DNA from: Amycolatopsis mongoliensis
Lineage (GTDB): Bacteria > Actinomycetota > Actinomycetes > Mycobacteriales > Pseudonocardiaceae
Direction of reading: 5' to 3'
Assembly (NCBI RefSeq): GCF_030285665.1
Contig: NZ_CP127295.1
Coordinates: forward strand, 1,612,001-1,676,000
DNA: 64,000 bases
Shown: positions 1 to 64,000 of the stretch, in pieces
Layout of the letters: every line of letters begins with the position of its first letter
Position numbering within the stretch: the stretch's first letter is position 1
The notes under the pieces: generated by a model
Databases searched by the model: none
The model's input: only the letters and a program-made list of their open reading frames with translations
Told to the model about the DNA's origin: nothing
Made by a program: the position numbers and the translations under genes

Positions 1-259
1 CCGTTCCACCCGGAGGTGTGGTTTGGGCGACCATTCGGCAGAATCGGCGGCGAACTTGCTAGGCCGACCGGGTGATGTCATGACGACCAGCGGAAACGAC
101 GTCACGGAATACCCGATCCGGTGATTCGGGAAATTTGGTGTGCTATTCGGGCCGCTCTTCGCGATAGTCGATTCGCGTGCCGAGTCGAGGCAAGCCGGTC
201 GATCCGCGCCGCCGTCACGCGAACTCCAGGGAAACCCAGCGAATTCGGAGGACCAGTTG

Positions 260-1024
260 ATGAAAAGCTCCCTCGCGCGCCGCGGCGGCCTGCTCGCCGC
301 GGTCGTGGCGAGCTTCGTGCTCGCCGGCGCGGCGCCCGCTTCGGCCGCGCCCGGCGACGGCTCCGCGTACGGCGTGAACGTCGACGTGACCCTGCTCGGC
401 CAGCCGGCCGTCCAGGCGGGTCCGCTCGCGGCCGCGAACACCGCGGGCCCGACGAGCAACAGCACGGCGAAGGTGAACCTGACGGGGATCCTGACCACCG
501 GCGTGATCAACACCGAGGCCAAGCGGGACGACAACTCCGGCGCGGTGACGGCGAAGGCGAGCACGGCCGACGTCGGCCTGCCGCTGCTCAAGGCCCTCGG
601 GAAGGTCGGCGTCAAGGCCGTCGAGGCGGTCTGCACGGCGACCCAGGAAGGCGTCAAGGGCAGCACCACGCTGGTCGGCGCGGACCTCGGGAGCGCGGGC
701 GACGTCGACTCGAACCCGGCGCCGAACACCCAGGTCAAGGTCGGGCTCGCCGGCATCAACATCGCGACGGTCATCCTCAACGAGCAGATCAAGAACAAGG
801 ACGGCAGCCTCACGGTCAACGCCCTCCACGTGAAACTGCTCGGCGGGGTCGTCGGCGGGCTCGGCTCGGGTGACGTCATCGTGTCGTCGGCGACCTGCGG
901 CCCGGCCGCGCCGCCGATGCCGCTGGCGTCCGGCGCGGGCCTGTGGATCGGGCTCGGCCTGCTCGGCGCCGTCGCGCTGCCGGTCGGGACGCGCATCTAC
1001 CGCCGTCGCTCCGCGCAGGTCTGA
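260..1024 (+). CDS. Secreted, C-terminally anchored surface protein (choice-of-anchor-P-like)
   Basis: This is a 254-aa exported protein. The ATG at 260 is chosen because GGAGG lies at 247-251 and the residues that follow form a classic signal peptide: basic MKSSLARR, a hydrophobic core, and probable cleavage after PASA at residue 29. The mature part is rich in Ala, Gly, Thr and Val, as in beta-sheet surface proteins, with two cysteines in the motifs EAVCTA and SATCGP that could form a disulfide. The C terminus has a hydrophobic segment (about residues 228-246) followed by RIYRRR, which fits a membrane stop or sorting tail. The layout resembles actinobacterial choice-of-anchor P proteins; no enzymatic motif is visible. 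A small LAATG protein follows 11 bp downstream and is probably co-transcribed. Confidence 0.75.
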   Translation: MKSSLARRGGLLAAVVASFVLAGAAPASAAPGDGSAYGVNVDVTLLGQPAVQAGPLAAANTAGPTSNSTAKVNLTGILTTGVINTEAKRDDNSGAVTAKASTADVGLPLLKALGKVGVKAVEAVCTATQEGVKGSTTLVGADLGSAGDVDSNPAPNTQVKVGLAGINIATVILNEQIKNKDGSLTVNALHVKLLGGVVGGLGSGDVIVSSATCGPAAPPMPLASGAGLWIGLGLLGAVALPVGTRIYRRRSAQV

Positions 1025-1035
1025 GCGAGGCCCGG

Positions 1036-1215
1036 ATGTACAAGATGCCGGGTGCGGGCGTCGGCGTGGCCGGTGGCGGGGTGGGCACCCTCGCCGCCAC
1101 CGGGGCCGACGTCGGGTGGTGGCTGGCCGTCGGCGTGCTCCTGGTCCTGCTCGGGACCGTCGCGCTGATCGCCGTCCACCGCCGCAACCGCCGCCTCTCC
1201 CGGGCGCGGAGCTGA
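1036..1215 (+). CDS. 59-aa LAATG-motif membrane protein
   Basis: This is a 59-aa protein with a possible GAGG ribosome site at 1027-1030. A Gly/Val/Ala-rich start is followed by LAATG at residues 19-23, a hydrophobic stretch at about 28-46 and a basic tail (RRNRRLSR). That order (LAxTG, membrane span, positive charges) is the sorting signal used by class E sortases of high-GC actinobacteria. There is no signal peptide before it, so it may be a bare sorting tail, a pilin-like subunit or simply a small membrane protein. It lies directly behind a signal-peptide surface protein, which supports an envelope role. The precise function is unknown. Confidence 0.6.
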   Translation: MYKMPGAGVGVAGGGVGTLAATGADVGWWLAVGVLLVLLGTVALIAVHRRNRRLSRARS

Positions 1216-1287
1216 GAGAAGGGCCGTCGGCGTGCGCCCCTCGCACGCCGGCGGCCCACGGCGGAAATTTCTTGCACACTGGACGAT

Positions 1288-2460
1288 GTGGAAAAGGGGC
1301 ACCGCGGGGTGGACGTGATGTTGCTGGCCGGGACGCGGCCGGAAGCGCTGAAACTCGCGCCGCTGGCACTGGCGCTGGACGCGCACCCGGCACTGCGGCC
1401 GATCCTGGTCCACAGCGGGCAGCACGCGGGCATGGTCGAGCAGGCACTGGCGCCGTTCGGCCTGGTCGCGGACGCGTGGCTGGACGTGCCGCCGCGCGTC
1501 ACCGGCGGCCAGGCGGAGCTCGTCGCGGGCCTGCTGCCCGCGCTCGACGACGTGCTGCGCCGGTTCTCCCCGGCCGCGCTGGTCGTCCAGGGCGACACCA
1601 CGACGACGCTGGCCGGCGCGCTGGCCGCGTTCTGGCTGGGCATCCCGGTGGTGCACCTCGAAGCCGGGCTGCGCACGCACGACCTCACGGCGCCGTTCCC
1701 GGAGGAGGGCGCCCGGCAGATGGTGTCCCGGCTGGCGGCGCTGCACCTGGCGCCGACCCTCGGCGCGGCGGCGGAGTTGCGGGCGGAAGGCGTTGCGCGG
1801 CAACGCATCGCGGTCACCGGCAACACGGTCGTCGACGCGGTGCTGGAGATCGCGGCGCGCGACCTGCCGGCCCGCGACACGGCGCTGGCGCTGCTGGAGA
1901 TGGAGATCGCGGAGGCGGGCGAGCGGCTGGTGCTCGTGACGTCGCACCGGCGCGAGTCGTGGGGCGAGCCGCTGGAGCGGACGCTGGCCGCGGTGCAGCT
2001 GATCGTGGCCGAGCACCCGGACGTGCAGGTGCTGTTCCCGGCACACCCGAACCCGCAGGTCCGCGACCAGGTGGAGGCGGCGTTGGGCGGCCTGCCGCGG
2101 GTGACGGTGACCGACCCGCTGGAGTACCCGGACCTGGTCCGCGCGCTGCGGCTGGCGTCGCTGGTGCTGACGGATTCGGGCGGTATCCAGGAGGAGGCCC
2201 CGACGTTCGGCACGCCGGTGCTGGTCCTGCGCGACGTCACCGAGCGGGTGGAGGTCGTGGAGGCGGGGTGCGCGTGGCTGGTGGGCACGGACACCGAGCG
2301 GATCGCGGACACGGCGGCGCGGTTGCTGAGCGGTTCGCTGCAGCCGGCCCAGGTCGGAAACCCTTACGGCGAAGGGAATGCGGCCGTGCTGGCCGTCGCG
2401 GCGATCGAGGAAATGCTCGGGGTGGGGTCCCCGGCCCACAAGCACGCCGCGGCTTCCTGA
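1288..2460 (+). CDS. wecB: UDP-N-acetylglucosamine 2-epimerase, non-hydrolysing
   Basis: The enzyme interconverts UDP-GlcNAc and UDP-ManNAc in the cytosol, feeding ManNAc units into cell-wall or capsular polymers. The 390-aa product carries the family motifs GTRPEALKLAPL near the N terminus, HSGQH, VQGDTTTT, the substrate-binding HLEAGLRTHD, SHRRESWGE, and the C-terminal LTDSGGIQEEAPTFG that closes on the UDP moiety. Length is normal for the family. The annotated GTG at 1288 has no good ribosome site; a GTG at 1309, giving a protein starting VDVMLLAGTRPE with AAGGGG just upstream, matches homologues at least as well. The gene converges on tsaD and ends at a strong bidirectional hairpin. No other polysaccharide gene is adjacent. 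Confidence 0.92.
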   Translation: MEKGHRGVDVMLLAGTRPEALKLAPLALALDAHPALRPILVHSGQHAGMVEQALAPFGLVADAWLDVPPRVTGGQAELVAGLLPALDDVLRRFSPAALVVQGDTTTTLAGALAAFWLGIPVVHLEAGLRTHDLTAPFPEEGARQMVSRLAALHLAPTLGAAAELRAEGVARQRIAVTGNTVVDAVLEIAARDLPARDTALALLEMEIAEAGERLVLVTSHRRESWGEPLERTLAAVQLIVAEHPDVQVLFPAHPNPQVRDQVEAALGGLPRVTVTDPLEYPDLVRALRLASLVLTDSGGIQEEAPTFGTPVLVLRDVTERVEVVEAGCAWLVGTDTERIADTAARLLSGSLQPAQVGNPYGEGNAAVLAVAAIEEMLGVGSPAHKHAAAS

Positions 2461-2473
2461 GGCCGGCCGCAAC

Positions 2474-2526
2474 GACGTGAATGACTCATTCCTGTCGTCT
2501 GGTGACAGGAATGAGTCATTCACGTC
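2474..2526. terminator. Perfect 23-bp hairpin at the wecB/tsaD convergent junction
   Basis: The arms at 2474-2496 and 2504-2526 are exactly complementary and surround a 7-nt loop. The hairpin lies between two convergent stop codons (2460 and 2538) and has no clear U-tract on either strand. It is read as a bidirectional terminator or transcript-end stabiliser. The arm contains ATGACTCATTCCTGTC. Confidence 0.8.
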
Positions 2527-2537
2527 ACCAGGGCGGG

Positions 2538-3584
2538 CTAGAGCGAGACCACGTTCACCGGCAGGGCCGGGTTGGCGCTGAAGTCCAGCGGAGCCGTCGG
2601 GCGCTTGGCCGCCACCACGTGCGCTCCCAGCGCCGCGATCATCGCGCCGTTGTCCGTGCACAGCCGCGGCCGCGGCACCCGCAGCTCGATCCCCGCCGCC
2701 TCGCACCGCTCCGCCGCCAACGCGGACAGCCGCGAGTTCGCCGCCACGCCACCCGAAATCACGATGGTGCCGATCCCCTGCTCCTTGGCCGCGCGGATCG
2801 CCTTCATGGTCAGCACGTCCGCGACCGCCTCCTGGAACGACGCCGCGACGTCGTCCACCGGGATCTCCTCGCCCCGGCGAGCCGCGCCTTCGACCCAGCG
2901 CGCCACCGACGTCTTCAAGCCGGAAAACGAGAAGTCGTTCTTCGCGTCGCGTGGACCCGTCATGCCGCGGGGGAACGCGATCGCCGCCGGGTTGCCGTTC
3001 TTCGCCGCCTTGTCGATCGGCGGGCCGCCCGGGTACGGCAGGCCGAGCACGCGCGCCACCTTGTCGTACGCCTCGCCGGCCGCGTCGTCCACAGTGGACC
3101 CCAGCTCGGTGATCTCCGACGCGATGTCGTCGACGCGCAGCAGCTGCGTGTGCCCGCCCGAAACCAGCAGCGCGAGACACGGCGCCGGCAGCGGCCCGTG
3201 CTGCAGCGTGTCCACCGCGATGTGCCCGGCCAGGTGGTTGACGCCGTAGAGCGGCACGTCCAGCGCCGTCGCGTACGCCTTCGCCGCGGAGACGCCGACG
3301 AGCAGCGCACCCGCGAGGCCCGGCCCGGCCGTCACGGCGATCGCGTCCACATCGGACAGCGAAAGCCCGGCTTTCTCGAACGCGCGCACAGTCGTCGGGA
3401 CCATCGCTTCGAGGTGGGCCCGGCTGGCGACCTCGGGTACCACCCCGCCGAAGCGGGCGTGCTGCTCGACGCTCGAGGCGACCTCGTCGGCGAGCAGCTC
3501 GACCGTGCCGTCGTCGTGCAGGCGGACCAGGCCGACGCCGGTCTCGTCGCACGAGCTCTCGATGCCCATGATGATGCGTGACAT
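2538..3584 (-). CDS. tsaD: tRNA N6-threonylcarbamoyladenosine transferase TsaD
   Basis: The catalytic subunit for t6A37 modification of ANN-decoding tRNAs transfers the threonylcarbamoyl group from TC-AMP to the tRNA. The 348-aa protein has the ASKHA-fold start [16 protein letters not shown], the metal-binding motif VNHLAGH (two His), and SGGHTQLL and SGGVAANS nucleotide-binding loops. Its start codon overlaps the rimI stop by one base (TGATG), so the two are translationally coupled, and tsaB-rimI-tsaD form an operon. The partners TsaB and TsaE are also in this window, so only the TC-AMP synthase (TsaC/Sua5) is missing here. Confidence 0.96.
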
Positions 3585-4063
3585 CAGCCTGCCACCTCGT
3601 CTCGCGTCCGCGCCGGGCGGACCATCGTGTAGGCGTCGGCGCCGGAGGGCTGGTAGTAGCGCTTCCGGATGCCGAGCCGTTCGAAGCCGTGGCTCTCGTA
3701 CAGCGCGAGAGCCGACTCGTTGTCGGTGCGGACCTCGAGGAACACCGGCGCCTCGAACTCGTCGGCCCGGACGAGCAGGGCGCGCAGCAGCGCCTTGCCG
3801 ATGCCCTGGCGCTGGTGCTCGGGCGCGACGCCGATGGTGTGCACGGTCGCCTCGTACTCGCCGCGGCGGCGCCCGACGACGGCCAGCCCGGCGTACCCGA
3901 GCAGTTCGTCGCTTTCGTCCGGCCGGGCGGCGAGGTAGAAGTTGCCCGCGTCCAGCTCGGAGTGGAAGGCGCGGGAGCTCCACGGGTCGTCGCCGGGGAA
4001 GAGGATCTGCTCGATCTCGACGCACCGGGCGATGTCCCGGCGGCGCAGCGGCCCGAGTCTCAC
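3584..4063 (-). CDS. rimI: Ribosomal-protein-alanine N-acetyltransferase RimI
   Basis: This is a 159-aa GNAT acetyltransferase expected to acetylate the N-terminal alanine of ribosomal protein S18 using acetyl-CoA. The acetyl-CoA loop is seen in [17 protein letters not shown], followed by the family block [20 protein letters not shown]. The start is a GTG at 4063 whose bases overlap the tsaB stop (GTGA), and its stop overlaps the tsaD start, so all three genes are tightly coupled. The tsaB-rimI-tsaD order is typical of actinobacteria. Acetylation of S18 is inferred from the family. Confidence 0.92.
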
Positions 4064-4725
4064 GGCGCGGTCACCCGTTTCGGCGCGGCAGGCTCGGCGG
4101 CGTCGGGACGGCGCAGGTACAGGGGCGTCAGCGGCGCGGGCGTTTCCTTCGCCAGCAACGCACTCCGAGCGGCCTCCACCAGCCCGGCGGGCGACGGGAA
4201 GCGCGGCTCGATCGGCCGGACGTCGAGCGCGGCGGCGTACAGCACCGCACCGTCGCCGGCCGCGACCTTGATGTCCGTCTCCAGCTCGGCCGGGCGCCGG
4301 ACGTGCGGGCCGTCGGTGCGGTTCCCGGCGGCGTCGTAGGCGGCCCAGTAGACCTCGCGGCGGCGGGCGTCGGTGAGGACGAGGAAAGCGCTGTCGCCCG
4401 CGGCGACGTCGGCGGCCAGCGCGTCGAGGCTGCAGACCGGGTACACCGGCAGGCCGAGCGCGTGCCCGAGGGCGGCGGCGGTGGCCATCCCGGCGCGCAG
4501 GCCGGTGAAGGGGCCGGGACCGACGCCGACGACGATCGCGTCGAGGTCCTTCAGGGACACTCCGGCGGTTTCGGCGGCGGCCAGCGCGTGCGGCATGATC
4601 AGCTCGCCGTGGGCGCGGGGGTCGACCGTGACGCGGTCGCCGCGCGTCTCGACCCCGTCGCCGTCCAGCGTGACCACACCCGCGGTGACCGCCGGGGTCG
4701 AGGTATCGATCGCCAGTACCAACAC
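4060..4725 (-). CDS. tsaB: t6A biosynthesis scaffold protein TsaB
   Basis: TsaB is a non-catalytic ASKHA-fold partner of TsaD and TsaE in t6A synthesis. The 221-aa product begins [16 protein letters not shown], has the conserved dimer helix region [15 protein letters not shown], and lacks the metal-binding histidines of TsaD, as usual for the family. The GTG at 4725 is chosen because the fold starts there; further upstream codons do not look coding. TAGGCT sits eight bases before this GTG, so the transcript may be leaderless. It is the first gene of the tsaB-rimI-tsaD operon and is divergent from matB. Confidence 0.92.
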
Positions 4726-4926
4726 GGTAAGCAAGCCTACGACCAGGGTCTTCGGCCGCTTGCTGCAGGGGACTGATCCGCACGGGCCAGCGCCGTTTGT
4801 CACCGAGCCGACCGCAGCCACGGCGGAAAACCTCGCCTCGCGCTGATCGGTTGCGGAACGTGTCCGCCTACTTTTCGGCCGACTTGGTAACGTGCCAAGG
4901 GCGTCCGACACTGGGAGGTCCCCGCG
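4726..4926. promoter_or_regulatory. Divergent tsaB / matB promoter region
   Basis: This 201-bp gap separates divergent genes, so both promoters should lie in it. On the minus strand a TANNNT-type -10 (TAGGCT, 4731-4736) lies eight bases from the tsaB GTG, the spacing expected for a leaderless transcript. On the plus strand matB has a clear GGGAGG ribosome site at 4913-4918. No convincing -35 boxes are seen. Confidence 0.35.
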
Positions 4927-6354
4927 GTGCCCGACCCGTTGTTCCCCACTCTCGCGTCAGCTTCGGGCAAAGAAGCCCTCCGGTTCGGCGACCAGGCCTT
5001 GACCCACGAGGAGCTCGCCGCGGTCGCCGGCGGTCTCGCGGCCGGGCTCCCCCGCGGCCGCGTCGCGGTCTGGGCGACCCCGACCCTCCACACGAGCGTC
5101 GCCGTCGTCGCCGCGCTGCTGGCCGGCGTCCCCGCCGTGCCGCTCAACCCGAAGATCGGCGAGCGTGAGCTGGCACACATCCTCGCCGACAGCGAACCGC
5201 AGCTGGTGCTGGCCGAACCGGGCGTCGAGCTGCCCGAAGGCCTGGCCGCGCTGCCCCGCCGCGACATCCCGCTGACCGGCGAAGCCACGCCGCCCGCGGA
5301 AGAGCCGGACGCCGAGACGCCCGCCCTGATCGTCTACACCTCGGGCACCACCGGGCCGCCGAAGGGCGTCGTCCTCCCCCGCCGCTCGATCGCGACGACG
5401 CTCGACGCACTCGAGGACGCCTGGGGCTGGACCGCGGACGACGTCCTCGTGCACGCGCTCCCGCTGTTCCACGTGCACGGCCTGATCCTCGGCATCCTCG
5501 GCCCGCTGCGCCGCGGCGGGTCGGTGCGCCACCTCGGCCGGTTCTCGACCGAGGGCGTCGCGCGTGCGCTGTCGGCCGGCGCGACCATGCTCTTCGGCGT
5601 CCCGACGATGTACCACCGGATCGCCGGCGAGGTCGGCACGGACGCGGCCCTGGCCGATGCGCTGCGCGGTGCGCGGCTGCTGGTCTCCGGGTCGGCCGCC
5701 CTGCCGGTGCACGACCACCAGCGGATCACCGCGGCGACCGGCCAGCAGGTCGTCGAGCGCTACGGGATGACCGAGACGCTGATGAACACGAGCGTCCGCG
5801 CGGACGGCGAGCGCAAGCCCGGCACGGTCGGCGTCCCGTTGCGCGGGGTGGAAGTCAGGCTGGTCGGCGAAGCCGGCGAGACGATCGACGACGTCGAGAC
5901 CGTCGGCGAGATCCAGGTGCGCGGGGCCAACCTGTTCACCGAGTACCTCAACCGCCCGGACGCGACGGCGGCCGCGTTCGACCGCGGCTGGTTCCGCACC
6001 GGCGACATGGCCACCCGCGACAGCGACGGGTACGTGAAGATCGTCGGGCGCAAGGCGACCGACCTGATCAAGAGCGGCGGCTACAAGATCGGTGCGGGCG
6101 AGATCGAGAACGCGCTGCTCGACCACCCCGGCGTCGCGGAGGCGGCCGTCACCGGCGAACCGGACGACGACCTCGGCGAGCGGATCGTCGCGTGGATCGT
6201 GCCCAGCGGCGACCGGCCACCGGCCGACGAGCTCGCCGACCACGTCGCCAAGCTGCTCGCGCCGCACAAGCGCCCGCGGGTCGTCCGGTACCTGGACGCG
6301 TTGCCGCGCAACGACATGGGCAAGGTCATGAAGCGGGCGCTCGGTGACGACTAG
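4927..6354 (+). CDS. matB: Malonyl-CoA synthetase MatB
   Basis: This is an ANL-superfamily ligase (475 aa) that makes malonyl-CoA, and often methylmalonyl-CoA, from the diacid, ATP and CoA. Visible features are the P-loop TSGTTGPPKG at about residues 138-147, LPLFHVHGL, the adenine site YGMTETLMNTS, the hinge block RTGDMATRDSDGYVKIVGRK, and the C-terminal catalytic lysine in RNDMGKVMKR (K466). The sequence matches my memory of the characterised Streptomyces coelicolor MatB closely along its whole length. The GTG start has GGGAGG eight bases upstream. Its stop overlaps the next gene, a carboxyltransferase, by 11 bases, so the two act together in malonyl-CoA metabolism. Confidence 0.9.
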   Translation: MPDPLFPTLASASGKEALRFGDQALTHEELAAVAGGLAAGLPRGRVAVWATPTLHTSVAVVAALLAGVPAVPLNPKIGERELAHILADSEPQLVLAEPGVELPEGLAALPRRDIPLTGEATPPAEEPDAETPALIVYTSGTTGPPKGVVLPRRSIATTLDALEDAWGWTADDVLVHALPLFHVHGLILGILGPLRRGGSVRHLGRFSTEGVARALSAGATMLFGVPTMYHRIAGEVGTDAALADALRGARLLVSGSAALPVHDHQRITAATGQQVVERYGMTETLMNTSVRADGERKPGTVGVPLRGVEVRLVGEAGETIDDVETVGEIQVRGANLFTEYLNRPDATAAAFDRGWFRTGDMATRDSDGYVKIVGRKATDLIKSGGYKIGAGEIENALLDHPGVAEAAVTGEPDDDLGERIVAWIVPSGDRPPADELADHVAKLLAPHKRPRVVRYLDALPRNDMGKVMKRALGDD

Positions 6355-7672
6355 GCAGCCCGCGCGTGAGGTCGTCGGCGCGATCTCGAACGGCTTCGAG
6401 GAGTTCCCCACCCCGCTGCGTGACGAGCCGGCCGACGGCCCGATCGGCTGGCCCGGCTACCGCGAAGCACGCTCCGCCGCGGAAGAGCGCACCGGCGAGA
6501 AGGAATCGGTCGTCTGCGGGACGGCGAAGATCGGCGACGTCGAGGCCGTGCTGATCGCGTTCGAGTTCGGGTTCCTCGGCGGGTCGCTCGGGCAGCGGAC
6601 CGGCGACCGGATCGAGGCGGCGTTCGCGCACGCCCGCGACGCGCGCCTGCCGGTGGTGTCGCTGATTTCGACCGGCGGCAGCCGGATGCAGCAGGGCATG
6701 CGTGCGCTGATGCAGCTCCAGCGGGTGGCCCGGGCAGCGGCGCTGACGCGCGCTTCGGGCATCCCGCAGATCTCGGTGCTGCGCGACCCGACGACCGGCG
6801 GCGGCTGGGCGACGCTCGGCGCGGGTGCCGACGTCATCCTCGCGCTGCCGGAGGCGCAGGTCGGCTTCGCCGGCTCGCGGGTGCGGCCGGCCGGTTCGCC
6901 GGAGGCGTACACGGCGGAGGCCAAGTACGAGTGGGGTCAGGTCGACGCGATCGTCGCGCCGGAGGACCTCGGGGTGACGCTCGAGCGGTGGCTGCGGCTG
7001 CTGACGGCGCACTCGTCGGCGGCGGCTCCCCCGCCTTCCGCCCTGCGGCAGGTTTCGTTGCCCGACAAGGGCTGGGAAGCGGTGCAGGCCGCGCGTTCAC
7101 CGCGTCGGCCGCGGGCCGTCGAGTACCTCGACGCGTACTTCGACTGGCGGGAAGACGTCAGCGGCGACCGCAGCGGCGGCGTCGACGAAGGGGTCTCGTG
7201 CGGCTTCGGCTGGCGCGACGGCCGGACGATCGCCTACGCGGCCCAGTGCGGCACACCGACGTTGCCCGCGGGCTTCCGGACGGCGGCCAGGCTGGTCAAG
7301 CTGGCTTCGCGGCTGGGCATCCCGGTGCTGACCCTGGTCGACACCCCGGGCGCGGCGAACGACGCGGCCGCGGAACAGGCGGGCGCGGGCGGCGCGATCG
7401 CGGCGTTGTTCGAGGCGGTCGCGACGGCGTCGATCCCGGTGACGACCCTGGTGATCGGCGAAGGCGGCTCAGGCGGGGCACTGGCGTTCGCGGCGGCGGG
7501 GTCGACGTGGGTGACCCCGGACGCGTACTTCTCGGTGACGTCCCCCGAGGCCGCGGCGGCGATCCTCAAGCGCCCGGCCTCGGAGGTCCCGGAGCTGGCC
7601 AACCAGCTGCACCTGCGCCCCCAGGACCTCGTGGACCTCGGCGTGGCGCGGGCCGTGGTCAAACCCTCGTGA
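6344..7672 (+). CDS. Fused beta-alpha carboxyltransferase (acetyl-CoA carboxylase-like)
   Basis: This 442-aa crotonase-fold protein joins two carboxyltransferase halves. The N-terminal half resembles AccD/MdcD (FEFGFLGGSLGQRTGDRI, STGGSRMQQGMRALMQ, DPTTGGGWATLGAGAD). The C-terminal half resembles AccA/MdcE (LTLVDTPGAANDAAAEQAG, TLVIGEGGSGGALAFA). The N-terminal half lacks the CxxC zinc ribbon of true AccD, and no biotin carboxylase or biotin carrier is nearby. It starts with a GTG inside the end of matB (11-base overlap). It could be a carboxyltransferase moving CO2 to or from acyl-CoA, or a biotin-independent malonyl decarboxylase subunit; the partner MatB suggests malonyl-CoA as substrate. 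That last point is inference. Confidence 0.75.
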   Translation: MTTRQPAREVVGAISNGFEEFPTPLRDEPADGPIGWPGYREARSAAEERTGEKESVVCGTAKIGDVEAVLIAFEFGFLGGSLGQRTGDRIEAAFAHARDARLPVVSLISTGGSRMQQGMRALMQLQRVARAAALTRASGIPQISVLRDPTTGGGWATLGAGADVILALPEAQVGFAGSRVRPAGSPEAYTAEAKYEWGQVDAIVAPEDLGVTLERWLRLLTAHSSAAAPPPSALRQVSLPDKGWEAVQAARSPRRPRAVEYLDAYFDWREDVSGDRSGGVDEGVSCGFGWRDGRTIAYAAQCGTPTLPAGFRTAARLVKLASRLGIPVLTLVDTPGAANDAAAEQAGAGGAIAALFEAVATASIPVTTLVIGEGGSGGALAFAAAGSTWVTPDAYFSVTSPEAAAAILKRPASEVPELANQLHLRPQDLVDLGVARAVVKPS

Positions 7673-7712
7673 GTGGTTAGGGCGGTTAGAACCGCCCTAA
7701 CCACTCACGAGG
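7665..7712. terminator. Perfect 23-bp hairpin spanning both stop codons (carboxyltransferase / tsaE)
   Basis: The arms at 7665-7687 and 7690-7712 are perfectly complementary with only two unpaired bases between them. The left arm includes the stop codon of the carboxyltransferase and the right arm that of tsaE, so each mRNA ends inside the stem. The arm core GTGAGTGGTTAGGGCGGTT recurs at 24891-24936. Confidence 0.85.
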
Positions 7713-8163
7713 TCTTGGCGAGCTCCGGAGTGCGGTCGGCCCATGAGCCGTGCGGTTCGAGGGTGACCTCGCGGACGTCGTCCTCGCGGCGGTCCAGCCG
7801 GACCACCAAGTAGTCGGCCGACAGGCGCTCCGCCGAGCCCTCGCCCCACTCGACGACGATCGCCGAGCGTTCCAGGTCCGTGTCCAGGTCGAGGTCGTCC
7901 AGCTGGGACAGGTCGCCGCCCAGGCGGTAGGCGTCCACGTGCACCAGGGGCACTCCCGGCGCGCCCGCCGGGTGGACGCGGGCCAGGACGAACGTCGGTG
8001 AGCTGACGCGGCCGCCCACGCCGAGGCCGTCCGCGATGCCGCGGGTCAGCGTCGTCTTGCCCGCGCCCAGCGGGCCGGCCAGGAGCACCAGGTCGCCCGC
8101 GCGCAGCACGCGGCCGAGCGCGCGTCCGAAGGCCATGGTCTCTTCGGGTGTGGGAAACACCAT
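7705..8163 (-). CDS. tsaE: t6A biosynthesis ATPase TsaE
   Basis: TsaE is the P-loop ATPase that binds the TsaBD complex and resets it during t6A formation. The 152-aa protein has Walker A GPLGAGKTTLTRG, the SSPTFVL switch region and the conserved HVDAYRLGG block, followed by a Walker-B-like VVEWGEG. The ATG at 8163 is two bases past the stop of the upstream hydrolase; an in-frame GTG at 8181 would overlap it and is an alternative. It belongs to the alr-hydrolase-tsaE operon and is separated from tsaB by the matB pair, whereas the two are normally adjacent. Confidence 0.93.
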   Translation of the reverse strand: MVFPTPEETMAFGRALGRVLRAGDLVLLAGPLGAGKTTLTRGIADGLGVGGRVSSPTFVLARVHPAGAPGVPLVHVDAYRLGGDLSQLDDLDLDTDLERSAIVVEWGEGSAERLSADYLVVRLDRREDDVREVTLEPHGSWADRTPELAKTS

Positions 8164-8165
8164 GC

Positions 8166-9263
8166 TCAACGCTGCCACCACCAGGTTCGCCGGGACGAGT
8201 TTTCGCCGTCCACACCGGAACAGCGTTGCAGGAGATCGATCAGATGACTGTTCACCAGCTCGGGCTGTTCGAGCTGCACCATGTGGCCGGCGCCGCGGAC
8301 GCGCACCAGCTCCGCGTCGGGCAGCTCGGCCGCGATCCGCTCGGCGTGCGAGAACGGCGTGAACCGGTCCGAGTCGCCGCCGATGACCAGCACTTCCGCG
8401 TGCTTCAGCCCGGCCAGCGCGGCGTACCGGTTGTGGCTGCCGAGCGTGTCGACGAAGTTGACGAGCCCGCGGACCGGCGTCACCTCGAGCATCTCGAGCA
8501 TGAAGTCGACGAGCCTCGGTGCGACGTCGCGGCTGCCGAACGCCAGCCGGCGCACGGCCTGCCGGGTCAGCTGGCCGCCCGCGGCACGGACGAACTCCAC
8601 CAGCCCCGGCTGCCAGCCCGCGAGACCGCCGGCGGCGCGCGTCAGCGGGTTGTACTTCGAGAGCAGTGAACGCGGCAACCCGCGTGCGCCCACTTCGCCC
8701 GCCGCGGTCGCGATGAACGCGACGCCCTCGACACGCTCTTCGAACAGCTCCGGGAACTCGGCGGCCAGTTCCATGATCACCATGCCGCCCATCGAGTGCC
8801 CCATCAGCACGATGGGCCCGTCCGGCACCACGGACCGCAGCACGACGTCGAGGTCGCGCGCCAGCTGCTCGATCGTCGACGTCTCCGCGGAAGCCGCGCC
8901 GGAAAGGCCGTGGCCGCGGTGGTCGTAGTACACCTGACGCACGCGAGGCAGGCGAAGCGACGCGAGGTCGCGACGCTGGAAGTGCCAGCAGCGCCGCGAA
9001 AGCGCGAAGCCGTGTACCCCCACGACAGTCAGTACCGGTTTGCCGCCGTCCTCCGGGTCGATCTCCTCGACCGAAAGCGGCGTGCCGTCTTCGGCCGCGA
9101 CCGTGGAGGTACGGTCCGGCTTCAGCTCCCCCAGCGGCTCGTCCACGTACGGATCCTCACTGTGCCGCCGCTGCTGCGCGGCGACGATAGCGGCGGCGGC
9201 GGTCCCGGTGGCGATGGCCCCGACCCCGCCGACGATGGCCAGCAGCCGACGTGAAGGTGTCAC
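8166..9263 (-). CDS. Membrane-anchored alpha/beta hydrolase (alr operon)
   Basis: This 365-aa hydrolase has an N-terminal membrane anchor (about residues 7-28, LLAIVGGVGAIATGT onward) and a catalytic alpha/beta domain outside it. The nucleophile elbow is GHSMGG, the oxyanion region VVGVHGFALS, and the late His is in GAGHMVQLEQPE; an acid residue is likely in GGDSDRFTP. The GTG start overlaps the alr stop (GTGA). A hydrolase of this kind is regularly found between alr and tsaE in actinobacteria, but its substrate is unknown. It may act on a lipid or envelope ester. Confidence 0.85.
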   Translation of the reverse strand: MTPSRRLLAIVGGVGAIATGTAAAAIVAAQQRRHSEDPYVDEPLGELKPDRTSTVAAEDGTPLSVEEIDPEDGGKPVLTVVGVHGFALSRRCWHFQRRDLASLRLPRVRQVYYDHRGHGLSGAASAETSTIEQLARDLDVVLRSVVPDGPIVLMGHSMGGMVIMELAAEFPELFEERVEGVAFIATAAGEVGARGLPRSLLSKYNPLTRAAGGLAGWQPGLVEFVRAAGGQLTRQAVRRLAFGSRDVAPRLVDFMLEMLEVTPVRGLVNFVDTLGSHNRYAALAGLKHAEVLVIGGDSDRFTPFSHAERIAAELPDAELVRVRGAGHMVQLEQPELVNSHLIDLLQRCSGVDGENSSRRTWWWQR

Positions 9264-10375
9264 GAGCGCGCCCCCAGATACCGGCGCCGCACCCGCGGGC
9301 GGTACATCGAGGTGACGATCTCGTAGTCGATCGTGCCCAGCTTGTCGGCCCATTCCCGGGCCGTCGGCTCGCCGTGCGTCCCCGCTCCGAACAGGACGAC
9401 TTCGTCGCCGACAGCGGGTTCGTCGTCGCCGCAGTCGACGACCAGCTGGTCCATGCAGACGCGTCCGGCGACCGGCCGCCGCCGCCCGCCGAGCCAGACG
9501 TCCATCCGCCCGGACAGCGACCGCGGGACGCCGTCGGCGTACCCGGCCGGCACGAGCGCCAGGTTCGTGTCGCGCGAGGCCGTCCAGGTGTGCCCGTAGG
9601 ACACCGATTCGCCGGCTTCGATGCGCTTGACCAGCGCGACCGCGGACCGGAACGTCATGGCCGGGCGCAGGTCTTCGGCCTGCGGCACCGGGTTGAGCCC
9701 GTACATCGCGATACCGGGGCGGACGACGTCGAAGTGCAGGTCCGGCCGCGTCAACAGGGCCGCCGAGTTCGCGAGGTGCCGCATCGGGTCGAGCCCGGCG
9801 GCGCGGGCGACGTCGTAGGCCTCGGCGAACCGCTTCGCCTGGAGGTCGGTCGAGGGGTGGTCCGGCTCGTCCGCGCACGCGAGGTGGGACCAGATCGCGA
9901 CGACTTCGACCCGCGGTTCGGCGGCCGCCGCTTCGACCAGCTCGGCCCAGCGGGCGGGCGGGCAGCCGTTGCGCGAGAGCCCGGTGTCGATTTTGAGGTG
10001 CACACGCGCTCGGGTACCCGCCGGCGCGGCGGACGCGATGCGGCGTAGCTCACCCAGGGAGCTGGCCGCCAGGTCGACGCCGTCCTCGATGCCCGGCGTG
10101 AAGTCGACGTCCGGGGTGTCCAGCCAGCTGAACAGCCGGGTCGTGATCCCGGCTTCGCGCAGGGCGAGGGCCTCGCCGAGCGAGCAGGTGCCGAGCCAGC
10201 CCGCCCCGGCCTCGACCGCGGCGCGCGCCACCGGCAGCGCGCCGTGGCCGTAGGCGTCGGCCTTCACCACGGCCATCACCTGGGCGCCGGGCGCGCGGGC
10301 GCCCAGCAAGGTGAGGTTGTGGCGGATCGCGTCGAGGTCCACGTCAACCTGGGCGCGAGGGAAACTGGAGGTCAT
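9260..10375 (-). CDS. alr: Alanine racemase
   Basis: This PLP enzyme converts L-alanine to D-alanine for peptidoglycan. The 371-aa protein has the PLP lysine in MAVVKADAYGHG (K38), the substrate-binding HLKIDTGLSRNG, the second catalytic base Tyr in SVSYGHTW, and the family block GRVCMDQLVVD. The ATG at 10375 is preceded by GGAGGG, but this ribosome site and the start codon lie inside a perfect 13-bp hairpin (10359-10393), so translation may be regulated by structure. It is the first gene of the alr-hydrolase-tsaE operon. Confidence 0.96.
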   Translation of the reverse strand: MTSSFPRAQVDVDLDAIRHNLTLLGARAPGAQVMAVVKADAYGHGALPVARAAVEAGAGWLGTCSLGEALALREAGITTRLFSWLDTPDVDFTPGIEDGVDLAASSLGELRRIASAAPAGTRARVHLKIDTGLSRNGCPPARWAELVEAAAAEPRVEVVAIWSHLACADEPDHPSTDLQAKRFAEAYDVARAAGLDPMRHLANSAALLTRPDLHFDVVRPGIAMYGLNPVPQAEDLRPAMTFRSAVALVKRIEAGESVSYGHTWTASRDTNLALVPAGYADGVPRSLSGRMDVWLGGRRRPVAGRVCMDQLVVDCGDDEPAVGDEVVLFGAGTHGEPTAREWADKLGTIDYEIVTSMYRPRVRRRYLGARS

Positions 10376-10393
10376 GACGCCCTCCAGTTTCCC
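10359..10393 (-). promoter_or_regulatory. alr: Hairpin sequestering the alr ribosome binding site, start codon in loop
   Basis: The 13-base arms (10359-10371 and 10381-10393, GGGAAACTGGAGG against CCTCCAGTTTCCC) pair perfectly around a 9-nt loop. Read on the minus strand, GGAGG lies in the 5' arm, ATG lies in the loop and codons 2-6 form the 3' arm. Such a layout would mask the ribosome site and resembles RNA-thermometer or protein-gated translation switches. Function is inferred. Confidence 0.6.
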
Positions 10394-10404
10394 ATGAACC
10401 GCGG

Positions 10405-11496
<1,092 letters not shown>

Positions 11497-11499
11497 CGG

Positions 11500-12930
11500 T
11501 CAGTCCTCTCCGAGATTCCGCCGGACCCCGTGCGCCGCTTCGCGGGCTTCGAGGTGGCGCTGCTGGATCCGGTGGCCCTCGGCGCGCTGCGCCTCGGTCG
11601 GCTCGTCCAGCTCGAGCCGCGCTTTGGTGTTTTCCTGCCAGGACGGGGGTTCCGCACTGGACGTCAGGGCCCAGGCCGCCTGCCGCGCCGCCCCGATGGC
11701 GACGTACTCGGCGACTTCGGGCAGCTGCACGGGCACGCCGAACACCAGCGGCGCGACCGCGCGGACGGCGGCCGACTGCGCGCCCCCGCCGATCAGCAGC
11801 ACGCGGCGGACGTCGAGACCGTGCGCGCGCACCGCGTCGAGACCGGCGGCCAGGCCGCAGAGCATGCCTTCGACGGCGCTGCGCGCGAGGTTCTCCGGGG
11901 TCATGTTCGCCCGGGTCAGCCCGGCCAGGGAGCCGGTGGCCCCGGGCAGGTTCGGGGTGCGTTCGCCGTCGAGGTAGGGCAGGAAGGTCAGGCCGCCGGC
12001 GCCCGGCTTGCCGGCCAGGGCGAGGCGGTCGAACTCCGAGAGCGTCGCGCCGAGCATGGCGGCCGTCGCGGTGAGGACGCGGGCGGCGTTGAGCGTGCAG
12101 GCGAGCGGCAGGAACCGGCCGGTGGCGTCGGCGAACCCGGCGACCTCGCCGGACGCGTCGGCCGCGCCGTGTTCGGCGACGCCGAACACGGTGCCGCTGG
12201 TGCCGAGCGACACGACGACGTCGCCCGGCTGCAGTTCGAGCGCGAGCGCGGCGGCCATGTTGTCACCGGTGCCGGCCGAGACGAGCATGCCGTCCGGGGT
12301 GTGGCCGGCGGTGTCGGCCGGGCCGAGCACGGTCGGCAGCTCCGGCGTCCGGCCGCCGAAGGCGTGGGCCAGGACGTCGAGGCGGTAGGCGTTGTCGGAC
12401 GGCGAGAAGTAGCCGGTGCCCGACGCGTCGCCGCGGTCGGTGACCGGGGCGCCGCCGGTGAGCTTCCAGGTCAGCCAGTCGTGCGGCAGCATCACGCGGG
12501 CGACGCGGTCGGCGAGTTCGGGTTCGTGGTCGGCCAGCCAGCGCAGCTTCGTGACCGTGAAGCTGGCGACCGGGACCGAGCCGACGGACTTCGCCCAGAC
12601 CGAGGGCCCGCCGAGCTCGTCGATGAGGTCGAGCGCCGACTGCGCGGAGCGGGTGTCGTTCCACAGCAGCGCCGGACGGACGACCTCGTCGTTCTCGTCG
12701 ATGGTGACCATGCCGTGCTGCTGGCCGCCGACGCCGATGGCCTTGACGTCGTCGAGCAGGCCCTTGGTGGCTTCCTGGAAGGCGTCCCACCAGGCAGTGG
12801 GGTCGACCTCGGTGCCCTCGGGATGCGGTGCGCGGCCGGTGCGGACGATCTCACCGGTGCGCGCGTCGCACACGACGACCTTGGTCGACTGGGTGGACGA
12901 GTCGATGCCGGCGACCAGCTCAGCTGTCAT
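11500..12930 (-). CDS. xylB: Xylulokinase
   Basis: This FGGY-family kinase phosphorylates D-xylulose to xylulose 5-phosphate, feeding the pentose phosphate pathway. The 476-aa protein begins [15 protein letters not shown] (phosphate loop), has the substrate motif GGQQHGMV, then [21 protein letters not shown], and the C-terminal ATP-binding [14 protein letters not shown]. Its start overlaps the end of the DeoR-type regulator by 11 bases, and msiK follows three bases after its stop, so the three genes form one operon. No xylose isomerase gene is in the window. Confidence 0.93.
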
Positions 12931-13753
12931 AGGGCTGCCCCTCTGCGACGTGTTCGACGATCTCGATCGTGGTGCCTGCGTTGAGTGCGGCCTCGATCTC
13001 CTCGGTGGGCGTGGCCTGGCCGGTGATCAGCAGGTCGTAGTCGCCGACCTCGCCGTGCGCGTAGGTGGCGGTCCGGCCGAACTTCGAGTGGTCGACGACG
13101 AGGACGGCGTGGTTCGCGACCTTGAGGGCCGCCTTCTTGAGCTCGGCGTAGTCGCGGTCGGGGTGGAAGAGCCGCCCGACGGCGACGGCGGTGACCGACA
13201 CGAACGAGATGTCGGCACGGATCGTGTCGAGCAGGTTCAGGACTTCCGGGCCCGCGCAGGAGTCGTACTCGGGCGAGTAGCGGCCGCCCGCCAGGACGAC
13301 GTCGGTTTTCGCGCCGAGCAGGCGGGCGGCGTGCAGCGAGTTGGTGACGACGGTGAGGGCGTCGATCTCGGCCAGGCGCTTGACCAGCGGGAGGAGGGTC
13401 GTGGAGTCGTCGACGAAGACGGTCTGGCCGGGCTGGACGTGCCGCGCGGCGGCGTCGCCGAGGGCGTCCTTCTCGTCGTGGTGGAGGGTGTCGCGGAAGC
13501 GGGCGGCGGTCTCGATGGTGAGGGCCGGGTAGGCCTCGACCTTGCCGCGGAGCTTGCGCAGGAGGCGGCGCTCGGCGAGGTCGTCGAGGTCGCGGTGCAT
13601 GGTCATGAGGCTGACCCGGAACCTCGTCGTCAGGTCGTCGATGCGGACTTCGCCCTGCTCGATGACGTGGTCGAGGATGTCCTGCCGCCGCTGTTCGACG
13701 ACGGCATCGGACGGCCGGGTCTTCCGGTCTCCGGATGCTGTGCCGCCGCTCAC
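12920..13753 (-). CDS. DeoR-family transcriptional regulator of the xylB operon
   Basis: This 277-aa repressor-type protein has an N-terminal winged helix-turn-helix (about residues 18-72, [20 protein letters not shown]) and a C-terminal DeoR sugar-phosphate sensor domain with the motifs [19 protein letters not shown] and VVDHSKFGR. Genes of this family commonly control the sugar-kinase operon they precede, with a phosphorylated sugar as effector. The GTG at 13753 lacks a strong ribosome site. The gene is followed without a gap by xylB. An inverted repeat upstream is a candidate operator. Confidence 0.88.
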
Positions 13754-13781
13754 CCGGCATTCTTACCAGATTTATCGCCCA

Positions 13782-13806
13782 GAGTTAACAGAGAACTCGA
13801 TAACTC
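13782..13806 (-). promoter_or_regulatory. Candidate DeoR operator
   Basis: The inverted repeat GAGTTA (13782-13787) and TAACTC (13801-13806) lies 29 bp upstream of the deoR-xylB-msiK start, in a relatively AT-rich patch. Position and symmetry fit an autoregulatory operator; binding is not shown. Confidence 0.4.
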
Positions 13807-13830
13807 TTCCCGCCCCCGCCCGCCCAAGCC

Positions 13831-13895
13831 GTCACTTTCCCCGAGAAAGTGTTCCGGAGAGGTCGCCTCCGGAACACTTTCTCGGGGAAAGTGAC
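13831..13895 (-). terminator. Perfect 29-bp hairpin after nnr
   Basis: The arms at 13831-13859 and 13867-13895 are complementary over all 29 bases around a 7-nt loop. It lies eight bases beyond the nnr stop codon and upstream of the deoR promoter region. There is no U-tract. It is probably the transcript end of the glmS-nnr unit. Confidence 0.75.
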
Positions 13896-13903
13896 GCTTC
13901 TGG

Positions 13904-15349
13904 TCAGGGCGTGAGGGAGCGGATCGCGCGGATTGCCTCCGGGATCGCGTGGACCAGGCCTGAGGCCGACGTCGGGGCGTTCTGGGCCGCGATCGCCCCC
14001 GCCAGCGAGTGCACGTGGGCCGCCGCCGCGGCCGCCAGCCAGGGGTCCAGGCCCGCTGCGAGGAGAGAGCCGACCAGGCCGGACAGGACGTCGCCCGACC
14101 CCGCCGTCGCCAGCCAGGCTCCCCGGGGCGTGTTCACCGCGACCCGGCCGTCCGGGGCCGCGATCACCGTGACGTGCCCCTTCAGCAGCACCACCGCGTC
14201 GTACTTCTTCGCCGCTTCGCGCGCCGCCGTCACGCGGTCCGCGCCCGGCTTCCGGCCCATCAGCCGCTCGTACTCCCCCGCGTGCGGGGTCAGCACCAGC
14301 GGTGTGTCCGGGTCACGCGCGTCCAGGACCTCCGGGGACTTCGCGATGATCGTCGTCGCGTCGGCGTCCGCGCACACCGGGACGCCCTGGCCCAGCACGT
14401 GGCGCAGCACGTCACGCCCGTCGGAACCCGTGCCGATGCCCGGGCCGACCGCCCACGCCTGGACGCGGCCCGCGTCCGCGACCGTGCCCGTCGCGATGAT
14501 CTCCGGCCACTGCGACCGGACGACGTCGGCCGCGTGACCCGCGTAGCGCACCATGCCGGCCGTCGCGCGGACCGCCGAGCCGGCCGCCAGCACCGCCGCG
14601 CCCGGGTACGTCGCCGAGCCCGCCGCGATCCCGACCACGCCTTGGCTGTACTTGTCGTCCTCCGGCCCGGGCACCGGCCAGGCCGCCGCGACGTCCACGA
14701 TGTCGAGCCGCCGCAGCGACGGCTCCCCCAGCTCGGGCCCCAGCCCGATGTCGACCAGCACGACCTCGCCGCACCACGACGGCGCGAGCGCGTGCACCGG
14801 CTTGAGCCCGCCGAACGTGACCGTGCGAGCCGCCTTCACCGCGGGGCCGTCGACCGCGCCCGTGTCCGGGTCGACGCCGCTGGGCAGGTCGACCGCCACG
14901 ATCGGCGCCTCGACCAGCTCGACGAGCCGCGCGGCGTCCGGCCGCAAGGACCCGCTGGCGGAGATGCCGACGATCCCGTCGACCACGACATCGGCCCGTT
15001 CGATCCACTGTGGACCGTCCGCGGCGGGCACCGCCCGGCCACCGGCCCGGCGCAGCGCCGCGAGTCCCTTGGCGTGCGCCCTCTCGGGCTTCAGCAGGAT
15101 CGCCGTCACGGCGACACCGCGACGGCGCAGGAACGCCCCGGCCCACAGCGCGTCACCGCCGTTGTCACCGGAGCCTACGAGCAGCACCGCCCGGCGGCCG
15201 GACACGCCACCGGTGTGGTCTTCGAGGAAGTCCGCGAGCTGCACCGAGAGCCCGAACGACGCCCGCCGCATCAGCTCGCCCTCGGGCGTGACGGCGAACA
15301 GCCGCCCCTCCGCCTCGCGAATCCGTTCCGTGGTCCAGATTCCCTGCAC
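13904..15349 (-). CDS. nnr: Bifunctional NAD(P)H-hydrate repair enzyme
   Basis: This 481-aa fusion repairs damaged NAD(P)H. The N-terminal YjeF epimerase domain (about 1-215) shows LVGSGDNGGDALWAG, VDGIVGISASG and VDLPSGVDPDTG. The C-terminal ADP-dependent dehydratase domain (about 225-475) shows AVGPGIG, LTPHAGEYERLMG, VLLKGHVTVI and the catalytic block TAGSGDVLSGLVGS. The GTG start has GGGAGG upstream. It starts 17 bases after the glmS stop, so it is probably co-transcribed with glmS, and it ends at a 29-bp hairpin. Confidence 0.94.
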   Translation of the reverse strand: MQGIWTTERIREAEGRLFAVTPEGELMRRASFGLSVQLADFLEDHTGGVSGRRAVLLVGSGDNGGDALWAGAFLRRRGVAVTAILLKPERAHAKGLAALRRAGGRAVPAADGPQWIERADVVVDGIVGISASGSLRPDAARLVELVEAPIVAVDLPSGVDPDTGAVDGPAVKAARTVTFGGLKPVHALAPSWCGEVVLVDIGLGPELGEPSLRRLDIVDVAAAWPVPGPEDDKYSQGVVGIAAGSATYPGAAVLAAGSAVRATAGMVRYAGHAADVVRSQWPEIIATGTVADAGRVQAWAVGPGIGTGSDGRDVLRHVLGQGVPVCADADATTIIAKSPEVLDARDPDTPLVLTPHAGEYERLMGRKPGADRVTAAREAAKKYDAVVLLKGHVTVIAAPDGRVAVNTPRGAWLATAGSGDVLSGLVGSLLAAGLDPWLAAAAAAHVHSLAGAIAAQNAPTSASGLVHAIPEAIRAIRSLTP

Positions 15350-15366
15350 GGCGGGGCCTCCCGCAA

Positions 15367-17229
15367 CTATTCGACGGTGACGGACTTCGCCAGGTTACGC
15401 GGCTTGTCGACGTCGTACCCGCGAGTGCGGGCGATCTCCGCGGCCAGCACCTGCAGCGGCACCGTGGACACCAGCGGCTGCAGCAGCGTCGGCACCGCGG
15501 GGACCTCGATGAGCTCGTCCGCGAACGGCCGGACCGTCTCGTCGCCCTCTTCGGCGATCACGATCGTGCGAGCGCCGCGGGCCTGGATCTCGCTGATGTT
15601 CGACACCAGCTTCGAGTGCAGCACCGCGCGGCCCTTGGGCGACGGCATCACGACGACGACCGGCAGGCCCTCTTCGATCAGCGCGATCGGGCCGTGCTTG
15701 AGCTCGCCGGCCGCGAAGCCCTCGGCGTGCATGTACGCGAGTTCCTTGAGCTTCAGCGCGCCCTCGAGCGCGACCGGGAACCCGACGTGGCGGCCGAGGA
15801 ACAGCACCGCGCGCGAGTCGGCGATGCGCCGGCCCAGGTCACGCGTCTGCTCCACAGTGGACAGTACCTTCTGGACGGCCGCGGGCATGGCCTCCAGCTC
15901 GGCGAACTCGCGCGCGACCTCGTCCGGGTACTTGGTGCCGCGCGCCTGCGCCAGAGCCAGGCCGACCAGGTAGTTGGCCGCGATCTGGGCGAGGAACGCC
16001 TTGGTCGACGCGACGCCGATCTCGGGCCCGGCGTGGGTGTAGAGGACGGCGTCGGACTCGCGCGGGATCTGCGCGCCGTTGGTGTTGCAGACGGCCAGGA
16101 CGCGCGCCTTCTGCTCGCGGGCGTGGCGGACGGCTTCGAGCGTGTCCGCCGTCTCGCCGGACTGCGAGACGGCGACGACCAGCGTCGCGCGGTCGAGCAC
16201 CGGGTCGCGGTAGCGGAACTCGCTGGCCAGCTCGACCTCGACCGGCAGCCGCGTCCAGTGCTCGATGGCGTACTTGGCGACCAGGCCGGAGTGGTAGGCC
16301 GAACCGCAGGCGACGACGAAGACCTTGTCGACGTCGCGCAGGTCCTGGTCGGAGATGCGCTGCTCGTCGAGGATGATCCGGCCGCCGTCGAAGTGCCCGC
16401 GCAGGGTGTTCGCGAGCGCCTCGGGCTGCTCCTCGATCTCCTTGAGCATGAAGTACTCGTGGCCGCCCTTCTCGGCGGCGCTCAGGTCCCAGTCGACGGT
16501 GAACGGCTTCGCCTGGGCGGCGTCGCCGTGGAAGTCGGTGACCTCGTAGCCCTCGCGGGTGATGACGACGAGCTGGTCCTGCCCGAGCTCGACGGCCTCG
16601 CGGGTGTGCTCGATGAACGCGGCGACGTCGGAAGCGACGAAGTGCTCACCCTCCCCGACCCCGACGACCAGCGGCGACGACCGGCGCGCCGCGACGATGG
16701 TGTCCGGCTGGTCGGCATGGGTCACGACCAGGGTAAAGGCGCCTTCGAGGCGGCGGCAGACGGCGGCGACGCTGGCCGCGAGGTCGCCCTTGGTGTCGCC
16801 TTCGGTGTAGGCGCGGGCGACCAGGTGCGCGGCGGTCTCGCTGTCGGTGTCGCTGGCCATCTCGATGCCGTCGGCCTCGAGCTCGGCGCGGAGGGCGGCG
16901 AAGTTCTCGATGATGCCGTTGTGCACGACGGCGACGCGCTGGGAGGCATCGCGGTGCGGGTGCGAGTTGCGGTCGACGGGCGCGCCGTGGGTGGCCCAGC
17001 GGGTGTGGCCCATGCCGGCGGTGCCGCCGAAGCTGTCGCGGCCGACCTTGTCGAGCTCGGCTTCCAGATTGGCGAGCCGGCCCGCCTTGCGCTCGACGGT
17101 CAGTGCTCCGGCACCGTCGAGGACCGCGACCCCGGCCGAGTCGTACCCGCGGTACTCCATCCGCCGGAGCCCGCCGAGGACGACGTCCAGAGCCGGGCGG
17201 TGCCCGACATATCCCACGATTCCACACAC
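15367..17229 (-). CDS. glmS: Glutamine-fructose-6-phosphate aminotransferase (isomerising)
   Basis: GlmS makes glucosamine 6-phosphate from fructose 6-phosphate and glutamine, the first step to UDP-GlcNAc. The start was set at the GTG at 17229 so that the initiator Met is followed directly by the catalytic cysteine (CGIVGYVG), which must become residue 1; a GTG six bases upstream would bury it. The 620-aa enzyme has the glutaminase motifs GYDSAG, HTRWATHG and HNGIIEN, and two SIS domains with CGSAYHSG, SQSGETADT and the C-terminal AKSVTVE. GlmM, the next pathway enzyme, is also in this window. Confidence 0.96.
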   Translation of the reverse strand: MCGIVGYVGHRPALDVVLGGLRRMEYRGYDSAGVAVLDGAGALTVERKAGRLANLEAELDKVGRDSFGGTAGMGHTRWATHGAPVDRNSHPHRDASQRVAVVHNGIIENFAALRAELEADGIEMASDTDSETAAHLVARAYTEGDTKGDLAASVAAVCRRLEGAFTLVVTHADQPDTIVAARRSSPLVVGVGEGEHFVASDVAAFIEHTREAVELGQDQLVVITREGYEVTDFHGDAAQAKPFTVDWDLSAAEKGGHEYFMLKEIEEQPEALANTLRGHFDGGRIILDEQRISDQDLRDVDKVFVVACGSAYHSGLVAKYAIEHWTRLPVEVELASEFRYRDPVLDRATLVVAVSQSGETADTLEAVRHAREQKARVLAVCNTNGAQIPRESDAVLYTHAGPEIGVASTKAFLAQIAANYLVGLALAQARGTKYPDEVAREFAELEAMPAAVQKVLSTVEQTRDLGRRIADSRAVLFLGRHVGFPVALEGALKLKELAYMHAEGFAAGELKHGPIALIEEGLPVVVVMPSPKGRAVLHSKLVSNISEIQARGARTIVIAEEGDETVRPFADELIEVPAVPTLLQPLVSTVPLQVLAAEIARTRGYDVDKPRNLAKSVTVE

Positions 17230-17294
17230 GCGCACCAGCCTAACGAGGGACGTTCAGCGGGTTGACGGGGTCCGGAAACCGGCTTTGACCTGCG

Positions 17295-17323
17295 TGAATA
17301 TAGGGGTTGGTGGTCCGGACCAA
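17295..17323 (-). promoter_or_regulatory. Candidate glmS promoter
   Basis: On the minus strand TTGGTC (17323-17318) and TATTCA (17300-17295) are separated by exactly 17 bases, a plausible housekeeping-sigma promoter about 65 bp upstream of the glmS start. The -35 overlaps the 12-bp palindrome TGGTCCGGACCA (17311-17322), a possible operator. Confidence 0.4.
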
Positions 17324-17385
17324 TACGGCTTTGGGGCGCACGTGGGTGAGGGCGCGGGTTCACCCGGGAGGGCCCGGCAACCGGG

Positions 17386-17636
17386 CGCCCCAAAGTGGCG
17401 TTGGGTGCGCTGGACGCACCCAATGTGGCGTTCGGTGCATCCGGGCTCGCGCTGTCGCCAACCTGCCAGCACCCCAATGTGGCGTTCGGTGCGCCCCACG
17501 CACCCAATGTGGCGTTCGGTGCGTTCAGGCGCGCGCTGTTGCCAACCTGCCAGCACCCCAAGGCGGCCTTGGTTGCGTCCAACGCACCCAAGGCGGCCTT
17601 CGGTGCGTTCAGCGCACCGAAGGCCGCATTGGGGCG
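17386..17636. repeat. Array of about seven degenerate 24-25-bp repeats between glmS and a hydrolase gene
   Basis: The 614-bp region 17230-17843 has no convincing gene. Its centre holds about seven units of the form CGCACCCAATGTGGCGTT plus CGGTGCG, at about 17386, 17415, 17470, 17499, 17554, 17583 and 17613. Each unit begins CGCACC and ends GGTGCG, so it can fold on itself. Two unit pairs are separated by near-identical 30-bp spacers ending GCCAACCTGCCAG (17440-17469 and 17524-17553), giving a higher-order period of about 84 bp. The last unit is inverted. The rest of the gap (17640-17843) holds nothing recognisable. Confidence 0.85.
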
Positions 17637-17843
17637 CACGGGCGGTCGCAGCGCGCCCGAGCCACTCACCCGACCATGGGCAGCGGCGCGCGGGCGGTGA
17701 GCGCGGGCCGGGCTCGATCACCGCGGGCCGGGCCGCGGGACGGGCGGACCGCCTCGCCGCGGAACGGCTCCGGCTCACCCGGCCCCGCGGCGCGCCGGGC
17801 GGCGGGCGCGCCTCCGTACCGTCCGCACAGTAGGGTTCCGGCC

Positions 17844-18668
17844 ATGGCCAGCAAGCCCAAGCAGCTGCTCGCGGAGTTGACGCACCCGGGTCCGCACGAG
17901 GTCCTGCGGGGCAACCTCGCCCTGGTCGGACTGCCCGGCGTGGTGTTCACGCCGCGCGCCGGGCTCGGGTTGCCGGCCGTTGCCTTCGGGCACGGATGGC
18001 TGCAGCCGCCCGATCGGTACCGGCAGCTGCTGCACCACCTCGCCAGCTGGGGCATCGTCGCCGCCGCGCCCGCGACCCAGCGCGGCCCGCTTCCGTCGCA
18101 CCGGTTGCTCGCCGCCGACCTGATGACCACCCTCGACGTCGTCACGACCGTGCGGCTCGGGCCGGACGGCATCAGCGTCGACCCGGCCAAGCTCGGGCTC
18201 GCCGGGCACTCGACCGGTGGTGGCTCCGCCGTCCTCGCCGCGGCTCAGGACGCGCTGGCCGAAAACCCGCGGATCAAAGCCGTCGCGACGATCACCGCCG
18301 CCCAGACGCTCCCGCCGGCCACCGAGTCGGCGAAGGCCATCACCGTCCCCGGCCTGCACCTCGCCGCCGAGGAGGACCTGGTCGCCCCGAAGATCGGGCA
18401 CGCCGAGGCGATCACGAACGCCTGGGGCGGCGAAGACGTCCAGCTGCGCATCCTCGGCAAGGCGACGCACCTGGGCGTCACCGAGGGCCGCCACTGGTCG
18501 CAGCTGATCATGCACGGCAAGCCGAACCGCAAGACGCAGCAGCTCACGCGCGCGCTGTTCACGGCCTTCTTCCTGACGCACCTGACGGGCACGGACAAGT
18601 ACCGGCCCCTGCTGGAAGCCGACATCAAGCGCGCCACCATCGAGCGCGAAGAAGAACCCGCCCACTGA
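17844..18668 (+). CDS. Alpha/beta hydrolase, dienelactone-hydrolase or cutinase-like
   Basis: This 274-aa cytosolic protein has no signal peptide. The nucleophile elbow is GHSTGGG, preceded by the region AFGHGWLQPPDRYRQLLHHL; the late histidine is probably in GKATHLGVTEG and the acid in LAAEEDLVAP. The fold resembles dienelactone-hydrolase and chlorophyllase/PETase-like proteins often annotated only as alpha/beta hydrolases in actinobacteria. The start ATG at 17844 lies just after the repeat region, with only a weak ribosome site. The substrate is unknown. It converges on the 155-aa T7SS-linked gene. Confidence 0.8.
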   Translation: MASKPKQLLAELTHPGPHEVLRGNLALVGLPGVVFTPRAGLGLPAVAFGHGWLQPPDRYRQLLHHLASWGIVAAAPATQRGPLPSHRLLAADLMTTLDVVTTVRLGPDGISVDPAKLGLAGHSTGGGSAVLAAAQDALAENPRIKAVATITAAQTLPPATESAKAITVPGLHLAAEEDLVAPKIGHAEAITNAWGGEDVQLRILGKATHLGVTEGRHWSQLIMHGKPNRKTQQLTRALFTAFFLTHLTGTDKYRPLLEADIKRATIEREEEPAH

Positions 18669-18673
18669 CACGA

Positions 18674-18701
18674 GAAGGACCCGGCCGGAGCCGGGCCCTT
18701 C
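18674..18701. terminator. Bidirectional terminator hairpin
   Basis: The 12-base arms (18674-18685 and 18690-18701) pair with one mismatch around a CGGA loop, between the convergent stops at 18668 and 18711. Confidence 0.65.
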
Positions 18702-18710
18702 CTCGAAAAC

Positions 18711-19178
18711 TCAGACCAGCCAGCTGGTGCTGGAGAAGTCGTCCTCGTCTTCCACCGGACGCGCGTGCCGCCCCCGCTTCGGCGGCTCCGGCGCGGCGGG
18801 AGCGGGAGGCGCCGGGGGTTCCGGCTGGGGCGCCACCGCCGCGGGCACCGGGGTGCCGTAGCTCGGCGTCGGGTAGGGCGTGCGGCCGGTGTCCGCTTCC
18901 TCGTCCTCGACGCCGAACTCCATCAGGGACTCGCGGCCCTTGTCGGCCAGCGTCTTCTCCGTCGCCCAGCCGCCCGCGCTCTGCTTGCGCTTGTTGAGCT
19001 CGTCCATGTGCTCGGCGTACTTCTGCGCGGCGGCGAGCTCGTTCTTCAGCCCCTCGCGGGCCTGCGTCTCGGCCTCCGCGACCCGGCGTTCGCGCAGGCC
19101 CCGCTGCTCGTCCTGCTCCCGAGCCGCGGCGTCCATCGTCGAGATCGCCGCGCGGTACCGGTCTTCGGCGCTGCTCAT
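18711..19178 (-). CDS. 155-aa coiled-coil and Pro-rich protein downstream of T7SS cargo
   Basis: This product is not recognised. It has no signal peptide or membrane segment. Residues 1-75 are charged and helical (repeated Arg/Glu/Gln, AETQAREGLKNELAAAQKYA), fitting a coiled coil. Residues 95-140 are Pro/Ala-rich (PQPEPPAPPAPAAPEPP), and the end is acidic (VEDEDDFSSTSW). It lies 19 bp after the 848-aa WXG-like protein in the same direction and is probably the third gene of that operon. A chaperone or accessory role for the secreted partner is possible but unproven. Confidence 0.7.
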   Translation of the reverse strand: MSSAEDRYRAAISTMDAAAREQDEQRGLRERRVAEAETQAREGLKNELAAAQKYAEHMDELNKRKQSAGGWATEKTLADKGRESLMEFGVEDEEADTGRTPYPTPSYGTPVPAAVAPQPEPPAPPAPAAPEPPKRGRHARPVEDEDDFSSTSWLV

Positions 19179-19197
19179 CGGCCCTCCTCAGCCCTGG

Positions 19198-21744
19198 TCA
19201 CCGGTCGTACCGGATCGAACGGTCGCCCTCGTCGTCCAGCGATCCGCTGATCCGGCCCTTGGCGCCGCTCGTTTCGAAGACGCCGCCCTCGATGCGGTAC
19301 TGGCTGGGCCCGCGCTGCTGATCGCCGCCACCGCCGCCACCCGGCGCGCCGCCCATGCCGCCCATCATGCCCATGCCGCCCATGCCGCTCATCCCGCCGG
19401 ACGAGCTCGCCGCGGCCTGGTGCGCGCCCGGGTCGACCGGGGTCGCGCCGAGCCCGCTGCCGTCGGACATCGGCATCGACGCGTCGATGCCCGTCTGCGC
19501 ACCGGGGTCCAGCGACACGGCGCCGGCGAAGTCCGGGGATCCGCCGCCGGTCACGGCGGACCCGAAGTCGCTCGCCCCGGCCGTGGTCGTCGCGTCGCCG
19601 CCACCACCGGCCACTCCGGCGTCACCGCCGCCGACCCCGGCATCGGCCGTGGCCATCGCCGGCTCGGCGCCGACACTGCCGCCGAAGTCGCCGGAGAAGT
19701 CCTGGCCACCCGGGGTGGTGAACCCGCCCCCGCCCGAAGCGGCCGCCGCGCCCTGGGTGAAGCCCGGGTCCGGGTTGTCCGGCGCCGGGTCCTTCGTCAG
19801 CGGCGACTCGGCGTCCTTGTCGTGCTGGATCGCGGAGCTGCTGCCGTCGGTCGCCGACGCGGGGTCGGTCTTGAGGTCGCCGGCCTTGGGGTCGTCCTTC
19901 TCGTCGAGCGTGTACGTCGTCGGCTCGCCCTTGCCGTCGTCGACGGTCACGATCGTCGGGCCGTCCGGCCCCTCCGGCCGCTCGGCCGTGATCTCGAGGT
20001 TGCCGTCCTTGATGTGGATCTTGCCGTCGGGACCCGGCTTGTAGCTGCCGTCGGCCGACGGCTGCCCGTCCTTGCCGGCCTGCTGCGAGCCCTGCGGGCC
20101 GAAGCTGCTGTCGCCGTCCTTGGCGCCGTCCTTGCCGTCCTTGCCGGCCTCGGCCTTGTCGTCGTCACCCCAGTCGAGGTGGTAGTCCTTCTTGTTGCCG
20201 TGGCCGTCGTCCACGGAGATGTCCTGCTTGCCCTCCTTGTCGGGCTCGGACATCTCGATCGTGTTGTCGCCCTTCTTGACCGACACCGTGTCGGTGTCGT
20301 CGGTGTCCTTGATGGCTTCACCGGTCGTCGGGTCGATCGGGTACGGCTTGCCGGTGGCCGGGTCGACCTCGAGGGGCTGGCCGGTGATCGGGTTCTTCCC
20401 GTCCTCGGGCTTCGCCGGGTCGTCGGTCTTGGGCGGCTCGGCCGCCGACGGCGTCGTGCTGCCGCCCCCGCCCGTGCTGCCGCCGCCACCGGTGCTGCCC
20501 CCGCCGCCGGTGGACCCGCCGCCGCCGTTCGAGCCGCCGCCCGTGTCGCCGCCGTTCCCGTTGTGCGTGTCGCCGCCGCCCTTGTCGCCCCCGCCGTCGT
20601 TCTTGGCCTCGGTGAGCTGGTTGCGGTAGCCGTCCATGAACCGCTCGAGCGCGCCGAACTGCTGGTCGATGGTGTCCTTGGCGGACTTGCAGGAGCCGTT
20701 GAAGGCGTTGATCAGGCTCTGGTACTCGGTCGCGAACGCGCCGTCACGCCAGTAGCGGCAGACGTTGCGGCCGTACTCCTTGTTCTCGTCGTTGAAGCCG
20801 CAGTCGTCGTTCTGCAGCCGCTCGGCGAGGTTCGTCTGGTTGCCGTTCTTCGCGTTGACCGCGTCGACCCAGCCGGCGACCTTCATGAAGTCGTCGAACT
20901 CCTCGGTGTCGCCGTTGGCGATCTTGAGGACGTCCCGGGCCATGGTGATGTCGGCTTGGGCGACCGTCGTGCGGTGCAGCTGCAGGACCTCGTCGACCTT
21001 CTTCTTGACGGCGTCGTAGACGTGCGTCACGGTCTGCGGGATCAGCTTCGCGGCGCCGTCGATCTGCTGCGAAAGCTCCTTGGCGTGCGGCTTGATCGCC
21101 TCGTCGTACTTGATCTCCGCCGCGTTCGCACCCTTGCCCTTCCACTCCCCGAAGAGGGTCTGGAGCTCGGTGTCGCTCTTCGTGAGCGTGTCCTCGACGA
21201 CCTTGTGCGCCTTGGAAAGGTCGTCGGCCTCGGTGAGGAACTTCTGGAACTGGATGCCGCGGTTCTCGTGGAACTTGTCCTTGATGTCCTTCTGCGAGTC
21301 GATGTGGCCGGACCCGCCCTTGATCTTGTTCCAGATCTCGTCGGTCCACTGGACCAGGAAGTCGACCGTGACGTTGCCCTGGTCGAGCATTTCGTCGGAG
21401 CTCTTCGCGCCGGCCCCCAACGTCGGCGTCGCGATTCCGTCGAGGTTCTTCTTGGCGGTGTTCTTGCGGTCGGTCTGGGCCTGCTGCTCCTTGCCCTTGG
21501 CCGCCGATTCCTGCTGTGCTTCCTTGAGCGCGTTGTCGACGTCCTCGTCCGAACCGGACGGCGCCAGCGGGGTCGTCAGCCAGTTCCGGTCGGAATACCC
21601 GTCGATGTACTCCTTGGCGTACTTTTCTTCTTCGTCGTTGAAGTTCCAGGTCGCCTTGTCGTACGCCTCCATGAGCGCGGACTTCTTTTCCATGGAGACG
21701 TTCGGGTCGTCGAGGACCTTCTTGATTTCCGCCCAGTCGGCCAT
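19198..21744 (-). CDS. 848-aa T7SS cargo-like protein with helical N-terminal and Gly-rich C-terminal regions
   Basis: This is a large, probably exported protein without a Sec signal peptide. Residues 1-380 are predicted helical and hydrophilic, with WNK, WTD and WKGKG motifs typical of WXG/PPE-type T7SS substrates. A Gly/Ser-rich repeat linker follows (about 390-425, runs of GGGGSTGGGGSTGG), then an acidic, Asp/Lys-rich region (430-680) with a repeated DPATGKPYPIDPTTG theme, and a Gly/Met-rich tail (GMSGMGGMGMMGGMGG). Its ATG overlaps the stop of the EspC-like gene by one base (TAATG). This EspC-like plus large partner arrangement recalls EspC/EspB cargo pairs. Function is unknown. Confidence 0.75.
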   Translation of the reverse strand: MADWAEIKKVLDDPNVSMEKKSALMEAYDKATWNFNDEEEKYAKEYIDGYSDRNWLTTPLAPSGSDEDVDNALKEAQQESAAKGKEQQAQTDRKNTAKKNLDGIATPTLGAGAKSSDEMLDQGNVTVDFLVQWTDEIWNKIKGGSGHIDSQKDIKDKFHENRGIQFQKFLTEADDLSKAHKVVEDTLTKSDTELQTLFGEWKGKGANAAEIKYDEAIKPHAKELSQQIDGAAKLIPQTVTHVYDAVKKKVDEVLQLHRTTVAQADITMARDVLKIANGDTEEFDDFMKVAGWVDAVNAKNGNQTNLAERLQNDDCGFNDENKEYGRNVCRYWRDGAFATEYQSLINAFNGSCKSAKDTIDQQFGALERFMDGYRNQLTEAKNDGGGDKGGGDTHNGNGGDTGGGSNGGGGSTGGGGSTGGGGSTGGGGSTTPSAAEPPKTDDPAKPEDGKNPITGQPLEVDPATGKPYPIDPTTGEAIKDTDDTDTVSVKKGDNTIEMSEPDKEGKQDISVDDGHGNKKDYHLDWGDDDKAEAGKDGKDGAKDGDSSFGPQGSQQAGKDGQPSADGSYKPGPDGKIHIKDGNLEITAERPEGPDGPTIVTVDDGKGEPTTYTLDEKDDPKAGDLKTDPASATDGSSSAIQHDKDAESPLTKDPAPDNPDPGFTQGAAAASGGGGFTTPGGQDFSGDFGGSVGAEPAMATADAGVGGGDAGVAGGGGDATTTAGASDFGSAVTGGGSPDFAGAVSLDPGAQTGIDASMPMSDGSGLGATPVDPGAHQAAASSSGGMSGMGGMGMMGGMGGAPGGGGGGDQQRGPSQYRIEGGVFETSGAKGRISGSLDDEGDRSIRYDR

Positions 21745-22055
21745 TACTTGCTCCCCGCCGCGTTCGCCTGCGCGCCGGCGTTCGATTCCTGCGCGGAATA
21801 CTTGGAGCCGGCCGTGCCGATCCCGCTGCCGAGGTTCATCAACGCGTTCGACAGCCCGGTCATGCCCGCGCCGATCTCGTCGATCCCGGACTTGTACTTG
21901 CCGTAGCCGTCACCGTGGACACGGCCGAAGTCCGCCTGCGCGATTTCGGTCGGCGCGACCTTCTTGGCCTCGGCGGCCGGGTCGTCCGCGACGTCGTTGA
22001 GGCGGACCTGCGCCCGCGTCATCGCCTCAGAACTCGCTTCGTAACCGTTTGGCAT
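21744..22055 (-). CDS. EspC-like ESX secretion-associated protein
   Basis: This 103-aa helical protein starts MPNGYEASSEAMTRAQVRLN and contains KYKSGIDEIGAGMTGLSNAL, with the length and helix-turn-helix layout of the EspC/DUF2580 group of T7SS proteins. It has no signal peptide and no cysteine. A GGGGG ribosome site lies upstream of the ATG at 22055. It is the first gene of a three-gene set with the 848-aa and 155-aa proteins and is followed with a one-base overlap, so a secreted heterodimer with the 848-aa product is likely. A second EspC-like gene is at 41961. Confidence 0.7.
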   Translation of the reverse strand: MPNGYEASSEAMTRAQVRLNDVADDPAAEAKKVAPTEIAQADFGRVHGDGYGKYKSGIDEIGAGMTGLSNALMNLGSGIGTAGSKYSAQESNAGAQANAAGSK

Positions 22056-22198
22056 GGTCGGCTTGCCCCCTTCGATCCACAGCCCCTGTTCCGGGTGTCA
22101 AGACTGTGACGCACCCGGACGCCGATCGGTGCCGTCGCAGATGCACACAGAGTCTAGCGTTCGGCCGAGCGGCCGACCTGGGCTTTGCCCAACTGCAC

Positions 22199-22462
22199 TC
22201 ACCCGGTGGGTGGCTGCGCGGCCAGTGCCTCGGAAATGACTTCGGCGACGCCGCGGACGTCCACCAGCCGGTCGAGCTCGTCAAGGTCGACGGAGACGCC
22301 GTACCGCACCTCGACCCGGGCGAGCAGCTGGACGCGCTGGCGGGACGTCATGCCGATGTCGTCGAACGGCGTCGTGTCCGTCAACCGCTCGAGCGGGAGC
22401 TGCAGCGCGGTGCAGACGATCTTCCTGATCTCGTCGGCGTGGGCGGCGGCCGGGTCAGTCAT
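22199..22462 (-). CDS. Stand-alone acyl carrier protein
   Basis: This 87-aa carrier protein has the phosphopantetheine site GMTSRQRV with Ser40 as attachment residue (the usual DSL is replaced by TSR), flanked by helices LQLPLERLTDTTPFDDI and YGVSVDLDELDRLVDV. The start is ATG at 22462, overlapping the end of the fatty-acyl-AMP ligase by eight bases. Tight coupling indicates that the ligase loads a fatty acid onto this carrier. It is separate from primary fatty-acid synthesis genes, so a specialised acyl chain is expected. The EspC-like gene follows 143 bp downstream. Confidence 0.9.
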   Translation of the reverse strand: MTDPAAAHADEIRKIVCTALQLPLERLTDTTPFDDIGMTSRQRVQLLARVEVRYGVSVDLDELDRLVDVRGVAEVISEALAAQPPTG

Positions 22463-23996
22463 GGCGCCCATTCTCGCCCCACCAGCGATCGCGGGCCGCG
22501 GCGCGGGACACCTTGCCGCTGGAGGTCCGCGGCACCGCACCCGGCGGCACCAGCCACAGGGCGCGCAACGGCAGGTCGTGGCCCGCGGACACGGCCCGCC
22601 GCACGGCCGTCTCGACGCCGTCGCGGCCGGTGCAGCCGACGACGACGGCCACTCCCTCACCGTGGCCGTCCCGCACCGCGAACGCGGCGACGCGGCCGGC
22701 CCGGACGCTCGGGTGCGCCGCTTCGACCGTGGCTTCGATGTCCTGCGGGTAGTGGTTGCGGCCGTCGACGATGATCAGGTCCTTGAGCCGGCCGGTGACG
22801 TACAGCAGGCCGTCGTGGACGAACCCGAGGTCGCCGGTGCGGAGCCAGCCGTCCTCGGTGAAGGTGTCGCCGCGGTCCGGCCGGCCCCAGTAGCCGTCGG
22901 CGACGTTGGGGCCGGACACCCAGATCTCTTTGTCGACAATGCGGAGGCGCTGGCCGTACGGCCGCCCCACGGACACCAGCTCGCCGCGGTCGAACGTCGT
23001 CACGGTGGCACCCTCGTCGCCCGCGCTCGTGACGAACACCGTCGCTTCGGCCAGCCCGTAACACGGCTTGTGCGCCGCGCGCGGCAGCCCGAACGGCGCG
23101 AAAGCCCGCTCGAACGCCTCGACGGTGGCCGCGCGGACCGGCTCGCTGCCGTTGAGCACGGAGTTGACGTGCGAGAGGTCGACGTCCTCCAGCTCCCCCG
23201 CGGCCTCGGCGGCCAGGTCGAAGGCGAAGTTCGGCGCGGCGGTGATCGCGCCGGGGTGCTCGGCCAGCAGCCGGATCCAGCGCAACGGGTCGCGGACGAA
23301 CTCCATCGGCGTGAAGAACACCGAGTGCGCGCCGAGGAAGACGGGCGTGCCGACGAGCAGCACGAGCCCCATGTCGTGGAAGAACGGCACCCAGCCGGCG
23401 AGGTGGGTGGACGCGTCGGCGTGGTAGCACCGCGTGGTCTGCCAGCAGGCGGCCACCAGCGCGCGGTGCGAGATCACCGCGCCGGCCGGGCGGCGCGTCG
23501 AGCCCGACGTGTACTGCAGGTACGCGGGGTCGGTCATCGCCACCTCGGCGGGCGGCTCGGCGTCGTCGGGCCCGATGTCCTCGATCGCGAGCGCGGCCAC
23601 CGGCGGGACCTTGTCGAGGAGGTCCTTCGAGGTCAGGCAGGCCGCCGGGGCGGCGTCCGCGAAGGCCGATTCGATCCGGGCGCGGCCGGTCCGGCCGACT
23701 GGGACGGACAGCGGCACCGCGACGCGGCCCGCGTAGAGCGTGCCGAGGAAGGCCACGACGTACCCGAGGTCCTGGCGGGCCACGATCGCCACGCGGTCGC
23801 CCGGCCGGGTGAAGCGGCGCAGCTCACGCGCGACGCCGCGGACGCGGTCGAGCACCTGGGGCCAGGTCAGGGTCCGGTCGGCGGGACCCGGGAAGGTGCG
23901 GCACGTGAACGCGGGACGGTCTTCGGCGGCGTTGCGGAGCAGGTGGTCCGTGAACGGCGTGGTCAGGACGTCTTCCGGGACATCTGCGGGCGGCAC
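22455..23996 (-). CDS. Fatty-acyl-AMP ligase (FAAL)
   Basis: This 513-aa ANL-family enzyme activates a fatty acid as acyl-AMP and passes it to an acyl carrier protein. It shows LQYTSGSTRRPAGAVISH (P-loop), the FAAL hallmark VPFFHDMGLVLLVG, NFAFDLAAEA, the A5 motif CYGLAEATVFVTS, and WLRTGDLGFVHDGLLYVTGR with DLIIVDGRNHYPQDIE. These match FadD-type FAALs rather than CoA ligases. The GTG at 23996 has AGGA upstream. The downstream ACP overlaps it, and a P450-like gene starts only 30 bp away on the other strand, so the three form a small lipid-processing module. Confidence 0.9.
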   Translation of the reverse strand: MPPADVPEDVLTTPFTDHLLRNAAEDRPAFTCRTFPGPADRTLTWPQVLDRVRGVARELRRFTRPGDRVAIVARQDLGYVVAFLGTLYAGRVAVPLSVPVGRTGRARIESAFADAAPAACLTSKDLLDKVPPVAALAIEDIGPDDAEPPAEVAMTDPAYLQYTSGSTRRPAGAVISHRALVAACWQTTRCYHADASTHLAGWVPFFHDMGLVLLVGTPVFLGAHSVFFTPMEFVRDPLRWIRLLAEHPGAITAAPNFAFDLAAEAAGELEDVDLSHVNSVLNGSEPVRAATVEAFERAFAPFGLPRAAHKPCYGLAEATVFVTSAGDEGATVTTFDRGELVSVGRPYGQRLRIVDKEIWVSGPNVADGYWGRPDRGDTFTEDGWLRTGDLGFVHDGLLYVTGRLKDLIIVDGRNHYPQDIEATVEAAHPSVRAGRVAAFAVRDGHGEGVAVVVGCTGRDGVETAVRRAVSAGHDLPLRALWLVPPGAVPRTSSGKVSRAAARDRWWGENGRHD

Positions 23997-24026
23997 GGGC
24001 TCATCCTGCCCTACCGTGGGCAGGCG

Positions 24027-24905
24027 ATGGACGAGTTCGAACGGCACGGGATCGGCGTGGTCTCCGGCCGCGACGCGTGCGTGCACGCCCTGCGTTCCCC
24101 CGGCCTGACGTCCGACCCCGGCGGCGGCTCGCCCAGCGTGCTGCTGCGCGACGGCGACGGCCACGCGCGGGTGCGCGGGGTGCTGCGGGAGATCATCGCC
24201 GGGCTGGAGCCGCTCCCGGACTCCGTGCGCGCGGCGATCGAAGCCGTCGTGGGCGGGCTGGGGACGTCGTTCGACCTCGTGCGCGACTTCGCGCGGCCGG
24301 TCGCGGGCGCGGTGACGTCGGCGGTGCTGGGCGTGCCCCTCGACGACGTCTTCCTGGACCACCTGGAGAAGACGACGGCGAACCTCGACGTCTTCGGCGG
24401 CACCGACCGGGCGGGGCAGGCGTCGGCGTTCCGGCTGGCGGTGCAGCTGAGCCGGACGCCGGCCGGGCCGGGCGGTCTGACGGCGTTGCGGGCAGCCCAC
24501 GCGGCCGGCCGGCTCGACGACGACGAGCTGATGCTGAACCCGGTGGTGCTGGCGCACGCCGCCTACGAGAACTCGCTGAACTTCCTGGCCTGCGCCGGGC
24601 TGGAGCTGGCTTCGTCGCCCACGCCGAAAAGCGTGCGCGAGCTGGTGACGTCGATCTGCCCGGCCCGGTACGTCCTGCGCTTCGGCCCGGACGGCCCGCT
24701 GGCGGTGTCGCTCACCGACGGGCTCCCGTTCGGCCTGGGCAGCCACGCGTGCCCCGGGTCGGGAGTCGCGCTGGCCGAGGGCGAGGTCGCGCTCGGCGCG
24801 TTGGCGAAGCTCCTCGACGGCGGCTGCCAAGTCCAGGACGTGCGGTGGAAGAGCCACCCGGTGTTCCACGGCTTGGCCTCGGCGCAGGTTGTCGTGAGTG
24901 TTTAG
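24027..24905 (+). CDS. Short, degenerate cytochrome P450-like protein
   Basis: The 292-aa product has a typical haem loop FGLGSHACPG with the axial cysteine at residue 242, and an LRDGDGHARVRGVLRE region matching the C-helix of P450s. It is about 110 residues shorter than usual: the first part is missing, the I-helix lacks the usual AGxET (AAYENSLNF instead), and I see no ExxR in the K-helix (VRELVTSICPARYV). It may bind haem yet lack oxygenase activity, or be decaying. It diverges from the FAAL gene with a 30-bp gap and ends in a hairpin shared with glmM. Confidence 0.75.
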   Translation: MDEFERHGIGVVSGRDACVHALRSPGLTSDPGGGSPSVLLRDGDGHARVRGVLREIIAGLEPLPDSVRAAIEAVVGGLGTSFDLVRDFARPVAGAVTSAVLGVPLDDVFLDHLEKTTANLDVFGGTDRAGQASAFRLAVQLSRTPAGPGGLTALRAAHAAGRLDDDELMLNPVVLAHAAYENSLNFLACAGLELASSPTPKSVRELVTSICPARYVLRFGPDGPLAVSLTDGLPFGLGSHACPGSGVALAEGEVALGALAKLLDGGCQVQDVRWKSHPVFHGLASAQVVVSV

Positions 24906-24936
24906 GGCGGTTCTAACCGCCCTAAACACTCACGAC
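24891..24936. terminator. Perfect 22-bp hairpin at the P450-like/glmM junction
   Basis: The arms at 24891-24912 and 24915-24936 pair fully with two bases between them. The left arm contains the stop codon of the P450-like gene; glmM ends five bases beyond the right arm. The core is nearly the same as in the hairpin at 7665-7712. Confidence 0.85.
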
Positions 24937-24940
24937 GGGG

Positions 24941-26275
24941 TTACGAGACCGCTGAGACGACGCCGGCCAGGCGGTCGGCCGCGGCCTGGGCCGTGGCCTG
25001 CGCCGGGGCCTCCACCATCACGCGGACCAGCTGCTCGGTGCCGGACGGGCGCAGCAGCACCCGGCCCTCCTCGCCCAGCTCGGCCTCGACCTCGCCGACG
25101 GCGTCGCGGACCTCGCTGGAGTCCGCCACCGCCGCCTTGTCCGCGACCGGGACGTTCACCAGGACCTGCGGCAGCCGGTTCATCACGGCCGCCAGGTCTT
25201 CGAGGGACTTGCCCGTCTCGGCCATGCGGCTCATCAGGCGCAGCGCCGTGAGCAGGCCGTCGCCGGTGGTGGCGTGCGCCGGCAGCACGACGTGGCCGGA
25301 CTGCTCGCCGCCGAGGGCGAAGCCGCTCGCGCGCAGCTCCTCGAGGACGTAGCGGTCGCCCACCGCCGTCGTGACGACGGAGATGCCGTGGGCCTTCATG
25401 GCCAGGTGCAGCCCGAGGTTGCTCATCACGGTCGCGACCAGCGTGTCCTTGACCAGCTCGCCGGACTCGGCGAACGCGAGCGCCAGCACCGCCATGATCT
25501 GGTCGCCGTCCACCAGCTCACCGGCGGAGTCGACGGCCACGCAGCGGTCGGCGTCGCCGTCGTGGGCGATGCCCAGGTCGGCGCCGTGCGCGACGACCGC
25601 CTCGCGCAGCTTGTCGGGGTGGTTCGAGCCGCAGTGCTCGTTGATGTTGACGCCGTCCGGCTCCGCGTACAGCGCGACGACCTCGGCGCCGGCGCGGCGG
25701 TAGACCTCGGGGGCGGCGGCCGACGACGCGCCGTTCGCGCAGTCGACGACGACCTTCAGCCCCGCGAGCGAGTGCGGCGTGGCACTGAGCAGGTGGGTGG
25801 CGTAGCGGTCGAGGGCGTCGTCGACGTCGTGGACACGGCCCACGCCGGCGCCGGTCGGGCGGACCGCGTCGCCGGACAGGCCGGCTTCGATCTCGTCCTC
25901 GATGCCGTCGGGGAGCTTGTGCCCGCCCGCGGCGAAGAGCTTGATGCCGTTGTCGGGCATCGGGTTGTGCGACGCGGAGATCATCACGCCGAGGTCGGCC
26001 TCGAGCGAGCCGACCAGGTAGGCGACGGCCGGCGTCGGCAGCACGCCTACGCGGAGCACGTCGGCCCCCGCGGAGGTCAGGCCCGCCACGACGGCGGCTT
26101 CGAGCATCTCGCCGCTGGCGCGCGGGTCGCGGCCGACGACCGCGACCGGCCGGTGCGAGCGGTCGTGCGCGGCCAGCACGCGGGCGGCGCTGGCGGCCAG
26201 CGCCAGCGCGAGCTCGGGCGTCAGCTCGGCGTTGGCCAGGCCACGGACCCCGTCGGTACCGAACAGGCGTGCCAT
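24941..26275 (-). CDS. glmM: Phosphoglucosamine mutase
   Basis: GlmM converts glucosamine 6-phosphate to glucosamine 1-phosphate on the way to UDP-GlcNAc. The 444-aa protein has the N-terminal FGTDGVRG, the phosphoserine loop [13 protein letters not shown] with catalytic Ser102, the metal-binding AHDGDADRC, the sugar-binding GGEQSGHVV, and the C-terminal phosphate loop [13 protein letters not shown]. It lies downstream of rpsI, as in mycobacteria (Rv3441c-Rv3443c), but a strong terminator at 26406-26441 separates them, so a promoter is expected in 26276-26398. Confidence 0.96.
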
Positions 26276-26395
26276 CGATCGACCTCCTCAGTGCGGTTAC
26301 GACAGCGCAACCAACCACGACAACCTAGCGGCCCGTCCGGCCGCGCTTCCCCCACCCCGATGTCGTTCCGGACCCCGGAACCGACACAGGTCCCC

Positions 26396-26441
26396 CTGAA
26401 AAACGCCGGAGCGCCCATCCGTGGACGGATGGGCGCTCCGG
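26396..26441 (-). terminator. Rho-independent terminator of rplM-rpsI
   Basis: The perfect 16-bp arms (26406-26421, 26426-26441) surround a four-base loop. On the minus strand they are followed by CG and five U residues (26403-26399). It lies 21 bp past the rpsI stop. Confidence 0.9.
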
Positions 26442-26462
26442 TGGGTTGCGCCAGAGGCGCGA

Positions 26463-27038
26463 TCAGCGCTTGCTGTACTGCGGGGCCTTGCGGGCCTTCT
26501 TGAGGCCGTACTTCTTCCGCTCCGTGGCGCGCGCGTCACGGGTCAGGAAGCCGGCCTTCTTGAGGGCCGGACGGTCATCGGCGTCGACCTCGACGAGCGC
26601 ACGGGCGATCGCCAGGCGCAGCGCACCGGCCTGGCCGGAGACGCCGCCGCCGTGGAGGTTGGCGAAGATGTCGAAGGAGTCCGGCTTCTCGACCGTGACC
26701 AGCGGCTCACGGATGAGCTGCTGGTGCACCTTGTTCGGGAAGTACTCCTCGAGGGTGCGGCCGTTGAGCTTGAACACCCCGGTGCCCGGGACGACGCGCA
26801 CGCGGACGACGGCTTCCTTGCGGCGGCCGACGGTCTGCGCGTTGCCGCCGGCGGCCCGCGAGGGGCGCGGCGCGGCAGCGGACTCGCTGGTCGCGACGGG
26901 CGTCTCGCTGGTCGCGACCGGGGTCTCGCTGGTGGCGACAGGGGTCTCGCTGGTCGCGACGGCGCCGGTCTCGGTCGCCTCGGTCGTGACCTCGGCGGTC
27001 TCGGTCTCGGTGCTGGTCACAGACTGTTCCTCACTCAC
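26463..27038 (-). CDS. rpsI: 30S ribosomal protein S9 with repeat-bearing N-terminal extension
   Basis: S9 is a small-subunit head protein whose C-terminal tail reaches the P-site tRNA. The 191-aa product has the conserved S9 core from about residue 66 ([17 protein letters not shown]) to the end [12 protein letters not shown]. The first 65 residues are an acidic Thr/Glu/Val-rich extension with the heptad ATSETPV repeated three times plus a partial copy. Actinobacterial S9 proteins often have extensions, but this one is built from a 21-bp tandem repeat. The GTG start overlaps the rplM stop (GTGA), so both are translated together. Confidence 0.96.
26881..26964. repeat. 21-bp tandem repeat inside rpsI (four copies)
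   Basis: Four 21-bp units (26881-26901, 26902-26922, 26923-26943, 26944-26964) of the form GTCTCGCTGGTCGCGACGGG encode the ATSETPV heptads on the minus strand. Copies differ at only a few bases, so slippage could change the copy number without a frameshift. Confidence 0.85.
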
Positions 27039-27487
27039 TGCGCGACCTGCGCGATCTTGGTGATCTCGCGCACCTGCGGCTGCTGCGCGGTGTGCGGGTG
27101 CTGCGGGCCGGCGTAGACCTTCAGCTTCTTCGCCTGGGCGCGGCCGAGCTTGTTCTTCGGCAGCATGCCCTTGACGACCTTCTCGAGAAGGTGTTCCGGC
27201 TTGGTGTCGAGCAGCTCGCCGAACGAGCGCTTCCGCAGACCGCCCGGGTAACCGCTGTGCCGGTACGCGAACTTCTGCTCGCGCTTGTTTCCGGTGAGCG
27301 CGACCTTCTCGGCGTTGACGATGATGACGAAGTCACCGGTGTCCACGTGCGGGGCGTAGGTCGGCTTGTGCTTGCCGCGCAGCAGCGTGGCGACCTCGGT
27401 CGCGAGCCGGCCGAGCACGACATCCTCGGCGTCGATCACGTGCCAGGCACGAGTGACGTCGCCGGGCTTGGGGCTGTACGTGGGCAA
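27035..27487 (-). CDS. rplM: 50S ribosomal protein L13
   Basis: L13 is an early-assembly large-subunit protein that binds 23S rRNA. The 150-aa product has the conserved [43 protein letters not shown] and [10 protein letters not shown] blocks. It is the first gene of rplM-rpsI, with a four-base overlap to rpsI. The 275-bp gap upstream (27488-27762) must contain its promoter and that of the divergent lipoprotein gene; I see no confident promoter boxes there. Confidence 0.97.
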
Positions 27488-27762
27488 GGGTCTACCTCGT
27501 CGTCAACATTGCGTGTGGGTTCTGTGCGGGCCTAGCGCGCTGATGCGCCGCAACGCACAACGACATATGAAGATACCCCCACGTCCACCGCCGCTGTGCA
27601 TCGGGGTGGGTTGGCACGATCGTACTAGGCTCCGACCGGCCCGGGCGCAGCCTGACCCTACCGGGTTTTCCCGCCGAAGTGCCTGCACGCGCGGCCCCGA
27701 CACGCGAGGATGAGACGATCCGGGCGCCCCGGTACCGGGGCGGGAGTCGAGCAGGGGACGCG

Positions 27763-28656
27763 ATGAGGAAACGACCGACGGCGATCTTCGTCCTGGGCGC
27801 CCTCCTGGCCCTGGTCAGCGCCTGCGGCCAGGCGAAGGCGGGCACCGCGCTGCCGAAGGGCGACGACGCGGCGGACTACGTCGGCGGCAAGTTCGAGCAG
27901 GTCATCGGCAAGCTCGGGGACGCCATCACCGACACGCGCGACGTGACCAACTCGCTGGACGCCTACTTCAAGTTCGACGACAAGTGGATCCACAGCACCG
28001 TGACGTCGGCCCGCACCGGCAGCCCGGAGAGCCGGGCGGTGCGGCACCGGTCGCAGAAGAACCCCGACGAGATCATCGACACGTACACCCCGGCGGACGG
28101 CGCGGTCGAGTACACCTACCTCGGCCCGATGTACGTCCAGAAGGGCGTCTCGCCGACGGCGTGGGTCTCGATGCCGAAGCCGGAGGCCGGCCTGGTCCAG
28201 CCGTGCGTCTGGGGCGGGGTGCTGACGCCGTGCCGGATGGCGGACTCGACCGTCGACGCCTACCGGGCCGACAAGCGCGCGGTCCGCGGAGCGAAGAGCC
28301 TCGGCGACGGGAAGACCGCGCTGACCGTCAACGTGCCGTTCGAGATCTTCGTCAAGAACAAGGTCGAGATCCTGCCGAAGAGCATCACCGACCAGGTCGG
28401 GCCGGAGCTGAAGAAGGCCATGGTGCCGACCACGATCACGCTGAACCCCGACGGCAGCCTGGTCTCGTTCGTGATGGACGCCAAGTTCTCCGGCGACGGC
28501 CACAACCTGGAGCTCAAGTACGACTTCCGGTTCACCGGCAAGGCCAGCCTGCAGGACATGCCGAAGCTGCCGGACGCGTCGCAGATCACCGTGCTGCCCG
28601 ACCGGGCCGCGATGAACGACTTCTACCGCCGGCTCGGCGAAGCGCAGGGCAGCTGA
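27763..28656 (+). CDS. Secreted lipoprotein, LppX/LprG-like fold suspected
   Basis: This 297-aa protein has a lipoprotein signal peptide (MRKRPTAIF, hydrophobic core, lipobox LVSAC with Cys21), so it should be lipidated and held on the outer face of the membrane. The remainder is a single soluble domain with alternating hydrophobic strands (ALTVNVPFEIFVKNKVEIL, TTITLNPDGSLVSFVMDAKF) and two cysteines in QPCVWGGVLTPC. That layout resembles the LppX/LprG lipid-binding family only loosely. The ATG at 27763 has GCAGGGGA upstream. It is followed 29 bp later by a DUF4333 membrane protein, so an operon is likely. Confidence 0.75.
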   Translation: MRKRPTAIFVLGALLALVSACGQAKAGTALPKGDDAADYVGGKFEQVIGKLGDAITDTRDVTNSLDAYFKFDDKWIHSTVTSARTGSPESRAVRHRSQKNPDEIIDTYTPADGAVEYTYLGPMYVQKGVSPTAWVSMPKPEAGLVQPCVWGGVLTPCRMADSTVDAYRADKRAVRGAKSLGDGKTALTVNVPFEIFVKNKVEILPKSITDQVGPELKKAMVPTTITLNPDGSLVSFVMDAKFSGDGHNLELKYDFRFTGKASLQDMPKLPDASQITVLPDRAAMNDFYRRLGEAQGS

Positions 28657-28685
28657 ACCGTGTCCCCGATCCGAGGTGAGCTCCG

Positions 28686-29405
28686 ATGACCCAGCCGCCC
28701 GACCCGCAGCAGCCGCAGTGGTGGCAGCCGCCGGCGAACCCGCCTCAGCAGCCGGGCACCTGGCACCCCGAACAGCAGGCGACCGGCCCGCACGCCGGGC
28801 AGTGGCAGCAGAACGCGGAACCCGGCACGGCCTCCGGTTCCTACACCGGCCAGTGGAACCAGGCGCAGCAGCCCGGCACGAGCGGGTCGTTCTCGGGGCC
28901 GTGGCAGCCGGGACAGCCGGCCACCGGCCCGTGGCAGCCGCCGTCCCAGCCGACGCCCCAGCAGCCGGGTACGCCCGGTGGTGGCTGGCCCGCACCCTCC
29001 CCGCAGCAGCACCAGCAGGCGTACGGCGGCGGGTTCCAGCCCACGCAGTACGGCGGCCTCGGCGCGTTCGCCGCGGAGCCGGAGAAGAAGCCGAAGTCGA
29101 AGAAGCCGTTGCTGATCGGCGGCGCCGTCGTGCTGGTGCTCGTGGCCGGCGGGGTGAGCGCGTGGCTCCTGGGCGCGTTCCGCGGGAACGTGCTGGAGCA
29201 ACAGTCCCTTGAGGACGGTGTGGTCAAGGTCCTCAACGAGAACTACGGCGAGCCGGACGTGAAGAACGCGCAGTGCCCGGCGAACGAAGCCGCCGAGAAC
29301 GGCACGACGTTCGACTGCACGGTGAAGATCGGCGGGCAGGACAAGAAGGTGACCGTGCGGGTGCTCAACGACCGGCCCGAGTACGAGGTCGGCGCGCCGC
29401 ACTGA
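28686..29405 (+). CDS. DUF4333 membrane protein with Gln/Pro-rich N terminus
   Basis: This 239-aa protein has a cytosolic N-terminal region of about 135 residues dominated by Gln, Pro, Gly and Trp (repeated QPGT and GPWQP motifs), one membrane segment (LLIGGAVVLVLVAGGVSAWL, about 140-160), and an extracytoplasmic DUF4333 domain with the Cys pair in NAQCPANEA and TFDCTVKIGG. The layout is common in Pseudonocardiaceae and mycobacteria, but the function is unknown. It probably forms an operon with the preceding lipoprotein and converges on the WXG100 pair. Confidence 0.8.
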   Translation: MTQPPDPQQPQWWQPPANPPQQPGTWHPEQQATGPHAGQWQQNAEPGTASGSYTGQWNQAQQPGTSGSFSGPWQPGQPATGPWQPPSQPTPQQPGTPGGGWPAPSPQQHQQAYGGGFQPTQYGGLGAFAAEPEKKPKSKKPLLIGGAVVLVLVAGGVSAWLLGAFRGNVLEQQSLEDGVVKVLNENYGEPDVKNAQCPANEAAENGTTFDCTVKIGGQDKKVTVRVLNDRPEYEVGAPH

Positions 29406-29431
29406 GTTTTCCCTTGCCGCACAAAGAAAAA

Positions 29432-29464
29432 CGGCGGGCCCCGCACCGGAGTGCGGGCCCGCCG
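29432..29464. terminator. Terminator between the DUF4333 gene and the WXG100 pair
   Basis: A GC-rich stem (29432-29446 against 29451-29464, one bulged C) with a CGGA loop is followed on the minus strand by UUUUUCUUU (29430-29422). It should end the WXG100 operon and may also act on the plus-strand gene. Confidence 0.85.
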
Positions 29465-29484
29465 TGGTTTCCGGGACTACCGGC

Positions 29485-29778
29485 TCAGAACAGGCCTTCG
29501 ACGGCGCTGTCGGTCTGCTGGTAACCGTCGGCGATCTGCGGCAGGGCGGCGGCGATCTGCGCCAGAACCTGCTTCAGGTCCTCGAACTTCTGGTCCCAGG
29601 TGCGCTGGGCCTGGTCGTACTGCTCCTTCGCGGAACCGGTCCACGTGGTGATCAGCGGCTTGAGGTCGTCCTTGAGGCGGTCGAACGCCTGCTGCAGCTC
29701 CCCACCCGTCTGCTGGCAGTCGTCCGCGGCAGCGCGGATGGTGGCGTAATTGACGACAATGCCGGCGTCACTGGGCAT
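29485..29778 (-). CDS. WXG100 family protein, EsxA/EsxT-like
   Basis: This 97-aa T7SS substrate has two predicted helices separated by a WTG turn (TTWTGSAKEQYD), no signal peptide, and the C-terminal export motif YxxxD (GYQQTD). It is the second of two WXG100 genes transcribed together and should form a helical heterodimer with the product of 29841-30164. In Mycobacterium tuberculosis esxT-esxU occupy the same place beside rplM, which supports an ESX-4 assignment. Confidence 0.88.
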   Translation of the reverse strand: MPSDAGIVVNYATIRAAADDCQQTGGELQQAFDRLKDDLKPLITTWTGSAKEQYDQAQRTWDQKFEDLKQVLAQIAAALPQIADGYQQTDSAVEGLF

Positions 29779-29840
29779 GATGCGCTCCTTCTGTGCTGAG
29801 AAAGTTCAGGTGGATGAAAGGAAAAGTTTCGGTGTGACGC

Positions 29841-30164
29841 TCAGCCGAGCGCGTCGAAACCACGGTTGACCGCGCCCAGGATCTCCTGCTGCTGCTGCTC
29901 GGAGCGCTCGTACTTCGAGCCCGCCTCGCGGAGCAGTTCCGCGATCTTCTGGAGGGCCTGGTTCATCTGACGAGCGTCGTCGTCGAAGCGCATCATGACG
30001 TGGTCGAAGGCCTTCTGGGCCTCGCCCTGCCAGCCGGCGCGGGTGGCCTCGATGCGGTCGCGCAGCGTGGACAGGTTGGCGTCCATGCCCGCACGAACCT
30101 CGGTGACCTTGCCCTCGGCGTCGGTGAACTGAGCAACTGTCCCTGTGAACCCGGATCCAGCCAT
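29841..30164 (-). CDS. WXG100 family protein, EsxB/EsxU-like
   Basis: This 107-aa CFP-10-type protein has the central turn AGWQGEAQKAF and a C-terminal YxxxE export signal (KYERSE) followed by a flexible tail. A strong AAGGGGG ribosome site precedes the ATG. It is the first gene of the WXG100 pair, and the tail should be the part recognised by the EccC ATPase encoded about 3 kb away. The 251-bp gap upstream (30165-30415) presumably carries its promoter; no other feature is visible there. Confidence 0.88.
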   Translation of the reverse strand: MAGSGFTGTVAQFTDAEGKVTEVRAGMDANLSTLRDRIEATRAGWQGEAQKAFDHVMMRFDDDARQMNQALQKIAELLREAGSKYERSEQQQQEILGAVNRGFDALG

Positions 30165-30415
30165 GTTGGAACCCCCTTCTAAAGAGTGGTTGTCCGTACC
30201 AAGCTTGTTCGTTGTACGGCCCTACGACGCAGACATTGCCACGTCCGGTTCCCCCTTGTCGTGCTTTGCCGGCAAGTAGTTGCTTGCGTGAACGCTCGCG
30301 CCGGGAACCGATCGCCGCGCGTATTCCTCGAGCGCCCCGGCACGGCGACGCGTCACCCGAAAAAGTGTTCTCCACCAGCGTGGTTAGCACACGCACAGCG
30401 ATCGCCGTCCGGCAC

Positions 30416-30772
30416 TCAGCCGTCGCGTTTCATGATTCGCATCTGGGAAAAGTCTTCGTCCTCGTCACCCGTTCGAGGGGCACGAGCGGAGGATTGCGAA
30501 CGCGAAGGAACCGAATCGGCCGGATCCGGAACCACCTGGACCGGCAACCCGCGCGCGCGGCGGAACCGTTCGGCGGCGGCGCGCAGCGTGCCGGGAGTCG
30601 GATCGCCGGACTTCGCGCCGCGACCGCTGCGCTTCAGCAGTTCGACGTTTTCGCTGTGGTGGCGCCGGCTGCGCGCCTTCGCGTTCCCGGCGACGCGCCG
30701 AGCGTGCGTCACCGCGTCTTCGCCGGCGCGCCGGAAGGCCGACGCGGCGCTTTCGAACTCCTCGGACGGCAC
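30416..30772 (-). CDS. 118-aa basic hypothetical protein in the T7SS locus
   Basis: This small soluble product is not recognised. It is rich in Arg, Ala and Ser, starts EEFESAASAFRRAGEDAVTHAR (helical), has a central basic patch (KARSRRHHSENVELLKRSGRG), and ends with the acidic GDEDEDFSQM. The GTG at 30772 has GGAGG seven bases upstream, which supports it as a real gene. It lies between the WXG100 pair and the Hsp70-like gene, all on the same strand. A chaperone or regulator of secretion is possible; nothing more can be said. Confidence 0.65.
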   Translation of the reverse strand: MPSEEFESAASAFRRAGEDAVTHARRVAGNAKARSRRHHSENVELLKRSGRGAKSGDPTPGTLRAAAERFRRARGLPVQVVPDPADSVPSRSQSSARAPRTGDEDEDFSQMRIMKRDG

Positions 30773-30848
30773 CGCGTGCCCTCCTCTCTTCAGAACCTTA
30801 TTCAGCCGTCGGCCGACCCGTAGCGCCGACCTGACCAGAACAAGGTTC

Positions 30849-32864
30849 TCAGTTGAGGATCTCGACCGTGCGCACGGCCTGCGTGCAGGCGGCGGCGACC
30901 CGGTCGCGCAGCTGCGCCGTGGCGTACTGGCAGCCGACGTGGACCCGGATCCGGCCCTTCGCCACGACGTACCAGTCGACCTGGAGGTCGGGGCGGTCCT
31001 TCTTGATCTCGTGGTAGCCGATCACGGTCTTGCCCGCGTAGGACAGAGCCGGGTTGAACGCACCGTAGTGGTCGGGATCGTGCTCCGCACCGCTCTTGAG
31101 CTCGTCCACCAGCTTCTGCCGGTCCGCCGTCGCGTCGTAGTCCATCACGAACTCCTGGGCGACCAGGAGGTCGTTGCCCTCGCGGGACTCCTGCGGGTGG
31201 ATGACGACCTGCCGCTGGGCGACCCGGTCGTCGGTCTGCACCCAGTCCTCGGGCGAGACGAACTTGAAGTCGTACTGCGAGAGCGTCCGGCCGACCTCGG
31301 CCTGGCTCCCGGAGTCGCTGAACACGACGATCCCGGTGACGACGAGCGCGGCCACCACGACCACGGCCCCGGCCACGATCCCCCAGAGCTTGCCGCGGCT
31401 CTTCTTCTCCGGCGACGCACCGGCTCCGCCGGGGCGGCTGCCGGGCGGGGCGGACTGGCCGGCGGGCGGGGTCCACGGCGGCCGGGCCACCGGCTGCCCG
31501 TGGGGCGGTGACGGCGGCGGGGCCGCGCGGTTCGGGAACCCGTTGGCGACGGGCGGTACGGGCGAGCGCAGCGGCGCCGGGCGCTGGCCCGCGTCGCCGG
31601 GGCGCGGGGCGACGTCGCCGGGGCGGACGACCTCCGTGCGCTGCGCCGCCGGGTTGAGGGCGCCGCCCGGCACCGCGCCCATCCGGGCCATCGCCTCACC
31701 GGGCAGCGCTCCCGTGCGGTCCGGGTCCACCAGCACCGCGCGCAGCGCGCCGCGCGCGACGACCGTCTCGGGCTGGTCGAGGCTCGTGGGGACGACGCCG
31801 GTGCGTTCGTGCACCAGCCGCGAGATCATCGGGATCCGGCTCGACCCGCCGACGAGGAAGATCGCCGTGAGCTGCTTCGGCCGCAGGCCGGCGTCACCGA
31901 TCGCCGCGACCGTCAGCTCCACCGCGCGCCCCAGCGGCGCCGTGATGAGCCGTTCCAGGTCTTCGCGCGTGACGTGCGCGTCGGCGAACGGCGGCGGCAT
32001 CGGCACGTCGGTGTAGGCGTGCCGCGACAGCGTTTCCTTGGCTCCTCGCACGTCCTGGCGCAGCACGCGGCGGCGGCGCCGGTCGACCAGCTCACGGCCT
32101 TCCACGAGCTGGCGCCACGCGTCCTGGTCCGCGCCGGCCACGAGCGAGCCGACGTGCTCCAGCAGCGCCTGGTCGATGTCCGCGCCGCCGAAGGCCGGGT
32201 CGCCCCGGGTGGCGAGCACCTGGAAGCCGCCGCGCTGCGGACGGCCGGCGCGGTCGCGCGCGGCGTCCGGCGGCAGCCGCCGCACGACGCTGACGTCGAC
32301 CGTGCCACCGCCGAGGTCCAGCACCGCCAGCGCGTCGCCGGGACGGCCGCTGAACTCGACGGTGCGGTCGTTCGTCACGTCCTGCGGCGCGAACGTCGCC
32401 GCGTGGTAGACCGCCGCCGCGACCGGCTCGGGCACCAGCGCGACCTCGCGCGCCAGCCCGCCCGCCGCCTGCCGCAGCAGCCGGGTGCGGATGGCGCCCC
32501 AGTCCGCGGGGTGGGTCAGCACCAGCAGATCGACCTCGGCCTCGCCGGCGAGGCGGCGCGCCTCGGCGACCGCGCGGCCCAGCACGGCGTGCACGACGTC
32601 GGTGACGCGCAGGACGCTGTCGCCGAGCAGCAGCTCGCCTTCGTCGATCCGGCGCTTCGGGTTCGGCTCGTACCGCGACGGGTCGACGGCCGCCTGCCGC
32701 TCGGCCTCCTGGCCGACGAACAGCGTGCCGTCCGCCGCCGCGAACACCGCCGAGGACATCAGCGGCTGGCCGTCGATCACCACGACCTGCGGATCGCGCC
32801 CGTTCACCGAGGCGACGACGCAGGTGCTCGACGTCCCGAAGTCCACCGCAACCCGGACCGTCAC
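30849..32864 (-). CDS. T7SS-associated Hsp70-like membrane protein (Rv3446c-type)
   Basis: The 671-aa protein starts with an Hsp70/actin-fold ATPase domain (residues 1-370): phosphate-1 loop VDFGTSSTCVV, LAVLDLGGGTVDVSVV, and FLVGGSSRIPMI. A Pro/Gly-rich linker (about 375-480), one membrane segment (KLWGIVAGAVVVVAALVVTG, about 500-520) and an extracytoplasmic domain of about 150 residues follow. The last part matches the type VII secretion-associated C-terminal domain named after Rv3446c. The position between the WXG100 genes and eccC is the same as in mycobacterial ESX-4. A role as an ATP-dependent secretion chaperone or regulator is inferred. Confidence 0.85.
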   Translation of the reverse strand: MTVRVAVDFGTSSTCVVASVNGRDPQVVVIDGQPLMSSAVFAAADGTLFVGQEAERQAAVDPSRYEPNPKRRIDEGELLLGDSVLRVTDVVHAVLGRAVAEARRLAGEAEVDLLVLTHPADWGAIRTRLLRQAAGGLAREVALVPEPVAAAVYHAATFAPQDVTNDRTVEFSGRPGDALAVLDLGGGTVDVSVVRRLPPDAARDRAGRPQRGGFQVLATRGDPAFGGADIDQALLEHVGSLVAGADQDAWRQLVEGRELVDRRRRRVLRQDVRGAKETLSRHAYTDVPMPPPFADAHVTREDLERLITAPLGRAVELTVAAIGDAGLRPKQLTAIFLVGGSSRIPMISRLVHERTGVVPTSLDQPETVVARGALRAVLVDPDRTGALPGEAMARMGAVPGGALNPAAQRTEVVRPGDVAPRPGDAGQRPAPLRSPVPPVANGFPNRAAPPPSPPHGQPVARPPWTPPAGQSAPPGSRPGGAGASPEKKSRGKLWGIVAGAVVVVAALVVTGIVVFSDSGSQAEVGRTLSQYDFKFVSPEDWVQTDDRVAQRQVVIHPQESREGNDLLVAQEFVMDYDATADRQKLVDELKSGAEHDPDHYGAFNPALSYAGKTVIGYHEIKKDRPDLQVDWYVVAKGRIRVHVGCQYATAQLRDRVAAACTQAVRTVEILN

Positions 32865-32976
32865 CAGCAGCTCCCGCAGTACTTGTCGCGTTCCCCCGCG
32901 CCCGGCCGGCCGAACCGGCGAGGCGCACCCTCGGGGAGGAACCTACCCCGTCGTCGAGTGCGCCCCGTCGTCGTGC

Positions 32977-35900
32977 TCAGTCCGGCTGGATCCACGACAC
33001 CTGGATCAGCTGCTTGCCCGCCTTGCGGGTCAGCAGGTTGCCCCGGCCCGGCGGCATCGCGCTGGCCTTGATGTTGCCGACCAGCGCACCCTCGTCCCGC
33101 GAGCCGTTCATGACCATGCCCGGCGCCGCGATCTCCTTGAGCTTGCCGATGATCGGGTCGTACATCGCCTTGCTCGCACCACCGGTGCGGCGGACGACGA
33201 TCAGGTGCAGGCCGACGTCCTTGGCCTGCGGCAGGAAGTCCGACAGCTTCCGCAGCGGGTTGTTCGAGGAGGTGGCCACCAGGTCGTAGTCGTCGACCAG
33301 GATGAACAGCTCCGGTCCCTTCCACCACGACCGCGTCTTCAGCTGCTCCTGGGTGACGTCCGGGCCCGGCAGGCGCCGCGTCATCGAGTTGAAGACGTCG
33401 CCGACCATGCTCTCCAGCTGCGCCGACGACACCGCGTACCCGAGCAGCGAGTCGCCCTGGACGAACCCGAGCATCGTGCGCCGGTAGTCGACCAGCAGGA
33501 TCAGCGCCTCCTTGGCGGTGAACCGCTCGGAGATACCGCGGGCGATCTGCCGCAGCAGGTTCGTCTTGCCCGACTCGCCGTCGGCGAAGGCGTAGAAGTG
33601 CGGCTCGGCGTTGAAGTCCAGGTAGATCGGCTGCAGGTCCTCTTCGTTGACCCCGATCGGGATCAGCTTGGAGTCGCGGTGCGCGTCGAGCTTCAGCACG
33701 TCCTCGTAGGTGATCATCTCCGGCAGCAGGCGGACCTGCGGCGCGACGCGGCCGCGCCACGCGGCCTTGATCTTCGCCACCGCGTCGGCCACGCCGGCCG
33801 CGATCGTCTCCGGGTCGCTGGAGCCGTCGATCCGCGGCAGGCCGCCGAGCATGTGCAGCTTCTCGCGGGTCAGGCCGCGGCCCGGGCGCCCGGTCGGGAT
33901 GTTGACCGCGACGCGGCGGTCGATGTCGGACTCGGTCGGGTCACCGAGGCGCAGCTCGAACCGGGTGCCGATCATGTCCTTGATCGCCGGGCGGATGTCG
34001 GCCCACCGGTTGGCGGCGATGATGACGTGCACGCCGTAGGACAGACCCTGCGTGGCCAGCCGGGTGATCGTGGTTTCGAGCTCTTCGAAGTCGTCCCGCA
34101 GGGCGCGCCAGTTGTCGACGATGAGGAACGCGTCGCCGAACGGGTCCTGGTCCGCCCGGATCTCGCCGCGGCGCTTGCGGTTGCGGAACTCGGTCATCGA
34201 GTCGATGCCCATCGCCCCGAACCGGCCTTCCCGCTCGGTGAGCAGGGTGGTCAGCTCGGCCACGATCCGCCGCGCCTTGTCCGGCTCGCGCCGCGCGACC
34301 GCGACCCCGCCGACGTGCGGCAGGTCGGCCAGCCCGGCCAGGGTGCCACCACCGAGGTCGAGGCAGTAGAACTGCGCCTCTTCCGGCGTGTGGGTCAGCG
34401 CCATCGACATGATCAGCGTCCGCAGCATCGTCGACTTGCCCGACTGCGGCCCGCCGACGATCACACCGTGGCCCGCCGCACCGGAGAAGTCGGCCCACAG
34501 CGGGTCACGCCGCTGCTCGTACGGCCGGTCGATGATGCCCAGCGGCACCTGCAGCCGCCCGTTGCCGAAGAAGCCGACCGGGGACAGGCCGCGGTCGTCG
34601 GTCGGGTTCAGGTTCGGCAGCAGCGTGTCGAGGGAGTTCGGGTCCTTCAGCGGCGGCAGCCACACCTCGTGCGCCGGCGGGCCCTGCCCGATCAGCCGAG
34701 AGACGATGACGTCCAGTTCGGACGGCTCGACCGCTTCTTCGGACTGCGGCTGCGCGGCGACCGGGGCTTCGATCTGCTCCGGTTCCGGCTCCTTCGGCAG
34801 CTCGACGAAGTCCGGGACGAACAGCTGCGGCCGCTTGTCCGCGCGGACCACCGTCGCCGCCGGGCCCGCCGCCTGGATGCCGGCCGGGCGGTAGGGGCCC
34901 GAGACGTAGGAGGCCTTGAACCGCACCAGCGTCGAGGTGTCGTACTTGAGGTAACCGCCACCGGGGACCGACGGCAGCTCGAACGCGTCCGGCACGCCGA
35001 TCGCGGCGCGGGATTCCGCCGCCGAGAACGTCTTCAGGCCGATCCGGTACGACAGGTGCGAGTCCAGGCCGCGCAGCTTGCCCTCTTCCAGGCGCTGGGA
35101 GGCGAGCAGCATGTGCATCTGCAGCGACCGGCCCAGCCGGCCGATCGCGACGAACAGGTCGATGAAGTCCGGCTTCGCCGCCAGCAGCTCGGAGAACTCG
35201 TCACAGACGATGAACAGCGCGGGCAGCGGGTCGAGGTCGGCGCCGTTCTCACGGGCTTTCTCGTACTCCCAGACGTTCTTGAAGTTACCGCCGTTCTTCA
35301 GCGCTTCCTGCCGGCGGTTCATCTCCCCCGCCAGCGCGTCCTTCATGCGGTCGACCAGCGTGACCTCGTCCGCGAGGTTGGTGATGACCGCGGAGACGTG
35401 CGGCGCCTTGTCCAGCCCGAGGAACGTCGCACCACCCTTGAAGTCGACCAGGACGAAGTTGAGCGTGCTGGAGGAGTGCGTGGCGAGCATGCCCAGCACC
35501 AGCGTGCGCAGGAACTCCGACTTGCCGGAACCGGTCGCGCCGATGCACAGGCCGTGCGGGCCCATGCCTTCGGCGGCGGCTTCCTTGATGTCCAGCTCGA
35601 CCGGCTGGCCGTATTCGCCGACGCCGAACGGCACGCGGTAGCGGTCGCGGATCGGGCGGGGCCGCCACGCCTGCTGCACGTCGAAGGTCATCGGGTCGCC
35701 CGGGATGCCGAGCAGCTCCAGCAGCGACGGGTTGGACAGCAGCGGCTCTTCGTCGCCGACGTCCTGCCCGGCCGCGCCACCGACGCGGTACGGCGAAATG
35801 AGCCGGGCCAGCGACTCGGTCTCGACCAGGCTCAGGGTGTCCGGCCGGCCGAACCACTCGACGCCGCCGGCGCTGCGCGCGCCCAGCCTGTCGGGTTCCA

Positions 35901-36987
35901 CGACCAGGCGCAGGCCGCGGCGGGCGGCGAGGTTGCCGATGGAGTCCGACAGGTCGACCAGCGTGACGCCGACCAGGCCCTCTTCGAGGATGATCTGCTC
36001 TTCGCGGGTGACCTCGGCGTCGTCGATGATGATCACGACGTGCGGCTGGTCCGGCGCGGGCGTGGCGTTGCGGGAGAAGCGCTGGCGGTCACGCAGCTCT
36101 TCGTCCAGCCAGTTTTCGATCTGGGCCAGCGAACCGGCCATCATCCGCAGCTGGCCGATGCCGTCGGCCAGCGTCGGGTGCTGGGCGTGCGGGAGCCACT
36201 TCGCCCACTCCCACTCCTCCTTCGCCCGGCCCGCGGTGGCGACCGCGATCAGCACGTCGTCCGGGCTGTGGAAGGTGACCATCTGCGCGAGCATCGCGCG
36301 GGTCAGGCCGCGGGTCAGCGCCCGGTCGCCCTGCATGCTCACCGCGGCGAACCCGCGCAGGGTGATCTGGGTCGGCAGGTCCGGCACGATCGAGTGCGCG
36401 CGCACGAACCGGCGCAGCGCGAGGGTGGCGATCGGCTCCAGCTCGTCGACCGGCCCGGTCTGCGGCGGGACCAGCCGCGTCGCGAGGCGGTGCGAGCTGC
36501 GCCCGACGCGCAGGTGCAGGAAGTCCTGGTCGTTCTGGCGACGCTCCCACATGCGGCGGCTGGCGGCCAGCGACCAGAGGGACTGGGGGTCGGGGTGCAC
36601 CCACTCGAGCGCGGCACGCTGGTCGACCATCGCCTCGCGGGCGCGGTCGCGCATCTGGCCCAGGTAGCGGAGGTAGTCCTTGCGGTCCTCGTCCATCTCG
36701 GCGCGCTTGGCGCCGCCGCCCTTGCCGCCACCGCCCGCCATCATCCCGAGCGTCCCGACGACCATCATGCCGCCCATGGCCATCATCATCGGGTTCCGGT
36801 TGCTGGCCTGGAACATGAAGACCATCATCCCGAGCGACGCGACGATCATGACGACCGGAAGCGCCTTCATGACGATGTTGCCGGGGATGACGCGGGGCAC
36901 CTCGGGCGGTGGCTCGAGGTGCACCTCACCGCCCGGCGGGCGCGGTGCCGCCAGCCGCGGCGACTTCTTGAACTGCAGCGTGCTCAT
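32977..36987 (-). CDS. eccC: Type VII secretion ATPase EccC
   Basis: EccC is the motor of the ESX channel and binds substrate tails. The 1336-aa protein has two N-terminal membrane segments (about residues 40-85, VVMIVASLGMMVFMFQ and the following Met-rich span) and three FtsK/SpoIIIE ATPase domains. Their P-loops are GATGSGKSE (about 480), GGPQSGKST (about 845) and DGESGKTN (about 1132, degenerate). The first domain has LVDFKGGATF and FIVCDEFSELL. The ATG at 36987 is preferred to one 15 bases upstream because AGGGG precedes it. It is a single, unsplit EccC, as in ESX-4. Confidence 0.95.
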   Translation of the reverse strand: MSTLQFKKSPRLAAPRPPGGEVHLEPPPEVPRVIPGNIVMKALPVVMIVASLGMMVFMFQASNRNPMMMAMGGMMVVGTLGMMAGGGGKGGGAKRAEMDEDRKDYLRYLGQMRDRAREAMVDQRAALEWVHPDPQSLWSLAASRRMWERRQNDQDFLHLRVGRSSHRLATRLVPPQTGPVDELEPIATLALRRFVRAHSIVPDLPTQITLRGFAAVSMQGDRALTRGLTRAMLAQMVTFHSPDDVLIAVATAGRAKEEWEWAKWLPHAQHPTLADGIGQLRMMAGSLAQIENWLDEELRDRQRFSRNATPAPDQPHVVIIIDDAEVTREEQIILEEGLVGVTLVDLSDSIGNLAARRGLRLVVEPDRLGARSAGGVEWFGRPDTLSLVETESLARLISPYRVGGAAGQDVGDEEPLLSNPSLLELLGIPGDPMTFDVQQAWRPRPIRDRYRVPFGVGEYGQPVELDIKEAAAEGMGPHGLCIGATGSGKSEFLRTLVLGMLATHSSSTLNFVLVDFKGGATFLGLDKAPHVSAVITNLADEVTLVDRMKDALAGEMNRRQEALKNGGNFKNVWEYEKARENGADLDPLPALFIVCDEFSELLAAKPDFIDLFVAIGRLGRSLQMHMLLASQRLEEGKLRGLDSHLSYRIGLKTFSAAESRAAIGVPDAFELPSVPGGGYLKYDTSTLVRFKASYVSGPYRPAGIQAAGPAATVVRADKRPQLFVPDFVELPKEPEPEQIEAPVAAQPQSEEAVEPSELDVIVSRLIGQGPPAHEVWLPPLKDPNSLDTLLPNLNPTDDRGLSPVGFFGNGRLQVPLGIIDRPYEQRRDPLWADFSGAAGHGVIVGGPQSGKSTMLRTLIMSMALTHTPEEAQFYCLDLGGGTLAGLADLPHVGGVAVARREPDKARRIVAELTTLLTEREGRFGAMGIDSMTEFRNRKRRGEIRADQDPFGDAFLIVDNWRALRDDFEELETTITRLATQGLSYGVHVIIAANRWADIRPAIKDMIGTRFELRLGDPTESDIDRRVAVNIPTGRPGRGLTREKLHMLGGLPRIDGSSDPETIAAGVADAVAKIKAAWRGRVAPQVRLLPEMITYEDVLKLDAHRDSKLIPIGVNEEDLQPIYLDFNAEPHFYAFADGESGKTNLLRQIARGISERFTAKEALILLVDYRRTMLGFVQGDSLLGYAVSSAQLESMVGDVFNSMTRRLPGPDVTQEQLKTRSWWKGPELFILVDDYDLVATSSNNPLRKLSDFLPQAKDVGLHLIVVRRTGGASKAMYDPIIGKLKEIAAPGMVMNGSRDEGALVGNIKASAMPPGRGNLLTRKAGKQLIQVSWIQPD

Positions 36988-37264
36988 CGAAGGACCCCTC
37001 ATTCAAACTCGACGATGGCGGCCACCGCTTGGTGCGCAAGGTGCGCGAACAACCTATCGAACGCCGCGGGGTAATTCCGGCGGATGCCGGAACCACCTCG
37101 TGAGCTTTGCCCCATCCTCGTTCGCGAGTGTACGACCCGGCACCGACAGTAATGATCGAATCGGGTCCGGACACAGTCGGTGGGATTCCGCGAAACACCC
37201 TCTACCTGCGGTCTCGGCCGTGCCAATCCTGGAAAGTCCAAGATCGACACCTCCGGGAGGGACC

Positions 37265-37648
37265 GTGACGAGGACGGGCAAGGCTCTGGCGCCGGCGGGG
37301 GGTCACCGTGGCGGCGCTGCTGACCACGACGGCCACGGAAGCGTCCGCCACCGGCACGACCGCGGCCGCGTGCCGCTCGACTCCTTCCGAACTGGTCGGC
37401 GGGCAGTGGCAGAGCCTCTACTCCTGCGCCGATGTCGTCGGCTACATCGGCGGGTCCGCACCCGGTACGCACGTCTACTCGGATCGTGCCGACCACGGCC
37501 CCAACCCGGACCGCTGGGCGGGCCACATCGGCGAGCGGGTGGGCGTCGACAGCACCAGCGGGGCATCGAGCCCGGTGACCGCTGGTGGCGGGTGTGCCGT
37601 CACGACGAGGGCAGTCCGTACTACTGCACCCCCTGGTACCACCAGTAG
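37265..37648 (+). pseudogene. Small secreted Cys protein disrupted by two compensating frameshifts
   Basis: GTG at 37265, with GGGAGGG upstream, starts VTRTGKALAPAG. If one G is removed from the G6 run at 37297-37302, the frame continues VTVAALLTTTATEASA, completing a signal peptide. A plausible secreted domain follows, with CRSTPSELVGGQWQSL and SCADVVGYIGG. At a G4 run (37560-37563) one G must be added to reach GIEPGDRWWRVCRHDEG and CTPWYHQ followed by TAG. Read without shifts, the middle is Arg-rich nonsense. It is either a pseudogene or a gene with two homopolymer errors. It lies divergent from eccC, upstream of eccD. Confidence 0.6.
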
Positions 37649-37720
37649 CCGACGACCCGCGCGCCACCTGTCATTGCCGGTGAATTTCGGACGTTCGATG
37701 ATGTCGGCACCGGGGTTCGG

Positions 37721-37726
37721 TATAAG
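37721..37726 (+). promoter_or_regulatory. Candidate -10 box upstream of eccD
   Basis: TATAAG stands out in GC-rich DNA 40 bp before the eccD start. No matching -35 at normal spacing is evident, so the call is weak. Confidence 0.25.
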
Positions 37727-37765
37727 TTCCCCCGGGAGCAGTCTCGATCGAGCGGGGGCAGTGCA

Positions 37766-39160
37766 GTGGCTACGGGCACGACAGTATTCAGCAGGGTGAC
37801 GGTCGTCGCGCCCTCGACGCGGATCGACGTGGCACTGCCCGCCGACGTCGCGGTGGCCGATCTCCTGCCGATGCTGCTGGACATGGCCAAGGAGTCGTCG
37901 CCGGACGGCGGGGCCCGCCACGGTGGCTGGGCGCTGGCGAAACTCGGGGACGCCCCGCTCGACCCGAGCCGCACCCTGGCCTCGCTCGGCGTCGTCGACG
38001 GTGAGCTGCTCCAGCTGCGCAAGCGCAACGAGAACCCGCCGCCGCCGCTGTACGACGACGTCGTCGACGCCATCGCGGAGTCCTCCCCCGACAGCTTCCG
38101 CCCCTGGACCAAGGAGACGGCGAACCGCTTCGGGCACGTCGCGGGCGGGCTGGCGCTGGTCGCCGCCGCGATCGCGCTGTTCATGAGCGGCTCGCTCTAC
38201 GGCGGCAACGCGCTCGGCGCGGCCATCGCCGGCGGCATCGGCGCGATCGCCTGCGTCGCGGTCGGCGCCACGCTCGCCAAGGCCTACCAGGCCGAGGCGA
38301 CCGGGGTCCTGATCGCCGCGGCCGGCGGACTGCCACTGGCGTTCGTCAGCGGCTTCTACATCGTGCCCGGGCTGTCGATGCGGGCGAACCTGCTGCTCGG
38401 CGCGGTCCTCGTGATCATCGTCGCGTCGGTCTGCATCATGGTCATCGGCGCGGGCATCACGACGTTCATCGCCGCGGCCACCGCGGGCACCTTCGGTGCG
38501 CTGGCGTTCCTCTTCGGCACGCTCGTCGCGCACCCGGCGGCCGGGATCGCGGCCGGCACGGTCGCGGTCGCCCTCGCCTGCATCTCGATCCTGCCGCGCG
38601 CCACGATCTGGCTCGCGAAGCTGCCGCTGCCGCACGTCCCCAGCAACGCCGAAGAGCTGAAGGAAGACTCCGGCTTCCCCGACTACCGGGCGATCGAGCG
38701 CCGCACCGCGGTCGCGCACAACTACATGACCGGCCTGATGATCGGCTGCGGCGCCACGGTCGCGGTGTCCGCGGTCATCGCCGCCACCGCGCCCGGCGCG
38801 TTCGGGATCATCCTGGGCGTCGTCGCGAGCCTCGTCCTCCTGCTGCGCGCCCGCGCGTACGCGAACGGCAGCCAGGCGATCGCCCTGCTCACCACGGGCC
38901 TCGTCTCGGCGACCGGCATCGCGGCGGGGTGGCTGGTCTCGGCGAGCCCGCAGAACCGCCTGCTCTACGTCTTCGGCGCGCTGATCCTCCTGGCCGCGGG
39001 CGCGCTCGTGGTCGGCGTGATCTTCCCGAACCAGCGCTTCTCGCCGCCGCTGCGGCGCACGGTGGAGATCATCGAGGCGATCTGCATCGCGTCGGTGCTC
39101 CCGCTCGCCCTGGGTGTGATGGACCTGTACACCACCCTGCGGCACCTGAACTTCAAGTGA
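37766..39160 (+). CDS. eccD: Type VII secretion membrane protein EccD
   Basis: EccD forms the main membrane lining of the ESX complex. The 464-aa protein has a cytosolic ubiquitin-like (YukD) domain at the N terminus (about residues 8-85, FSRVTVVAPSTRIDVALPAD and LASLGVVDGELLQLRK). About eleven transmembrane helices follow from residue 120 to near the end, with the loop KLPLPHVPSNAEELKED midway. The size is normal for EccD. A GTG start is used. It is followed 20 bp later by mycP, as in ESX-4, and both are divergent from eccC. Confidence 0.93.
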   Translation: MATGTTVFSRVTVVAPSTRIDVALPADVAVADLLPMLLDMAKESSPDGGARHGGWALAKLGDAPLDPSRTLASLGVVDGELLQLRKRNENPPPPLYDDVVDAIAESSPDSFRPWTKETANRFGHVAGGLALVAAAIALFMSGSLYGGNALGAAIAGGIGAIACVAVGATLAKAYQAEATGVLIAAAGGLPLAFVSGFYIVPGLSMRANLLLGAVLVIIVASVCIMVIGAGITTFIAAATAGTFGALAFLFGTLVAHPAAGIAAGTVAVALACISILPRATIWLAKLPLPHVPSNAEELKEDSGFPDYRAIERRTAVAHNYMTGLMIGCGATVAVSAVIAATAPGAFGIILGVVASLVLLLRARAYANGSQAIALLTTGLVSATGIAAGWLVSASPQNRLLYVFGALILLAAGALVVGVIFPNQRFSPPLRRTVEIIEAICIASVLPLALGVMDLYTTLRHLNFK

Positions 39161-39180
39161 CCGGATCGGGTGAATCTCGG

Positions 39181-40827
39181 ATGGCAGTAGGACGGCGTTT
39201 CGGCGCCACCCGGCGGACCACGACCGCGGTGCTGACCGGCACGATCGGCATCCTGTCCTCCCTGGCCGTCGCGGTGCCGGTCTGGGCGCAGCAGGCACCC
39301 GCGGACGGCTACTTCGCGACACCGCCCCCGGTGGACATGGGCAAGTTGCTCCCGGATTCGCGCCAGCCGGACAAGAAGTACAAGCCGAGCAAGGCCTGCG
39401 TCCAGCGCAGCACCCTCGGCCAGAACATCATCCTGAAGAGCCGGCCGTGGGGGCAGGAGTACCTGCAGATCTCGAAGGCGCAGGAGATCGTCAGGGCGGC
39501 CACCGGCGGCAGCGCCGGCGGCGGGGTCAAGGTGGCGGTGATCGACACCGGCGTGACCCGGCACCCGTGGTTCCAGGACCGGCTCAAGTCCGGCGGGGAG
39601 TACGTCGCGAAGCCGACGAACGGCCAGCCGGACGGGCTCGAAGACTGCGACGGCCACGGCACCGAGGTCGCCGGGATCATCGCGGCCAAGCCGGACAACC
39701 CCGAAGTGGGGTTCGTCGGCGTCGCCCCGGACGCGACGATCGTGTCCTACCGCCAGCTGAGCGAGAACTACGAGCCCGACACCTCGACGTCGACGCCGCC
39801 GGCGAGCAACACCGCCGGGGGCAGCCCCTCGTCGAGCACCACGCCGCCCACCGGGTCGGGGTCTGCGCTCCCGCCGAGCGGCGGCGGTGGCACCGGCTCC
39901 GGCTCCGGCTCCGGCTCCGGTGACGGCGACCAGACGTCGCCCGGGCAGTCGAACGGCGGACGTCAGCTGGAGAAAGCCGGCACCGCGGGCACGCTGAAGA
40001 CGCTGGCCGAGATCATCCGCGGCATCGCCGACCGCAGGGAAGCCGACGTCATCAACATGTCGGTCGACAACTGCCGCACCGCCACCGGCAACATCACCGA
40101 AGGCGAGCAACAGGTCCAGGCCGCCGTGCACTACGCGGCGCAGGCGGGCATCGTGGTCGTCGCCGCCGCGGGCAACGCGACCGACACCTGCCCGCAGAAC
40201 GACCAGCCGGACGCGAAGAAGCCGAAGACGATCGTGACGCCGCCGTGGTTCGCCGACGACGTGCTGTCCGTGGGGGCGATCGACGAGTTCGGCAGCGTGG
40301 CCTCGTTCAGCGTCCACGGCCCGTGGGTCGGCGTCGCGGCGCCCGGAACGAAGATCATCTCGCTCGACCCGGCCGAAGGCTCCAACAGCCTGGCGAACCT
40401 CACGTTCGAAAGCGGCGACAAGGCCAGCGAAATCCAGGGAACGAGCTTCGCCGCACCGTACGTGGCGGGCCTCGCGGCCTTGGTCAAGGCCAAGTACCCG
40501 AACCTCACCGCCAAGGGCATCATCAACCGCATCAAGGAGACCGCCCAGCACCCGGCGGCTCCCGGCGGACGCGACAACTTCGTCGGCTACGGCGTCATCG
40601 ACCCGGTCGCCGCGCTGACGCAGAGCCTGCCGTCGGAAGTGGGGAACCAGGCGCCGATCCCGCCCCCGCAGCTGGCTCAGCTCCCGCCGGCGAACGACCG
40701 CAGCTCGACCCCGATGATCGTCGCACTGGCCGGTACCGGTGGTGGTCTCGTCGCGCTGCTGATCACGCTGTTCGTGATGCGCACGATCCGCCGCAACCGG
40801 CCCGCGGAAACCGCTTCCCGCCGCTGA
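39181..40827 (+). CDS. mycP: Mycosin, type VII secretion S8 serine protease
   Basis: MycP is a membrane-anchored subtilisin that stabilises and processes for the ESX complex. The 548-aa protein has a signal peptide (ending about VWAQQ), the N-terminal extension typical of mycosins, and the catalytic triad Asp122 (AVIDTG), His159 (GHGTEVAG) and Ser422 (GTSFAAP). It ends with a transmembrane anchor (about 515-535, IVALAGTGGGLVALLITLFV) followed by a basic tail. Between His and Ser it carries an unusually long Ser/Thr/Gly/Pro-rich insertion (about residues 200-262). It lies in an operon with eccD. Confidence 0.94.
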   Translation: MAVGRRFGATRRTTTAVLTGTIGILSSLAVAVPVWAQQAPADGYFATPPPVDMGKLLPDSRQPDKKYKPSKACVQRSTLGQNIILKSRPWGQEYLQISKAQEIVRAATGGSAGGGVKVAVIDTGVTRHPWFQDRLKSGGEYVAKPTNGQPDGLEDCDGHGTEVAGIIAAKPDNPEVGFVGVAPDATIVSYRQLSENYEPDTSTSTPPASNTAGGSPSSSTTPPTGSGSALPPSGGGGTGSGSGSGSGDGDQTSPGQSNGGRQLEKAGTAGTLKTLAEIIRGIADRREADVINMSVDNCRTATGNITEGEQQVQAAVHYAAQAGIVVVAAAGNATDTCPQNDQPDAKKPKTIVTPPWFADDVLSVGAIDEFGSVASFSVHGPWVGVAAPGTKIISLDPAEGSNSLANLTFESGDKASEIQGTSFAAPYVAGLAALVKAKYPNLTAKGIINRIKETAQHPAAPGGRDNFVGYGVIDPVAALTQSLPSEVGNQAPIPPPQLAQLPPANDRSSTPMIVALAGTGGGLVALLITLFVMRTIRRNRPAETASRR

Positions 40828-40842
40828 CCCGGCCGGCCGGCG

Positions 40843-41964
40843 TCACCGCTCGGGTGGCGCCGGCGGCTTCTTCTGCTGCGGCTGGGGCTTTTCCTCCTCG
40901 CCGATCACCGGGGGCGCCACCAAACCCGGCTCTCCCAGCAGTTCCGACGACTTCACGATCGGCCGGTTCTTCGACGGGCGGCGGTTCTGGCCGCCTCCGC
41001 CGAAGGCGCCGAAGCCCATCATCGGCATCATCGGGACGCCCGACGCGCTGTGGTTCGCCGAGCTGTCCTGGGACGGTGCCGGCTGCGGTGCCGCGTCGGC
41101 GGGCCGGGCGGCGTCCGGCGTGCCCGCGCCGGTGTGCTTCGGCTCCGCCGGGTCGCCGCTCGCCGACGACGGCGTGGTCGACTGGCCGTCCGAAGACGAC
41201 GGCGTCGTCGATTCGCCGTCGGCGGGGGCGCCGGTCAAGACGTCGTCGTGCAGCTTGAACCGCTCCTCCGGGTACCGGTGCGCGATCTCGATGCTCCGGG
41301 CGGTCGCGTCGGGGTCGTCCACGCCGTCGCAAAGCCGGTCGAACGCCTCGAGGACGTCCCGCGCGGTCTCGTAGAGCGCCTTCGCGGACTCCTGCGTCTC
41401 CCGCAGCTGTGCCCGCGCCCGTTTGGTGCCGCCGCTCGGCAGCGTCATCGTCTCGGAGATCAGGTCCGCGGCGTCGACCAGCACTTCGGCGAGGTCGACG
41501 ACGACGTGGCGGAGGGTGGTCACCAGCTCGTCGAGCGCACCGGCGAGGACGGTGAACGCCTCCTGGAGGTCACCGCCCGCGGCCCCGATCTCCCGCATGT
41601 ACGCGACGAACGAGTCGGCGTCCCGGCCCGCCCAGCCGGCGTCGAGACGGCCGAGCCGGTCGTCGAGCCGCGCGGACACCTCGGCCGCGGCAGCGGCGGC
41701 CTGGCGCAGCCGCCCGGCTTCGGCGCCGAGGTCTCCCCAGCGGCCGATCAGCGGGCGGAAGTACGTCTCGACGGGATCGATCAGCCCGAGCTGGTGTGCG
41801 ACGTCGGTGAGGTACGCCAGGTACGGCTCGGCCGTGGCGGCGATCTCGTCGCCTTCCGCGTCCGGGCCGAAAGCCACCGCGGGGGCGGTGGACACCGGAG
41901 CGGCGGCCTTGGCCAGCGGGTGCGGGATGGACTCCGTGGAGCCTTCCGGTTCGGCGAACATCAT
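40843..41964 (-). CDS. WXG100-domain protein with Ser/Pro-rich C terminus, T7SS cargo candidate
   Basis: This 373-aa protein has no signal peptide. Residues about 30-230 are helical with a central WAGRDADSF turn, resembling the WXG100/PPE fold. Residues 240-373 are disordered: repeats of TTPSSSDGQSTTPSS, a Met/Gly patch (GVPMMPMMGFGAFGGGG), and a Pro/Lys/Gln end. Its ATG overlaps the stop of the EspC-like gene (ATGA), forming a pair like that at 19198-22055. It is probably secreted through the surrounding T7SS and may be EspB-like; this is inferred from layout and context. Confidence 0.75.
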   Translation of the reverse strand: MMFAEPEGSTESIPHPLAKAAAPVSTAPAVAFGPDAEGDEIAATAEPYLAYLTDVAHQLGLIDPVETYFRPLIGRWGDLGAEAGRLRQAAAAAAEVSARLDDRLGRLDAGWAGRDADSFVAYMREIGAAGGDLQEAFTVLAGALDELVTTLRHVVVDLAEVLVDAADLISETMTLPSGGTKRARAQLRETQESAKALYETARDVLEAFDRLCDGVDDPDATARSIEIAHRYPEERFKLHDDVLTGAPADGESTTPSSSDGQSTTPSSASGDPAEPKHTGAGTPDAARPADAAPQPAPSQDSSANHSASGVPMMPMMGFGAFGGGGQNRRPSKNRPIVKSSELLGEPGLVAPPVIGEEEKPQPQQKKPPAPPER

Positions 41965-42278
41965 CCGACCCTGCCCGCGCGCTTGATCAGCTCCGCCGCC
42001 TCGGCGTCCTGCCCGCTGTGGCGGACCGTGACCTGCCGCAGCGCCTCCGCGGCCGACTTCAGCGCTTCGGCACCGTCGGCCAGCTGGCGTCGCAGCGCGC
42101 CGACCGCGCGGCCGTACGACTCACCGAGCCCGATCTGCGCCCCCAGCGGGCCATAGGACTCGCCGGAGACCTCTTCGCCCCCCACGACGGCCGCCGCGGC
42201 GTGCAGGTCGTCAGCGGCCTCCTCAGCCGTCCGGGCGTACTCGGCGACGACCACGCCGTCCATCCTCAAGCCGGCCAT
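41961..42278 (-). CDS. EspC-like protein (second copy)
   Basis: This 105-aa helical protein has the helix-loop-helix layout of EspC/DUF2580 proteins: EYARTAEEAADDLHAAAAVV, a short loop with GPLGAQIGLGES, then RRQLADGAEALKSAAEALRQ. The ATG has GGAGAGG upstream. It is translationally coupled to the 373-aa WXG100 protein. It lies within the ESX core between mycP and eccB, so it is probably a native substrate or partner of this system. The overall similarity to the EspC-like protein at 21744 is in length and helical pattern. Confidence 0.7.
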   Translation of the reverse strand: MAGLRMDGVVVAEYARTAEEAADDLHAAAAVVGGEEVSGESYGPLGAQIGLGESYGRAVGALRRQLADGAEALKSAAEALRQVTVRHSGQDAEAAELIKRAGRVG

Positions 42279-42344
42279 GGCACCTCTCCGCTCACCAGAA
42301 GATCCTTCGGGCGTGTGACGTCCGCCGCCGCCCGATGGTTCCGG

Positions 42345-43982
42345 TCAGCCGCCCGCCTGCGGGGTCTGGCTCGGGAACGCGCCGGCGTTCGGGTCGATCG
42401 GCACCGAGTCGAACTGCTTGAGCACGTCCTGGGTGTTCAGCGAAGCGCCGGTCGGCAGCAGGCCGATGATCGACTCGGGCGCGGGCTGCCGGTTGGTCAG
42501 GCCGATCGCGTCCGCGGTCGCGGCGTCCGGGACGCTGTAGCGGATGCCGCGGTCGGAGATCAGCTGGATCGCGCCCTTGCCGAAGCTGGCCTGGCCGGTC
42601 GCGGACTGGACCACCGCGCCGAAGCCGGGCTGGAGGTAGAACCCGTTGATCGGCACGCGGTTCGGGCCCGGCGTGGTGACCTTCGTCGTCGCGAACTTCG
42701 CGCCGTGGCTGTTCTGGCCCGGCAGCTGGGTGTCGATGTAGACCGAGGTGTGGCCGTCGCGGTTCGCGCCGTCACCGACGACGGACCAGCCGAGGCAGGC
42801 GACCGCCGAGTTCTTCGTCGCGTCGAGGACCGTCGGGACCGAACGCGGGAACGAGTCGACCGGGATGTAGTCGGGGTCGCCGGACCGCAGCACGCGGATG
42901 CCGGACAGCTTGTCGAGCCCGAGGGTCCGCAGCTCGCTCGCGCTGCCGTGCTTCGCGACGCGCATGACGTCGGCGACCGCCTGCGACACCTGCTGGATGC
43001 CGGTCGTGGTGATGGCCCAGTACTGCGGCTGCTCACCGGTGGGCTGGGTGGAGAAGACGTCGCCCGCCGCGAGCCCGTCGAGGTCGGCCGGGGCCGGGCC
43101 GTCCGGGATCTGCGGCGGGGTCAGGCGCGACACCTCGGGGATCGCGTTCAGCAGGCCCTGCGTGATCTTCCGCGGTTTCTGGTTCAGCAGCTGCAGGGCG
43201 GTCGAGACCGAGTTGTGCGAGTCGCTGGTGTCGATCTCGGCGCGGACGGTGTTGGCGTTCGGGCGGTTCTGCGTGCTCGGCAGGCGGTAGATCAGGTAGG
43301 TCTTGCCGTTGTCCGCCGCCGCCAGCAGCGCTTCCTTCTCCCCCAGCTCGGTGCCGAGGCCGCTCGGGGCGACGCCGCCGAAGACGGAGGTCTCGGTCTT
43401 GCCGATGTCCGGGTTCGGCTGCGTCGGGTCCAGCAGAACCTGGTCGCACACCGCCCAATTGGGGGAAATCCGCTGGGATTCCGTCGGGATCAGCTGCGGC
43501 CCGTCCGGAATACCGGTCAGCTTTCCGCGCGGAATGTCCTTCAGCTGGTCGTCGGAAACGACCGTGGGATTCTTCACACTCGTGGTGCTCGCCGCGGCCG
43601 GGGCCGCCGGCGCGGCGCCGGGGTTGTTGCCCGTGCTCGTCTGCTTCTGCTGGGCCAGCAGGAGAAGCCGCGCCGACGCGAGGTTGAACGTCGGGACGAG
43701 CGTCTTCGGGTTCCCCATCACCACGTAGACCGTGCCGGACTGCTCACCGATCACGATGTTGCCGGCCTCGGGGACCGACGGAGCCGGGCTGAGCAGCCCC
43801 CAGACGACGAACACGATCATGCCGAGGGCGCCGAGCACCACCCCCACGATCGTGGCCCTCGTGTGGGTGCGCATCGGGTCGTGCAGCATCACGGCGTCGC
43901 GCCGGACCAGCGCCGACTGCATCCGGCGCAGGACGAACTGATACGCCTGGACCTGAGACTTAGTCGTGGGTGTTGATGGCAT
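42345..43982 (-). CDS. eccB: Type VII secretion protein EccB
   Basis: EccB is a single-pass component of the ESX membrane complex with a large extracytoplasmic domain. The 545-aa protein has the conserved cytosolic start SQVQAYQFVLRRMQSALVRRD, one membrane segment (about residues 45-65, ATIVGVVLGALGMIVFVVWG), and a periplasmic region with repeated R-domains; the two cysteines are in WAVCDQVLL and AVACLGWSV. These features are standard for EccB. The gene is oriented opposite to mycP and divergent from eccE, as eccB4 is to mycP4 in mycobacteria. Confidence 0.94.
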   Translation of the reverse strand: MPSTPTTKSQVQAYQFVLRRMQSALVRRDAVMLHDPMRTHTRATIVGVVLGALGMIVFVVWGLLSPAPSVPEAGNIVIGEQSGTVYVVMGNPKTLVPTFNLASARLLLLAQQKQTSTGNNPGAAPAAPAAASTTSVKNPTVVSDDQLKDIPRGKLTGIPDGPQLIPTESQRISPNWAVCDQVLLDPTQPNPDIGKTETSVFGGVAPSGLGTELGEKEALLAAADNGKTYLIYRLPSTQNRPNANTVRAEIDTSDSHNSVSTALQLLNQKPRKITQGLLNAIPEVSRLTPPQIPDGPAPADLDGLAAGDVFSTQPTGEQPQYWAITTTGIQQVSQAVADVMRVAKHGSASELRTLGLDKLSGIRVLRSGDPDYIPVDSFPRSVPTVLDATKNSAVACLGWSVVGDGANRDGHTSVYIDTQLPGQNSHGAKFATTKVTTPGPNRVPINGFYLQPGFGAVVQSATGQASFGKGAIQLISDRGIRYSVPDAATADAIGLTNRQPAPESIIGLLPTGASLNTQDVLKQFDSVPIDPNAGAFPSQTPQAGG

Positions 43983-44139
43983 TCTCGACCTACAGCTCTC
44001 CCCGTCGCGGTACGGTTCCGCAGGATAGCCGTACGGGGACCGTCTGGTGTGGGGTTTCTACCAACTCCGGCTAGGGTCGGACTCCCCGGGACCCGGCTTC
44101 CGGGTACGCAGCAAGCACCGAGGGGAAGAGAAAGCGCGG

Positions 44140-45831
44140 ATGTCCGTCACCACTCCTCCACGTCCGCCTGGCCCGCCCGGGCCCCCGCCTCCCGGCCGCC
44201 CGCCGGGCCCGCCGCCGCGGCCGGGGAGACCCGGTGGACCGGGTGGGCCGGGAGCCGTGCCGGGCGGACCCGGTGGCGTTCCCGGCGGACCCGGTGGTGG
44301 CCCTGGCGGACCCGGTGGACCCAGTGGTCCCGGCATGCCCCCGCGCGGTCCCGGTGGCCCCGGCCCCGGTCCCGGTGGACCCGGTGGACGCCCCGGCGGC
44401 CCTGGAGGCCCAGGCGGTGGCGGACCGGGTGGACCCGGTGGGCCTGGTGGCCCCGGTGGCGGCGGTCCCGGTGGACCCGGCGGCCCCGGTGGCGGCGGTC
44501 CCGGTGGACCCGGCGGCCCCGGTGGCGGTGGCCCCGGCGGTCCCCAGGGACCCGACGACAGCGGCCCCTCCACTCCCCCGCCCGGCGCGGTGCGGATGGC
44601 GCCCCCCGCGCGGCGCCGGTCCTCGGGTGTGAACCTCGGCCCGCTCCCCGTGGCGAACCTCGTCGTGCTCGAGGTCGGTCTCGCGATCGGGCTCGTGCTG
44701 CTCGCCATCGACATGTCGATGAAGTACATCGCGATCGGCGTCGTCGGCTTCGCCCTCATCGTCGCGCTGCTGCGCTGGCGCGGTCGCTGGTTCACCCAGT
44801 GGATCGGGCTGACGCTGCGCTACTCCTTCCGTTCGCACGACCGCGTCGCGGAGCCGCTGCCGCCGAGCACGGTCGAGGAGCTGGCCGCCGAAGAGACCAC
44901 CGTGACCGGCCCGGACGACGCCCGGGTGAACCTGCTCCGCATCGCCGTGCCGGACCTCGTGGTCGCGCACGGCGTCGACCACGAACGCCAGCAGGTCGGG
45001 CTCGCCTGGAACGACGGCACCTGGACGGCGGTGCTGCTCGTCGAACCGACACCGGCGCTGATCACCCAGGCCGGTGGCGCGCCGAGCCTGCCGCTGTCGG
45101 CGCTCGCCCCGTGCCTCGAAGACCGCGGTGTGGTCCTCGACTCCATCCAGATGATCTGGCACTGCTACCCGGGCAGCGCGGCGCTGCCGTCGGACTCGCC
45201 GGCGCTGAGCTCCTACATGGAGGTGCTCGGCCCGCTGCCCGCGGCGGCGCGGCGGACGACGTGGGTGGCGATCCGGCTGGACCCGAAGCGGTGCCCGGCG
45301 GCGATCCGGGAGCGCGGCGGCGGCGTCGTCGGCGCCCACCGCGCGCTGATCGGAGCGCTTTCGCGGGTGCGCAACGCGCTGGAATCGCAGGGCGTGCCGA
45401 CGCGGCCGCTCGACCCGGACGAGCTGCTGCGCGCCAGCATTTCGGCCGCGGAGCTCACGTCCGTCGCCGGCTCGCCGAGCAAGGTGACGCTGCAGGAGCG
45501 GTGGTCCGGCGTGACCGCGGCCGGCATCGGCCACGCGAGCTACGCGATCACCGGCTGGCCGAAGGGCAAGATCGCCGGCAGCCTGAACGCGCTGACGAGC
45601 GTCCGCGCGCTGTCGGCGACGCTCGCGATGTCGATTTCCCCCGCGTCCGACGAGGGCAAGATCGGCCTGCGCGGCGTGGTCCGGCTGAGCGCGCGCAACC
45701 CGCGTGAGCTCGACGCCGCCGACCAGCGGCTGCAGGGCCTGTCCGAGCGGCTGGACGTGCACCTGACGCCGCTGCGCGGGCTGCAGGTCTCCGCGTTCGC
45801 CGCGACGCTGCCGATCGGAGGCACAGCATGA
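44140..45831 (+). CDS. eccE: Type VII secretion protein EccE with collagen-like N-terminal tract
   Basis: EccE caps the outside of the ESX membrane complex. The 563-aa product has two membrane segments (about residues 170-212, LVVLEVGLAIGLVLLAIDMS and IAIGVVGFALIVALL) and a soluble EccE domain with ILVEPTPALITQ-like strands and RTTWVAIRLDP. The start at 44140 adds about 140 residues of almost pure Pro and Gly (repeated GGPGGPGG) before the first membrane span, an unusual extension that should be cytosolic. EccE is absent from M. tuberculosis ESX-4 but present in fuller ESX-4 loci. It overlaps the next gene by four bases (ATGA). Confidence 0.88.
   Translation: MSVTTPPRPPGPPGPPPPGRPPGPPPRPGRPGGPGGPGAVPGGPGGVPGGPGGGPGGPGGPSGPGMPPRGPGGPGPGPGGPGGRPGGPGGPGGGGPGGPGGPGGPGGGGPGGPGGPGGGGPGGPGGPGGGGPGGPQGPDDSGPSTPPPGAVRMAPPARRRSSGVNLGPLPVANLVVLEVGLAIGLVLLAIDMSMKYIAIGVVGFALIVALLRWRGRWFTQWIGLTLRYSFRSHDRVAEPLPPSTVEELAAEETTVTGPDDARVNLLRIAVPDLVVAHGVDHERQQVGLAWNDGTWTAVLLVEPTPALITQAGGAPSLPLSALAPCLEDRGVVLDSIQMIWHCYPGSAALPSDSPALSSYMEVLGPLPAAARRTTWVAIRLDPKRCPAAIRERGGGVVGAHRALIGALSRVRNALESQGVPTRPLDPDELLRASISAAELTSVAGSPSKVTLQERWSGVTAAGIGHASYAITGWPKGKIAGSLNALTSVRALSATLAMSISPASDEGKIGLRGVVRLSARNPRELDAADQRLQGLSERLDVHLTPLRGLQVSAFAATLPIGGTA
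44161..44560 (+). repeat. Gly/Pro collagen-like coding repeat in eccE
   Basis: About 400 bp of GGT/GGC/CCG/CCC-type codons encode a Pro- then Gly-Pro-rich tract made of GGPGG units. Exact subrepeats such as GGTGGCGGCGGTCCCGGTGG occur near 44455-44525. The tract is prone to slippage and recombination. Confidence 0.8.
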
Positions 45832-46547
45832 GTTCCCGCGTCCGTGATGCCGGGCAGAACACCGGGGTGGCGCCGGAGTTCACCGTGGACCCCGCGATGC
45901 TCGACGCGGTCAGCCCCTCCGGCGACCGGGGCGGCATCGTGCTCGGTTCGGGCCTCAAGGGTGAGCCGCTGACGATCTCGGCGCTGCGTTCGACGCCGAC
46001 GCGCATCGTGCTGGTGGGCGGGCTGTACCTCGCCCGCCAGGTGGCGATGCGCGCGATGGCGGTCGGTGCGTGGGTCGTGGTCGCGACCGGGCGCCCGACC
46101 GAGTGGCAGGTGCTGTCCCGGGCGGCCGGCAGCCGCGACGGCCGCCCGTCGCCGCTGGTGCAGATCAGGCGGTTGTCGCCGGTCGAGCTGCCGCGGCCGT
46201 CCGAAGACGCGCCGCTGCTGGTCGTGACCGACGGCGGCCCGACCCCGCAGGACCTGTTCCCGCCGCGGTCGCCCTGGCAGACGACGGTGTACGTGCTGCC
46301 CTACCTGCACCCCCAGGCGGGCGTGACGGCGAACGCGGCGGACCTGGTGCTGATGCAGCGCCTCCCGGCCGGGCAGGCCGAGCTGGCGGGCCGCATCTGG
46401 AACCTGCCGCCGCAGATGATGCGCCAGCTCACGATGTTGAAGGACGACCAGGTGGTGGCCCTGGGCCGCAACCTGTGGCGGCCGCTGCGGCTGGTGACGA
46501 CGGGCAAGGAGCAGCAGCTCCTGGGCCCGGTGCGCCGCGGCGACTGA
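45828..46547 (+). CDS. T7SS-locus protein coupled to eccE
   Basis: This 239-aa soluble protein has no signal peptide or clear membrane span. It has a Rossmann-like look: RIVLVGGLYLARQVAMRAMAVG, AWVVVATGRPTEW and LLVVTDGGPTPQDL, followed by WQTTVYVLPYLHPQ. No Walker A is seen. The ATG overlaps the eccE stop (ATGA), so the two are made together. Proteins of this kind follow eccE in Pseudonocardiaceae ESX loci, but the function is not known to me. It could be a cytosolic factor tied to EccE. It ends at a terminator hairpin. Confidence 0.7.
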   Translation: MSSRVRDAGQNTGVAPEFTVDPAMLDAVSPSGDRGGIVLGSGLKGEPLTISALRSTPTRIVLVGGLYLARQVAMRAMAVGAWVVVATGRPTEWQVLSRAAGSRDGRPSPLVQIRRLSPVELPRPSEDAPLLVVTDGGPTPQDLFPPRSPWQTTVYVLPYLHPQAGVTANAADLVLMQRLPAGQAELAGRIWNLPPQMMRQLTMLKDDQVVALGRNLWRPLRLVTTGKEQQLLGPVRRGD

Positions 46548-46565
46548 GTCGCTTCCGGACGAGCG

Positions 46566-46600
46566 AAAGCGGGTGGTTCCCTTCTGGAGCCACCCGCTTT
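46566..46600. terminator. Terminator of the eccE operon
   Basis: The 15-base arms (46566-46580, 46586-46600; AAAGCGGGTGG against CCACCCGCTTT at the base, one G-U pair) have a 5-nt loop and end in CTTTTCT on the plus strand. The stem abuts the stop codon of the convergent gene at 46602. Confidence 0.85.
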
Positions 46601-46601
46601 T

Positions 46602-46949
46602 CTACGCGTCCGGCTGGGACGCGCTGCAGATCCAGTTGCCGGAGGCGTTCTTCAGCAACCGCGGCGGCGTGTTCACGAAGTAGGCGTTGACCTGGCGATG
46701 TGGGCCATCGTGCCAGAGCGTTTGCTCATCCCAGGGGCCGTAACAGTCGGTGTAGTGGCTGCCGTTGTCCCAGTCCACGTGGATCAGCGCGAACGTATTG
46801 GCGCAGTGCCGATAGTGCGCGTCCATGCCCTGCGAGCTGTACCCGCACGGGAAATCGACCGGGGCCGCCGAAACGGTCGCGGGGGCGGCCAGCGCGACCC
46901 CCAAGGTGACAGCGACCCCCAGGACGGCCCGGCGCAGATTCGTCGACAT
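46602..46949 (-). CDS. Small secreted four-cysteine protein (DUF6355-like)
   Basis: This 115-aa precursor was set at the ATG at 46949 because GGGAGGGG precedes it and a signal peptide starts there (MSTNLRRAVLGVAVTLG, cleavage near VSAAP). The mature protein of about 87 residues has four cysteines (FPCGYSS, RHCANTF, TDCYGPW, WICSAS), compatible with two disulfides. Motifs such as the HCxxxxxxIxVD spacing and CYGPW recall the DUF6355 family of small actinobacterial exported proteins. The function is unknown. It lies alone between the ESX locus and truA. Confidence 0.75.
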   Translation of the reverse strand: MSTNLRRAVLGVAVTLGVALAAPATVSAAPVDFPCGYSSQGMDAHYRHCANTFALIHVDWDNGSHYTDCYGPWDEQTLWHDGPHRQVNAYFVNTPPRLLKNASGNWICSASQPDA

Positions 46950-47019
46950 GATCCCCTCCCGTGATCGATGAGCAAGATCATTCAAGGGTTTCCTACGCAC
47001 GCTGCCGGCGCACCCGGTT

Positions 47020-47919
47020 TCACTCGATCCGCTGACGGACGTTCCTCGTCTGCTCCGCCCGGGCCGCCAGCTCGGCGTCCGGCGGGTAGTCCACCGCGGT
47101 CAGGGTGAGGCCGTGCGCGGGGGCCACCGCGCTGTCACGAACGCCACTGGCCAGCACTTCCGCCGGCCAGGCACGCCCGCGCCGGCCGTCGCCCACCAGG
47201 AGCATGGCCCCGACCAGGCTGCGGACCATCGAATGGCAGAACGCGTCGGCCGACACCGCCACCTCCAGCAGGTGCTCGTCCACCCGCCGCCACTCCAGGC
47301 GCTGCAGCTCGCGGATCGTCGTGCCCGTGTCGCGCTGCTTGCAGTACGCCGCGAAGTCGTGCAGCCCCAGCAGGGACGACGCCGCCTCGTTCATCGCATC
47401 CGTCGACAGTGGACGGTTCCAGGCCAGCGTGTCGTGGCGGCGCAACGGGTCCACGCCCCACGGGGCATCGGACACCCGGTAGCGGTAGTGGCGGCGCACC
47501 GCCGAGAACCGCGCGTCGAACCCCTCAGGGGCGAGCCGGGCGCCCAGCACCCGGACGTCGCCGGGCAGGAGGCGGTTCCACCGGCCCGCCATGCGGGTCA
47601 GGTCGGGAATGCCCTCCGGAGAGACCGGGATCCGCCCGGAAGGAGCTGACAGCGGCACGACGTCGACGTGCACCACCTGGCCCGTCGCGTGCACCCCGGC
47701 GTCCGTGCGGCCCGCGACCACCACGGACTTGGGCACCGACGCCCCCGGCGGCTGCCGGTGCAACGCCTCTTCCAGGACACCCTGCACCGTGCGGCGCGAC
47801 GGCTGACGGGCCCAGCCCGAGAAGTCCGTGCCGTCGTAGGAGACGTCCAGGCGCAGACGAACGAGCCCGCCCTCCCCAGCGGGGGTGGCGGGCTCGTCCG
47901 GTACGGCTTCCGTCGTCAG
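47020..47919 (-). CDS. truA: tRNA pseudouridine(38-40) synthase, apparent CTG start
   Basis: TruA converts uridines 38-40 of the tRNA anticodon arm to pseudouridine. It shows [13 protein letters not shown], the catalytic Asp in [23 protein letters not shown], and the C-terminal [14 protein letters not shown]. No ATG, GTG or TTG occurs in frame between the rplQ stop and the conserved core. The likely start is a CTG at 47919 overlapping the rplQ stop (CTGA), with AGGA nine bases upstream, giving a 299-aa product beginning [13 protein letters not shown] at 47991 inside rplQ is the alternative. A strong hairpin (47861-47897) lies in the first codons. Confidence 0.9.
47861..47897 (-). terminator. 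Hairpin just past rplQ, inside the truA 5' coding region
   Basis: The 11-bp perfect arms (47861-47871, 47887-47897) enclose an inner run of C against G pairs, giving a stem of about 15 bp located 19 bases after the rplQ stop. There is no U-tract. It could attenuate truA or protect the 3' end of the alpha-operon mRNA. Confidence 0.6.
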
Positions 47920-48590
47920 GACTCGTCGTCCTGCTGCGACGGCGGCAGCGAGAAGCCAGCGGCTTCGGCAGCCTCGGCGGAGGCGAACCACACCTCGGCC
48001 TTGGTCTGCTCGTAGTACGGGCTTTCCTCGGTGTGGTAGTACTTCGACTCGTCGTTGCCCTTGATCGGGAAGCCCTCGGGCTGCGTCCCGTCCTCGAGCG
48101 CGGCGTGGCTGCCCTCGCCGTAGGGAGCCTCCGAAGCGGCTTCCTCGGTGGCGGGCGCCTCGACGGCGGCGGCCTTCTTCTCGTCCTTGGCGAACTTGGT
48201 CTTGCGCGCGCGCTCGGCCTCGCTCGTCACGGTCTTCTCGGGCACCAGTTCGATGACCGCCATCTTGGCGTTGTCGCCCTTGCGCGGCATCGTCTTGGTG
48301 ATGCGGGTGTAGCCACCGTCGCGCTCCGCGAAGTGCGGACCGATCTCGGCGAACAGCTTGTGGACGACGTCCTTGTCACGGACGACGCGCTGCACCTGAC
48401 GGCGGTTGTGCAGGTCGCCCCGCTTCGCCTTGGTGATCAGCTTCTCGGCCAGCGGGCGGACCCGCTTCGCCTTCGCCTCGGTCGTCGTGATCTTGCCGTG
48501 CTCGAACAGCTGCGTGGCCAAGTTGGCCAGGATCAGCCGCTCGTGCGCGGACGACCCGCCGAGCCGGGCTCCCTTGGTAGGGGTGGGCAT
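47916..48590 (-). CDS. rplQ: 50S ribosomal protein L17 with C-terminal sunset-like domain
   Basis: L17 lines the peptide exit region. Residues 1-125 of the 224-aa product are the standard L17 ([42 protein letters not shown]). Then a charged linker ([21 protein letters not shown]) leads to a C-terminal block, [19 protein letters not shown] followed by [18 protein letters not shown]. This block resembles the small sunset domain found at the end of many actinobacterial proteins; E. coli L17 is only 127 aa. It is the last ribosomal gene of the alpha operon and overlaps the truA start. Confidence 0.94.
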
Positions 48591-48631
48591 TGGTTCTCCT
48601 AGTTCAGCTCACAGCGTCCAGGCACACGGCC

Positions 48632-49702
48632 TCAGAGCTGCTCGGTCTCTGCGTAGTCCTGGCCATCGTCGTGGCCGTCCGAAATCCCGTCGGCGATGCC
48701 ACCGACACCCTCCGACCAGCCTTCACCGTCGTAGCTGGCGGCAGCCGCGGTCGGGTCGAACCCGGGCGGGCTGTCCTTCAGCGCGAGGCCGAGGCCGACG
48801 AGCTTGAGCTTGACCTCGTCGATCGACTTGGCGCCGAAGTTGCGGATGTCGAGCAGATCCGCCTCGCTGCGCGAGACCAGCTCGCCCACCGTGTGGATGC
48901 CCTCGCGCTTGAGGCAGTTGTACGACCGGACGGTGAGGTCCAGGTCCTCGATCGGCATCGCGTAGGCGGCGATGGTGTCCGCCTCCTGCGGCGACGGGCC
49001 GATCTCGATGCCCTCGGCGTCGACGTTCAGCTCGCGGGCGAGACCGAACAGCTCCACCAGCGTCTTGCCGGCCGACGCGACCGCGTCGCGCGGCGTGATC
49101 GACGGCTTGGTCTCGACGTCCAGGATCAGCTTGTCGAAGTCGGTGCGCTGCTCGACACGGGTGGCCTCGACCTTGTACGTCACCTTGAGCACCGGCGAGT
49201 AGATCGAGTCGACCGGGATCCGGCCGATCTCCGCGCCCGCCTGCTTGTTCTGCAGGGCCGGAACGTAACCGCGGCCGCGCTCGACGACGAGCTCGATCTC
49301 GAGCTTGCCCTTGCCGTTCAGCGACGCGATGTGCAGGTCCGGGTTGTGCACGGTGACACCCGCCGGCGGCACGATGTCGGCCGCCGTGACCTCACCGGGG
49401 CCCTGCTTGCGCAGGTACATGGTGACCGGCTCGTCCTCTTCCGAGGACACCACGAGCTCCTTGAGGTTCAGGATGATGTCGGTGACGTCTTCCTTCACCC
49501 CGGGAACGGTGGTGAACTCGTGCAGCACGCCGTCGATGCGGATGCTCGTCACGGCCGCGCCCGGGATGGACGACAGCAGCGTACGACGCAGCGAGTTGCC
49601 GAGCGTGTAGCCGAAGCCGGGCTCCAGCGGTTCGATGGTGAACCGGGAGCGGGTCTCGTTGACCGTCTCTTCGCCGAGAGCCGGCCGCTGGGAAATCAGC
49701 AT
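48632..49702 (-). CDS. rpoA: RNA polymerase alpha subunit
   Basis: The alpha subunit dimerises to nucleate RNA polymerase and contacts UP elements and activators. The 356-aa product has the N-terminal assembly domain ([20 protein letters not shown], the hallmark block), and the C-terminal domain with [18 protein letters not shown] and [19 protein letters not shown], followed by an acidic tail. Length and order are standard for actinobacteria. It lies between rpsD and rplQ. Confidence 0.98.
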
Positions 49703-49758
49703 TTCTTCCTAATTCCTTTCCAGACGACGCCCGCCATATGACGTCGAAGGGATGGCGC

Positions 49759-49787
49759 GGCGGCGGCGCACCTGTCGCGCCGCCGCC
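49759..49787 (-). other. Intercistronic hairpin rpsD-rpoA
   Basis: Perfect 11-bp GC-only arms (49759-49769, 49777-49787) with a 7-nt loop lie 19 bp past the rpsD stop. There is no U-tract. It may set the relative levels of rpsD and rpoA by processing or attenuation. Confidence 0.6.
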
Positions 49788-49805
49788 TTGTCCGACGGTG
49801 CCGGA

Positions 49806-50411
49806 CTACTTCGAGTAGAGCTCGACGATCAGCTGTTCCTGAACCGGAACGTCGATCTGCGCACGCTCCGGCAGCTGGTGGACCAGCACGCGGAGGTTGG
49901 ACTGGACGACCTGCAGCCACGCCGGGATCGGGCGGTCGCCGTAGGACTCCTTGGCCACGACGAAGGGCAGCATCGAGAACGACTTCGGCCGCACGTCGAT
50001 GATGTCCCACTTCGAGACCTGGAACGACGGGACGTTGACCTTGACGCCGTTGACCAGGAAGTGGCCGTGGCTCACCAGCTGACGCGCCTGACGGCGGGTG
50101 CGGGCGATGCCGGCGCGGTAGATCACGTTGTCCAGGCGGGACTCGAGGATCTGGAGCAGGTTCTCACCGGTCTTGCCCGGACGCCGGACGGCTTCCTTGT
50201 AGTACCGGACGAACTGACGCTCGAGAACGCCGTAGGTGTAGCGAGCCTTCTGCTTCTCCTGCGACTGCAGGAGGTACTCGGACTCCTTGATGCGCCCGCG
50301 GCCGTGCTGGCCCGGCGGGTAGGGGCGACGCTCGAAAGCCTGGTCGCCGCCGATGAGGTCAACCTTGAGGCGACGCGAAATACGCGTCGCGGGGCCGGTG
50401 TAACGAGCCAT
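49806..50411 (-). CDS. rpsD: 30S ribosomal protein S4
   Basis: S4 initiates 30S assembly on 16S rRNA. The 201-aa product has the N-terminal region ARYTGPATRISRRLKVDL, the S4 RNA-binding domain RLDNVIYRAGIARTRRQARQ followed by LVSHGHFLVNGVKVNVPS, and the C-terminal VPVQEQLIVELYSK. The zinc-binding cysteines of some S4 proteins are absent (a C-minus form). In many bacteria S4 represses its own operon. Confidence 0.97.
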   Translation of the reverse strand: MARYTGPATRISRRLKVDLIGGDQAFERRPYPPGQHGRGRIKESEYLLQSQEKQKARYTYGVLERQFVRYYKEAVRRPGKTGENLLQILESRLDNVIYRAGIARTRRQARQLVSHGHFLVNGVKVNVPSFQVSKWDIIDVRPKSFSMLPFVVAKESYGDRPIPAWLQVVQSNLRVLVHQLPERAQIDVPVQEQLIVELYSK

Positions 50412-50434
50412 TTCTTCTTACTCCTCCCCGTTCC

Positions 50435-50842
50435 TCAGACCCGGCGCCGCTTGGGCGGGCGGCAGCCGTTGTGAGGCTGCGGGGTCACGTCCTGGATGGT
50501 GCCGACCTCGAGGCCGGCCGCCTGCAGCGAGCGGATCGCCGTCTCGCGGCCCGAACCCGGGCCCTTCACGAAGACGTCGACCTTCTTCATGCCGTGCTCG
50601 GCGGCCTTGCGGGCAGCGTTCTCGGCGGCCATCTGCGCGGCGAACGGGGTGGACTTGCGCGAGCCCTTGAAGCCCACGTGACCACTCGACGCCCACGCGA
50701 TCACGGCACCGGTCGGGTCCGTGATCGAGACGATGGTGTTGTTGAAGGTGCTCTTGATGTGCGCGTGACCGTGCGCGACATTCTTCTTTTCCTTGCGGCG
50801 GACCTTCTTGGCCCCCGCCGCAGTACGAGACTTCGGTGGCAT
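50435..50842 (-). CDS. rpsK: 30S ribosomal protein S11
   Basis: S11 lies on the platform of the small subunit. The 135-aa product has the conserved [18 protein letters not shown], the RNA-contacting [20 protein letters not shown], and the C-terminal [18 protein letters not shown]. It is preceded by an AGGAGA ribosome site, which overlaps the region just after the stop of the 61-aa ORF. rpsD follows 23 bp downstream. Confidence 0.98.
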
Positions 50843-50860
50843 GTTCTGAGGGTTCTCCTG

Positions 50861-51046
50861 TTAGCGCGCGTTCTCTTGGTGAGCGGCGACCGCTTCGGCC
50901 TGTCCGCGCCGGATGATCGAACCGGCGTCGGTGTACAGGTTGCGGAGCGCCATCGGGCGGGCGTAGAGCGCCTTGGGCGAAACGCAAGCCGTGCCGCGGC
51001 GCTGGACGCCGCCCATCTGCACGACCTTCTTGCCCTGGACGCTCAC
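50861..51046 (-). CDS. Unrecognised 61-aa protein between rpsM and rpsK
   Basis: A GTG at 51046 overlaps the rpsM stop in the coupling pattern GTGA and opens a 62-codon frame ending TAA, 18 bp before rpsK. It fills an otherwise unexplained 197-bp gap. Only seven of 61 sense codons end in A or T (about 89 percent GC at third positions), the bias of real genes here. The product starts [18 protein letters not shown], has one cysteine ([14 protein letters not shown]), and continues [17 protein letters not shown] and [11 protein letters not shown]. It is basic and has no signal peptide or membrane span. I do not recognise a family; a ribosome-associated or lineage-specific small protein is possible. 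Confidence 0.65.
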
Positions 51047-51423
51047 TTCTTGCCAGCCTTCTTCTTGCCGGCGACCGTCTTCTTCGGACCCTTGCGGGTA
51101 CGGGCGTTGGTCTTCGTGCGCTGACCGCGGACGGGAAGTCCGCGACGCCACCGAAGGCCCTCGTAGCACCCGATCTCGATCTTCCGACGGATGTCGGCGT
51201 TCACCTCGCGGCGAAGGTCACCCTCGACCTTGAAGTTCTCTTCGATGTAGACACGCAGTTTCGCGAGGTCGTCATCGCTGAGGTCTTTGACGCGGGTGTC
51301 CGCGTTGAGCTCGGCAGCCTTGATGAGCTGCTTCGAGCGGGTACGGCCGATGCCGTAGATGTACGTAAGCGCGATCTCCAACCGCTTTTCGCGGGGGAGG
51401 TCTACGCCAGCGAGTCGTGCCAT
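51043..51423 (-). CDS. rpsM: 30S ribosomal protein S13
   Basis: S13 sits in the subunit head and contacts P-site tRNA and the B1 bridges. The 126-aa product starts [20 protein letters not shown], has [14 protein letters not shown] and [20 protein letters not shown], and ends with the basic tail [12 protein letters not shown]. Its stop overlaps the GTG of the 61-aa ORF. The 206-bp gap to rpmJ holds a hairpin at 51554-51575. Confidence 0.98.
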
Positions 51424-51553
51424 TGGCGTTGATGCTCCTTCATAGGTTTCCTCTTCAGGTCTGCTCCCCGTCCGGTTCCGGGACCGACTCGCCTGTCGTG
51501 CCCTCGGCTTGCGCTTCGGGTGTCCCGGCCCCGGCCTGAAGTCCGGGGGTGAA

Positions 51554-51575
51554 CCGGGCCACTCGCGTGGCCCGG
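51554..51575 (-). other. Hairpin in the rpmJ-rpsM spacer
   Basis: Perfect 9-bp arms (CCGGGCCAC, GTGGCCCGG) surround a TCGC tetraloop, in a 206-bp intercistronic stretch (51424-51629) with no gene. It lies 55-76 bp downstream of the rpmJ stop. It is a possible processing, attenuation or S4-type autoregulatory site. Confidence 0.5.
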
Positions 51576-51629
51576 CAGGTGCGGGGAGGGTGTGTAGCCG
51601 TCAATCCACTCTGGTTCGAGTGCGAGTGA

Positions 51630-51743
51630 TCAGCCCTGCCGCTGCTTGTGCCGCAGGTTCTCGCAGATCACCATGATCCGGCCGTGACGGCGGATCACCT
51701 TGCACTTGTCGCAGATCTTCTTGACGCTCGGCTGGACCTTCAC
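51630..51743 (-). CDS. rpmJ: 50S ribosomal protein L36, zinc-binding form
   Basis: This is a 37-aa ribosomal protein. The GTG at 51743 with a GGAG site upstream gives [20 protein letters not shown] and then [17 protein letters not shown]. Cys11, Cys14, Cys27 and His32 are the zinc ligands of the C-plus form. It lies between infA and rpsM, as in most bacteria. Confidence 0.97.
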
Positions 51744-51780
51744 GTCTTCTGCTCTCCTGCTTCTGAGCTGCTCTTCGTGA

Positions 51781-52002
51781 TCACTTGTAGCGGTAGACGA
51801 TGCGACCACGAGAGAGGTCGTAGGGCGAGAGCTCCACGACAACCCTGTCCTCCGGCAGGATGCGGATGTAGTGCTGCCGCATCTTGCCGCTGATGTGTGC
51901 CAGGACCTTGTGGCCGTTCTCCAACTCGACGCGGAACATCGCGTTGGGGAGCGGCTCGACTACGCGGCCTTCGACCTCGATGGCCCCGTCTTTCTTCGCC
52001 AT
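51781..52002 (-). CDS. infA: Translation initiation factor IF-1
   Basis: IF-1 occupies the ribosomal A site during initiation. This 73-aa OB-fold protein starts [20 protein letters not shown] and has [20 protein letters not shown] and [19 protein letters not shown], nearly identical to other actinobacterial IF-1. The ATG at 52002 has GGAGG two bases upstream, a short spacing. It heads the alpha operon infA-rpmJ-rpsM-rpsK-rpsD-rpoA-rplQ. The 280-bp region upstream (52003-52282) should carry its promoter; no confident boxes were found. Confidence 0.98.
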
Positions 52003-52200
52003 GTCCTCCGCATTTCCTGTCGCATACAGCCTTGTCGGCACTGTCTGTCGCCACACCTGTGATCAACTGCGAGCACTAGTGCTGGTTGGGTGGTGCGTCG
52101 GCACACTCGTGCCCGAGTCCCAAGACCGTGAATTCACGAGCGCGCAGGATCCGGGCGCGATAAGTGCGCCGACTTGACAGTGTACGCAACCCGTGTCGCG

Positions 52201-52217
52201 ACCCCCAAACTGGGGGT
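52201..52217 (-). terminator. Short hairpin downstream of map
   Basis: ACCCCCA and TGGGGGT (7 bp each) surround a 3-nt loop, 66 bp after the map stop and before the infA leader. It may end the secY-adk-map transcript; no U-tract is present. Confidence 0.35.
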
Positions 52218-52282
52218 AACCATGCTAGGAGAACGCGCAGGTGCACGTGACCTCGATCACCACGGACGGGTGAATGCGCAGG

Positions 52283-53059
52283 TCAGGCGTCCTCGGGAGC
52301 GGTGAGCACCCAGGGGCCTTCTTCGGTGATCGCCACCGTGTGCTCCCAGTGGGCCGCGCGGGAGCCGTCGGCCGTGACCACGGTCCAGCCGTCGTCCAGC
52401 TCGCGGGTCTCGCCCCCGCCGCCGGTCAGCATCGGCTCGATCGCCAGGGCCATGCCGGCCTTCAGCCGCGGGCCCTTGCCCGGCTTGCCGATGTTCGGCA
52501 GGAACGGGTCCATGTGCATCTGGCGCCCGATGCCGTGGCCGCCGTACTCGACGATCATGCCGTACTCGACGCCGTCGTCGCGGCCCGCGCGTTCGGCGGC
52601 CGACTGGACGGCGTAGGAGATGTCGGTCAACCGGCCGCCGGCGCGGACCGCCTCGATGCCGGCCCACATCGCCGCTTCGGTCGCCGCGGACAGTGCCAGG
52701 TCGGCGTCGGAGACGGCGCCGATCGCCAGTGTGACGGCGGAGTCGCCGTGCCAGCCGTCGAGGATCGCGCCGCAGTCGACGGAGATGATGTCGCCGTCGG
52801 CCAGCACCTGGGTCTTCGCCGGGATGCCGTGGACGATCTGCTCGTTCACCGACGCGCAGATCGACGCCGGGAAGCCGTGGTAGCCCTTGAAGGACGGCAC
52901 CGCGCCGGCGTCCCGGATCGTCTGCTCGGCCAGCTCGTCGAGCTCGGCCGTGCTGACGCCCGGTTTCGCGGCGGTGCGGACCGCCGCGAGCGTGCGGGCG
53001 ACGACGAGCCCCGCAGCCCGCATCGCCTGCAGCTCGTCCGGGGTCTTGACCTCGATCAT
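52283..53059 (-). CDS. map: Methionine aminopeptidase, type I
   Basis: This metalloenzyme removes the initiator methionine from nascent proteins. The 258-aa product has the metal ligands in SVDCGAILDGWHGDSAV, the histidine region EYGGHGIGRQMHMDP, AIEPMLTGGG and HWEHTVAITEEG. The ATG at 53059 (MIEVKTPDELQAMRAAG) matches homologues such as the Streptomyces enzyme. A GTG at 53107 overlapping the adk stop would add 16 residues and is possible for coupling. It is the last gene of secY-adk-map. Confidence 0.96.
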   Translation of the reverse strand: MIEVKTPDELQAMRAAGLVVARTLAAVRTAAKPGVSTAELDELAEQTIRDAGAVPSFKGYHGFPASICASVNEQIVHGIPAKTQVLADGDIISVDCGAILDGWHGDSAVTLAIGAVSDADLALSAATEAAMWAGIEAVRAGGRLTDISYAVQSAAERAGRDDGVEYGMIVEYGGHGIGRQMHMDPFLPNIGKPGKGPRLKAGMALAIEPMLTGGGGETRELDDGWTVVTADGSRAAHWEHTVAITEEGPWVLTAPEDA

Positions 53060-53103
53060 GCGCCCACGGCCGAGCACTTGCAGAACACGCAATCCTCCGA
53101 GGT

Positions 53104-53658
53104 TCACGTGCGGTCGCGCAGCGCTTTCAGCACCCGGCCGGAGATCTCCTCGACGCTGCCGACGCCGTCGACGGTCACCAGGATGTCGGCGTAGTACTCC
53201 AGCAGCGGCGCGGTGTCCGACACGTAGATCTGCTGACGGCGGCGGATGACCTCTTCGGTGTCGTCCGCGCGGCCGCGGGACATGAGGCGCCCGACGACGA
53301 CGTCCTCCGGCACCTGCAGCTGGATCACGGCGTCGAGCGAGACGTCGGCGTCGCCGAGGATCTCGCCGAGGACCTCGGCCTGCTTGGTGTTGCGGGGAAA
53401 GCCGTCGAGCAGGAAGCCCACCTTCGCGTCCGGCTCCGCCAGCCGCTCGCGGACCATTTCGTTCGTCACCGAGTCGGGCACGAGCTCGCCCGAGTCCAGG
53501 TAGCGCTTGGCCTCCTGGCCCAGCGGAGTCTCCTGGCCGACGTGCGCGCGGAACAGCTCACCCGTGGAGATGTGCGGGATGCGCAGCTGCTCCGACAGGG
53601 CCACCGCCTGCGTACCTTTGCCCGCGCCGGGCGGACCCACGAGAACCAGCCGCGTCAC
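53104..53658 (-). CDS. adk: Adenylate kinase, short form
   Basis: Adk equilibrates ATP, AMP and ADP. The 184-aa protein has the P-loop GPPGAGKGT (residues 8-16), the AMP-binding [23 protein letters not shown], and a short lid ([18 protein letters not shown]) without the zinc-finger insertion. The length fits the actinobacterial short form. The GTG start overlaps the secY stop (GTGA). Confidence 0.97.
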
Positions 53659-54962
53659 TTCAAGAACCCTTCGTAGTTGCGCTGCATCAGCTGGCTTTCG
53701 ATCTGCTTCACGGTGTCGAGCCCGACACCGACCATGATCAGCACAGCCGTGCCACCGAACGGGAAGTTCTGGTTGTTCCCGCTACCGGTCACCGACAGGA
53801 AGAAGTTCGGAAGGATCGCGATGATGCCCAGGTACAGCGAACCCGGAAGGGTGATCCGGCCGAGCACGAAGCTCAGGTACTCCGCGGTCGGGCGCCCCGG
53901 GCGGATGCCCGGGATGAACCCGCCGAACTTCTTCATCTCTTCCGCACGCTCGTCCACGTTGAACGTGATCGTGATGTAGAAGTAGGTGAAGAAGATGATC
54001 AGGCCGAAGTACAGCGCGATGTGCACCCAGCTGGACTGGTTCACGATGTAGTTCTTGATGAAGACCTGCCAGCCGGAGTTGCTGTTCTGGTCGCCGACGA
54101 GGCGGCTGATCAGATCCGGCAGGTACAGCAGGGAAGACGCGAAGATGACCGGGATGACGCCGGCCTGGTTCACCTTGATCGGCAGGTAGGTCGACGTGCC
54201 GCCGTACATCCGGCGGCCGATCATGCGCTTGGCGTACTGCACCGGGATCCGGCGCTGCCCCTGCTCGACGAAGATGACGCTGGCGATGATCACCAGGCCG
54301 AAGATGCAGATCATCGTCAGCGCGATGCCACCACCGTTGCTGAGGATGTTGCCGCCCTCGACCGGGATGCGCGCGGCGATGTTCAGGAAGATCAGGACGG
54401 ACATTCCGTTGCCGACGCCGCGCTCGGTGATCAGCTCACCCAGCCACATCATGACGGCGGTGCCCGCGGTCATGGTGATGACGATGATGGCCAGCGAGTA
54501 GACGCTGTTGTCCGGGATGATCGGCGAGTCGCAGTCGGGGAAGAGCTGCTTGCGGTCCGCGAGCGCGACCACGCCGGTGGCCTGCAGGATCGCCAGCGCG
54601 ACCGTCAGGTACCGGGTGTACTGGGTCAGCTTGCCCTGGCCGGACTGGCCTTCCTTCTTCAGCTCCTCGAACCGCGGGATGACCACGGTCAGCAGCTGGA
54701 TGATGATGCTCGCCGTGATGTACGGCATGATGCCGGTCGAGAAGAGCGACAGCTGCAGCAGCGCACCACCGCTGAACAGGTTCAGCAGCTGGTAGACGCC
54801 TTCCTGCTGCGCCTGGGAGCTACAGGCCTGGACCGCCCCGTAGGAGATCCCGGGTGCCGGAATGGTCGCACCGATTCGGTAGACCGCGACGATGGCTAGC
54901 GTGAACAGGATCTTCTTGCGTAGATCCGGCGTCGCGAGAGCCGAGCGGAAGGCGCTGAACAC
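53655..54962 (-). CDS. secY: Preprotein translocase channel SecY
   Basis: SecY is the central pore of the Sec translocon. The 435-aa protein begins [20 protein letters not shown] and shows about ten membrane helices, the plug region [29 protein letters not shown], the cytosolic loop [17 protein letters not shown] block, and [18 protein letters not shown]. The GTG at 54962 has GAGGAGG eight bases upstream. Because three unrelated genes separate it from rplO, it needs its own promoter; a candidate is at 55104-55131. Confidence 0.97.
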
Positions 54963-55066
54963 GCGGGGGACCTCCTCGGCGTCGTCGGCCGTCCTCAACC
55001 GACGATCGGCTTGGCCGGCACGGTGGCCGGCGGGAACACACAGCACTACTGGCACGCAAGCCAGGA

Positions 55067-55096
55067 ACGCTTCGGGGCACACTCGTCCCGAAGCGT
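55067..55096 (-). other. Hairpin at the 5' end of the secY leader
   Basis: The 10-bp perfect arms (ACGCTTCGGG at 55067-55076, CCCGAAGCGT at 55087-55096) have a 10-nt loop. It would start at the first transcribed bases of the predicted secY promoter, about 105 bp before the start codon. A role in leader stability or in ending the lysE transcript is possible. Confidence 0.5.
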
Positions 55097-55103
55097 GTCG
55101 CCG

Positions 55104-55131
55104 ACTCTAACAGCTTCACAGGGCGTGTCCG
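55104..55131 (-). promoter_or_regulatory. Candidate secY promoter
   Basis: On the minus strand CGGACA (55131-55126) and TAGAGT (55109-55104) are 16 bp apart, placing transcription start near 55096 and a leader of about 135 nt before secY. Confidence 0.4.
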
Positions 55132-55218
55132 CAGTCCGTGTGCGTTTTCCGTACCAAGGTTGCTCCGGCGGGTTGATCCACATCGCCGGGATGCCCGTAT
55201 TCCTTGACAGATTGTCGA

Positions 55219-55851
55219 TCAAGAGGTCGAAGTCGCGAGCACCCCGGCCAGGCCGACGAGGACGACGCCGGTGCCGCGGTCGACGTTGCGCCGGGCCCGC
55301 CGCGTCAGCTCGAACGACTTCACCGCGGCCCCGACGCCGACGTACACCGAGCCGGCCAGGAACTCGGCCAGCAGGTAGACGGCGCCCAGCAGCGCGATCT
55401 GGGCCGGAAAGGGCCCGTGACCTGCGTCGATGAACTGCGGGACGAACGCGGTGAAGATGAGGATCGCCTTCGGGTTGGTGATCGCGACGCCGAACTCCTT
55501 GCGCGCGACGCGCCACGCCGTCGCCGGTTCGGCCTTCGCCGCGGGGGTGCCGGGTTCGTCGTCCTTGCGCCGGATGGTGGACCACAGGATCCGCACGCCG
55601 AGGTAGAGCAGGTAGGCGGCGCCGGCCCACTTGATGATCGTGAGGGCGGTCTCGGACGCGGCCAGCAGCTGCCCGAGCCCGGCCGCCACGGCGGTGATCA
55701 ACAGGGTGAACGCGGTCAGCCTGCCGCCCAGCCCGGCGAGGCCGCGGCGAACACCGTGCGTCATCCCGTGGTGGAGCCCGAGCAGGTTGTTCGCCCCTGG
55801 CGTAAGCGCGATGAGCACGGACGCCCCGAAGAAGACCAGCAGCCACGACAC
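55219..55851 (-). CDS. LysE/RhtB family amino-acid exporter
   Basis: This 210-aa inner-membrane exporter has six hydrophobic segments. It begins SWLLVFFGASVLIALTPGAN, containing the family motif LTPGANN, and has the loop VAITNPKAILIFTAFVPQF, both LysE hallmarks. The GTG at 55851 is chosen over several GTGs up to 55872 because GGAGG lies eight bases before it and homologues start MSWLL. It exports an amino acid or related metabolite; the substrate cannot be told. It lies inside the break between rplO and secY, 43 bp after the 368-aa membrane protein. Confidence 0.9.
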   Translation of the reverse strand: MSWLLVFFGASVLIALTPGANNLLGLHHGMTHGVRRGLAGLGGRLTAFTLLITAVAAGLGQLLAASETALTIIKWAGAAYLLYLGVRILWSTIRRKDDEPGTPAAKAEPATAWRVARKEFGVAITNPKAILIFTAFVPQFIDAGHGPFPAQIALLGAVYLLAEFLAGSVYVGVGAAVKSFELTRRARRNVDRGTGVVLVGLAGVLATSTS

Positions 55852-55894
55852 GACGACCACCTCCACCCCCACCGTAGCGGCGCCGGCGAGCGGG

Positions 55895-57001
55895 TTATCC
55901 GGGTTCTTCCGGGGGCAGCACCGTGATGGCGACGCCGGTGGGCGGAGTGGGGGTGTCGGCGTAGGCGAGAGCCGGGTCGGCCCAGTCGCCGGTCCGCCGC
56001 CAGGCGGGCAGGTAGGCCAGCACGGCCGCGACGGCGGCCAGGACCGTACCCCCGATCAGCAGCCACATGCCGGCCGCGACGACGACTTCGACGTCCAACC
56101 CGTCCGCCAGGACGGACCACCCGAGTCCGCTCATGCCGACGGTGGTGACCACGCCCGCGGTGAAGAGCGCGCCGGCGGCGATCAGCCACCGGCCGAGGCC
56201 GCGATCCGGCCGCGAGAGGGCCGTGAAAGCGGCGGCGACCAGCACGATGACGGCGAGGATCACCGGGATCCCGACCGGTGAGGACGCCTGCTCGGAGGCT
56301 TCCTGCCCGGGGACCTCGATGCGGCTGCCCCAGGCGGTCTGGGTGAAGGTGAGCTGGGCTTCCAAGAACCGCTGCCGGACGTTGACGGCCTGCTGGACCC
56401 GGAAGAGCGGGAGGAAGCAGCCTCCGGCGGTCATGAGAGCGGCGACGGCGGTGACGACGGGCGGGAGGAACCGCAGGAACCCGGTGGGGGCCGGGGCGGA
56501 CGCCTCGGTGGCCGGGATCGGTGCAGGCCCGGCCGGCGGCGGAGGGGTGACGGCGCCGGGCAGTTCGGCGACCGGGAACGGCAGCTGCTCGGCCGGGTGG
56601 GTGGCTTGCGTGGCCTGAGCCGGGAACGAGGCCGGTGTGGGAAATGCGAGCGGGTCGGCCGGGGCCGAGGCGGCCACCGGGAAATCCAGTGGGTCGGCGG
56701 CTGTCGGGAAAGCCAGCGGATCTGCACTCGGCGCCGGAGACGGGAAAGCCAGCGGCCCAGCAGGCGCCCCGGCGGCCGCCGCCGGGAAGACCAGCTGTTC
56801 CGCACTCGGCGAGGCCGATGTGGGGAAAGCGAGCGGGTCAGCGGCCGTCGCCCCGGCCTCCGCCGGGAAGCTGAGCGGCTCCCCCGCGCCCGGCTCCACG
56901 CCCGCCGGCTTCGGGGCCTCGACCGGGAAGCTCAGCGGCGACTCCGCGGCCTCGGACGGCGGGCCCGGCCGCTCGGGCGGCTCCTGCGACGGTCTGTCCA
57001 C
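55895..57001 (-). CDS. Membrane protein with xPLxFP repeats, paralogue of the next gene
   Basis: This 368-aa protein is not assigned to a named family. Residues 20-147 contain about nine copies of the motif (D/E)PLAFPxxA in a Pro/Ala-rich, probably cytosolic region. Residues 175-340 hold four membrane segments (VVTAVAALMTAGGCFLPLF, IPVILAVIVLVAAAFTAL, WLIAAGALFTAGVVTTVGM, VVVAAGMWLLIGGTVLA) with one larger loop after the first. The tail WADPALAYADTPTPPTGVAI then TVLPPEE is almost the same as in the gene at 57059, showing a duplication. Confidence 0.75.
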   Translation of the reverse strand: MDRPSQEPPERPGPPSEAAESPLSFPVEAPKPAGVEPGAGEPLSFPAEAGATAADPLAFPTSASPSAEQLVFPAAAAGAPAGPLAFPSPAPSADPLAFPTAADPLDFPVAASAPADPLAFPTPASFPAQATQATHPAEQLPFPVAELPGAVTPPPPAGPAPIPATEASAPAPTGFLRFLPPVVTAVAALMTAGGCFLPLFRVQQAVNVRQRFLEAQLTFTQTAWGSRIEVPGQEASEQASSPVGIPVILAVIVLVAAAFTALSRPDRGLGRWLIAAGALFTAGVVTTVGMSGLGWSVLADGLDVEVVVAAGMWLLIGGTVLAAVAAVLAYLPAWRRTGDWADPALAYADTPTPPTGVAITVLPPEEPG

Positions 57002-57058
57002 CCTGTGATCCTCCGTCCGGATCCGCGCCGCGGCAAGGAAGGCGGGGAATCTGTCCGG

Positions 57059-57676
57059 TCAGTCGTCGTCCGGTGGCAGCACCGTGATCGCGACGCCCGA
57101 CGGCGGCGTCGTGGTGTCCGCGAACGCGACGGCGGGATCCGCCCACTCCGGGCGGCCCGCGGCCGGCCGGCGGAGGCTCAGCACCGCCGCCGCGACGGCG
57201 ACCAGGACCGCGGCCATGAGCAGCCACATGCCGGCCAGGATCGTCGTTTTCGTCAGGGCGGGGCCGTCGTCCAGCAGGCGGCGGGCGCCCTGCATCCCGA
57301 TCGTGCAGACCGCGCCGGCGAGGAAGGCCGCTCCCCCGAACGCCGTCCGGCTCGCGGCCGCGCCCGGGTGGCGGGTCGCGGCCTGGCGCACGCCGAGGAC
57401 CAGCGCGGCCAGGAGGATCGCGCTCGCCAGCACCAGCGGGAGCCCGAGCGGCGCGGACGGCGAGCTGGTCTCCGGCTGGCCGGGGAACGTGAAGTCGACC
57501 CGCCAGGCGCCCACGACCGAACGCGCGACCCCGGCCGTCTCCCAGCCCACCAGCTGGTCGGTGCGGAAGAACGGCAGGAAGGTGCCGGCGACCGTCAGCG
57601 CGAGAGCGAGCGCGACGAGCGCGGGCGTCAGGAAGGCACCACCACGGCGAGCCGGCGGTTCAGGAGTCGGGTCCAC
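57059..57676 (-). CDS. Four-helix membrane protein, short paralogue
   Basis: This 205-aa protein has the GTG start at 57676 with GGAAGGA upstream. It has four membrane segments (ALVALALALTVAGTFLPFF, LGLPLVLASAILLAALVLG, AFGGAAFLAGAVCTIGMQG, ILAGMWLLMAAVLVAVAAA) in the same order as the C-terminal half of the neighbouring 368-aa protein, and ends WADPAVAFADTTTPPSGVAI then TVLPPDDD. It lacks the repeat-rich N-terminal region. Function is unknown. It lies 53 bp downstream of the rplO terminator hairpin. Confidence 0.75.
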   Translation of the reverse strand: MDPTPEPPARRGGAFLTPALVALALALTVAGTFLPFFRTDQLVGWETAGVARSVVGAWRVDFTFPGQPETSSPSAPLGLPLVLASAILLAALVLGVRQAATRHPGAAASRTAFGGAAFLAGAVCTIGMQGARRLLDDGPALTKTTILAGMWLLMAAVLVAVAAAVLSLRRPAAGRPEWADPAVAFADTTTPPSGVAITVLPPDDD

Positions 57677-57729
57677 CTCGCCGATCCTTCCGCCGGGCCG
57701 AGGCGACCACAAGCGAACCCCGGGAACGC

Positions 57730-57763
57730 CGAAGGCCCGCCTGGCGAACCAGACGGGCCTTCG
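57730..57763 (-). terminator. Hairpin after rplO
   Basis: The 15-base arms (57730-57744, 57749-57763) pair with one mismatch around a CGAA loop, 12 bp after the rplO stop. It probably ends the spc-operon transcript before the inserted membrane genes. Confidence 0.7.
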
Positions 57764-57775
57764 GACGGAACCGGC

Positions 57776-58222
57776 TCAGTTGGTGGTGGCGGAGCCACCG
57801 GCCGCTTCGAGCTTCTCCTTGGCGGAGCCGGAGAAGCCGTCGGCGGTCACGTCGAGCTTGACGCCGTTGACGTCACCGTTGCCGAGCACCTTGACGAGCT
57901 TGCCCTTGCGGACGAGGCCCGCGGCGGCGAGCTCCTCGGCGCCGACCTTGCCACCGTCCGGGAAGACGCGGGCGATGTCGCCCACGTTCACCGGCTGGTA
58001 CTCGGTGCGGAAGCGGTTCTTGAAGCCGCGAAGCTTCGGGAGCCGCATGTGGATGGGCATCTGCCCACCCTCGAACCCGGCGGGCACGTTCTTCCGGGCC
58101 TTGGTGCCCTTCGTACCGCGACCGGCCGTCTTGCCCTTCGAACCCTCACCACGACCGACGCGCATCTTCTCGCGCTTCGCGCCCGGAGCCGGGCGGAGGT
58201 GGTGGATCTTGATGGCCGTCAT
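57776..58222 (-). CDS. rplO: 50S ribosomal protein L15
   Basis: L15 is a late-assembly large-subunit protein. The 148-aa product starts [20 protein letters not shown], has the Gly/Lys-rich [38 protein letters not shown] and a C-terminal domain ending in a Gly/Ala tail. Its ATG overlaps the rpmD stop (ATGA). In most bacteria secY follows directly; here the next 2.8 kb hold unrelated genes. Confidence 0.97.
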
Positions 58223-58404
58223 GCCTGGACCTCCTCGACCTCCACCAGGTGGCGGACGGTGTGGATCAGGCCGCGCACCTGGGGGGTGTCTTCACGCACG
58301 ACGCTCTGGCGGATCTTGCGCAGCCCGAGGGTGCGCAGCGACTCGCGGTGAGCGTGCTTCGTGCCGATCTTGCTCTTGACCTGGGTGACCTTGAGCTCAG
58401 CCAT
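58219..58404 (-). CDS. rpmD: 50S ribosomal protein L30
   Basis: This is the 61-aa L30: [39 protein letters not shown] and [12 protein letters not shown]. It starts one base after rpsE ends and overlaps rplO by four bases. Confidence 0.97.
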
Positions 58405-58405
58405 G

Positions 58406-59053
58406 TCAGACCCCCTGGCCCGCGCGCTGGCGCAGCATCCGGGCCGGCGCGACGTCCTCGAGCGGGAGACCGCGGCGGGCCGCGACCTCTTCGGGACGCT
58501 GCAGGCCCTTCAGGGCCGCCACGGTCGCGTGCACGATGTTGATCGCGTTGTCGGAGCCGAGCGACTTCGACAGCACGTCGTGGACACCCGCGCACTCCAG
58601 CACCGCGCGCACCGGGCCACCGGCGATGACGCCGGTACCGGCGGACGCCGGACGGAGCAGCACGACACCGGCGGCCTCCTCACCCTGGATCGGGTGGGGG
58701 ATGGTGCCGCCGACGCGGGGAACGCGGAAGAAGTTCTTCTTCGCTTCCTCGACGCCCTTGGCGATCGCCGCGGGAACTTCCTTGGCCTTGCCGTAGCCGA
58801 CGCCGACCTGACCGTCACCGTCACCGACGACGACGAGGGCGGTGAAGCTGAAGCGACGACCGCCCTTGACGACCTTGGCGACGCGGTTGATCGTCACGAC
58901 CTTCTCGAGGTGCGGGGTCTTGTCCTGGCCGGCCCCGCCACGGCCGCTGTCGCGCCGGTCCCGGCCGCCACCGCGACGGTCATTGCGGTCGTTGCCGCCC
59001 TGCCCGCCGGGTCCGCCCTGTCCGCCGCCGAATTGCCGTGTACGTCCCGGCAT
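58406..59053 (-). CDS. rpsE: 30S ribosomal protein S5 with Gly/Arg-rich N-terminal extension
   Basis: S5 contributes to decoding fidelity and helicase activity at the mRNA entrance. The S5 domain starts near residue 50 ([20 protein letters not shown]), with the conserved [16 protein letters not shown] and [20 protein letters not shown]. The first 50 residues are a Gly, Arg, Asp and Asn-rich tract ([20 protein letters not shown]), a common but variable actinobacterial extension that may bind rRNA. The total is 215 aa. Confidence 0.97.
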
Positions 59054-59087
59054 CAGGCATTCCTTCCGTTAACAAGCTTCTGCATCG

Positions 59088-59486
59088 TCAGAACTCCAAC
59101 CCCGCCTCACGGGCGGCGTCGGCGAGCGCGGCGATGCGGCCGTGGTAGGCGTTGCCCCCACGGTCGAACACCACAGCCGAGATCCCGGCGTTCTTCGCGC
59201 GAGCGGCGACGAGTTCCCCGACCTTGGCGGCCTTGGCCTTCTTGTCGCCGTCGAGCGCCCGGACATCCGCCTCGAGGGTGGACGCCGACGCCAGCGTGTG
59301 GCCGGCGAGGTCGTCGATGACCTGCACGGCGATGTGCCGCGAGGACCGCTTGACGACCAAGCGCGGACGCTGGTCCGTGCCCGAGACCTTCTTGCGGAGG
59401 CGGAAGTGCCGACGGGCCTTCGCGACGCGGCGGCGGGTCGAGATGTCCTTGCCCACCGGCTTGCGCTTCGTAGTCGTGTCGCTCAT
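59088..59486 (-). CDS. rplR: 50S ribosomal protein L18
   Basis: L18 binds 5S rRNA in the central protuberance. The 132-aa product ([20 protein letters not shown] start) has [40 protein letters not shown] and [20 protein letters not shown]. The ATG at 59486 matches homologues; a GTG at 59492 overlapping the rplF stop (GTGA) is possible and would add two residues. Confidence 0.96.
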
Positions 59487-59488
59487 GA

Positions 59489-60028
59489 TCACTTACCCGT
59501 CTTTCCGACCTTGCGGCGGATCTTCTCACCCTCGTACCGCAGGCCCTTGCCCTTGTACGGGTCCGGGCGCCGCAGCCGGCGGATGACCGCCGAGATCTGG
59601 CCGACCTTCTGCTTGTCGATGCCGGAGACCGAGAACCGGGTGGGGCTCTCCACCTTGAAGGTGATGCCCTCCGGAGCCTCGATCTTCACCGGGTGGCTGT
59701 AGCCCAGGGCGAACTCGAGGTCCGAGCCCTTGGCCTGCACGCGGTAACCGACACCGTGGATCTCGAGCTTCTTCTCGTAGCCCGAGGTCACACCCACGAC
59801 CAGGTTGTTCACCAGGGTACGGGTGAGGCCGTGCAGGGCCTTGCTGGTGCGCTCGTCGTCCGGGCGCTTGACCAGCAGAGTGCCGTCGTCGTCGCGCTCG
59901 ACCGTGATCGGCTCGGCGATGGTGTGTTCGAGGGTCCCCTTGGGGCCCTTGACGCTGATGTGCTGACCGTCGATGGTCACCTCGACCCCGGAGGGGACGG
60001 CGACCGGCAGCTTTCCGATGCGTGACAT
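59489..60028 (-). CDS. rplF: 50S ribosomal protein L6
   Basis: L6 lies near the sarcin-ricin loop. The 179-aa product starts [20 protein letters not shown] and has [15 protein letters not shown], the second-domain signature [16 protein letters not shown], and the C-terminal [19 protein letters not shown] block. The ATG at 60028 follows an AAGGGGG ribosome site. It lies between rpsH and rplR. Confidence 0.97.
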
Positions 60029-60044
60029 GTCTGTGCCCCCTTCC

Positions 60045-60443
60045 TTACCAGACGTAGGCGAGGACTTCGCCGCCCACGCTGTTGCGCTTGGCCTGCCGGT
60101 CGGTCTGGAGGCCACCGGACGTCGAGATGATCGCGATGCCCAGGCCGCCGAGAACGGACGGCAGTTCGGTCGATTTTGCGTAGACCCGCAGACCGGGCTT
60201 GGAGACGCGCCGGAGGCCGGCGATGCTCCGCTCGCGGTTGGGGCCGTACTTGAGCTCGACGACGAGGTTCTTGTGCTTCTCGCCCGGCTCGTCGTGGTAG
60301 CCCGCGATGTAGCCCTCGCGCTTGAGGATCTCGGCGATGTTCGCCTTGAGCTTCGAGTGCGGGAGCTTGACCTCGTCGTGGTACGCCGAGTTCGCGTTAC
60401 GCAGACGCGTCAAGAAGTCTGCGATGGGGTCGGTCATCGTCAT
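60045..60443 (-). CDS. rpsH: 30S ribosomal protein S8
   Basis: S8 binds 16S rRNA helix 21 and, in E. coli, represses the spc operon. The 132-aa product has [40 protein letters not shown] and the C-terminal [20 protein letters not shown]. The spacer to rpsN upstream is unusually long (190 bp) and structured. Confidence 0.97.
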
Positions 60444-60473
60444 GGTGACCTGTCAACCTTTCTCGCCCTGGTT

Positions 60474-60624
60474 CCCCGCCCGCCGGAGCGGGCGGGGCCT
60501 GTGGCGAAGTGGAGTTTGCTGCATCTAATGTTTGCCAATCCGACCGGCAGTCACGGCGGAAGGTGCCGGTGAGCCCGGAGGCTTCCGGAAACGTACCGCC
60601 TTCTTTCGCGGCCGAATTGGCAAA
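60474..60624 (-). other. Structured rpsN-rpsH intercistronic spacer
   Basis: The 190-bp spacer between rpsN and rpsH has no credible gene. It holds a 10-bp GC hairpin with a four-base loop (60474-60483, 60488-60497). Further upstream on the mRNA, a 9-bp inverted repeat TTTGCCAAT / ATTGGCAAA (60531-60539, 60616-60624) closes a 76-nt region containing CCGGAGGCTTCCGG, itself a small hairpin. Together these could fold into a branched RNA element. Confidence 0.5.
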
Positions 60625-60633
60625 GGGACGCTC

Positions 60634-60819
60634 TTACCAGCTGGACTTGCGGACGCCGGGCAGCTCGCCCGCGTGTGCCATCTCGCGAAGGCAGATCCGG
60701 CAGAGCCCGAACTTGCGGAACACGGCGTGCGGGCGGCCGCACCGCTGGCAGCGGGTGTAGGCACGCACGGCGAACTTCGGCTTCTTCGCGGCCTTGTGGA
60801 CCAGTGCTTTCTTGGCCAT
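60634..60819 (-). CDS. rpsN: 30S ribosomal protein S14, zinc-binding type Z
   Basis: This is the 61-aa short S14 with two CxxC zinc pairs (RCQRCGRP and LCRICLREM), the C-plus form used under zinc sufficiency. It begins [20 protein letters not shown] and ends [14 protein letters not shown]. It follows rplE by four bases. Confidence 0.97.
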
Positions 60820-60823
60820 CGGC

Positions 60824-61387
60824 TCAGTTCTCCTTGAACGGGAAGCCGAGCTTGCGCAGCAGCGCCCGGCCCTCGTCGTCGTTCGTGGCGGTCGTGACGA
60901 CGGTGACGTCCATGCCGCGCGGGCGGTCGATGGAGTCAGGGTCGATCTCGTGGAACATCGACTGCTCGTTGAGACCGAAGGTGTAGTTGCCGTGGCCGTC
61001 GAACTGCTTGGGCGAAAGCCCGCGGAAGTCGCGGATACGCGGCAGCGCGATGGTCAGCAGCCGGTCGAGGAACTCCCACATCCGGTCGCCACGCAGCGTG
61101 ACGCGCGCACCGATCGGCTGACCCTCGCGCAGCTTGAACTGCGCGATGGACTTGCGGGCCTTCCGGACCTCGGGCTTCTGGCCGGTGATCAGGGAGAGGT
61201 CCTTGACCGCACCCTCGATCAGCTTGCTGTCACGGGCGGCGTCACCGACGCCCATGTTCACGACGACCTTCACCACGCCCGGGATCTGGTGGACGTTGGC
61301 GAAGGAGAACTCCGCCTGCAGCTGGCCCTTGATCTCTTCGCGGTAGCGCACCTTGAGGCGCGGCGCGACCTTCTCTGCGGTGGTCAT
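60824..61387 (-). CDS. rplE: 50S ribosomal protein L5
   Basis: L5 binds 5S rRNA and contacts P-site tRNA. The 187-aa product has [60 protein letters not shown] and the C-terminal [18 protein letters not shown]. Its start overlaps the rplX stop by one base (TGATG). Confidence 0.97.
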
Positions 61388-61701
61388 CAGATGTCCTTAC
61401 CGTTCCGGCGCGAGATCCGGACCTTCTTGCCGTCCTCGCCGATGCGGTAACCCACCCGGGACGGCTTGCCGTCCGAGTCGACGACCATCACGTTGGAGAC
61501 GTGGATCGGGGCCTCCTGCGTGACGATGCCACCGGACTGCGCACCGCGCTGGGTCTGGGTGATCCGCGTGTGCTTCTTGATCCGGTTCACGCCTTCGACC
61601 AGCACGCGGTCGCGCTCCGGGTAAGCCTGGATGACCTTGCCCTTGGCGCCCTTGTCCTTGCCGGCGATGACGACGACCGTGTCGCCCTTCTTCACCTTCA
61701 T
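61387..61701 (-). CDS. rplX: 50S ribosomal protein L24
   Basis: L24 is an assembly-initiating protein near the exit tunnel. The 104-aa product starts [20 protein letters not shown] (KOW motif) and continues [17 protein letters not shown] and [20 protein letters not shown]. The ATG at 61701 overlaps the rplN stop; a GTG one codon earlier is an alternative. Confidence 0.97.
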
Positions 61702-62069
61702 CACAGCACCTCCGGCGCGAGCGAAATGATCTTCATGAACTTTCGGTCGCGCAGCTCGCGGCCCACCGGGCCGAAGATGCGGGTGCCCCGGGGCTCGTTG
61801 TCGTTCTTGATGAGCACGGCGGCGTTCTCGTCGAACCGGATGTAGGAACCGTCCGGACGACGACGCTCCTTGACCGTGCGGACGATGACGGCCTTGACGA
61901 CATCGCCCTTCTTCACCCCGGCAGCCGGGATGGCGTCCTTCACGGTGGCGACGATGATGTCGCCGATGCCGGCGTAGCGCCGCCCGGAACCACCGAGAAC
62001 GCGGATGCAGAGGATTTCCTTCGCACCCGTGTTGTCGGCTACCCGAAGCCGCGACTCCTGCTGGATCAC
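61701..62069 (-). CDS. rplN: 50S ribosomal protein L14
   Basis: L14 forms an intersubunit bridge with 16S rRNA. The 122-aa product starts with GTG ([20 protein letters not shown]) and has [34 protein letters not shown] and [13 protein letters not shown], all standard. A 90-bp gap separates it from rpsQ, so the S10 and spc transcripts may be joined or split here; no terminator is obvious. Confidence 0.98.
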
Positions 62070-62159
62070 GTCAACTCCTGTATGTCGCGCCGGTTCTCGC
62101 CCGCTTGTGAGTTTTCACATGGCGAGCCTTGCGGAACTAAAGACTCCTGAGAGCCCTGC

Positions 62160-62438
62160 TTACTTGGCCTTCTCCACGATCTGCACCAGGCGCCACCGCT
62201 TCGTCGCCGACAGCGGGCGGGTCTCCATCAGGGTGACCCGGTCGCCCACGCCCGCCTCGTTGTTCTCGTCGTGCACCTTCACCTTGGAGGTGGTGCGGAC
62301 GACCTTCGAGTAGCGGGGGTGCTTCTTGCGGTCCTCGAGCTCGACCACGATCGTCTTGTTCATCTTGTCCGAGACGACGTAGCCCTCGCGGACCTTGCGG
62401 TCGTTCCGGGCCGGCGTCTCGGTGGTGGGCTCGCTCAT
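62160..62438 (-). CDS. rpsQ: 30S ribosomal protein S17
   Basis: S17 binds 16S rRNA with an OB fold. The 92-aa product has [40 protein letters not shown] and [20 protein letters not shown]. It overlaps rpmC by four bases (ATGA) and ends the S10-operon part in this window. Confidence 0.97.
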
Positions 62439-62683
62439 GCGGCACCTTCACTCTCGGCGTCGGGGGCAACGGACAGGCCGAGTTCGCGCTCGCGCATGAC
62501 CGTGTAGATCCGCGCGATGTCCGTGCGGACGGTGCGCAGACGGCGGTTGTTGTCGAGCTGCCCGGTCGCCATCTGGAAGCGGAGGTTGAAGAGCTCCTCC
62601 TTGTATTCCTTGAGACGCAGGACGAGCTCTTCCGCGGTGAGCTCACGCAGCTCCGATGCCAGAGCGGCACCTGCCTTCGCCAT
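62435..62683 (-). CDS. rpmC: 50S ribosomal protein L29
   Basis: The 82-aa L29 is two helices at the tunnel exit, where trigger factor and SRP dock nearby. It has [40 protein letters not shown] and [16 protein letters not shown]. It overlaps rplP by one base and rpsQ by four. Confidence 0.97.
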
Positions 62684-63102
62684 CAGAACTCACCACCTTC
62701 ACGGGTCACGATGCGGCACTTCATGGGCAGCTTGTGGATCGCGCGACGGAGCGCCTCGCGGGCGGTCTCCTCGTTCGGGAACGAGATCTCGAACATCACG
62801 CGGCCCGGCTTCACGTTGGCGATCCACCACTCGGGCGAACCCTTACCGGAACCCATGCGGGTTTCGGCCGGCTTCTTGGTCAGCGGGCGGTCCGGGTAGA
62901 TGGTCGTCCACACCTTGCCACCACGCTTGATGTGACGGGTCATGGCGATACGAGCGGACTCGATCTGCCGGTTCGTCACGTAGCTGTGCTCAAGCGCCTG
63001 GATGCCGTACTCGCCGAAGCTGACCTTCGTGCCACCCTTGGCGGCGCCGTGGCGCTTCGGGGAGTGCTGCTTCCGGTGCTTGACCCTGCGCGGGATGAGC
63101 AC
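62683..63102 (-). CDS. rplP: 50S ribosomal protein L16
   Basis: L16 organises the A-site tRNA region of the 50S subunit. The 139-aa product (GTG start, [19 protein letters not shown]) has [40 protein letters not shown] and [20 protein letters not shown]. It lies three bases after rpsC. Confidence 0.98.
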
Positions 63103-63105
63103 GTC

Positions 63106-63932
<827 letters not shown>

Positions 63933-63933
<1 letters not shown>

Positions 63934-64000
63934 TACCGGCCACCTGCCTTCTTCTTGCTCTGAGCCTTCTGCGCGACGGCCGGACGCGACTCCACCTCGA
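63933..64000 (-). CDS. rplV: 50S ribosomal protein L22, C-terminal fragment (cut by window edge)
   Basis: The last 68 bases on the minus strand encode the end of L22, [19 protein letters not shown] followed by GR and TAG. The gene starts beyond the window. Identification rests on its place immediately upstream of rpsC, as in S10 operons, and on the basic tail. Confidence 0.85.

Follow-up and report, generated by a model that had tools for sequence, protein, structure and literature searches.

The junction between rpsM and rpsK, which encode the ribosomal proteins uS13 and uS11, is among the most conserved gene orders in bacteria. The genes of bS22 and bL37, two small actinobacterial ribosomal proteins, are located outside the alpha operon to which this junction belongs. 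Two small ribosomal proteins were found in the ribosome of M. smegmatis, and one of them was called unannotated (PMC5876184). bS22 of this species, with a length of 33 aa against 61 aa for the protein considered here, was described as unannotated until ribosome density revealed it (PMC5876184, PMC10085706). Like the product of the small gene found between rpsM and rpsK, bS22 and bL37 are small, basic and non-universal in actinobacteria; they were seen by cryo-EM, whereas ribosome binding of the new protein is predicted from gene data (PMC5876184, PMC10085706).

Gene pairs translated by termination-reinitiation are a further point of comparison. According to PMC10666635, overlaps of -4 and -1 are the geometry of such pairs and drive reinitiation, while a spacing of about 20 nt nearly abolishes coupling. 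The same source reports an excess, among overlapping pairs, of those encoding subunits of a common complex (4.5-fold in E. coli, 1.6-fold over 1,695 species; PMC10666635). The rpsM/small-gene pair shares with these the -4 overlap in GTGA, the -1 overlap in TGATG or a very short gap; known complexes are found among the described pairs, whereas coupling of rpsM to the small gene is predicted from its geometry (PMC10666635). The small gene also resembles smORF families in being short, taxonomically restricted and without a database family. It differs from them in its fixed place within the alpha ribosomal-protein operon, no loss being apparent among the carriers of an 80-locus tree. No description of a small gene between rpsM and rpsK was found among the non-subscription papers searched.

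Coding evidence and predicted coupling to rpsM

In the window, the 64,000-nt stretch of Amycolatopsis mongoliensis DNA analysed here, rpsM and rpsK are 200 nt apart (Table 1). The first-pass annotation had remarked that this spacing is usually short, and in family members without the small gene (one genome per genus, 27 genera) it is indeed 23-57 nt in 25 genera and -1, an overlap, in two. It had also read a minus-strand frame in the gap, from a GTG overlapping the rpsM stop as GTGA to a TAA just before the rpsK ribosome site, and the coordinates confirm this. The 3' end of rpsM (51423-51043, minus strand) reads ...AAGAAGTGA, and the GTG starts one base ahead of the rpsM TGA. Between the TAA of the small gene and the rpsK ATG there are 18 nt.

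Table 1. Coordinates of the small gene and its surroundings in the window
Feature	Position	Strand	Basis or remark
Small gene	50861..51046	minus	GTG start, 61 codons, TAA stop, no internal stop; open in 116/116 distinct carrier loci
GTGA overlap of small-gene start and rpsM stop (predicted coupling site)	51043..51046	minus	sequence; geometry kept in carriers
Small-gene GTG	51046-51044	minus	
rpsM TGA	51045-51043	minus	
Small-gene TAA	50863-50861	minus	
Conserved core, residues 31-46, P-x-A-L-R-x-L-Y-x-D-A-G-x-x-I-R	50909..50956	minus	89 distinct proteins
rpsM (uS13), upstream neighbour	51043..51423	minus	
rpsK (uS11), downstream neighbour	50435..50842	minus	ATG start at 50842
AGGAG, likely rpsK ribosome-binding site	50855..50859	minus	directly after small-gene stop; read from sequence
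Covarying RNA structure, rpmJ-rpsM spacer	51465-51587	minus	

The composition of the frame is that of a gene in this region. Seven of its 61 codons end in A or T, a count given correctly in the first-pass annotation. GC content over the first, second and third codon positions is 0.72/0.51/0.89, while rpsK has 0.61/0.53/0.90. With five genes from the same operon region as reference, the small frame has a codon-adaptation index of 0.71, whereas its two forward shadow frames reach only 0.27 and 0.22; neighbouring genes scored by leave-one-out give 0.56-0.80. Codon-position GC and codon index thus place the small gene with its neighbours rather than with the shadow frames.

Further evidence came from comparison with relatives. 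Among 154 distinct rpsM-rpsK spacer sequences, 116 carry the small gene, always between the uS13 and uS11 genes of the ribosomal-protein operon and always open. Carrier spacers are 191-230 nt long, and length differences within the small gene preserve its frame. When all 117 spacers of at least 150 nt were read, 114 fitted the motif, two (L214 and L215) were near variants and one (L129, from another family) held no such gene. In the 114, no internal stop occurs in the gene frame, compared with 48, 27, 20, 109 and 73 loci with stops in the other five frames; inspection by eye showed the frame open in L214 and L215 too, two carriers outside this count. One genome (G131) showed a TAG within its search match, which by its coordinates is the gene's own stop, and the locus fetched from it (L211) is open. 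Since loci were fetched by similarity to the small protein or by the pattern ALRxLY[TL]DAG, conservation of the core is in part selected for.

Changes within the frame follow the pattern of a protein under selection. Among 36 Amycolatopsis-type loci, 12, 13 and 33 columns vary at codon positions 1, 2 and 3, so that 33 of 58 are third positions (binomial P=1.9e-4). Summed over 427 of the 630 possible pairs of 36 loci (those of equal rpsK length, which are non-independent), dN/dS is about 0.20 in the small gene, 0.084 in rpsM and 0.029 in rpsK, and dS is 0.117, 0.128 and 0.075, respectively, the value of the small gene being close to that of rpsM and higher than that of rpsK. The third-position excess, the dN/dS and a dS like that of rpsM thus point to selection on the amino acid sequence, with no sign of an additional constraint on the RNA. 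Moreover, codons of the conserved glycine vary among the 114 loci (GGT 49, GGA 33, GGC 25, GGG 7) while core residues are nonetheless invariant. The first-pass annotation had proposed a search for homologues and a Ka/Ks estimate, and had named as fatal to its reading either the lack of a conserved frame where relatives share the spacer or an equal spread of substitutions over codon positions. The frame is conserved and the changes are unequally spread, so this test fails to refute the reading.

A chance open frame in GC-rich DNA would be the simplest alternative to a gene. Such DNA does yield long open frames, and a longer one here (102 aa) extends back into rpsM. The probability of this explanation is nevertheless negligible, given a frame conserved across 19 genera and open in every carrier locus, the third-position bias, the low dN/dS and codons that vary under invariant residues. 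On the comparative record the small frame is near certain to be a protein-coding gene.

The start of the gene is tied closely to the end of rpsM. Among the 116 carriers, 105 have a GTG overlapping TGA, three an ATG in TGATG and eight a GTG placed 2 nt after TAA or TAG (103, 3 and 8 of the 114, plus L214 and L215). All 116 thus show an overlap of -4 or -1 or a gap of 2 nt, including the eight in which rpsM ends in TAA or TAG, and every start falls inside the interval taken to define a termination-reinitiation pair, about -8 to +6 nt from the stop of the upstream gene. TGA is the rpsM stop in 108 of 116 carriers but in only one of 27 family non-carriers. Together with the described geometry of such pairs, the overlap suggests that the small gene is placed for production with S13 (PMC10666635), and termination-reinitiation with S13 is the best reading of how the small protein would be translated. 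At the other end, the stop lies 12-20 nt before rpsK in the tabulated carriers, and rpsK most likely initiates at its own AGGAG.

Distribution and origin of the gene

A translated search of 297 Pseudonocardiaceae genomes gave a match in 102. A profile built from 35 homologues then extended this to 115 of the 297 (E<=1e-4), in 19 of 46 genera, leaving 182 without the gene; the 26 genomes listed as the window's own or as its genus all match, in a table that shows only part of the non-matching genomes. Among the best 80 of 91 confirmed relatives (named contigs), all belong to Pseudonocardiaceae genera except one MAG named only Actinomycetes. The carriers in this set are Amycolatopsis, Prauserella, Qaidamihabitans, Saccharomonospora, Haloechinothrix, Thermocrispum, Actinokineospora, Labedaea and Actinophytocola MAGs, and the closest named match is Amycolatopsis pretoriensis (98%).

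In other families no credible homologue was found in the order (397 genomes, and 298 with a deeper profile) or in the class (296 genomes). Twelve order-level matches outside the family had E-values of 1.4e-4 to 0.01, and four class-level genomes had matches at 0.002-0.008, one of which (G344) is also among the twelve. These were rejected as homologues: the match lies away from the genome's own rpsM in nine of the twelve, and in G796, G719 and G344 at class level, in a proximity check that left out G306, G424, G551 and G785. With the deeper profile, all 34 matches at E<=1e-4 in the 298 order genomes fall within the family. The first-pass annotation had announced a new protein inside the most conserved operon; a real gene in rpsM-rpsK stands, but it is restricted to 19 of 46 sampled genera of a single family.

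A tree was built from IF1, S13, S11 and S4 at 80 loci, comprising 42 hand-chosen carriers of the 116 and all 38 others. On the free quick tree the carrier state needs two changes, against a mean of 26.9 after shuffling (0/500 as low). Of the carriers, 41 group together (SH-aLRT 91, not starred); the remaining one, L216, whose source genome is 74% complete, lies beside a non-carrier. A tree that holds all 42 carriers together scored 5.67 log units above the free quick search (AU p 0.63, two trees). These results are compatible with a single gain and no loss, but do not prove it.

The spacers of non-carriers suggest what the gene was built upon. In 15 of 27 of them, counted by eye, the rpsM stop and the rpsK ribosome site are separated by a stretch that includes CCTCGC, which resembles the ...TCGCGC-stop-GGAG end of the small gene. 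From this likeness, it may be inferred that the last codons and stop derive from the old rpsK leader and that the remainder was inserted or grew upstream of it. A gene that entered rpsM-rpsK, coupled by its geometry to S13, and was kept across 19 sampled genera offers a clean before/after comparison within one family.

The encoded protein and its possible function

The small protein has a mass of 6.6 kDa, a pI of 10.9 and a charge of about +6.6. In 89 distinct proteins P31, A33, L34, R35, L37, Y38, G42 and R46 are invariant, and D40 (88), A41 (87), R16, P24, A29 and R30 are nearly so; the short helical core is RPxALRxLYxDAGxxIR, and both ends of the protein differ widely among homologues, in sequence as in length. 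AlphaFold2, given the 89 sequences, returned a model of moderate confidence (pLDDT 68, pTM 0.36) with helices at 24-29, 32-38 and 41-60, in which residues 8-19 score below 50 and the core block 31-50 scores 84-88. The protein is thus modelled as a disordered N-terminus followed by a short helical core.

Database comparison gave no ribosomal-family relative in Pfam (35 members), NCBIfam (89 members) or PDB sequences, where only weak matches appeared, all taken as chance. In Pfam these were SpdB (E 0.024) and SOTI (E 0.056), each in one of 35 members. In NCBIfam, 19 of 89 members hit an ABC-transporter model, the best at E 0.0048 with 16 bits where the cut-off is 406, and a single one hit pyruvate kinase (E 0.05). 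A profile search of all PDB chains, with E up to 10, matched only N-acetylglutamate kinase/synthase (E 0.15-0.17 and 0.44-0.68) and gave no match to bS22 or bL37. Foldseek returned nothing for the first model and, for the second, a single mammalian ribosomal-complex chain (E 8.3, probability 0.03), also taken as chance. The gene therefore represents a testable small-protein family missing from the family libraries searched (Pfam, NCBIfam).

An origin from bS18 was considered because of a likeness seen by eye between LRxxISxRGKI of bS18 and LRxLYTDAGxxI of the small protein, both proteins being basic. The comparison by hhalign with 11 S18 sequences (12 loci) gave a probability of 15.9% in a register other than the one proposed, and bS18 was therefore rejected as a relative. 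The genome has two genes for ribosomal protein S18 (G000:C1:8137926-8138078 and 2457806-2457949).

Taken as a whole, the locus is best explained, with a probability of about one half, by a lineage-specific gene gained once, coupled to S13 and encoding an accessory protein of the ribosome, probably of the 30S subunit. About 160-170 nt would have been inserted, or have grown, ahead of the old rpsK leader, most likely once and within Pseudonocardiaceae, and then been kept. Ribosomes finishing S13 would reinitiate on the overlapping GTG, so that the small protein is made in step with S13, and rpsK would then initiate at its own AGGAG. The flexible, basic tail at the N-terminus, together with the conserved helical core, would most likely dock on the ribosome, probably on 30S or assembly intermediates, where the protein would act as a non-universal accessory component.

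A basic, flexible-tailed protein, predicted to be coupled to S13 and encoded between two 30S proteins, resembles bS22 and bL37, and for this reason binding to the ribosome (30S or assembly) is favoured; both the binding and its placement on 30S are suggested by position, coupling and composition. A ribosomal-protein level of expression, which the first-pass annotation had expected along with a ribosome-linked role, is likewise predicted from the operon position, overlap and composition. With 182 of the 297 family genomes lacking the gene, the ribosomes of close relatives work without the protein, and this absence, with a constraint weaker than that of the neighbours, fits an accessory part better than a core one. 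The stricter statement, that a new small ribosomal-subunit protein was gained once in the ancestor of Amycolatopsis and its relatives and coupled in the rpsM-rpsK operon, is put forward tentatively. If the accessory protein does bind the ribosome, the gene would illustrate the way in which ribosomes acquire new components, here among bacteria known for many antibiotic producers, and a bacterial ribosome would have acquired a protein in recent evolution while sister genera still show the state before the gain.

Signs of contact were sought in the neighbouring proteins. Six columns of S13, S11 and S4 separate carriers from non-carriers by the thresholds used, of which S13 125, S4 188 and S4 191 rest on at most nine non-carriers. 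At S13 92, W occurs in 115 of 116 carriers, while family non-carriers have H in 23 of 27 and W in four; at S11 53, S occurs in 114 of 116 carriers and one of 27 non-carriers, the other 26 having A. Common descent accounts for H92W and A53S, and both L216 and the four non-carriers with W are exceptions to the pattern, so these substitutions were set aside as evidence of contact.

The strongest competing explanation is a real protein with another site of action, for example RNA polymerase, DNA or a further process concerned with small molecules or stress, whose gene sits in the operon only to be expressed strongly and in step with growth. Many neighbours in bacterial operons are functionally unrelated, rpoA lies in this same operon, and no ribosomal family matches the small protein. 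However, the coupling geometry of the start with rpsM, kept in all carriers, goes beyond what shared transcription needs, and the basic composition and disordered tail resemble small ribosomal proteins, which leaves such a non-ribosomal role unlikely, if still the most substantial of the alternatives. Far less probable is a cis-acting translational element, in which translation would matter more than its product, either relaying ribosomes from rpsM to rpsK or stalling or regulating rpsK. The short distance from the small-gene stop to rpsK speaks for it. Arrest peptides carry their motif at the C-terminal end. Here no conserved C-terminal motif was found near the stop: the conserved residues are 31-46 of 61, so that at least 15 residues stand between the core and the variable C-terminus, and it is the amino acids that are conserved rather than the frame alone. 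Near-abolition of coupling at about 20 nt makes a relay unlikely (PMC10666635). The spacer RNA, moreover, folds no better than shuffled versions (z -1.04, 26/200 as good) and has no Rfam match; two matches elsewhere in the window had E 0.55 and 0.64.

Slightly less probable again is a regulator acting in trans on the alpha operon or on ribosome assembly, which would bind the operon mRNA or the rpsM leader and not the mature ribosome. A basic protein encoded in the operon and a covarying RNA upstream of rpsM would suit this role, but the RNA structure is also present in non-carriers, which supply 17 of the 37 aligned loci, and is thus independent of the small protein.

An RNA structure upstream of rpsM

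A covarying RNA structure was observed in the rpmJ-rpsM spacer (Table 1). Two hairpins and a closing stem (CTCCCCG/CGGGGAG) make up the structure, and a conserved ACCTG comes after it. The alignment includes 20 loci with the small gene besides those without, and used 37 of 55 leader stretches, the other 18 being unscored. In these 37 loci, 92.3% of pair cells are standard, compared with 39-62% in slid versions. Two-sided changes occur in 14 of 21 pairs (shuffled mean 6.7, 0/500 as high), for a structure derived from the same alignment.

The structure has no match in Rfam and is a candidate alpha-operon (S4 or S13) leader. PMC7247131 lists S4 leaders ahead of rpsM for Clostridia and Fusobacteriales, but none at this place for Actinobacteria. 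Should the rpmJ-rpsM RNA be a leader of the S4 type, ribosomal-protein feedback would extend to the small gene.

Long rpsM-rpsK spacers without the small gene were also encountered, in L119 and L120 from another family of the order (f16) and in L129 (f32), with lengths of 148, 110 and 169 nt, respectively. The rpmJ-rpsM spacer, measured by script, is only 15 nt in L119 and 13 nt in L120, so the leader may be absent from these two loci or have moved.
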